DNA of 29,348 bases, from positions 1,648-30,995 of the IMG/VR virus record IMGVR_UViG_3300028384_000953. One strand, given 5' to 3'. Source of the DNA: a virus. A program made the position numbers and the translations under genes. Below, piece by piece: positions 1 to 29,348 of this stretch; the stretch's first letter is position 1; each line of letters starts with the position of its first letter. The notes beneath the pieces were generated by a model. The model was not told where the DNA came from and ran no database searches. It was given only the letters and a program-made list of their open reading frames with translations.

Positions 1-146
1 TCCTTTAAGCGATGAATTACCTCAAGAAGTTCTTCTTCCCGTCGTTGGGCACTACAAGCCTCGCTTAAAGCTTTTTGGAAAGTATGTACACTTAACAAGA
101 CTTCTGTTACGTCAACAGACCCTACTGCATTTTCAAAGTCACTCAT
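1..146 (-). CDS. Hypothetical protein, C-terminus cut by window edge
   Basis: The reading frame opens at an ATG at 146 and stays open to base 1, giving 48 residues that begin MSDFENAVGSVDV. A very strong ribosome binding site (AAGGAGGAG) lies about 8 bases upstream, just after the stop of the preceding small ORF. The visible part is helical and rich in Glu, Arg and Leu, ending in a possible coiled coil (AQRREEELLEVIHRLK). I do not recognise the family. The strong translation signal and operon-like spacing make it a real gene; function unknown. Confidence 0.65.
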   Translation of the reverse strand, partial: MSDFENAVGSVDVTEVLLSVHTFQKALSEACSAQRREEELLEVIHRLK

Positions 147-163
147 TAACCCTCTCCTCCTTC

Positions 164-331
164 TTAACCGGTATTGACTTCAATTAAGTTTAAGTGTGCT
201 ATCGTATCAGGGTGAGAAAAGGCGCAATTCTTTTTTCTACAAAAGTCTATTGCAACCTCCTCTAAAGATTCTAGTTTACTTTTAGTTAGACCTTTTAGTG
301 TTAAATCATTCGCCCAAAATTTCCCCACCAT
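164..331 (-). CDS. Small hypothetical protein, possibly the 3' part of a frame-disrupted gene
   Basis: A 55-residue frame from ATG 331 encodes MVGKFWANDLTLKGLTKSKL and on to a TAA 17 bases before the next start. No ribosome binding site precedes this ATG, and the frame is closed by a TAA just upstream. The overlapping 26-codon frame 306-386 does have a plausible ribosome binding site. One extra base skipped in the run GGTGGGGAAATTTTGG would join the two into about 73 residues. The composition (aromatic, Lys, Leu, Cys) looks like a genuine small protein. Family not recognised. Confidence 0.5.
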   Translation of the reverse strand: MVGKFWANDLTLKGLTKSKLESLEEVAIDFCRKKNCAFSHPDTIAHLNLIEVNTG

Positions 332-386
332 TTGAGTTGAACCAAGGGAGGTCGGGGGTAGTTACTGTGTAATAAACTCGTAGCAT
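306..386 (-). CDS. Short ORF overlapping the PhoH stop, possibly the 5' part of the 164-331 gene
   Basis: The ATG at 386 overlaps the PhoH stop codon (TAATG), and the GAGGAA in the last PhoH codons can serve as ribosome binding site, a typical coupled arrangement. It encodes 26 residues (MLRVYYTVTTPDLPWFNSNG and six more) and ends at TGA 306-308, inside the next ORF, which lies in the +1 frame. Either this is a very short peptide, or an indel or a +1 frameshift in the G/A/T homopolymer stretch near 312-325 separates it from 164-331. Confidence 0.4.
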   Translation of the reverse strand: MLRVYYTVTTPDLPWFNSNGGEILGE

Positions 387-1099
387 TATTTACTTTCCTC
401 ATAGATTACAAAAGTTTCTACCAAAGCTTTCACTACAGGAGATCTTACAACATCATCATAATCCCCGAAGTGTATGTGAGCAACTTTATCATAAGCTGGG
501 CCATATTGCAAAGCTTCTAAAACTTGACTTAATCCAGAGTTTTTTAAATCAGTCTGGTTAATATCACCGCATAATACCATTTTAGTACCTTTACCCACTC
601 GCGTTAATAAGGTCTTAATCTCATGGTAGGTGCAATCTTCTGCTTCGTCAACAATAACAAAACATTTTTTAAAGGAAGCTCCTTTAATGGTCTCAAGGGG
701 TTGTAATTGGATAACCTCACGCTCTAGCTTATACTCTAGGTCTCCTTGCGTCAGCTCTTCTCTAAGAGCTTCTTTTACCGGACCTATCCAGTTGAGCATC
801 TTTTCATTTTTATCTCCTGAGAAGGCCCCTAAGGACTTACTCTTAGAGGTTGCAGGCCTACATATAACAATTTTTTTAGAGAGTCCTTGGCGTAGGTATT
901 CGCAAGCGATACGGGAGGGGATATAAGTTTTACTGGTACCGGGCAAGCCAGTGGCAATAACAATATCTTTAGAGTGGATAAAATCTATATAGGTTTTTTG
1001 TTTTGAGGTTAATGCTTGGAGGGGGGATTTCTGTTTGAGGGTATTTTCTTCAGATTCGTTAACTTTTTGCTTACGGGTTTGCCTTTTTTGACGGGCCAT
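386..1099 (-). CDS. phoH: PhoH-like ATPase
   Basis: This 237-aa protein has the PhoH P-loop layout. After a basic, polar N-terminus (residues 1-25), a Walker A-type loop GLPGTSKT lies at 51-58, the Walker B strand FVIVDEAED at about 147-155, and the sensor-like CGDINQTD at 177-184. A VVRSPVV stretch near 217-223 matches the conserved C-terminal Arg-Ser of the family. Walker A normally has Gly before the Lys; here it is Ser. PhoH-like proteins are common in phages; in bacteria they are ATPases linked to phosphate starvation or RNA metabolism, and the phage role is not settled. The ATG at 1099 has only a modest site (GAGGA, spacing about 8), while a stronger one sits on an out-of-frame ATG at 1128. 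It follows the endolysin gene. Confidence 0.9.
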   Translation of the reverse strand: MARQKRQTRKQKVNESEENTLKQKSPLQALTSKQKTYIDFIHSKDIVIATGLPGTSKTYIPSRIACEYLRQGLSKKIVICRPATSKSKSLGAFSGDKNEKMLNWIGPVKEALREELTQGDLEYKLEREVIQLQPLETIKGASFKKCFVIVDEAEDCTYHEIKTLLTRVGKGTKMVLCGDINQTDLKNSGLSQVLEALQYGPAYDKVAHIHFGDYDDVVRSPVVKALVETFVIYEESK

Positions 1100-1128
1100 G
1101 GGTGGTTCCTCGTTAATAATGGAATCAT
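1009..1128 (-). CDS. Small overlapping ORF with a strong ribosome binding site
   Basis: An ATG at 1128 preceded by AAGGAGGTCACC, the best ribosome binding site nearby, opens a 39-codon frame that starts in the 54-bp endolysin/phoH gap and runs into phoH in another frame. The peptide is Lys/Pro/Asn-rich (MIPLLTRNHPWPVKKGKPVS and on). It may be a translated leader controlling phoH, a remnant of an older phoH start, or not biologically meaningful. No family recognised. Confidence 0.25.
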   Translation of the reverse strand: MIPLLTRNHPWPVKKGKPVSKKLTNLKKIPSNRNPPSKH

Positions 1129-1153
1129 GGTGACCTCCTTGTCATACATAATC

Positions 1154-1720
1154 TTAACCTAAGTCTGTAAGTAATGCTTTAGAGTGTACTCTAAGATCTC
1201 TTTTTAGCCAACCTTTTCTAAAGCACTCTTGACTGGGATCTCTACTGATTACATAATCTCGTCTAGATTGCTTAGCGGCTGTATATCTATTATGTAGAAG
1301 TATAGTATCACTACGGGTGTTATAGCAACTGTTTATTTTGGATAATGTTATAGGGCCTAGTTTGCCGTCCACCGTTACATTTAAAGCAGACTGTAGTTGT
1401 TTAATAGCACGAAAAGGGCCTGCATTAACCGAGTAGTCTAAAACGCTAACACCTAAACCTCTTGGCAGTAAATGCGCAGAACTGGGTAGCAGGTACTCGT
1501 TATAATATTTTTTTATAATGGCATCTTTAACTTGGGTTTCCCTTTTCGCCAATAACGTGGGGTTTTGGATGACAGGCCACCATTCCCAATTTTTATGATA
1601 CCTTTGGGCTATACCTGCGTAGGTTAACCCTCCTTTATCATTTTTAACTTTATGGAGTACCCACCCACCTTCACTATTTTCTATCACCCATTGAATTAAG
1701 CTCTCAAAATTTTGCAACAT
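1154..1720 (-). CDS. Endolysin, GH108-type N-acetylmuramidase with peptidoglycan-binding region
   Basis: This 188-aa protein is predicted to cleave the glycan strands of peptidoglycan for lysis. Residues 14-36 hold the signature ENSEGGW followed by a GG-T-AGI segment, as in GH108 muramidases, where the Glu of EGG (here E17) is catalytic. Residues about 95-130 (DYSVNAGPFRAIKQLQ, then DGKLGPIT) match the C-terminal peptidoglycan-binding part that usually accompanies GH108. Length fits the family (about 170-200). No signal peptide is visible, so release would need a holin. The start ATG has a weak site (CAGG); a 6-bp hairpin lies just upstream. Gene order is tailspike, endolysin, phoH. Confidence 0.88.
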   Translation of the reverse strand: MLQNFESLIQWVIENSEGGWVLHKVKNDKGGLTYAGIAQRYHKNWEWWPVIQNPTLLAKRETQVKDAIIKKYYNEYLLPSSAHLLPRGLGVSVLDYSVNAGPFRAIKQLQSALNVTVDGKLGPITLSKINSCYNTRSDTILLHNRYTAAKQSRRDYVISRDPSQECFRKGWLKRDLRVHSKALLTDLG

Positions 1721-1731
1721 GTTTTTACCTG

Positions 1732-1748
1732 TGGCCCTTATCGGGCCA
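1732..1748 (-). other. Hairpin between tailspike and endolysin genes
   Basis: A perfect 6-bp inverted repeat (TGGCCC / GGGCCA) with a 5-base loop lies in the 34-bp gap between the tailspike stop and the endolysin ATG. It has no U-tract, so it is unlikely to be a terminator. It ends about 12 bases from the endolysin start codon, where it could affect translation initiation or mRNA processing. Confidence 0.4.
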
Positions 1749-1754
1749 TCCTTT

Positions 1755-3743
1755 TTAAGATACTGAGAAGGTTCCTTGCACTACGTACACACCTCCGTCC
1801 ACCCCTGGATAAGTGGCATCGTACAAGTTTAGATCCACAAACGTGGTACCGGAGCCGGTTTTTATTGCAGTCATCGCAACCCGAGGACTTTCTCTTACCG
1901 CGTGGCAAACAAAGATACCTGCGGAACTATACGGTAAAGCTAAGCGTAATGTGTTGGCACCTGTACCATTCGTGGTTATCTGAAACCTTACATCAAACTT
2001 AACTTCATTACCCTTTCTATTAAAGTTTGTATAAAGTATTGTGTAAGAAGTTATTGTACCTGACGTAGCTGATAAAGTAACTGGTAGTCCTATACTCCCA
2101 GAATGCCCTACGTTTTCACCAAACCATAAATCTGGGTTGTGATACTCTAGGATAGGATTAGTATTTCCGGACACCTTGTCACCGTATATTTGACAACCAC
2201 CTCCCGCGTACTGGCTAAAAGCCCTAAAATTAGCGCCATAAGTCCCGAACGGTGCTAAATGGTTATCAAATATTTTTACTTGCTCTACAACCGTATTAGT
2301 ACATGCGATAGCCTCTACGCCAGATCCTGCTATCTTATTTTTAGAAATAGTCGCGGCTGAGAGTGAGAAGCCATTAATAAGGATACCACGTTGAAGCATA
2401 TCCGTGATGGTGTTTTCACTAATATCAACCCCGTTTAAAATTCCTCTATGATTGTTATCAGATAAGAGGTTAACGCCATAAGTAGCTAGAGCGCCGTCCC
2501 CTTTAAACCTGTTCCGGGCTATCGTAATATCATTACAAGTCCCGCCAAATTCGGGATACAGTAAAACTGATTGATTAACTGCACTAGTGTAATTATTAAA
2601 TACTCTAAGGCTTTCTGATGTAGTACCCGTTTTAGTATTTAAATTAACAAAATAGGTACCTACTCCAGATAAACAATTGTCTATTTGTACATTCTCAAAA
2701 TCCCTTAATAAGATACAATCACCAATTTGAGTAGAAGTAGCCCCTAGGATAAAATAGCAATCAGTAATAGTGAAATTAGAAACTCTAGAATTTTCCCCTA
2801 AAGTTACATGAGAACTACCTGCCGCAGTATCTATAGAACGAAATACGCAACGATGCATAACTCCCCAGGTAGCACCATTAACATTAATACTTTTAACACC
2901 ACGAGAAAGAATAACATTAGAAAATGCCGCAGTTCCTGTAGTGGTTACGTCAATAGAACCCCCGGAATTTCTAGCAACATGGGAAGTTATTTCAAAATCT
3001 TTAAAAGAGCAATTATGACCTGTACCATTGTTTACGTTAATTATATCTACACTACTGAAGATACCTTTTACAGTAGATGTGTTTTCATTATTTAAGCTAG
3101 GAGGTACTACACCACATAAATGAAATTCCTTGTTAGTGACATTGATAGATGAAACTCTTGTGACCCCTTCACTAATATAAACTTTTGCCCCGGTTGACGG
3201 TAATGCAGTTATAAGGTTAGTCCAATAGGAGGTTTCATCACTAGAGTCGTTGTGAAGTGCACCGAACTGCTTAGAAAAATAAATTTTATTTGCAAAATTA
3301 CAATAAGCTTGTGCGTTTACCCCGATAAGGTTTATATAGGTTCCACCATCAGGGGTGCCGGTACCTGGTGCCACAATTTCATAGGTATTAGCCCCGGTAT
3401 CCCCAACAACAAATCTACCTAAGATCCTGACCACATCCCCTACTTTTACATCGGTAGAGTTCAGTAAATCATTTAATACATCGAAGGTTTTAGTGATACC
3501 TCTTAAGTTTGATGCATCCACCGCAGGCATAGTAGCACCGCCCTGTCCATCGTCTCCTAATTGTACAACACTTCCTACTGAAGTGCCCAATTCGGCTCTT
3601 TTAACTAACGTGGCAAAGGCGTTGTCACGGGATACCCTATGTTCTACATTTTCCGAAGAGGCGTTTAACTGTTTTATCAGTAATTCTGCGTCTTGGTTAA
3701 TGGCGGTAGCTTCCGGCAAACCATCTAACGTTGAATCTGGCAT
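1755..3743 (-). CDS. Tailspike or tail fibre with right-handed beta-helix (receptor-binding protein)
   Basis: A 662-aa protein. Residues 5-45 (LPEATAINQDAELLIKQ region) resemble the N-terminus of the adjacent collar fibre and probably form a virion-attachment module. Near 157-171 the stretch SKQFGALHNDSSDET matches the start of pectate-lyase-like beta-helix domains of phage tailspikes. Residues about 180-540 are Asn-, Ser-, Thr- and Val-rich with repeated short strands, as in a parallel beta-helix. The last ~110 residues (NRKGNEVKFDVRF, then LRLALPYSS) look like the small beta-sandwich that caps many fibre proteins. It probably binds, and perhaps degrades, surface polysaccharide. The ATG overlaps the stop of the collar fibre (TAATG) with AAGGA upstream. 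No catalytic residues can be assigned. Confidence 0.85.
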   Translation of the reverse strand: MPDSTLDGLPEATAINQDAELLIKQLNASSENVEHRVSRDNAFATLVKRAELGTSVGSVVQLGDDGQGGATMPAVDASNLRGITKTFDVLNDLLNSTDVKVGDVVRILGRFVVGDTGANTYEIVAPGTGTPDGGTYINLIGVNAQAYCNFANKIYFSKQFGALHNDSSDETSYWTNLITALPSTGAKVYISEGVTRVSSINVTNKEFHLCGVVPPSLNNENTSTVKGIFSSVDIINVNNGTGHNCSFKDFEITSHVARNSGGSIDVTTTGTAAFSNVILSRGVKSINVNGATWGVMHRCVFRSIDTAAGSSHVTLGENSRVSNFTITDCYFILGATSTQIGDCILLRDFENVQIDNCLSGVGTYFVNLNTKTGTTSESLRVFNNYTSAVNQSVLLYPEFGGTCNDITIARNRFKGDGALATYGVNLLSDNNHRGILNGVDISENTITDMLQRGILINGFSLSAATISKNKIAGSGVEAIACTNTVVEQVKIFDNHLAPFGTYGANFRAFSQYAGGGCQIYGDKVSGNTNPILEYHNPDLWFGENVGHSGSIGLPVTLSATSGTITSYTILYTNFNRKGNEVKFDVRFQITTNGTGANTLRLALPYSSAGIFVCHAVRESPRVAMTAIKTGSGTTFVDLNLYDATYPGVDGGVYVVQGTFSVS

Positions 3744-4711
3744 TATGCAATCCTTTTGATAAAGTGTACGGTTACATAAGGAGGTTGAGTATCTATTTGA
3801 GTATTAGACGTGGATGCGCTATGAGTATGAGGTAATCCATTACCTGGAGTGTTACCCGTTGCACTATTACCACCTTTAAAAGAACTGTTCCAAATAGAAT
3901 TATCAAAATTAGTCTTACCTAAGCCTGCATGAACATCCCTAGGGAAGTTGTCGTCTATACCAAAAAGTGAATGCTGAGAGGATACTTCTCCAATCATTCC
4001 ATGGGCGTGGCGTGGCATCTGATCTTCTGTAAGGCTATGTCCTGCAACAGATACTGGGTGAGAGTGACTAACTGCGTTTTGCCCTCCTACGTAACCTGGA
4101 GGCCTAGAAGGTATCGCAGCACGTGGGTATCTACCGAAGTCTGAATAAAAATCCGGGGTTCCGTTAGTCCCATCACATTTAACAAAACCTGTTGGTATAT
4201 CAGCTTCTGCTCCATGCCACATAATTACTGCTCCTATGGGAACCACTGCGGAGATAATCGCTTGAAGTTGATCATAAACAGTTTTAACTGCCCTTGATGT
4301 AGCGTATTGGGAACTACTGTCTGTGGTTACACTATCTGATGGCGGGTAATTAGCGACATTACCTAAACCTACTTGTGTTTTGTCTACATTATGAGGGTTA
4401 GCCACATTACTAGAGTGTGCACCGATTGCCGCATTCATTTCCGCAACAGAAGGAACTGAAAGATTACCTCTAGCAAGAGCTGGGTTCACCTCCGATAAGT
4501 TATTCGCTATAGCTAATTGGGGTATATTTAAAACGTTACCTAATCCAAGCGAACTAGCGGTTATATTGGGATGGGCACCTGCACTATTTACATGATCATT
4601 AAATAACAATGCTAATGAAATCCTGCGGTCAACACTCCCTTGTTTGATATGTAATTCATCTGTCAGTTGTGTGGAGGTAGCTGGATCTAAATCAGATATT
4701 TCTTGAGTCAT
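3743..4711 (-). CDS. Tail fibre with collar domain
   Basis: A 322-aa structural protein. Residues 6-33 (SDLDPATSTQLTDELHIKQG, then DRRISLALLF) form an N-terminal module shared with the next gene. Two fibre repeats follow: HPNITASSLGLGNVLN near 47-62 and HNVDKTQVGLGNVAN near 107-121, the usual H-N-x-K-x-x-V-G-L-G-N-V-x-N type. Residues about 158-195 (PIGAVIMWHGAEADIPTGFV, then CDGTNGTPDF) match the phage tail collar domain. The C-terminus is His/Gly/Ser-rich and ends PPYVTVHFIKRIA, typical of such fibres. The ATG directly follows the preceding stop, with GAGAGG upstream. It likely acts as a short fibre or adaptor at the baseplate rim. Confidence 0.88.
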   Translation of the reverse strand: MTQEISDLDPATSTQLTDELHIKQGSVDRRISLALLFNDHVNSAGAHPNITASSLGLGNVLNIPQLAIANNLSEVNPALARGNLSVPSVAEMNAAIGAHSSNVANPHNVDKTQVGLGNVANYPPSDSVTTDSSSQYATSRAVKTVYDQLQAIISAVVPIGAVIMWHGAEADIPTGFVKCDGTNGTPDFYSDFGRYPRAAIPSRPPGYVGGQNAVSHSHPVSVAGHSLTEDQMPRHAHGMIGEVSSQHSLFGIDDNFPRDVHAGLGKTNFDNSIWNSSFKGGNSATGNTPGNGLPHTHSASTSNTQIDTQPPYVTVHFIKRIA

Positions 4712-5035
4712 TTAAGCAGTCCTCTCTATCATAGTGAAACCTACTGACGGGGTATCAGGGTGTTCTATTAAAGAACCCCAACCTAAGTCTTCTGCGGTTG
4801 GTTGTGTCCCGGTTTTATATATGTCACAATAACCAACTTTACGTACATCATCGTTATAGTGGTCTATCCATGCACCAAAATTATATATTGCTGCGTTAGT
4901 CCACTGTCGTGGCATGGGGGCGTTAGGTTGCAACCCTTTTTGTTGGAAAACTGTGGTGGGGTAAAGTTTTAAAGGAGCCCCATAAACATCTGTGTCATCT
5001 AATGCAAATCTAAAGACTGTGGTAGGTGCTGTCAT
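4712..5035 (-). CDS. Hypothetical structural protein between baseplate wedge and fibres
   Basis: A 107-aa protein that I cannot assign. It starts MTAPTTVFRFALDDTDVYG, is rich in aromatic residues, Pro and Asn, and has no signal peptide, membrane span or coiled coil. It lies between the gpI/gp48-like wedge gene and the collar fibre, with a good ribosome binding site (AAGAGGTTAAT) and no gap to the fibre. That position is typical of fibre-attachment or baseplate-completion proteins. The role is inferred from location only. Confidence 0.75.
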   Translation of the reverse strand: MTAPTTVFRFALDDTDVYGAPLKLYPTTVFQQKGLQPNAPMPRQWTNAAIYNFGAWIDHYNDDVRKVGYCDIYKTGTQPTAEDLGWGSLIEHPDTPSVGFTMIERTA

Positions 5036-5045
5036 ATTAACCTCT

Positions 5046-5912
5046 TTAAGAATCTTTATACTGAGCTATTTCTAAGAAAACACCTTTAACATTTGTATTG
5101 GTTGTGGTGTTTATTATTAAATTACCTTGGCCTGAAGGGGTGTCGATGGTGTAAGGAGTCCCGTCTTCCAGTAAGAATCTACCAGATTCTAAGTCATCAA
5201 ACTCGTATAAGACTGCACTTTCCCAGCCATCTCCGTAGGCTAACTCTTCAGGAGATTGTACGACAATAGGTTCATCAAGAAGATCTGTAAGAACGTCCTC
5301 ATTCCCTTCAGAATCAACAACTATCAAAGATTCATTGATAACACCCAACTCACAGGGGATAAACAGAGACTCTTTCGTCACTCCATTAGAATTGATAGGG
5401 TGTATACCAAACACTGTGTCATTAATCCCGGCACTACAAGCCCTTTGGATCATCTCTGCCTCTGCACCTGTCAGCTTACCCTCTTCATCTAGCACAGACC
5501 CATAACCGTAAATAAATGCACCACCTAAAGCTACATTATCGGAGTGATACCCTATATAATTAGTGCCTTCCATCCCCGTTATAGCTTCTAAAGATTTACG
5601 TAAACCTTCACTAGAACCATCGGAAACTCTAGATAATAGTTCACCAATGATACGGGCTTTGTAAACGTCATCGGCTTCTCCTGCCTTTCTAGTGACTCCG
5701 TATTTAGCACCATAACGATGGTCTATATTAGCACCAACAACTCTAGAAAACTGCGACTGGTACTCAACGTTATAAACATCATCTAAAAGAACTTGAAACT
5801 GCTCCCCCAATACAGTCATTAAGATTTCCCAATTAGGTAAATCCTTAAATTCTGTAGGAAGATTAGATTTCATGCGTTCTACCATATCTGTAATACGTTG
5901 TATTTCTGCCAT
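5046..5912 (-). CDS. Baseplate wedge protein, tail protein I / Mu gp48-like
   Basis: A 288-aa protein just after the gpJ-like gene, where contractile phages encode gpI or Mu gp48. The N-terminal half (residues 1-120) is helical with LPTEFKDLPNWEILMTVLGE and a region of the type seen in this family (GAKYGVTRKAGEADDVYKAR, then GSSEGLRKSLEAITG). The acidic beta-rich second half (about 180-288) goes beyond a minimal gpI and may connect to the 107-aa protein or fibres. The ribosome binding site is GGAGGTTTC before the ATG. Assignment rests on position plus N-terminal pattern. Confidence 0.7.
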   Translation of the reverse strand: MAEIQRITDMVERMKSNLPTEFKDLPNWEILMTVLGEQFQVLLDDVYNVEYQSQFSRVVGANIDHRYGAKYGVTRKAGEADDVYKARIIGELLSRVSDGSSEGLRKSLEAITGMEGTNYIGYHSDNVALGGAFIYGYGSVLDEEGKLTGAEAEMIQRACSAGINDTVFGIHPINSNGVTKESLFIPCELGVINESLIVVDSEGNEDVLTDLLDEPIVVQSPEELAYGDGWESAVLYEFDDLESGRFLLEDGTPYTIDTPSGQGNLIINTTTNTNVKGVFLEIAQYKDS

Positions 5913-5922
5913 GAAACCTCCT

Positions 5923-7386
5923 TTATAACGGGTTGTACGTTATCCTAGTGAGTGCGAGTTTTGCGATTTCTGTTCTACTGATAGGGATGTTATTCTGCGA
6001 ATAGTCAATAGGTTGGGGTGGAGTATTTTCGTCAAGAGGGTTTTGAATAGCAATCCTAATAGTAACCTCCTCCAACCCAGAAACCGTATTATAAGCTATC
6101 CCTGCATAACGTTTAGTCGGTATATTGGTGTCCAAACCTAGATTACTTTCAGTGTAATCAATAAAGGCTGTTGATAGTTGGTCTTCAAAATCCGCCGGTA
6201 ATGTTTCCTCGGGATGTACTGTGTAATCCATGATTAAATACATATATTGGACGGTAGGACGTGAGAATTTAACAGGTTGTGCATACCCATTAAAATCTAC
6301 ATATTGCCCGGTAACATCTCCATGAAGAGGTAATCCCGGGGCTGTTTTACCAATTGCATCGATAATATCTTGATCTAACCCGCCATCTACTAAAACTTCC
6401 ATATGGTAGGCAGGCACTCCATTCACAACTGCATCCGTATTGTTAACATCTACATACTGAGCAACAACTCCTGTAACGTTAGATACTGCCTGGGCTATAG
6501 AATCAGGAGTACCTGCCCCTGTTGCTGCAAAGGCTTGGAGGCATCTCACTAAGAACTCTGGATCTGTCTCATCTTCTCTACCAACAGTTAGAGCATCGGG
6601 TTGAGAGATGTCATACCAACCATCGATAGACTTTGAAATGTTAGTTACAGAATTAGGGTCACCAGAGACCTTACCAAGTGATTTAGCTCTTATACGGTTT
6701 GGCGTCCAAACTTGGTCCAGAGATAAGTACGTGGTGGTTTGAATATCCAACATCTCCGTGGTACTAGCGGTAAATACTCTAAGATAACTTGTGTAATTAT
6801 CGGGGTCTGGGCTATCGTTATGAAAAGCTATTACACTGACCCCTGATGCCCCAACCATCTCGGAGGCTAATTGTGTGATCAAGGTGTTATGAGACCACCC
6901 TATGCCGGTAGTTACCTCATAAACTGCCCCGTTCAATTTTACTCTATATACATCATTATCCTCTATATGGTTAACCCATATATAAGCCTGTTTACAGTTC
7001 CTGCCAGAGATAACAAATTCTTCTTCATTTAAAAACAGGTTGCCGGTTAATGACTCCACTTCTGTATCAGCAGGTATCACTGTGTTTTCTGAACCAATGT
7101 AAAAAATATTCCCTGTTGTTGCAGTCGCAAGGTTATGACGTAAGCCTAATGTGATACCGTGGTTAACTAGACTAGAACCTTCGCTATTTAAAATGTTCTG
7201 ACCATCATGAGACCACTGCAAAGTCTCATGCACTTCAGCAAAACCTTGTGACACTACTGCGTAAATATGCCCTAAAGCGGATCTTTCACTAATCTCTACA
7301 TCAGCTAATGCTTGATGTGCACTTTTCAGCCTGTCATACCATTCATCTTGACGATATGTAGTTAGGCCATTTTCATCATACGGCAT
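5923..7386 (-). CDS. Baseplate wedge protein J (Mu gp47-like)
   Basis: A 487-aa protein of the baseplate J / Mu gp47 / T4 gp6 type, which forms the wedge ring that triggers sheath contraction. The core family signature is in the middle: REDETDPEFLVRCLQAF near 273-289, then GTPDSIAQAVSNVTGVV and a GLDQDIIDAI segment. The C-terminal part (ITRTEIAKLAL-type ending, here ISRTEIAKLALTRI) is the small beta/alpha fold typical of the family. It lies between the gp25-like and gpI-like genes. The ribosome binding site is GGAGGCTTAATA. Confidence 0.9.
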   Translation of the reverse strand: MPYDENGLTTYRQDEWYDRLKSAHQALADVEISERSALGHIYAVVSQGFAEVHETLQWSHDGQNILNSEGSSLVNHGITLGLRHNLATATTGNIFYIGSENTVIPADTEVESLTGNLFLNEEEFVISGRNCKQAYIWVNHIEDNDVYRVKLNGAVYEVTTGIGWSHNTLITQLASEMVGASGVSVIAFHNDSPDPDNYTSYLRVFTASTTEMLDIQTTTYLSLDQVWTPNRIRAKSLGKVSGDPNSVTNISKSIDGWYDISQPDALTVGREDETDPEFLVRCLQAFAATGAGTPDSIAQAVSNVTGVVAQYVDVNNTDAVVNGVPAYHMEVLVDGGLDQDIIDAIGKTAPGLPLHGDVTGQYVDFNGYAQPVKFSRPTVQYMYLIMDYTVHPEETLPADFEDQLSTAFIDYTESNLGLDTNIPTKRYAGIAYNTVSGLEEVTIRIAIQNPLDENTPPQPIDYSQNNIPISRTEIAKLALTRITYNPL

Positions 7387-7388
7387 TA

Positions 7389-7757
7389 TTAAGCCTCCAC
7401 TATTATGTTAATAAAATCTCCACCAGGACCTTGAGCAGAAAACTTAATAGTTAATACCCGATCAGTTCCTATTTCAGAGGAATACTCTGTGACAAACCCT
7501 TGGGTATTTATACTATCAATATAATCTTCCATAAAGTCGTCAATTAGGGCCTTATTATTACGCTTTTTAAAAAACTGAGTTTGGTAGGGTACACCTATAT
7601 TCCCGTCAAAACTCCATTCACCTTTCCTCAACATCACCATAGTCCTGACTTGCTGAGCAAAAGCTTGCAATTTACTACTAGTGTAAGTAAGCTCTCCTGA
7701 AGAAAAGTCTAAGTCCCCGGTTTTTAAATCTAACAACACATCAGCTTTTACAGTCAT
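7389..7757 (-). CDS. Baseplate wedge protein, gp25/gpW-like (Mu gp46 type)
   Basis: This 122-aa protein matches the length and position of the gp25-like wedge, which nucleates the sheath on the baseplate. The region LQAFAQQVRTMVMLRKGEW (about 31-49), followed by GVPYQTQFFKKRN, is the usual motif: helix, Arg-rich strand, then W and a GVPY-type turn. The C-terminus is a beta hairpin with a GGDFINIIVEA ending. It sits between plug and gpJ genes with an AGGAAGG ribosome binding site. Confidence 0.85.
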   Translation of the reverse strand: MTVKADVLLDLKTGDLDFSSGELTYTSSKLQAFAQQVRTMVMLRKGEWSFDGNIGVPYQTQFFKKRNNKALIDDFMEDYIDSINTQGFVTEYSSEIGTDRVLTIKFSAQGPGGDFINIIVEA

Positions 7758-7760
7758 CTA

Positions 7761-8093
7761 TTACCTTCCTAATTCTGTGTTGGTGTAATAGACTAAAACA
7801 AAGTCCTTATTAGGTCCGATATTATCCCTACCTGGCATCTCCGCGTTAGCTTTAGATTTAGGTATCAAAAAGATATTTCCATCAGGACCTTCTCTAGTGT
7901 TTAATCTAAGTAAGGGTAAATAAGGGATAAGTTTAGATCTTTTGGTTAAAACTACGTTATCTATAGTGTATACATAGATATACCAAGCTTGGTTTAACTC
8001 TTGCCATTCAAACTCTATATTTACTACAACGTCACCTAGGACTGTGTTAGAGGTAGTTGAAGGGGATGCGTAAAAATTTAACTTAATAGCCAT
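7761..8093 (-). CDS. Baseplate plug-like protein
   Basis: A 110-aa all-beta protein between the spike and gp25-like genes. This is where Mu-like and KPP10-like contractile phages encode a small protein related to the plug of the cyanophage Pam3 baseplate. Visible features are WQELNQAWYIYVYTIDN (about 30-46) and a C-terminal DFVLVYYTNTELGR. In the solved relative, the plug occupies the hub opening above the spike. The ribosome binding site AGGAGGTATT gives the ATG high certainty. The family call rests on size, position and strand pattern. Confidence 0.65.
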   Translation of the reverse strand: MAIKLNFYASPSTTSNTVLGDVVVNIEFEWQELNQAWYIYVYTIDNVVLTKRSKLIPYLPLLRLNTREGPDGNIFLIPKSKANAEMPGRDNIGPNKDFVLVYYTNTELGR

Positions 8094-8101
8094 AATACCT
8101 C

Positions 8102-8947
8102 CTAGTTAGGTGATGAGACTTCGTTACCGTCACCCTGTTCTGTATGAGTGTGGTTTTTACTTGAAATAGAACCTACTAACACATCACCCGAAGAAGGTAG
8201 TGATAAAACTCCGGATACAGACCCTGATGCACCCGCTGTACCAAATGTATAACCACCACTTAAATTAGACACCCCAGTGACATTAAGGATTCCAGTAACA
8301 TTAACGTTAGGTGCTGTTAAGTTTATTTCAGAAGATGCATCAACCTCTACCGTAGGTGCATTAACATTAACTGTAGAGTTACTGTTTATTGTTAACTCAC
8401 TTTGGTTTATTTTGATATAATTATTATTATCTAAATAGACGTGAAGCTGTTCATCATGCTGTAAGAATATTTCAGTAGGTCTAAAGTGTGCAGAGCCTTG
8501 TTTATTACCAACTTCTAAGTCAGTAGTCCCTGAAGATTTACCTCTAGCTAAGGTACCTTCCCTATTAGATACACCTGGTGTTGCGAAGCAATCAGTTAAG
8601 TTATGTGTTCTGTAAGTGGAGGGGCTAGCAACCTTAGTATTTTTTTCTAATCTTAACCAATCTCTAACCGGGTAGTGGCATATATGCAATAGTACTGCAT
8701 CACCAGCAACGGGTTTACCTGCTACAAACCAACCTTTACCCGAAGGGAATACTAAAGGTACATCTTCTATAATGGGGGCGGGAATGTTTTCCTCTAAGTA
8801 CGTAGGTGTATCCACGGTTACTTGGACGTCAACAGTCTGCGTTTGTGCTTTCCATTTTGTAATCACCCCTGGTATGGAAGTATGCAATTGACTGGATAAA
8901 GACTTATAAGTAGTTCTTATAATATCCTCAAGATTATACCTATCCAC
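8102..8947 (-). CDS. Baseplate spike (Gp138 N-terminal OB-fold, beta-helical shaft, HxH tip)
   Basis: This is the central spike that pierces the host envelope. I place the start at GTG 8947 (281 aa), not at the TTG at 8971, because GGAGG ends 5 bases before the GTG and this leaves one base after the upstream stop. Residues about 20-110 (PGVITKWKAQTQTVDVQVTV, then a GDAVLLHICHYPVRDW segment) match the gp138/Mu gp45 OB-fold. Residues about 170-235 show the alternating Asn/Thr/Val pattern of a triple-stranded beta-helix (SELTINSNSTVNVNAPTVEV). The end has KNHTHTEQGDG, an HxH motif (H266, H268) of the kind that binds iron at the spike apex. Confidence 0.87.
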   Translation of the reverse strand: MDRYNLEDIIRTTYKSLSSQLHTSIPGVITKWKAQTQTVDVQVTVDTPTYLEENIPAPIIEDVPLVFPSGKGWFVAGKPVAGDAVLLHICHYPVRDWLRLEKNTKVASPSTYRTHNLTDCFATPGVSNREGTLARGKSSGTTDLEVGNKQGSAHFRPTEIFLQHDEQLHVYLDNNNYIKINQSELTINSNSTVNVNAPTVEVDASSEINLTAPNVNVTGILNVTGVSNLSGGYTFGTAGASGSVSGVLSLPSSGDVLVGSISSKNHTHTEQGDGNEVSSPN

Positions 8948-8948
8948 T

Positions 8949-9686
8949 TTACCCTCCGAAAATCTTGTCAATGATTGCGTCTGATTTAGATCCTAATTCC
9001 TCCACCTTCTCAGGGGTTAACCACTTTAAAAAGGAATCCTCTAAAGGATCTGCGGATGCATTAGACGCCTTGGCAGACTCTTGTAGGTTTTGGTCTGCGG
9101 TTATAGGGTCTTCCCCTGGATCAAAATTACTTCCGGGAGATGAGCCTTTTTCAGCTTTAGGGGTAGCAGTATCTGTTACAGGTATTACTTGTACTTTCTC
9201 GTTAGCAATATTCTTTTTCTTAGCAGTAATACTGATTTTATAACCATCACTAATATCTGCATCTCTAGTGATAGTTACCCTTTCCAAAGTACAGTTTGCC
9301 GCACCTAATCCTTCCGGAAAATGGATGGTTACTAATTTTTTACTATTTTTTAACGCTATTAACTTTTTTACGTATTGTTTAGGTGTTCTACTAAAATTAT
9401 TAAGACTAAAAAAACTAAGTTGTAGAGCTTTCGGTGTAACCACACCATTAAAAGTAAAAACATCAGGGTTAGCTCGAAAGTCATCAGATCGGTTAGTTTG
9501 ATCCCCAACAGGAAATATAGAGGATTTCCCAGATAGTTCTCTTCGATACTTCTCTGTAATGGATAAAGCTAGAATATTACTCTCTTGGACACCTTCATCG
9601 GTAGGTGATGTTGTATCAGTAACAAAGGATTCTTGTTCATAAATAAAAACCAGATCCCCTAGATCTTTACTAAAAAGTTTGGTCAT
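8949..9686 (-). CDS. Dit-like baseplate protein
   Basis: A 245-aa protein between the hub and spike genes. The first ~155 residues form a beta-rich domain with FTFNGVVTPKALQLSFF, SRTPKQYVKKLIALKNSKKL and TLERVTITRDADISDGYKIS. This pattern resembles the Dit-like N-terminal domain of contractile-tail phages, which joins tube to hub. The remainder is a low-complexity linker (Pro, Ser, Ala, Asp) ending in a short helix (EKVEELGSKSDAIIDKIFGG). The ribosome binding site AAGGTAG is rather far from the ATG. Confidence 0.65.
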   Translation of the reverse strand: MTKLFSKDLGDLVFIYEQESFVTDTTSPTDEGVQESNILALSITEKYRRELSGKSSIFPVGDQTNRSDDFRANPDVFTFNGVVTPKALQLSFFSLNNFSRTPKQYVKKLIALKNSKKLVTIHFPEGLGAANCTLERVTITRDADISDGYKISITAKKKNIANEKVQVIPVTDTATPKAEKGSSPGSNFDPGEDPITADQNLQESAKASNASADPLEDSFLKWLTPEKVEELGSKSDAIIDKIFGG

Positions 9687-9687
9687 A

Positions 9688-10623
9688 TCAATCTACCTTG
9701 TTTCTTCCTGTTATTGTGGTATCCCATAAATCACCATATAAGTCTAAGGTGTATGTTATGGCTTCCGCAATAAACGTACCCTCTTGATCTTCTCCCGTCT
9801 CATCTTGGAAGTTTAATTTAACAAGGGACCCTAAAGTGATACCTGCATAAAGGAACATTGTAAAATTTATTTCTGTGACATTCTCTTCTCCCGGCTTCTT
9901 ATTCACTTGGTTAGTGACTAAATCCACAGTACCTTTTATACGAGACGGAGGTATAGTGAACTGTCTCCTACCAGAAGCTAGTTCCTTACTCTTAATCGGG
10001 ACAATGTAATTGACCTCTTTAGCGTTAAACCAGGATAATGAATACTCGTCTACTAGGTCTTGTAACACCTCTGTAGAAGGCCCTGAGAAGCTCCTAGGAG
10101 AGTCTAATGTTAAACTGGTTAAATCCCCTAAGGCTATATGAGTAGGTTGTTTAAAGGTCGTTAAGAGGTCCTTTAAAATTGTTCTTAAAAGGGTTCCTGA
10201 AGAATAAGACTTACTGAATACAGCCTCACGTTTAGGGAGATAACCATTACTGCAACAAATTGTAGTAACGGTACTACCATCTTTTTGGTATTTCGTTAGA
10301 GACTCTACTACATCTCCTTGAAATATGACAGGTAATTCATCAATCCCTTCATTCCCTAAGTCTAAGCGGTAACCTGCCCGTAAGATAAGGCCTCCTTTAC
10401 CAGTACGTAGGATATTACGAGTATCCCGAGATAAATTGTATAGGTAAAGTTTATGTACATCATTACTGGCACCCGAACTGTTAGAGGACTCTTTAATCTT
10501 AGCTTTAATATTATGATTAAACCCCTCAGGATCAAGCGTGATACGGGTTACTTTCGTGTTATTGCTGTTAGGTATTGTAAACTCTAAGGAATAAACTCGA
10601 TCATAAGGGGTTTGTTCAGTCAT
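9688..10623 (-). CDS. Baseplate hub protein (T4 gp27 / Mu gp44-like)
   Basis: A 311-aa beta-rich protein just after the tape measure gene, the usual place of the hub. Stretches suited to the gp27/gp44 fold include VYSLEFTIPNSNN at the start, KLYLYNLSRDTRNILRTG, LILRAGYR, PVIFQGDVVESLTKYQKDGS, then SGTLLRTILKDLL and VLQDLVDEYSLSWF. The last is like the region of tail hubs that precedes the domain closing the trimer. The C-terminal strand pattern (GSLVKLNFQDET, then TYTLDLYGDLWDTTITG) also fits. The ATG is 1 base after the Dit-like partner in the string of tail genes; ribosome binding site weak (TAGGA). Confidence 0.75.
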   Translation of the reverse strand: MTEQTPYDRVYSLEFTIPNSNNTKVTRITLDPEGFNHNIKAKIKESSNSSGASNDVHKLYLYNLSRDTRNILRTGKGGLILRAGYRLDLGNEGIDELPVIFQGDVVESLTKYQKDGSTVTTICCSNGYLPKREAVFSKSYSSGTLLRTILKDLLTTFKQPTHIALGDLTSLTLDSPRSFSGPSTEVLQDLVDEYSLSWFNAKEVNYIVPIKSKELASGRRQFTIPPSRIKGTVDLVTNQVNKKPGEENVTEINFTMFLYAGITLGSLVKLNFQDETGEDQEGTFIAEAITYTLDLYGDLWDTTITGRNKVD

Positions 10624-10624
10624 A

Positions 10625-12454
10625 TTAATTAGTTCCTACTACAGGATTGTTAGCAAATTGGGCAGCTAAATCATTACTTACTTCTCTAAGTTCGGCTATA
10701 ACATCTGATGGAGAATCCCCGTTTAGATGGTTTTCTTGGTTAATGACTACAGTCTGATTCTGATTTTGACTCTGATTAGGTGCAGCCAAGTTGTCCATAA
10801 ACCCTCTAACCCCAGAACCCACTGCATCAGGTTTAAAGACATCTCGATCAACTTTAGTTACCGGACTTGCTTTAAAATCCCCTTTGGTAAACCCACTCAT
10901 GATCCAATCTTTAAACCCTTTCATTTGGTCCCAGGCCCATTTAATTGACTTTCCTATAGAATCTTTAAACGTTAGGGCGAAAACAGTGCCTAGGGTTGTG
11001 ACAGCTAAGATTAGGACACCAACCCAACCAAACATAAAAAACATCGCTCCGCCGAGGCTCACAAAGATGCCTACAAGTATCGCGGCTATACCCCTTAAGA
11101 AACCAAACCCGCCAACTAGACGTCCTACGGCAGAAGCCGCTGCAACAAAAGTGGCTATAAGTCCTGTTTGTACAAAATCAGTTAATTTACTTAAGGCTTT
11201 TTGTTTTTCTTCGTCCGTCATCGTATCCCAAACTGCTTGCCATTGTTCTTTCAAAGCCATTAACTTGTCTAGGAATTGACCAAAACGTTGGATTAAGTTT
11301 GATATAACCGTACCTATTATGGTTTGAATCATCGGGTCATCAGCAAAAGCAATTAGTTTTTCTAGTACACCTCCTAAGGCCTTCTCGAATTGGTTAAAGA
11401 TGCCAATTTTAGCTTGGGTTCCTACTTGTCCTAAAACATTGGATAAAAAGGGTACAGTCTTAGTTGCCCTTTCTAAGTTCCCGTTAGCTCGGGCTAAAGA
11501 CATCATCTCTTCAGCTACAAACGGGAGTACATCACTTGCTAAGACTTTTCCTGAAGAAACTATGTTAAGGATATTCTCTGTGGTAACTTCTCCAAATTTA
11601 TTAGCCTTTGTCAGAGCCTTAGCAAATATGTTCAAACTAGCTGGCAAACTATCGCCCAACTGGTTCTTCAATTCTTCCGCCATGACTTGGTTTTTTGCCG
11701 CCATCTGGGTGAAAGCGGTCATGATGCGTTGCTGCTTGTCGAAGGATAGCCCCGTGACAGCACTCATTTCAGAGAAACCGGTAAATATATCCCTTACCGT
11801 TTGACCTCCAATAGAATCCGCAGCCGCAGCGAATAATTGACCAAATTGGTTAGTACCTTCTGTTGAATCCGTACCTAAACGTTTAGACAGGTTTGCTACA
11901 AAGATACGTTGTTTATCTGTCATAGCTTGAAGTTGTTCTAAAGATAAAGCTCTTCCTAACTCAGTACCCCCTATAGAGGTACCTAAGGACATAACCGCAG
12001 ATTTATATCTTTTACCAGCATCAGCAACTGAGTTAAACCCATCCCTTAGGCTATAAAGTAAAGAGACTGCTCCTGTAGCGGTTACCATCGCCCCTAAGGA
12101 GGTCCTAAACCCATTCACGTTGTTAGTGGCTTTCCTAGCACTTTTGGCAAGATGTTTAAAAGGGATTTTTTTACCAATTTCTCCTAATTTATCGGTTACT
12201 TTAGCTAAACCTTTCCCTAATTTTGTTGATGCGAGATAAGATGCCAAAAACCCCTTTTTAAGTTTCTTAGTGGAATCTTCAGTATCCTCTATAAACTTCT
12301 TAGCGTTTTTTAATTTAGATCCATCAAAAGATTTATTAAACTCCTTGCCTAGCTTATTAAAAGCTTTTTGAAGATCCGCTATAGCTTTCATCGCTTTAGA
12401 GGTATCTATATTTAACCTTGAAGTTAAGTCTTGTATTTTTATTGTTCCTGACAT
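10625..12454 (-). CDS. Tail tape measure protein
   Basis: This 609-aa protein sets tail length and is threaded in the tube. The N-terminal 110 residues are Lys-rich helices. Residues about 247-281 (QMAAKNQVMAEELKNQLGDS, then LPASLNIFAKAL) match the tape-measure N-domain signature. Residues about 430-496 are strongly hydrophobic with several membrane-type helices, consistent with insertion into the inner membrane during DNA delivery. The C-terminus is Asn/Gln-rich. It is short for a tape measure. At roughly 0.15 nm per residue it implies a tail near 90 nm; that figure is a rule-of-thumb inference. It follows the chaperone frameshift gene, with AGAGGTATGTT before the ATG. Confidence 0.93.
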   Translation of the reverse strand: MSGTIKIQDLTSRLNIDTSKAMKAIADLQKAFNKLGKEFNKSFDGSKLKNAKKFIEDTEDSTKKLKKGFLASYLASTKLGKGLAKVTDKLGEIGKKIPFKHLAKSARKATNNVNGFRTSLGAMVTATGAVSLLYSLRDGFNSVADAGKRYKSAVMSLGTSIGGTELGRALSLEQLQAMTDKQRIFVANLSKRLGTDSTEGTNQFGQLFAAAADSIGGQTVRDIFTGFSEMSAVTGLSFDKQQRIMTAFTQMAAKNQVMAEELKNQLGDSLPASLNIFAKALTKANKFGEVTTENILNIVSSGKVLASDVLPFVAEEMMSLARANGNLERATKTVPFLSNVLGQVGTQAKIGIFNQFEKALGGVLEKLIAFADDPMIQTIIGTVISNLIQRFGQFLDKLMALKEQWQAVWDTMTDEEKQKALSKLTDFVQTGLIATFVAAASAVGRLVGGFGFLRGIAAILVGIFVSLGGAMFFMFGWVGVLILAVTTLGTVFALTFKDSIGKSIKWAWDQMKGFKDWIMSGFTKGDFKASPVTKVDRDVFKPDAVGSGVRGFMDNLAAPNQSQNQNQTVVINQENHLNGDSPSDVIAELREVSNDLAAQFANNPVVGTN

Positions 12455-12463
12455 AACATACCT

Positions 12464-13185
12464 CTAAAAGTTACCACGGGGTTGGTTCTTACGGGCCTCT
12501 GCTTTGGCATCCTCTTCCGCTTTACGTTGTGCCTCTCGTTCTAAATCCTCTCCGATATGAAGTATTTGACGTAATTGTAAGAGTTCCCTACGTGTATATA
12601 CATTCATTAAGTCATAATAGGACTCTTTACAATGAGGTGACATATAAATTTCAAAAACGAGATTTTCCTCAAAAGATAGTTTGGAAGTTTCCCTAATTTT
12701 TCTCTGTAGGGGGGATTCTACTCTTCCGTCCGACTTTAGCTCTCTTCGGTACCCAATCCCATCGCTGTAAAAACATCTGGGTAGTTCTCCTGCATTGCAA
12801 AAAAGAGAACTTCGAATAAGATACGATGTTTACCTCTAAAATACTGTTCATAGTCAATAACCATACTGTCAACCTTAACACCGTTTAATAAAGCTTTACA
12901 GAAATGGGCTAATTCATCAGGTTCCATAGCGGTGACAATATCACTAAACGCGGAAGCGGCTAAGGTTAAATCTAACTCCTCACTTCCAGACTCGGCTAAG
13001 GCCTTTTGTATATCTTGGATGGACCCAAGTAAAGGGATAATAACTTTTGTACCTACCGCACCAACTTTAAGTTGCTCAGAGGTAGTCATAGGTTGGATTT
13101 CAAAGGTTTTACCGTCGATAACTTTAGTAGGACCGTTAGTTTGAACACTGTCAATGATTGCTTGCTGTTGTGGTGAGATTTTCAT
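12464..13185 (-). CDS. Tail assembly chaperone, -1 frameshift fusion (GT-like)
   Basis: The 149-aa chaperone frame (stop at 12736) is followed by an open reading frame in the -1 frame that ends at TAG 12464-12466, ten bases before the tape measure ATG. It has no start codon with a ribosome binding site and fills the gap. Its protein ends with MNVYTRRELLQLRQ, then an acidic/basic helix and NQPRGNF, typical of T-type extensions that bind the tape measure. Ribosomes must slip between 12736 and 12829, where both frames are open. The fusion would be 240 aa. Candidate slip sites are CTTTTTT (12799-12805) and GGGATTG (12754-12760); neither is canonical. Confidence 0.8.
12736..13185 (-). CDS. Tail assembly chaperone, short form (G-like)
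   Basis: This 149-aa protein is the unshifted product. It sits between tube and tape measure genes, the fixed location of chaperones that coat the tape measure before tube polymerisation. It starts MKISPQQQAIIDSVQTNGPT, has a helical body (PDELAHFCKALLNGV) and ends GLGTEES at TAA. Size and position match lambda gpG-type chaperones; sequence similarity is expected to be low. The ribosome binding site is AAGGAATTATTT. A stable hairpin without a U-tract precedes it (13204-13228). Confidence 0.8.
   Translation of the reverse strand: MKISPQQQAIIDSVQTNGPTKVIDGKTFEIQPMTTSEQLKVGAVGTKVIIPLLGSIQDIQKALAESGSEELDLTLAASAFSDIVTAMEPDELAHFCKALLNGVKVDSMVIDYEQYFRGKHRILFEVLFFAMQENYPDVFTAMGLGTEES
12754..12805 (-). 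promoter_or_regulatory. Candidate -1 frameshift region in chaperone gene
   Basis: On the minus strand, frame-0 codons here include CTC TTT TTT GCA and ATG GGA TTG. CTTTTTT (12805-12799) allows full re-pairing of the second codon and two-base re-pairing of the first. GGGATTG (12760-12754) resembles lambda's GGGAAAG but only the first codon re-pairs. The exact slip site is not certain. Confidence 0.45.
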
Positions 13186-13203
13186 AAATAATTCCTTAAG
13201 AGG

Positions 13204-13228
13204 ACCCCCTCACTGGGTAGGAGGGGAT
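13204..13228 (-). other. Hairpin after tail tube gene
   Basis: An 8-bp stem (ATCCCCTC / GAGGGGGT with one G-U pair) and 9-base loop lie in the 68-bp gap between the tube gene and the chaperone. The stem is followed by CCTCTT, not a U-tract, so full termination is unlikely. It may protect the 3' end of the highly needed tube message or partly reduce downstream expression. Confidence 0.5.
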
Positions 13229-13253
13229 ATTGTAGTTAACTTGCTTTATAAAA

Positions 13254-13691
13254 TTAAACGCCTGGAGGTGTGGGTGTGTAAACACCTTTAGCAGAATGGA
13301 AAGTCCAAGTATGCTCCCCAGGTTCTGCATCATACTCAACACCGGTACCTTTTACTAAAGCGGTATTGCCATAAGTTTGAACACTAGATCCAGACTTATC
13401 GTAAATAACAAAATCTGTTACAATTATCGGAGCATCTGATAGTTCCCATGTTGCAACTAAAGCCGCTAATGCTCTAGAAGTTGCGTGGGTTTGTGAAAAG
13501 GTGACTTCAATCATAACCCCTTTACGGGCGTTTTTACTGTAGGTTACGTCCCCGCCTGATCCTTCCCACACTTTAATCAAGTCGTGCTGAGGGTTCACTT
13601 TAAGTGTATTCCAACCTGTGATTGGTAAAGTACCCCAAGAAACACCTACGGAATCTCTGGAGTACGTATTGTTAACAGAACCTATTGACAT
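13254..13691 (-). CDS. Tail tube protein (DUF3277-like)
   Basis: A 145-aa all-beta protein right after the sheath gene, so it is expected to be the tube protomer. Elements include a middle stretch KGVMIEVTFSQTHATSRALA and a C-terminal EHTWTFHSAKGVY strand, as in DUF3277 tube proteins of Felix O1- and KPP10-type phages. The gap to the sheath is 12 bases, with AGGGGTATAAT before the ATG. A hairpin follows the stop. Confidence 0.85.
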   Translation of the reverse strand: MSIGSVNNTYSRDSVGVSWGTLPITGWNTLKVNPQHDLIKVWEGSGGDVTYSKNARKGVMIEVTFSQTHATSRALAALVATWELSDAPIIVTDFVIYDKSGSSVQTYGNTALVKGTGVEYDAEPGEHTWTFHSAKGVYTPTPPGV

Positions 13692-13703
13692 ATTATACCC
13701 CTA

Positions 13704-15095
13704 TTATTGTCCATTTGTTGAAAGTGTGCCTGCAATATCAATATATGTTATTGCATTAGCTATAATTGCAGACCAAGTGACCCCATCAAGTACACGATTG
13801 GTAAAGTCTTGAGCAGATACCTCTGAAATGTCTGGTACATTAATAATAATTGATCCATCTCGTAGGAAACCTCTGTCCACACCTCTTTGTAGTGCCGTTT
13901 TAATCGCACCATAAACCAAAGCACCGCCATCATTTGTAAAAGGCAGTTTCCCACCTTGTTGAGCTAATAGCATTTGTCTTACTTCCGTTTGAATTTCATA
14001 GTTCAACCAATCCGCGCCACGAATCGTATCTATCCATTCACCTTGGGAAGTTTTACCAGGCTTCACTAAAGGTGCGCCTTGTTCTACATCTACAAAGTTG
14101 ATGTTTCTATCTATTAAACGATTCTTGTGAGTAGTACTTAAGACATTACCTGTTGCAGGGTTTTGTGAAATACCAACGCCCTTGATAGCAACATTTGCCC
14201 AATTTGTAGAGCCTGCGTCATGTGGTGCGTTAACTCCGAAGTAACCAGCCTCTGGGTAAATATAATTGGATTCGCTGATAGAGGAGTTATTTGCTGCACT
14301 TTGATGAAAGAACATTACCGTTCTAGTTCTACCTAGATCTTTTAACTGACCTCCGGTAGTAAGATCATCCCCTTGGGAATATGCAGTTGTGATTTCATCT
14401 GTGGCAGCAGTAGCGGTGAAATATACTTTATCCATAGCTTGGACAACGGTAGCCATCGCTAGTTGGAACGCTTGAGAAGCGTCATCTGCGGTTACACAAT
14501 AAAAATCATCATCTTCTTCGGTAATATTAGTGATAACATTAGCTGCGGATTCAGTACCAACCCACTCATCTTGACCTGTGAATTTACCTGTAGCAAAGTT
14601 GCTAGTAGTAAACCAAGAATTATCATTCTGTCCAGATAGTTTTAGTACAGTAGCTGTCGCATTTGTAGCGGATACCTCAGTATTAACATCAGTGTCAGTG
14701 TTAATAGCATTCATAAGTGCTGTAACAACATCAGACGCTGTTGTAGCAGGCCCTGCTGTAAAACTAAAAGTTTTAGTTGTGGTTCCTACAGTGATACTAA
14801 AACTGTGTACTTCCGTATCCTGAATATTCACGGGAGTTAAGTTTAACTCTGCATTCCGTCTACCTATCCGGATCTGTTTAACAGAAGGTTCTTGAGAAAA
14901 AACCGTGTTCGCAAAACGGTAAGCAGCAGAGTCTGTCCCATGGTCAGCTCCTACTGCGGTTTCTGAGGTATAAGCACGAACCCGGTCTTGGTACGCCCTA
15001 TGCGCGGTGATGAAGACAAGGTTCCCAAACCCTACTTCTGATAAGTTAATCCCCTGCAATGTTATCTGCGAAGAGACTGAAGATCTATTTGTCAT
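13704..15095 (-). CDS. Contractile tail sheath protein (DUF3383-like)
   Basis: A 463-aa protein that polymerises around the tube and contracts. N-terminal region: ITLQGINLSEVGFGNLVFIT, then YRFANTVFSQEPSVKQIRIG, matching the DUF3383 sheath family. An inserted beta domain with Thr/Ala/Asn repeats (about 95-180) is likely the outer sheath domain. The C-terminal part (GEWIDTIRGADWLNYEIQTE, then LPFTNDGGALVYGAIKTALQ) is the conserved core found at the end of sheath proteins. It precedes the tube gene. The ribosome binding site AGGGTAACTAT gives the ATG at 15095. Confidence 0.9.
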   Translation of the reverse strand: MTNRSSVSSQITLQGINLSEVGFGNLVFITAHRAYQDRVRAYTSETAVGADHGTDSAAYRFANTVFSQEPSVKQIRIGRRNAELNLTPVNIQDTEVHSFSITVGTTTKTFSFTAGPATTASDVVTALMNAINTDTDVNTEVSATNATATVLKLSGQNDNSWFTTSNFATGKFTGQDEWVGTESAANVITNITEEDDDFYCVTADDASQAFQLAMATVVQAMDKVYFTATAATDEITTAYSQGDDLTTGGQLKDLGRTRTVMFFHQSAANNSSISESNYIYPEAGYFGVNAPHDAGSTNWANVAIKGVGISQNPATGNVLSTTHKNRLIDRNINFVDVEQGAPLVKPGKTSQGEWIDTIRGADWLNYEIQTEVRQMLLAQQGGKLPFTNDGGALVYGAIKTALQRGVDRGFLRDGSIIINVPDISEVSAQDFTNRVLDGVTWSAIIANAITYIDIAGTLSTNGQ

Positions 15096-15125
15096 ATAGT
15101 TACCCTAAAGATAAGGTTATAGGAA

Positions 15126-15140
15126 TCTGGTTAGACCAGA
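15126..15140 (-). other. Small hairpin between 1313-aa gene and sheath gene
   Basis: A perfect 6-bp stem with a 3-base loop (TCTGGT, CTA, ACCAGA) sits in the 56-bp gap before the sheath gene. No U-tract follows on the transcribed strand. The role is unknown; it might be an mRNA processing site that separates the long upstream gene from the highly expressed sheath message. Confidence 0.3.
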
Positions 15141-15151
15141 GTTTATTTTTA

Positions 15152-18100
15152 TTAAACTGCGGCGGGTATCAAACCGGACCTTGTTAAGATTGTTTGAACA
15201 GCCTCTTTCATGGAGTTTGATAGCGTGGTTTCTGATTGTAGGTAATCCCAAACTTGTTGAGCAACTTCTGTTGCAGACGCATCAGAAAGACCCGCTATGG
15301 CATCCGTAATCACAGTTTGTGCTGCATCAAGTTCTGCTTTAGTCGGACCGTCGTAATCAGACAATGCTTGATCCACTTGAGCATTAACGTCAGCAGCAGA
15401 TAGATTGTTTAACGCAGAAATTAAATTTTGAGTTGTAGCATGCGAAGCGCTTTGTGCTGTATCAAGTGCGTCTAAAGTCCCAATAGTCCCCGCTATAGTA
15501 TCCACCTGCTTTCCAGAGTGTGACCAAACCTGTTCAGGGGTTATATCATTAAGGTTTGATATAGCGGTTCTTGTCGAGGCGTGCTCCTGTGTTTGCGAAG
15601 TATCAAGCTGATCTAGCGTTGTAATAGTGCCTGACATGCTTGAGATAACACCCCCTGTTATTAACTTAGTAGAGTGATTCCATACATCCGCTGCGGATAT
15701 ATTGTTAAGGGAAGTTATAGAGGATTGTGTTGAATTATGCTGTACTTCTAAAGAAGAATTTAATTCATCCAAGGTGTTTATCGTTCCTGACATACTTGAG
15801 ATAACACCTCCAGTAACCTCCCTTGTGCCATAAGACCAAAGATCCGCCGCAGATATATCATTGAGCGCTGTAATTTGGGACGCTTTAGCAAGTGCAGTAG
15901 AACTTTCAATCTCCGGTAAGGTTGGTACTGTAGCTAACATACCACCGGTTCTTTCAAGATCTGCACGAATAGCTGCAACCAATGCAATAACATCTATATC
16001 TTGACTATTAATAGCAGTAGCAATAGCATTAATTAACTGTTGCCCGTCACCTTCATTCAGCAATGCAGCTTCTATTTCAACTACCGAAGGAGGTGTGGTG
16101 TAAGAAGCCCCTGCTAGCCGTGAACCTACTGAAGTGTCGATCCTACCTAATTCAACAGATAACTCTGTTCTTATATCCGCTACGCTTACATTATTGAGAG
16201 CAGCCAATCCTGAATCAAACTCTGCTTTAGTCGGACCGTCGTAATCAGACAATGCTTGATCCACTTGAGCATTAACGTCAGCAGCAGACAGATTATTTAA
16301 TCCGGTTACATCTGATGTTTTAGCTAATACCGAAGATGCTTCAATATCCGCTACGCTTACATTATTGAGAGCAGCCAATCCTGAATCAAACTCCGCTTTA
16401 GTCGGACCGTCGTAATCAGACAATGCTTGATCCACTTGAGCATTAACGTCAGCAGCAGACAGATTATTTAAACTCGTAATATCTACCGTCTTAGCTAACA
16501 CAGTAGAGTTTTCTAAATTAGCTAAAGTGGGTAAGTCACTAACTTGTATAGTAGACCCGTTACTATTGTCAGTAATCTCTACATTTTCATAGATTCTAAC
16601 CAAACCTCCCGTACAAGAAGGTTCAATAGTTATTTCACCAGATAGACCATCTATTGAAAGGCTATTTCCTGTTACTACATTTGCTAAAGAACAACGTCCA
16701 GAGAAATTTGATAACCGTAAGTTTGCAGTGTTATTTTCTAAACTTATCACAGGATCTAATCCTGCACTCGCTGCAATACACCGATCAAAAACGGTATCAG
16801 TACCTGAGACGGACACGTTAGCGGCAATAAGGCATTCCGATAGTAAACCTGTTAAACCTGTAGTAGACATACCTTGGAAGATACACCCTTCCGCTTTAAA
16901 TATAGTTGTGCCTGAACCTATGGCACCCATTGTGATAAAGTTTTTTAACGTAGACCTTTCAAAATCTTGTCCATTAAAATTAAAAAGGTTACCTGCAATA
17001 CTTGCCTCAAACTCTAAACCTGAACAATCTACAGTAGCTGCCGCAGGAACTGTAGGGGAAGTAACATCTATAGTATGAATACCTAGTAAATTAGCTTGGG
17101 TTATCGCACTATCTAAGGTGTTAGTAGGAGAATTAAATGAACCATTACCATTAATAAGGGCGGAGGTGTTACAGAACACTTTTCCAGCTATATATCCCAC
17201 AGAAGTAGCCACAGAACTCACTAATGCTGTAGTGGATAATGAAACTACAGTCTCTCCGGTTTGTGTAGGAGTAGAAGATTTTTGGATCGTCTCCCCGGAT
17301 AAAACTAACCTGAAGTAATAAGTTGTACCTCCAGAAAAGTTAAAACCAAAAGATTGCCCCGAAATACCAGAAGCTAACTCATTGGAGTTACTATCTGCAT
17401 CGGAGGAACTGGAGAAAACTTTCCAAGAATCTACTCCAGTAAAAGTAAAGAAAGAGTCTTGAGTAGAATCAAAGAAAGATGCTACGGTTGCGCCGTTTAC
17501 GGTAGTCACAGTACCTGTAGTACGGATAGTTCCCGTATAAGTGGAAGTCCTTAAGGTGATAGTGTTACCACTGACATCTACATTTGAACTTGCGGTTTGA
17601 TCCAAAACTACATTATACGCACCAAAATCTATAAGCTCTCCCTCAATAGTTGCGTATACTGCACCATTATCAGCAAAGTTATCATAAAGGTAAGATAGCA
17701 ACGAATCGTAACAATCTTGGTTAGTATTTATGAAAGCTAGTGCATCAACCACCACTTTTGTTCTACCTGACCATACAGTATCAGGTAAAATTGTTAAAGC
17801 TGCATCAAAAGTATCTTCAACTGTGATAGTCTGGTTTAATATTTGGAAACCATAGGAAAATACCCTTAATACATAAGGGCTAAAAGAGGTACCATCATTT
17901 AAGTTATAATCCTGGACTGCTGTAGTCAAAAGGTCTGTGTGCCTTACAAAGATCTCTGAGAATTGACCCGTACTAATCGTTTGACTATCAACAACGGTTT
18001 GCGTATTATCCACAAAAGTGGTTTTTAATTCATTAGTAAAAGAGGAGGTATCTGTGTTAACAAACGAAGGTTTTATTAAGTTCCCATAACGTATTATATG

Positions 18101-19093
18101 GGTTCCCTTATCACCATCACTATTAAGGAAGGTTGGTAATGCATCTATATCAGACTTTTTCGCTATAATTTCATAAACACCTGCTCTAGCATCCCCTGTT
18201 AAACGTATTAACCTCTCCGTAATATCTATCAGACTTCCATAAATTTGACGGGCGTTTGTACCAAAATTTAAATTTATATAACCTACTTGTCTACAATTTC
18301 TAGCATTTACTTCGAATCTACTAACACTAGAAAGTGGGTTTAAGAACCCGATGGAAGTAGTGGTAGCCCCTATTGCTTGACAATCCACTATCGCGGATTT
18401 ATTACCCTCTATACGTCCACCAAAGTCTCCGTTTGTTGTAACCCCTACTAGTCTTGCGTGAGATCCACTACTTCCTGCACCGTTTAGCCTCCAAAAAATT
18501 TGATTTTGAATAACATTAACAGACCCCCCGTACATACAAAATAAGCCATAATTGTAATTATTTTTTTGTATGAAATGACCTACACCAGACCCTACCTCAG
18601 TAACTTGACAGGAATCGTAAGTATACATATCTCGGTTATTTACGTAACTATACTTTCCTAAAATCAAACCGGCTCCGTTTTCAACCGATATATTGACTCC
18701 ATTCCAAGATATATGGTGGTTTACTATGTTGAAAAACACTCCTGTTTTTATAATGAAATAACCTACAAAATTTAAGTGATTTGTACTACTTAAATTCGCA
18801 TGCCCTTGGCTTACTAATTCTGTAGCATTGTATGATAAATATAAAGCATCCCCTACAGTTGGGTCGTTATCGGTAAAACCTAACAAAGGACTTGTATCTA
18901 GACTATGGTTTAAGGTTAAATCTTGTCCACTTACCGCTACAATTTCTCTATGTTGGTGTCTCGCGGTGCCTGAATTAAAGCACACTAACCGCCCGACATC
19001 GCCGGAATCTGGGGTGAATCCTGTAACAGTTAGGGTTGTACCACTAATTGCAGAAACCGTACCTTGTTTAAAGGGTGTGCTCAATGTACCCAT
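15152..19093 (-). CDS. Large repeat-containing structural protein (possible neck or fibre protein)
   Basis: A 1313-aa protein, the largest here, between a small membrane protein gene and the sheath gene. It has no signal peptide. Residues about 1-340 are beta-rich with an Asn/Gly pattern suggestive of a beta-helix. About 375-560 (VRHTDLLTTAVQDYNLNDG, then VLRVFSYGFQILN) resembles a domain I associate with large fibre proteins of marine phages. About 560-860 is beta-rich and Ser/Thr-rich. The C-terminal third is helical with repeats: LNNLSAADVNAQVDQALSDY units at about 875, 932 and 1228, and three ~50-aa units containing VISSMSGTI-like cores. The end is VWDYLQSETTLSNSMKEAVQ plus a short tail. 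I infer a virion appendage such as a neck fibre or collar; no enzymatic motif seen. Ribosome binding site GGGAG. Confidence 0.7.
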   Translation of the reverse strand: MGTLSTPFKQGTVSAISGTTLTVTGFTPDSGDVGRLVCFNSGTARHQHREIVAVSGQDLTLNHSLDTSPLLGFTDNDPTVGDALYLSYNATELVSQGHANLSSTNHLNFVGYFIIKTGVFFNIVNHHISWNGVNISVENGAGLILGKYSYVNNRDMYTYDSCQVTEVGSGVGHFIQKNNYNYGLFCMYGGSVNVIQNQIFWRLNGAGSSGSHARLVGVTTNGDFGGRIEGNKSAIVDCQAIGATTTSIGFLNPLSSVSRFEVNARNCRQVGYINLNFGTNARQIYGSLIDITERLIRLTGDARAGVYEIIAKKSDIDALPTFLNSDGDKGTHIIRYGNLIKPSFVNTDTSSFTNELKTTFVDNTQTVVDSQTISTGQFSEIFVRHTDLLTTAVQDYNLNDGTSFSPYVLRVFSYGFQILNQTITVEDTFDAALTILPDTVWSGRTKVVVDALAFINTNQDCYDSLLSYLYDNFADNGAVYATIEGELIDFGAYNVVLDQTASSNVDVSGNTITLRTSTYTGTIRTTGTVTTVNGATVASFFDSTQDSFFTFTGVDSWKVFSSSSDADSNSNELASGISGQSFGFNFSGGTTYYFRLVLSGETIQKSSTPTQTGETVVSLSTTALVSSVATSVGYIAGKVFCNTSALINGNGSFNSPTNTLDSAITQANLLGIHTIDVTSPTVPAAATVDCSGLEFEASIAGNLFNFNGQDFERSTLKNFITMGAIGSGTTIFKAEGCIFQGMSTTGLTGLLSECLIAANVSVSGTDTVFDRCIAASAGLDPVISLENNTANLRLSNFSGRCSLANVVTGNSLSIDGLSGEITIEPSCTGGLVRIYENVEITDNSNGSTIQVSDLPTLANLENSTVLAKTVDITSLNNLSAADVNAQVDQALSDYDGPTKAEFDSGLAALNNVSVADIEASSVLAKTSDVTGLNNLSAADVNAQVDQALSDYDGPTKAEFDSGLAALNNVSVADIRTELSVELGRIDTSVGSRLAGASYTTPPSVVEIEAALLNEGDGQQLINAIATAINSQDIDVIALVAAIRADLERTGGMLATVPTLPEIESSTALAKASQITALNDISAADLWSYGTREVTGGVISSMSGTINTLDELNSSLEVQHNSTQSSITSLNNISAADVWNHSTKLITGGVISSMSGTITTLDQLDTSQTQEHASTRTAISNLNDITPEQVWSHSGKQVDTIAGTIGTLDALDTAQSASHATTQNLISALNNLSAADVNAQVDQALSDYDGPTKAELDAAQTVITDAIAGLSDASATEVAQQVWDYLQSETTLSNSMKEAVQTILTRSGLIPAAV
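15333..15412 (-). repeat. Third copy of the ~80-bp coding repeat
   Basis: This 80-bp stretch differs by only two bases from 16221-16300 and by three from 16392-16471, all inside the 1313-aa gene. It encodes the unit LNNLSAADVNAQVDQALSDY plus DGPTKAE. It is about 0.8 kb closer to the 3' end of the gene than the tandem copies. Confidence 0.9.
16173..16471 (-). repeat. Tandem 171-bp coding repeat (57-residue unit)
   Basis: Two copies of a 128-bp segment (16173-16300 and 16344-16471) differ by one base and are exactly 171 bp apart, one 57-codon unit. The 43 bp between them are more divergent. Each encodes LNNLSAADVNAQVDQALSDY, DGPTKAEFDSGLAALNNVSV and ADI. Near identity at third codon positions points to recent duplication or conversion, not only protein-level selection. 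Confidence 0.92.
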
Positions 19094-19095
19094 AC

Positions 19096-19407
19096 TTAAC
19101 TCCCTTTACCCATTAACGTTGTTCTAACGACCAGAAACAATAAAATAGCGAAAGAGATCGCAGGAGTAATTAAACAGGCCGCTCCCGTTATCTCAAAATA
19201 TAAATCTTCTAAAAAATCTTTTAAATTTTTAGATTTACTAAGATGGTAACATTCCCAAATAATCCAAAATGTTATAACCGGTACTAGGCCTAGCCAATAA
19301 GCAGCAAAAAAAGATACTGCCGAATGACTTATTTGATTAGTGAGCCATCCGTAAGGATTTTCTGAAAAGTCTTGTGGGGAGAAGAATTCAGTTAATTTCT
19401 TAATCAT
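19096..19407 (-). CDS. Small integral membrane protein, holin candidate
   Basis: A 103-aa protein with hydrophobic segments at about 28-52 (HSAVSFFAAYWLGLVPVITF) and 75-96. The connecting loop is acidic and basic (SKSKNLKDFLEDLYFE). Polar residues H28, E52, H55, D64, D68 and E72 flank or enter the membrane segments. It overlaps the terminator-like gene by 8 bases and its stop is 2 bases before the 1313-aa gene, so it is translated as part of the tail operon. GGAGTTTCCT precedes the ATG. Size and topology allow a holin, but the position away from the endolysin makes that uncertain. Confidence 0.7.
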   Translation of the reverse strand: MIKKLTEFFSPQDFSENPYGWLTNQISHSAVSFFAAYWLGLVPVITFWIIWECYHLSKSKNLKDFLEDLYFEITGAACLITPAISFAILLFLVVRTTLMGKGS

Positions 19408-20263
19408 AGGAAACTCCGATTAACTTTTCATTCATGTCGTAACTAAAGTTCTTAGTTAAGTCGATGTTAGAAGGGGTGTCACCACTCAATACAATACTTG
19501 TAAGTAACCCACTACCGTTATACACTAAATCTTTAACTACGGATTTCCCTTGATTTGTATAAGTAACATATTCAAGAGTATCTCCATTGTAGGTATAAGC
19601 TGCATCCCAGGTATTCAGGTTCTGGCTGATGGTCTCAAACTGTTGAGATAACGATCCTTGGAATGCACTGACTACTTCAGCTTGTCCTAGATCAATGTTC
19701 GTTGTATCAGATGGTTGTAGGAGGTTGTTTGCAATATTTACCGTTTCGATAACAGAGCTTTGATCATCTTCTAAGATCACCTTATGATGAACCCTGGCTT
19801 TAACAGTGTAACTTTCGACAAAGGAATCTGCTAAATACACTACAGACCGATTGACAGAGGAGTAACCTTGAAATTCACCGCCAAGGTCAGTATCCATTTG
19901 TATCCGTCTCATTTGTGACTTGCATAAGAGCCTTAATTCATTACATAGGTCTAAACCGGAAGGGTCTTTTTCGGGGCTACTGAGGAAAGTTATATCACAC
20001 TCGTAAAAACGTTCTTGTCTCAGTTCAACCCGGTTGCCAACCACACAACTTTCAGTAGGGTCGTGTTTAAAGAGAGGTCCGGAGGAACTTACCGCCACTG
20101 TAGCAAAAGGTGTATCCTTAATAGAGTACCCTTGTACATCTCTTACAATAAGGGGGGTACTACCTCCACCTGATGCAGGCACTTGTGTTAACTGACCTCC
20201 AACGTGATCTCTGACCACCTTAATCATACCAGTTAACAGTGAATTCTTGCTGGGTGTAGGCAT
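19400..20263 (-). CDS. Tail terminator-like / neck protein with C-terminal extension
   Basis: A 287-aa protein after the connector genes and before the sheath, where the protein that ends tail growth and joins tail to head lies. The first ~170 residues fit a terminator-like fold: LTGMIKVVRDHVGG, PLIVRDVQGYSIKDTPFATV, RQERFYECDITFLSS, ELRLLCKSQMRRIQM and a VKARVHHKVI strand. Residues about 205-287 add WDAAYTYNGDTLEYVTYTNQ and YNGSGLLTSIVLSG units plus a final FSYDMNEKLIGVSYD, which resemble short YD-type beta hairpins. Ribosome binding site AGAGGTTATT. Confidence 0.65.
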   Translation of the reverse strand: MPTPSKNSLLTGMIKVVRDHVGGQLTQVPASGGGSTPLIVRDVQGYSIKDTPFATVAVSSSGPLFKHDPTESCVVGNRVELRQERFYECDITFLSSPEKDPSGLDLCNELRLLCKSQMRRIQMDTDLGGEFQGYSSVNRSVVYLADSFVESYTVKARVHHKVILEDDQSSVIETVNIANNLLQPSDTTNIDLGQAEVVSAFQGSLSQQFETISQNLNTWDAAYTYNGDTLEYVTYTNQGKSVVKDLVYNGSGLLTSIVLSGDTPSNIDLTKNFSYDMNEKLIGVSYD

Positions 20264-20275
20264 AATAACCTCTTA

Positions 20276-20671
20276 TCAATATTGATCAATATCTTCTCGT
20301 ACCACTACGGATACAAAAGAGTTAACCCCATAACCCTTCCATACTTGGGAATTCTTTACTGTGTATTTGACTAAAGTTCCGTGTAAGGTGTAATCGTCCG
20401 GGTTAAACTCCACAATATCCGGCTCAATACCTCGAATTTCATCTAAATACTTCAAAGGTATATGACTGTATATAACACGGAAGTCTTTACCATGAGTGAA
20501 GTCTTCAAGATCCTTCTGAACGTTCCCCTGAAAGTCTGGTTGGACTAAACAAGGATATAAGGTAGGAGAGCCTAGAGTCACTTCTTTTAACCCTGTGGTA
20601 GCTGACAGAGCTTCTGTAGGAGTGTATTTATTAATAGTGTGTCGGCTTAATAGTTTAAGTTTAATTGCCAT
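20276..20671 (-). CDS. Head-tail connector or tail completion protein
   Basis: A 131-aa protein, probably all-beta (VIYSHIPLKYLDEIRGIEPD, then a VKYTVKNSQVWKGYG strand pair). It overlaps the end of the gp10-like gene by 11 bases and lies 12 bases before the terminator-like gene. Head-tail joining proteins are typical here, but the sequence alone does not identify which one. The putative ribosome binding site is inside the end of the preceding gene. Confidence 0.6.
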   Translation of the reverse strand: MAIKLKLLSRHTINKYTPTEALSATTGLKEVTLGSPTLYPCLVQPDFQGNVQKDLEDFTHGKDFRVIYSHIPLKYLDEIRGIEPDIVEFNPDDYTLHGTLVKYTVKNSQVWKGYGVNSFVSVVVREDIDQY

Positions 20672-21134
20672 CCTTAACCAACCTTGCCATAATAGCTTCT
20701 CGGAGGTAGCCCTCTAACACAAGAGGGTCATTACCCTTCTTAGTTTCCTTTAAGAATCGCTTATCCCCAAAAACCTGTTTGGTGAGATGGGCACCTAATT
20801 GACCAAACTTCATTAAAGGTGATAGGTCAAGGGTGCCTTTAACAGAGTTCCTTACAATTTCTTCACAAATAGATTTAACTTCTTTATCAAACTTATCAGA
20901 ATAAACTTTTAAAGCTGTAGAAAAAGGTGCACGTCTTAGAGGATCAGACTCAGGTCTTAGCTCATGGATAGCCATTAACTCTGCGTAGGATACTCCAGGG
21001 TTTGATGGATGAGAACCTTGGTCTTCAAAAAGGCCATACTCTACAGCTTTATCATTATAATCCTGTAGAGCGGCTTTAAGATTACGTAGACTGGTTAAAT
21101 CAAACTCGAACTCCAGCTTAAAAAGGTCACTCAT
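20661..21134 (-). CDS. HK97 gp10-like neck/tail component
   Basis: A 157-aa protein with the pattern of gp10-type neck proteins: an N-terminal helical segment (LRNLKAALQDYNDKAVEYGL), then VSYAELMAIHELRPESDPLR, comparable to the YAxxxxxHExG region of this family, and a C-terminal helix (LVLEGYLREAIMARLV). It likely helps close the head-tail connector. It lies 2 bases after the 139-aa connector gene. Confidence 0.72.
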   Translation of the reverse strand: MSDLFKLEFEFDLTSLRNLKAALQDYNDKAVEYGLFEDQGSHPSNPGVSYAELMAIHELRPESDPLRRAPFSTALKVYSDKFDKEVKSICEEIVRNSVKGTLDLSPLMKFGQLGAHLTKQVFGDKRFLKETKKGNDPLVLEGYLREAIMARLVKDGN

Positions 21135-21136
21135 AA

Positions 21137-21556
21137 TCAGTCCCCAAGAGATCCAGGTAGTAAACCATCCTCTCTGATTTTTAACTTTATCCGGTTCGGG
21201 TCGCTTTCTATTTCTCGAATATCATCACAATTAACTCCGCCAACATAACCTTCCTGAAGACGTACTAGCCCGTAAGAAGGATCTCCTGCCAAACGTTTAC
21301 GTAATATACTCAAGTTTTTAAACTTCTCTTCTGCCTTGACGAAGACACCGCCACCTTTTTCTGTAGCGTAATGGCTATACTTTGCAATTATTACATCTAA
21401 ACAAGAAAGTGCAGCTTTATTTTCATTGTTTTCGTGCCTGCTTAAGTAAAATGTGTAGATGTCATCTGTTAACTGTTCGTCTGCTAAATCCGTGTCACCA
21501 ATAATTAAACGTAAACGGTCTGTAACAGAAGTCGCAGGAGAGTTTGTATATGGCAT
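21137..21556 (-). CDS. Head-tail connector (adaptor) protein
   Basis: A 139-aa protein starting MPYTNSPATSVTDRLRLIIG and continuing with DTDLADEQLTDDIYTFYLSR. The D-R-L-x-x-x-I-G-D and acidic-loop pattern is typical of adaptor proteins that bind the portal ring. The middle is helical (ALSCLDVIIAKYSHYATE). Position between the capsid and gp10-like genes supports an adaptor. The ribosome binding site is weak (GAGACTAAATAATT). Confidence 0.7.
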   Translation of the reverse strand: MPYTNSPATSVTDRLRLIIGDTDLADEQLTDDIYTFYLSRHENNENKAALSCLDVIIAKYSHYATEKGGGVFVKAEEKFKNLSILRKRLAGDPSYGLVRLQEGYVGGVNCDDIREIESDPNRIKLKIREDGLLPGSLGD

Positions 21557-21558
21557 AA

Positions 21559-21876
21559 TTATTTAGTCTCACGATCTTTCAAATGTTGTAATTCTACCGT
21601 TAGAACCGTAACAGCATCACCAAGTTCCCGATTAATCTGTGTTAATTGGTCTAGTGAATTACTTAGACGTACTTGGTTAGCTTCTTGAATATCCATTTTA
21701 GAGGTATTGTACTGTAACTGCTTAAGTATCTCTTCCTGTTTTTCCCTAAGATTAATTATCTCTTTATTTATATAGAAAATCTCTAACTGAGTCTTTTCAA
21801 CAGTTACATAAACACCTAAAGCTCCGATAATAAGAGATATAATAAGTGTAAGGATGTGTTCCTTTATTCTTAGCAT
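21559..21876 (-). CDS. Single-pass membrane protein with coiled coil
   Basis: A 105-aa protein with a short basic N-terminus, one hydrophobic span at about 7-27 (HILTLIISLIIGALGVYVTV), then a long helical, Glu/Lys/Gln-rich region with heptad-like spacing (INLREKQEEILKQLQYNTSK, then VRLSNSLDQLTQINRELGDA). This topology resembles inner-membrane spanins but also many other proteins. It lies alone between major capsid and connector genes, after a hairpin, with a poor ribosome binding site. No lipoprotein partner gene is visible. Function unknown. Confidence 0.65.
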   Translation of the reverse strand: MLRIKEHILTLIISLIIGALGVYVTVEKTQLEIFYINKEIINLREKQEEILKQLQYNTSKMDIQEANQVRLSNSLDQLTQINRELGDAVTVLTVELQHLKDRETK

Positions 21877-21917
21877 TAGATAACCCTTTTTTATTATTAG
21901 TAATTACCTGATGCAGA

Positions 21918-21941
21918 AAGAGGTCCCCGAAAGGACCCCTT
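21918..21941 (-). terminator. Hairpin after major capsid gene, weak terminator or mRNA stabiliser
   Basis: A 9-bp stem (AAGGGGTCC / GGACCTCTT, one G-U pair) with a 6-base loop lies 48 bases after the capsid stop. Only a short U-rich stretch follows (TCTGC), so termination would be partial at best. The location suits tuning of downstream genes against a very abundant capsid message. Confidence 0.45.
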
Positions 21942-21988
21942 ATATCGCCTATCCTATGCAACGTAAACTCCATGTAAACTTGCATCGG

Positions 21989-23086
21989 TTAGTTAGAGCT
22001 TGTAATTTTAATACTCATGCCAGGTTTCTGTAGAATAGGCAACATCAACATACGGATAAGCATTTGTGCTTGATCGCCCCATTCACCCATTTTTTCATAA
22101 ATATGGATTATTTCAGAGGAAGCTTGATTTGCGGCGATTAAAGTAGGCTCCGGTCCGTTATACAACTTATAATAGTTATTAAAAGTTTCTAGGATAGTAT
22201 AACCAACACCATTAGCCGCCGCACCTGCACCATCAAAAGAATCGTTGAACCCTAAGATAGATTCGGTAGTACCATCACCTGCATCTCTGAGGAATTCTGG
22301 ATCATAACCGATAAACAACACACCTTTATGCTCGAAATAAGAAATTGCTCCGTACGCAGTATACGTTTGCAAGTTTCCTCTCAAAACTTTAGATAATCTT
22401 TTCTCTTCATCAAAGTCTTGGTAAGCCCCTAATACAGACGGGTGGTTAGAAAATCTACTAAAAAGCTTACCATTACAAAGAACCTTGATAGGACCTTTGA
22501 TAACACCACCATCTTTAGCGGCTTTAGCAGCTTTAGTTTTAATCTCAGTAACTTTTTCATCTAAATTGATGGAAGTATTGCCTAAAGTTAAGTCTACAGT
22601 TTCTTGTGTTACTCCAAGTTCAGAAAACATATCAACTAATGAAGCGCCCGCAATGTCTCGGACATTCCCTTTCAACGCTTGTAATTTCACAAACTCTGAG
22701 GTTAACTGGGCATTGTTAAGTAGAACGTTTATCTTTTTAAGACGTTCTTTGAGGTAGCTTACTAGTTGTGTAGGGTTAGATGGATCTCTTTGATTTTGTA
22801 ATCCTAAAAAATGTACACTGTCGGAATCTTGGTATGCATGTAAACCTAAGTGAACATCTCTACTACGAGGTTTAGCATTTTTCTTAGGTTCTGGGTTACG
22901 GAAATCCCCCGCTTGCATAACCTTGAATTCAGTTTCAGTTAAGTTAAAGGATGCGGTTGTCGTTGGGATGTCTTCTTGATCGAAAAGTCCCATCGAGTTA
23001 ACTAGACCGTTAAGAAGACCAAGCTCCTTAACCTCTTCCCCGAAGTAAGTTAACGTAGCGCCATTGGCGTCAAGAGTAATAGCCAT
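21989..23086 (-). CDS. Major capsid protein (phage capsid E type)
   Basis: A 365-aa protein with lambda gpE-type features. It starts with a short N-terminal arm, then GLLNGLVNSMGLFDQEDIPT and a conserved stretch ending KPRSRDVHLGLHAYQDSDSV. The C-terminal domain has KVLCNGKLFSRFSNHPSVLG and VLFIGYDPEFLRDAGDG strands and ends with a helix (QAQMLIRMLMLPILQ). Size and the preceding protease, scaffold and decoration genes fit. Translation starts at ATG 23086 with GGAGAATGATTA upstream. A hairpin follows the gene. Confidence 0.9.
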   Translation of the reverse strand: MAITLDANGATLTYFGEEVKELGLLNGLVNSMGLFDQEDIPTTTASFNLTETEFKVMQAGDFRNPEPKKNAKPRSRDVHLGLHAYQDSDSVHFLGLQNQRDPSNPTQLVSYLKERLKKINVLLNNAQLTSEFVKLQALKGNVRDIAGASLVDMFSELGVTQETVDLTLGNTSINLDEKVTEIKTKAAKAAKDGGVIKGPIKVLCNGKLFSRFSNHPSVLGAYQDFDEEKRLSKVLRGNLQTYTAYGAISYFEHKGVLFIGYDPEFLRDAGDGTTESILGFNDSFDGAGAAANGVGYTILETFNNYYKLYNGPEPTLIAANQASSEIIHIYEKMGEWGDQAQMLIRMLMLPILQKPGMSIKITSSN

Positions 23087-23114
23087 TAATCATTCTCCAA
23101 ATTATTATTCTGAT

Positions 23115-23537
23115 TTAAGATACTTGATCTTTACGGCTATCACCGACAGTCAAGAACATTCGTTGATCTAGTAATTGCGCTTTAGCAATAGCGATATTTG
23201 CAGCGTTACAGTCACCATATTGTAAGGCGCCATCTCGTAAGATTACATCTACACCACCTTCAAGCACGAGTAGATCGTAATTACCAGGAGTAGAAATTTT
23301 GTCAGCTACTGTAGAATCTGCTAAAACTATAAGCTTAGTACCGGCAACTGGAGGGTTAGTAGAGTTATCAATACGCTCCCAGTTAGCGCCTACCGCGATA
23401 AGAACATCCCCTATTTGAGAATCACTCTCTACAGTAACGGAGACAATTTTACGGGCAAGACCATACTCTGACTTATCTTCACTAAGAACAAGGTCATCAT
23501 AAGTACGGTAGTTTCTTGAATCATATGTTACAGTCAT
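23115..23537 (-). CDS. Head decoration protein
   Basis: A 140-aa protein just before the capsid gene, the usual place for a decoration protein. It starts MTVTYDSRNYRTYDDLVLSE, is mostly beta with VTVESDSQIGDVLIAVGANW and a LLVLEGGVDVILRDGAL stretch, and ends with a helix (ANIAIAKAQLLDQRMF). This looks like the lambda gpD-type family, which stabilises the expanded capsid. Ribosome binding site AAGGATTTATAAAA. Confidence 0.78.
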   Translation of the reverse strand: MTVTYDSRNYRTYDDLVLSEDKSEYGLARKIVSVTVESDSQIGDVLIAVGANWERIDNSTNPPVAGTKLIVLADSTVADKISTPGNYDLLVLEGGVDVILRDGALQYGDCNAANIAIAKAQLLDQRMFLTVGDSRKDQVS

Positions 23538-23549
23538 TTTTATAAATCC

Positions 23550-24482
23550 TTATAAACCTTGTTTTTGTTGTTTAATAAGTTCAGACATTGCTTTAGTTAG
23601 AGCTTCGTCTGATGCAGAACGACCATCAGGGTTACCTGAAGTTTTAAGTAACGCTTGGTCAGACACTGGCGTAGTTTCTTCAGCATCTTCCGCAGAGTTC
23701 GCTCCCTCTAGGGCAGCCTCTAACGCAGTGTTAGCTTTAGTAAGAGCTGATAGTATCGTTTTACCTGCGTCTTCTAACTCCGGATGCAGACTAATCTCCA
23801 TTAAAGCTTTTACCATACCCGTTTGATCTTCTACGTAAGAGCAAGTTTTAACAAACTCGGTAGTCACTTCTTTCTTATGTGCAGCTGCACGGGCTTTAAG
23901 TAGTTCTTCAGATTTTCGTAGAGCTTCGATTTCTGATTGTTGTTTCTCTAGTACGGCGTTAAACTCATTTTTTTGTTTTTCAAGTGCAGCCATCATTTCT
24001 TTAGACATACCGGATTCTCCTGTTTGAATGTCTGATTTTTCATTATCCTGAGGAGAAACCCCAGATTTATTAAGTACTTTATCACCAACTTGAGCTTTAA
24101 GACTTGTTAGTTCCTTGTATAAGCTCTCTGGTACAGAAGAGCCTACCTGAGCACTTTTTAAAAGAGTCACTCTACCAATTTTATCTTGTAGGTACTCCTT
24201 ATAAGTTACCTCTCCTCCTGGGTTAACTTCGGTACTATACCCTAAAATACCTGCCAAGATTTGTGCGTCCTCTGTATACATATCAAGAAAAACGCGAAGG
24301 AACTCTACCATGGTAAGATCTAAGGTAACCTCTTTCTCTACCCTAGAGGATTTTTGCAGTAAAGTTGTCATCTGATTTGCAGCAGCAGAAACTAAAGCAA
24401 CGTGGGGTTTACTCCCATCTTCTCTAGGGCTTATAAAATCCATGTATGTACAAAGATGTTTTTTACTTTTATCTAGTGCCAT
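23550..24482 (-). CDS. Scaffold-like protein
   Basis: I place the start at ATG 24482, overlapping the protease stop (TGATG), rather than the GTG one codon earlier, giving 310 aa. Residues about 1-130 form a globular part; about 165-210 are a long charged helix (EMMAALEKQKNEFNAVLEKQ, then SEIEALRKSEELLKARAAAH), typical of scaffolds. The C-terminus is polar and ends SELIKQQKQGL, fitting capsid binding. It lies between protease and decoration genes. Maturation would need removal by the adjacent protease. Confidence 0.75.
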   Translation of the reverse strand: MALDKSKKHLCTYMDFISPREDGSKPHVALVSAAANQMTTLLQKSSRVEKEVTLDLTMVEFLRVFLDMYTEDAQILAGILGYSTEVNPGGEVTYKEYLQDKIGRVTLLKSAQVGSSVPESLYKELTSLKAQVGDKVLNKSGVSPQDNEKSDIQTGESGMSKEMMAALEKQKNEFNAVLEKQQSEIEALRKSEELLKARAAAHKKEVTTEFVKTCSYVEDQTGMVKALMEISLHPELEDAGKTILSALTKANTALEAALEGANSAEDAEETTPVSDQALLKTSGNPDGRSASDEALTKAMSELIKQQKQGL

Positions 24483-24883
24483 CACTCTTCCTCATATACA
24501 ATTTTGCCGGTGCAACCTACAGAAAGTCCTGTTATCTCACCGTTTTTAACTTGTCGCCAAAGGGTTTCCCCCGCATCTGATTCAGGAAAATACCACTTCT
24601 GTAACCAAGTTCCTTCAGGAATAACCGTCCCTTCAATATTCATTTCACATGGAGTTACGTAAGATTCCAAAATGTTGGCACTATCTATATCAAAAACATG
24701 CTGGTAATTACCTTGGTTGCACTGTAAATTGAACTGGTAGCAACCATTTTCAACAGCATCTGGTGTAAACTTGGTATTATGTGCGTCATAAACCCCAGGA
24801 GTGGCTACCACCCAAAGCGCTACACGTTTCTCATCAACGCTTTTTAATAAAGTGGTTTCTACTGTTTGTTTATCATACTTCAT
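24482..24883 (-). CDS. Prohead maturation protease (XkdF-like)
   Basis: A 133-aa protein with the XkdF/S78-type serine protease pattern: VALWVVATPGVYDAHNTKFT (21-40), YQHVFDIDSANILESY (60-75) with likely catalytic H62, and GEITGLSVGCTGKIV (115-129) with likely catalytic S121. It follows the portal gene with a TAATG overlap and is followed by a scaffold-like gene, the classic portal-protease-scaffold order. The enzyme would cleave the scaffold, and perhaps capsid, during prohead maturation. Confidence 0.82.
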   Translation of the reverse strand: MKYDKQTVETTLLKSVDEKRVALWVVATPGVYDAHNTKFTPDAVENGCYQFNLQCNQGNYQHVFDIDSANILESYVTPCEMNIEGTVIPEGTWLQKWYFPESDAGETLWRQVKNGEITGLSVGCTGKIVYEEE

Positions 24884-26397
24884 TAAGATTTATCCTTATT
24901 CGCTGTGTTAGCGTCTCCGGTAACCCCTGTGGAAGCCCCTGTGCCGTTGGGCATACCCTCCTTCATACCTTCTCCAACTTTATTTTCAGCTTCGCTAGTC
25001 ATTACAGGTTTAATCGGTCGATTCCTGTCTACAGGAGGCATACCAGCTCTGCCTCTAATCCATTCAGATAACCCTTCATCCACTTCTAAAGCCTTAACTG
25101 CTACTACTTGTTGGATAAACTTACCAAGAACATCTAAGTCGGTTTGAACTATCTCATCGATCACCAGTTTAGGGGTATCACCTTTAATATCCCAACCGTT
25201 AATTGCTAGGGTAGGTTTAATCAGATCATCGTTAAAAGGTTGTAGTAAATCTTGTAAAACGGTTTTTACTGAAACTTCTAACAAGTTGTTCTTATTATCC
25301 GATAAAGCTAAAGAACCCGCCTTATCTTGACCCATTTTTAAAAGGTCTGCTAAGAACGTCATAAGGATCTTGTTTTCGTAAGAAGTTATTATTTTCTCTG
25401 TGTCGTAAGTTTTAGGTTGATTACTTTCGAGATAATCTAACTTAAATTTTTCTTGCTTTGTGTCCTCATCAATATCTCTAGGATACAAAACCCCAAACTG
25501 TTCAGCTTGACGAACACTTGAAACTACTTGCTTTGCATGAGCTAAAAATAACTTTTTATCCTCGTCTGCGTTAGGGTCAAAGTACTCCGCAGGTAAACCG
25601 TACTTTGGAACGGGACCAGAATCCTTTTGAATACCTAATGCCTGACTCTTTTCAATGATCGTTAGATAACTCCACGCAGAGTAACACCCTCTATAAGCAG
25701 AAGTCCCCTCTGGATTACCCCTTTGTTGATCACGAACGAAATGTATAAATTTATTACGAGGTATGAATTTTTTAACGCCTGTCAGTTTAGGTGCAGAAAC
25801 ATTATTAGTGCCACCTACATAGTTAGATTGAGGTGTTGTTGTGTACCAGCAACCTAAAACTTCGTCAAAATCCTCATCCATCCACCAGTGTTTAATAGCA
25901 TGCTGTGATCGGGTAGGTAAAGAATGCCAACCCCATTTACCATCATTGTAAATCGAGTTTTTACCGTCTCGTTTCTTCCATTTCTTTAGGCATATATGAA
26001 AGCCGTAGCGCTGGGAAGATAAAGCCTCCTCTAGATATACAGAGAAAGGTTTAGTCATATCACCCATACATTCATTTAAAAATTTAATTTGCTTTTTTTG
26101 TTTTGCTGTTGGATTAGACCGGTCCACCGAAAGTTTTATAGTGGTGTTCCGTATCATCGCTCTGAACGCAGTCTCTACTGACGCGATAACAGAGTTAAGG
26201 GACATTTTTAGGTAGGTGTTTCTATTAAACTCTGGGGAAAGGTCTTTTAAAAATTCTTCGCAAATTTGACCTGATGTGATTTTTAATCCAGACTCCGAGA
26301 AACTGGGAGCGATTTGAGTGGATTTGTCGTATAACCCATCTTTTGGGTCCGAAGGTACTTTTGGGGAGGTTGTTACAGCTCCTAGTATTCCTGTCAC
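24883..26397 (-). CDS. Portal protein
   Basis: A 504-aa portal. The start is GTG 26397, with AGGAGG six bases upstream; an ATG two bases before it is out of frame and meets TGA at once. Typical features are the Arg/Trp-rich middle (RYGFHICLKKWKKRDG), a central FVRDQQRGNPEGTSAYRGCY with YLTIIEKSQALGIQKDSGPV, and the C-terminal half with helical wing/crown segments. The C-terminus is Gly/Thr/Asn-rich. It lies after the large terminase, with a 93-bp AT-rich gap that holds a copy of the dyad element. The subunit forms the dodecameric DNA channel. Confidence 0.88.
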   Translation of the reverse strand: MTGILGAVTTSPKVPSDPKDGLYDKSTQIAPSFSESGLKITSGQICEEFLKDLSPEFNRNTYLKMSLNSVIASVETAFRAMIRNTTIKLSVDRSNPTAKQKKQIKFLNECMGDMTKPFSVYLEEALSSQRYGFHICLKKWKKRDGKNSIYNDGKWGWHSLPTRSQHAIKHWWMDEDFDEVLGCWYTTTPQSNYVGGTNNVSAPKLTGVKKFIPRNKFIHFVRDQQRGNPEGTSAYRGCYSAWSYLTIIEKSQALGIQKDSGPVPKYGLPAEYFDPNADEDKKLFLAHAKQVVSSVRQAEQFGVLYPRDIDEDTKQEKFKLDYLESNQPKTYDTEKIITSYENKILMTFLADLLKMGQDKAGSLALSDNKNNLLEVSVKTVLQDLLQPFNDDLIKPTLAINGWDIKGDTPKLVIDEIVQTDLDVLGKFIQQVVAVKALEVDEGLSEWIRGRAGMPPVDRNRPIKPVMTSEAENKVGEGMKEGMPNGTGASTGVTGDANTANKDKS

Positions 26398-26436
26398 ATA
26401 ACCTCCTAAATAAGTAATTAGTATATTTATACCAAC

Positions 26437-26488
26437 TTACCACACTTTTTAAAAAAGTCCTGTAAAAATTTAACTAATTTTACTAAAT
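26437..26488 (-). promoter_or_regulatory. Conserved dyad/promoter-like element, copy A (before portal)
   Basis: On the minus strand this has GTAAAA and TTTTAC arms around a short spacer, then 17 bases, then TGTGGTAA. A possible extended -10 (TGGTATAAAT, 26425-26434) follows, ending about 28 bases from the portal GTG. A near-identical element lies at 28868-28920. I infer a phage-specific promoter or operator. Confidence 0.6.
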
Positions 26489-26490
26489 TT

Positions 26491-28038
26491 CTAGCTTAAG
26501 AACGGATTATTGCCATTAATTTGTTCAAGTTGGGTTAGATCAGGGATAGTCATAGGTCCCACTGATTTCTTAGCTTGTACTAAATGGTTATAAACAGTAG
26601 CTATTGCATCAGCTATATCATCTTTTTTAAGATCATCTTTATCAGAGGATTTAGTAACACCATCAAATCTTTCTAACTGCCGGTAGAACTCCGCTAATGC
26701 TTTTGGATGGAAGGTACTCTCTACAATGTAGATAACACCGTCCTTAAGGGCGTGCGCAAAGGGAGTGAACCGTTGAAGTTTACCTTTCCCTCTAGCGGCT
26801 GCGTCATCCTTCTGGACAAGTAACCCATGGCTCCTCAAAAGGTTTGCTGTTAATAAATAATCAACAGAACCTCCTGCGGGGTCTTTGGGGATAACTTGGG
26901 TAACGGCCTCTCCATCATGAAGTGCTTGTTTAAGCAGAACGTCTTCCCGTTCCCCTGGATTAAGTCGGAATATTCCGGGAATCTGAGTTTTTTTATCAAT
27001 GTTATCTGAATGGTGGTCCCCAAATACTACGAATTGACCTTTATTAGTCTTAACCATTCCTACCCCTGTCGTGAAATCAGGGTTGGTTGTGACTTCCGTA
27101 ACCGCCGCATAACCTTTATCCCAACCTCTTGCCTTTACTCCGGGAGGTACCCTATCTAACTTGATAAAATCATCTCTGGTACACAGTTGGGTGCCTACTG
27201 GGCGGACTTTCCAATTCCCGTACAGGTTTCTCTCTTGCTCTACCGGAGGTAATGACAGCAAGTCTTGTAGGTACTCTGGCTCTTGATTTATAAGTATTTG
27301 GTTATCAAAAATGTTACCTGCCACGAAGGTGTAAGATTTAGGTTCAACTGTTATCCATTTATCTTCAATGGAGTTATAAACCCTACATAATTCAGGGTAT
27401 TTTTCCATTAACTCCTCTTTGCTATCAGAGAGGATTATGTCGGGGCCTTTAGTTATGTAGTATCTAATTTTACCAGATTTTGACCTATCTGGTCTACCAG
27501 ACTCCTCTAAGTAAGGATCTACCAGAGCAGCTAACCAATTATCCGGGTCTGGGTTACAAGCTAGTAACATAAACTTAGGGCAGGTGCTACCAGGGTTTCT
27601 GTTCCTAGACATAAGGAATGTAATCTGTTTCTTCGAGAATTGTACTGCCTCGTCAAATATAATTATATCGAATTCTAGTCCACGGTAAAGCTCTACATCC
27701 TTTTCATGCATAACGTACTGAAAGTACCAAACAACATTACCAGGGAACCTTAACCTCATAGGTTTTGTAGTGTGTCCGTTTTTTATTAAGTACGGACTCA
27801 TCAAAATACGACATTTCTCAAAAAATTGTTCAATCTGACCAGATGTCTGTCGAAAGAAAATGACTTTAGAGTTAGGGTGATATAGTGAGATTAAAGCTTT
27901 CAAAGGAAGTAAGTGAGACTTCCCTGAACCCATGGCACCGCCGTAGATCATAAGCTTTACCATAACATCCATAGCAATCTCTTGACTGCCAGGTTGAGGT
28001 TCTAACTCCTTATTATCCTCGATATAAACCTTGGTCAT
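26491..28038 (-). CDS. terL: Terminase large subunit
   Basis: A 515-aa ATPase/nuclease. Walker A is GGAMGSGKS at 33-41, Walker B DIIIFDE at 124-130, and a coupling segment LLACNPDP at 158-165. The nuclease domain starts with GWDKG (D307), includes KDPAGG (D386) and ends with KKDDIADAIA (D473, D474, D477), the three acidic positions expected in this fold. It follows a 49-aa ORF and precedes the portal gene. The ATG at 28038 has GGAG about 7 bases upstream. Confidence 0.94.
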   Translation of the reverse strand: MTKVYIEDNKELEPQPGSQEIAMDVMVKLMIYGGAMGSGKSHLLPLKALISLYHPNSKVIFFRQTSGQIEQFFEKCRILMSPYLIKNGHTTKPMRLRFPGNVVWYFQYVMHEKDVELYRGLEFDIIIFDEAVQFSKKQITFLMSRNRNPGSTCPKFMLLACNPDPDNWLAALVDPYLEESGRPDRSKSGKIRYYITKGPDIILSDSKEELMEKYPELCRVYNSIEDKWITVEPKSYTFVAGNIFDNQILINQEPEYLQDLLSLPPVEQERNLYGNWKVRPVGTQLCTRDDFIKLDRVPPGVKARGWDKGYAAVTEVTTNPDFTTGVGMVKTNKGQFVVFGDHHSDNIDKKTQIPGIFRLNPGEREDVLLKQALHDGEAVTQVIPKDPAGGSVDYLLTANLLRSHGLLVQKDDAAARGKGKLQRFTPFAHALKDGVIYIVESTFHPKALAEFYRQLERFDGVTKSSDKDDLKKDDIADAIATVYNHLVQAKKSVGPMTIPDLTQLEQINGNNPFLS

Positions 28039-28049
28039 AGGTCACTCCA

Positions 28050-28199
28050 TTACTTCTTATTCCAATCAATCTTATCGAAGTTACTTCGATAGTTCTCAGC
28101 AGAGGTGTGCATTTGTTCACGCTCTCTTGCATTTTTAACAATATGTTTTTTATACTTTTCAGGGTCATTAGCTTTATGGTATCTGATACCTTTATACAT
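28050..28199 (-). CDS. Small basic hypothetical protein
   Basis: A 49-aa frame (MYKGIRYHKANDPEKYKKHI, then basic/polar residues ending DKIDWNKK) with AAGGA before the ATG. Its stop is 11 bases before the terL start and overlaps nothing. It is Lys/Arg-rich and might bind DNA, but there is no family match I can name. A terminator hairpin lies just upstream, so its expression depends on read-through or antitermination. Confidence 0.6.
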   Translation of the reverse strand: MYKGIRYHKANDPEKYKKHIVKNAREREQMHTSAENYRSNFDKIDWNKK

Positions 28200-28223
28200 A
28201 GGGATTCCTTGGTTAGTTAACGG

Positions 28224-28254
28224 TAAAAAATAAAGCGGGAGGAGGAGGCCCGCT
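28224..28254 (-). terminator. Intrinsic terminator between terS-like gene and terL operon
   Basis: On the minus strand a perfect 6-bp stem AGCGGG / CCCGCT (28234-28254, loop CCTCCTCCT) is followed by TTATTTTTT. This is a standard rho-independent terminator. I see no clear promoter between it and the 49-aa ORF at 28199, so downstream genes may need partial read-through, antitermination or an unseen start site. Confidence 0.75.
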
Positions 28255-28313
28255 CATGAAAGGTACTACAGCATTAGTTATTTTTATTATAAGGAGGGAG
28301 TGAGGGCGGGTGT

Positions 28314-28706
28314 TTACGAGTAATTTTTTATACGGGGCCGGATTACAGAAACCTTATCATTAGCGATAGTTTCTTTTATTTTTTGTATGGTCTTTTCTTC
28401 CGCATTTGAAAGATCGGTTTCATCAGATGTTGTTGAAGGTTCTTCTGAAGGCTCTGCTAACGATCCTTTCTCCTGGATAAGAGGCTCTTCTAAGAACAAC
28501 TCCGGGTTCATAGACTTAAAGTGTTTCCAAACGTCAAGAGCAGCACGGTAACGAACTTGTGCGGTTAATTCCTTTGCTGGGATACCAGTTAGTTCTGAAT
28601 CCCCTTCCATGATACCCACCATCAAGTTCCATGCACCAAAACCTTCTTCCAGTACTTGGGTTACTGCTTTCTCCATCTGCCTTTTAGTTAGAGTTTTCTT
28701 CGTCAT
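28314..28706 (-). CDS. Putative terminase small subunit
   Basis: I place the start at ATG 28706 (130 aa), since GGAGG stands 4 bases upstream; the in-frame ATG at 28724 lacks such a site. The first ~80 residues are helical (KRQMEKAVTQVLEEGFGAWN, then LTAQVRYRAALDVWKHFKSM), and the rest is an acidic linker with Ser/Glu/Thr and a basic tail (RPRIKNYS). Placement two genes before terL is right for a small terminase, but no helix-turn-helix can be shown. Confidence in function is moderate. Confidence 0.5.
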   Translation of the reverse strand: MTKKTLTKRQMEKAVTQVLEEGFGAWNLMVGIMEGDSELTGIPAKELTAQVRYRAALDVWKHFKSMNPELFLEEPLIQEKGSLAEPSEEPSTTSDETDLSNAEEKTIQKIKETIANDKVSVIRPRIKNYS

Positions 28707-28833
28707 AATACCTCCAAAGGTCATTATTATTGTTATACAGGTTATCTAAGTATTCCCCTAGATCAAACTCTTGGAAAGAATCAAGATCTGTTTTATTATA
28801 GTCGTTGAAGTATAAGATCTCTGAAGGGTACAT
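28684..28833 (-). CDS. Small acidic hypothetical protein overlapping terS-like gene
   Basis: A 49-aa ORF (MYPSEILYFNDYNKTDLDSF, then acidic and Asn-rich, ending YYDEENSN). It is the first frame after the control region, about 32 bases past the putative -10 of element B, and overlaps the terS-like ATG by 23 bases. There is no strong ribosome binding site, only GGT about 10 bases upstream. Possibly a real leader gene for the packaging operon; family unknown. Confidence 0.45.
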   Translation of the reverse strand: MYPSEILYFNDYNKTDLDSFQEFDLGEYLDNLYNNNNDLWRYYDEENSN

Positions 28834-28867
28834 AACGGTAATACCAATTTTGTGATTTTGTTTTATA

Positions 28868-28920
28868 TTACCACAAAAGTTTTAACCCGTTCTGTAAAAA
28901 TTTAACAGTTTTTACTATAT
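28868..28920 (-). promoter_or_regulatory. Conserved dyad/promoter-like element, copy B (before packaging genes)
   Basis: On the minus strand, GTAAAAA and TTTTTAC arms flank CTGTTAAA, followed after 18 bases by TGTGGTAATAT, which could be an extended -10 (TGGTAATAT, 28865-28873). It matches copy A over most positions. The first ATG (28833) is about 35 bases past its end. Confidence 0.6.
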
Positions 28921-29097
28921 AATATATCTTTACAAGAAACTCTTTAGATATAACTATATAGGTAACTGTTTAAGATTCTATATAAAGGACTTGTTAAAAA
29001 TCAAAAACTTAACTTAAATATAAGTTAAAATAATTTAAAGTCTTTTTATTGCTTTAAGAGATTGTTAACAATGTATCGTTTAAACAAACTTTTTAAG

Positions 29098-29126
29098 TAT
29101 CCTCTAAAAAACCCCTATACAGGATA
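29098..29126 (-). other. Inverted repeat at predicted transcript start
   Basis: Perfect 6-bp arms (TATCCT / AGGATA) are 17 bases apart, starting at about the +1 expected from the promoter at 29133-29161. It could be an operator or a 5' stem in the transcript; the spacer includes a TTTTTT run. Confidence 0.4.
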
Positions 29127-29132
29127 ATTCTT

Positions 29133-29161
29133 ATTATACACTATTTTGAACCATTTGTCAA
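29133..29161 (-). promoter_or_regulatory. Consensus sigma70-type promoter
   Basis: On the minus strand, TTGACA (29161-29156) and TATAAT (29138-29133) are separated by exactly 17 bases. Both boxes match consensus fully. The predicted start is near 29126. It points at the packaging and structural genes, with a leader of about 290 bases before the first ORF. Host RNA polymerase should recognise it. Confidence 0.85.
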
Positions 29162-29203
29162 TACTTTATGTATATTTTACTGTTATTTTATGTAAAGGTC
29201 TGA

Positions 29204-29299
29204 TTAATAGGACTTTATTAAGGAATATTTAACAGTCACTGAAACAGTTATCTTAAATAGGAATCTTAAAACTTTAAAGACTTTTTTTAATTTCGTCAT
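29204..29299 (-). CDS. Doubtful 31-codon ORF upstream of the main promoter
   Basis: The ATG at 29299 has a good AAGGA site five bases upstream and encodes a small basic, hydrophobic peptide (MTKLKKVFKVLRFLFKITVS and 11 more). It lies upstream of the consensus promoter and ends at TAA 29204. It may be the last gene of an upstream operon or a chance frame in AT-rich DNA. Confidence 0.25.
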   Translation of the reverse strand: MTKLKKVFKVLRFLFKITVSVTVKYSLIKSY

Positions 29300-29348
29300 T
29301 TCATTCCTTATATTTGGTTTAACCTTTAACAGAATCTTAATCAGTTAT

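Follow-up and report, generated by a model that had tools for sequence, protein, structure and literature searches.

Late promoters of phage T4 have TATAAATA as their sole element, and the Ogr/Delta site of P2 late promoters is TGT-N12-ACA. At the Mu middle promoter Pm, part of a phage developmental switch, a Mor dimer binds an inverted repeat of 16 bp with its centre at −43.5 and so takes the place of the −35 element for the host sigma-70 polymerase (PMC4390567). T4 middle promoters (MotA/AsiA) also combine a phage element that replaces the −35 with a host −10, about half of them with TGn (PMC2988021). Phages 7-11 and phiEco32 carry a short recurring motif before their virion genes and need a phage sigma factor for these late promoters; the 7-11 motif is bipartite, with the consensus GTAAtg-(16)-aCTA (PMC8948821). 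An extended −10 of the form TRTG-n-TA (TRTG extended −10) has been described as well (PMC2613000).

The window analysed here is a stretch of 29,348 nucleotides, bases 1648-30995 of a virus record of 30,995 bases in total. The record is a fragment, 31 kb from a tailed phage; most of the genome, including the early and middle genes, is absent from it. Read from right to left, the minus strand encodes a 136-aa protein, TerL, portal, head-maturation protease, capsid and neck and, beyond the neck gene, tail sheath, tape measure, baseplate, fibre, lysozyme and PhoH. TerL and portal reach best identities of ~35-39%, to Aeromonas, Pseudaeromonas, FV3-type, Felix O1-type and Barbavirus myophages. Close relatives sought in IMG/VR and species genomes through TerL, capsid and sheath gave one distant match or none, and broader TerL sets returned identities of 38% at most and no close relative.

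Two copies of an element of about 50 bases lie before the terL cluster and before the portal gene, located as the preliminary description had reported. On the minus strand both gaps read TAGTAAAA-N3-GTTAAATTTTTACAG-N15/16-TGTGGTAA; the variable stretch, previously put at 15-16 bases, is the 15 and 16 bases that separate GTTAAATTTTTACAG from TGTGGTAA. The features are as follows.

26485-26478 and 28917-28910, minus strand: TAGTAAAA block
26474-26460 and 28906-28892, minus strand: GTTAAATTTTTACAG block, the identical 15-mer
26444-26437 and 28875-28868, minus strand: TGTGGTAA block
26460-26485, minus strand: copy 1 upstream block TAGTAAAATTAGTTAAATTTTTACAG, the proposed activator site, ~−58 to −33
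28892-28917, minus strand: copy 2 upstream block TAGTAAAAACTGTTAAATTTTTACAG
26462-26483, minus strand: copy 1 inverted repeat GTAAAA-N10-TTTTAC, centre 26472.5 (~−45.5)
28894-28915, minus strand: copy 2 inverted repeat GTAAAA-N10-TTTTAC, centre 28904.5 (~−46.5)
26434-26444, minus strand: copy 1 putative extended −10, TGTGG + TAAGTT, predicted start ~26427
28865-28875, minus strand: copy 2 putative extended −10, TGTGG + TAATAT, predicted start ~28858
26426-26431, minus strand: copy 1 alternative −10, TATAAA, inside TATAAATA (26431-26424), which would start at ~26419
29133-29161, minus strand: sigma-70 promoter TTGACA-17-TATAAT, 12/12 consensus, ~250 bases upstream of copy 2
24883-26397, minus strand: portal gene, after copy 1, GTG start with AGGAGG directly before it
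26491-28038, minus strand: large terminase gene (terL), in the cluster after copy 2
28314-28724, minus strand: first well-supported gene after copy 2, 136 aa, without family

By its position only, the 136-aa protein is possibly the small terminase. Both copies precede runs of same-strand packaging and virion genes. Each had been placed a few tens of bases before a gene start; for copy 2 this holds for a possible 49-codon ORF (start at 28833, 35 bases away, without Shine-Dalgarno), but the first convincing start (28724, GGAGG) is 144 bases away, not tens.

Conservation between the copies is block-wise. The upstream block is identical at 24/29 positions, whereas the spacer between the last two blocks is identical at 7/14, which is chance level, so selection on the blocks is likelier than a recent duplication that took in the entire segment. 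When up to 3 mismatches are allowed, the pattern TAGTAAAANNNGTTAAATTTTTACAG finds the two copies only (0 expected from 100 shuffles) and GTAAAA-N10-TTTTAC likewise occurs at the two copies only (0.01 expected), counts that are descriptive since both patterns were derived from the data itself. The dyad noticed earlier is real as a 6-bp inverted repeat in both copies, but alone it is weak evidence for binding of a dimer because such repeats form easily in very A+T-rich DNA.

From its sequence, we read TGTGGTAA as an extended −10 core (TRTGnTAAkWT). In both copies a TRTGn motif stands directly before the −10, as TGTGG before TAAGTT or TAATAT, and an intergenic scan of the record for TRTGnTAnnnT found on the coding (minus) strand the two copies only, in equivalent placement. 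The copy 2 version (TGTGG-TAATAT) is a good −10; that of copy 1 (TAAGTT) is poor, matching at 3/6. TATAAA, whose offset is not equal between the copies, may be the actual −10 instead. Extended −10 sites like those of the pair occur between genes in the complete genome of Aeromonas phage 2L372X (Plateaulakevirus; TerL ~39% identity), namely TTTGTGGTAAGAT at 57474, TATGGTAATAT at 66484 and 76313, TGTGTTAATAT at 61454 and TGTGATAAGAT at 49224; they precede capsid-region and other genes, the core before capsid-region genes being TGTGGTAAGAT / TATGGTAATAT. Exactly 17 bases upstream of each lies a TTGA-type −35, which is TTGAAA or TTGATA for the sites at 57474, 66484 and 61454. These extended −10 promoters are predictions, not mapped starts, and differ from the present pair in having that −35 and no conserved upstream block; their matching −10 core nonetheless lends independent support to TGTGGTAA as a host-type promoter core in this phage group. 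Across 2L372X (MK813938.1) they make up one promoter-like class of uniform build, TTGAAA-17-TRTGnTAAkAT, present in several gaps of the late region and elsewhere.

No usable −35 accompanies this core: at spacers of 15-19 the best match to TTGACA is 3/6 in copy 1 and 2/6 in copy 2. If +1 is at 26427 and 28858, the conserved block with its inverted repeat covers ~−58 to −33 and the repeat itself spans −35/−36 to −56/−57 in both copies. Since this position mirrors the activator site of Mu Pm, an activator-dependent promoter is favoured, and by this analogy we interpret the layout as a sigma-70 promoter that depends on an activator, with a predicted protein site in place of the −35 contacts. The likeness to Pm extends to the host polymerase; the differences are that the Mu site is a 16-bp repeat, against a 22-bp repeat at ~−46 combined with an extended −10 here, and that a Mor homologue was not seen in the fragment. 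In T4 middle promoters the MotA box (TGCTTtA) has its centre at −30, 12 bp from the −10, and the box is in neither copy. With the late promoters of phiEco32 and 7-11 the pair shares a short recurring motif before virion genes, but the sequences are other ones (on inspection, tAATGTAtA and GTAAtg-16-aCTA are in neither copy) and the phage sigma factor which those promoters need was not detected in the fragment. Beside the TGT-N12-ACA of the Ogr/Delta site, inspection by eye shows TGT-N9-ACA in copy 2 and AGT-N9-ACA in copy 1. TATAAATA occurs in copy 1 at 26431-26424, with no other intergenic occurrence on the minus strand; copy 2 carries TATAAAAC.

We regard it as slightly better supported than not that both copies are activator-dependent phage promoters, used by the host sigma-70 polymerase with a dimeric phage activator on the block. 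Transcription from each copy would run leftward on the minus strand, from copy 2 into the terL cluster and from copy 1 into the portal and the head and tail genes. The host RNA polymerase, carrying the main sigma factor, would contact the extended −10 (TGTGG-TAAkWT), and a phage-encoded, probably dimeric activator would bind TAGTAAAA-N3-GTTAAATTTTTACAG, centred at ~−46, and recruit the polymerase, so that packaging and capsid genes would switch on together once the activator is made. Promoter activity, start sites, activator and timing are what we infer from this arrangement, and the word late is taken from the downstream genes only (terL and portal through to tail). The activator gene is probably outside the genome fragment. 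Of the two roles first suggested for the element, a phage promoter or a regulator's operator, the promoter with an upstream block in the place of the −35 is the best supported reading, although no further copy came to light in the record or in relatives. Also against it count the restriction to two copies in one fragmentary record, the distance from block to TGTGG, which differs by one base, and the conserved A/T tracts, which would suit an UP element too. The sigma-70 promoter at 29161-29133 reads into copy 2, and transcription of the terL cluster may thus draw on two promoters in tandem, one strong and one regulated; a second promoter of that kind is absent from the portal gap. Around this strong promoter, at the right end of the record, the DNA is A+T-rich and non-coding over a long distance.

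The search for additional copies did not bear out the expectation that the element would recur: there is no third copy within the 30,995-base record, and none was found in the relatives compared, all of which are distant (TerL ≤~39% identity). As the record is a 31-kb fragment and no close relative was found, the lack of further copies is weak evidence. Three IMG/VR pattern scans, exact and gapped, gave no further copy; the matches lay in unrelated coding DNA, with one intergenic exception in an unrelated 143-kb contig, where the repeat stands directly before TTGACA. We take this one as chance because its record has no TerL match and such repeats elsewhere in the contig are no more than in a reversed-pattern control (the one other repeat equals the control in number). 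BLASTN of copy 2 against phages gave E values of 0.5 or worse among the matches listed, and a mismatch scan of related TerL loci found no convincing copy.

Candidate regulators were sought in the fragment and nine relatives. Neither Mor/C (PF08765) nor Ogr/Delta (PF04606) nor sigma region 2 had a match over the cut-off in any of them, and a MotA family search, run without a working positive control, likewise gave none. With the early and middle genes missing from the fragment, such absence says little. A single sub-threshold match to sigma-70 region 4 came from the Felixounavirus Salmonella phage SP116 (NC_027329.1; 58431-58541, minus strand), in a 109-aa frame that is a possible transcription regulator of Felix O1-type phages. 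The CapR repressor of ICP1 was a further lead; a literature search found no paper on a CapR binding site.

Because the spacing differs by one base and copy 1 has a weak −10, a phage sigma factor or an UP element may be involved instead. A phage sigma factor would read a two-part promoter with TTTTTACAG as the −35-like and TGTGGTAA as the −10-like half, 15-16 bases apart; spacer variation by one base is typical of sigma promoters, and 7-11 offers a precedent for a phage sigma with a bipartite late consensus. We still hold this unlikely, given that the −10 half matches the host-type extended −10 of 2L372X, that the sigma searches of the fragment and nine relatives yielded only the sub-threshold SP116 match and that conservation reaches upstream to TAGTAAAA, past a −35. 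In a constitutive extended −10 promoter with an UP element, host alpha subunits would bind A/T tracts from −40 to −58 with no phage factor; the block (−33 to −58) is A/T-rich with A and T tracts, and UP elements lie at −40 to −60. The near-identity of the copies, however, includes G/C positions (TAG..., GTT...ACAG), beyond what an UP element needs, and a perfect −35/−10 promoter is nearby for constitutive use, which makes this option quite unlikely. An operator would have a phage repressor or regulator on the dyad shut the promoters, or block read-through from the strong upstream promoter, until late. Both the inverted repeat in each copy and the sigma-70 promoter ahead of copy 2 fit it, but repressor sites more usually overlap the −35/−10 of a good promoter, and these copies lack a −35. 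One isolated half-site, CAGTAAAA at 29182 close to the strong promoter, is no more than chance would give. We consider an operator improbable.

Chance similarity of the two A/T-rich gaps, or what is left of an old exchange point or segmental duplication without any regulatory function, would be in keeping with very A+T-rich gaps and with no other copy being known, and when the gaps were aligned locally under unit scoring, 2/3,000 dinucleotide shuffles reached the observed score. Composition-aware scoring, in which the rare G and C are weighted more, gave 0/10,000 (Gumbel p ~8e-5), and the spacer has diverged while the blocks were kept in equivalent placement relative to the genes, so that we find such an origin quite improbable. 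Least credible, to the point of being hardly worth entertaining, is an RNA leader element (a hairpin or protein-binding site acting post-transcriptionally): the inverted repeat would suit one and upstream transcripts could include both copies, but folding of the 54-nt elements is no more stable than that of shuffles (z 0.29 and −0.03), and the stem common to both copies does not form in their minimum-energy structures. An Rfam search of the element returned no match.

For the activator-dependent promoter, the novelty is the motif itself, as the class of mechanism is already known. We advance as tentative, and rather doubtful, the stronger proposal that the block is the site of an undescribed activator (or sigma factor) driving the whole virion gene set through only two promoters in a deep-branching lineage of large myophages, replacing a −35 that a relative still uses. 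In the literature found, late-gene switching in the large host-polymerase-dependent myophages of this group is little described; the two-part site provides a handle for isolating the regulator and, when the remaining genome is known, for locating its further targets. If ordinary, the pair would still be useful annotation of the probable terL and portal transcript starts.

Some further features of these genomes were observed. The TerL genes of 2L372X (65277-65657) and ICP1 (3742-3994) are split by intron-like non-coding inserts, with homing-endonuclease-like genes nearby. In the window, the 133-aa frame at 24482-24883 resembles a head-maturation protease domain, and its best PHROG, phrog_1530, is named DNA methyltransferase and looks like a fused or misnamed family. 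Between the sheath and neck genes, 15152-19093 encodes a 1,313-aa protein without Pfam or PHROG match, whose gene has internal repeats of 171 nt at 15285, 16173 and 16344 (65-90% alike). Just left of window position 1, at record positions ~1615-1645, a run of N adjoins GAAGAAATTGAAGATTTGGAA repeats, marking either a scaffold gap or masking within coding DNA that is repetitive and coiled-coil-like.
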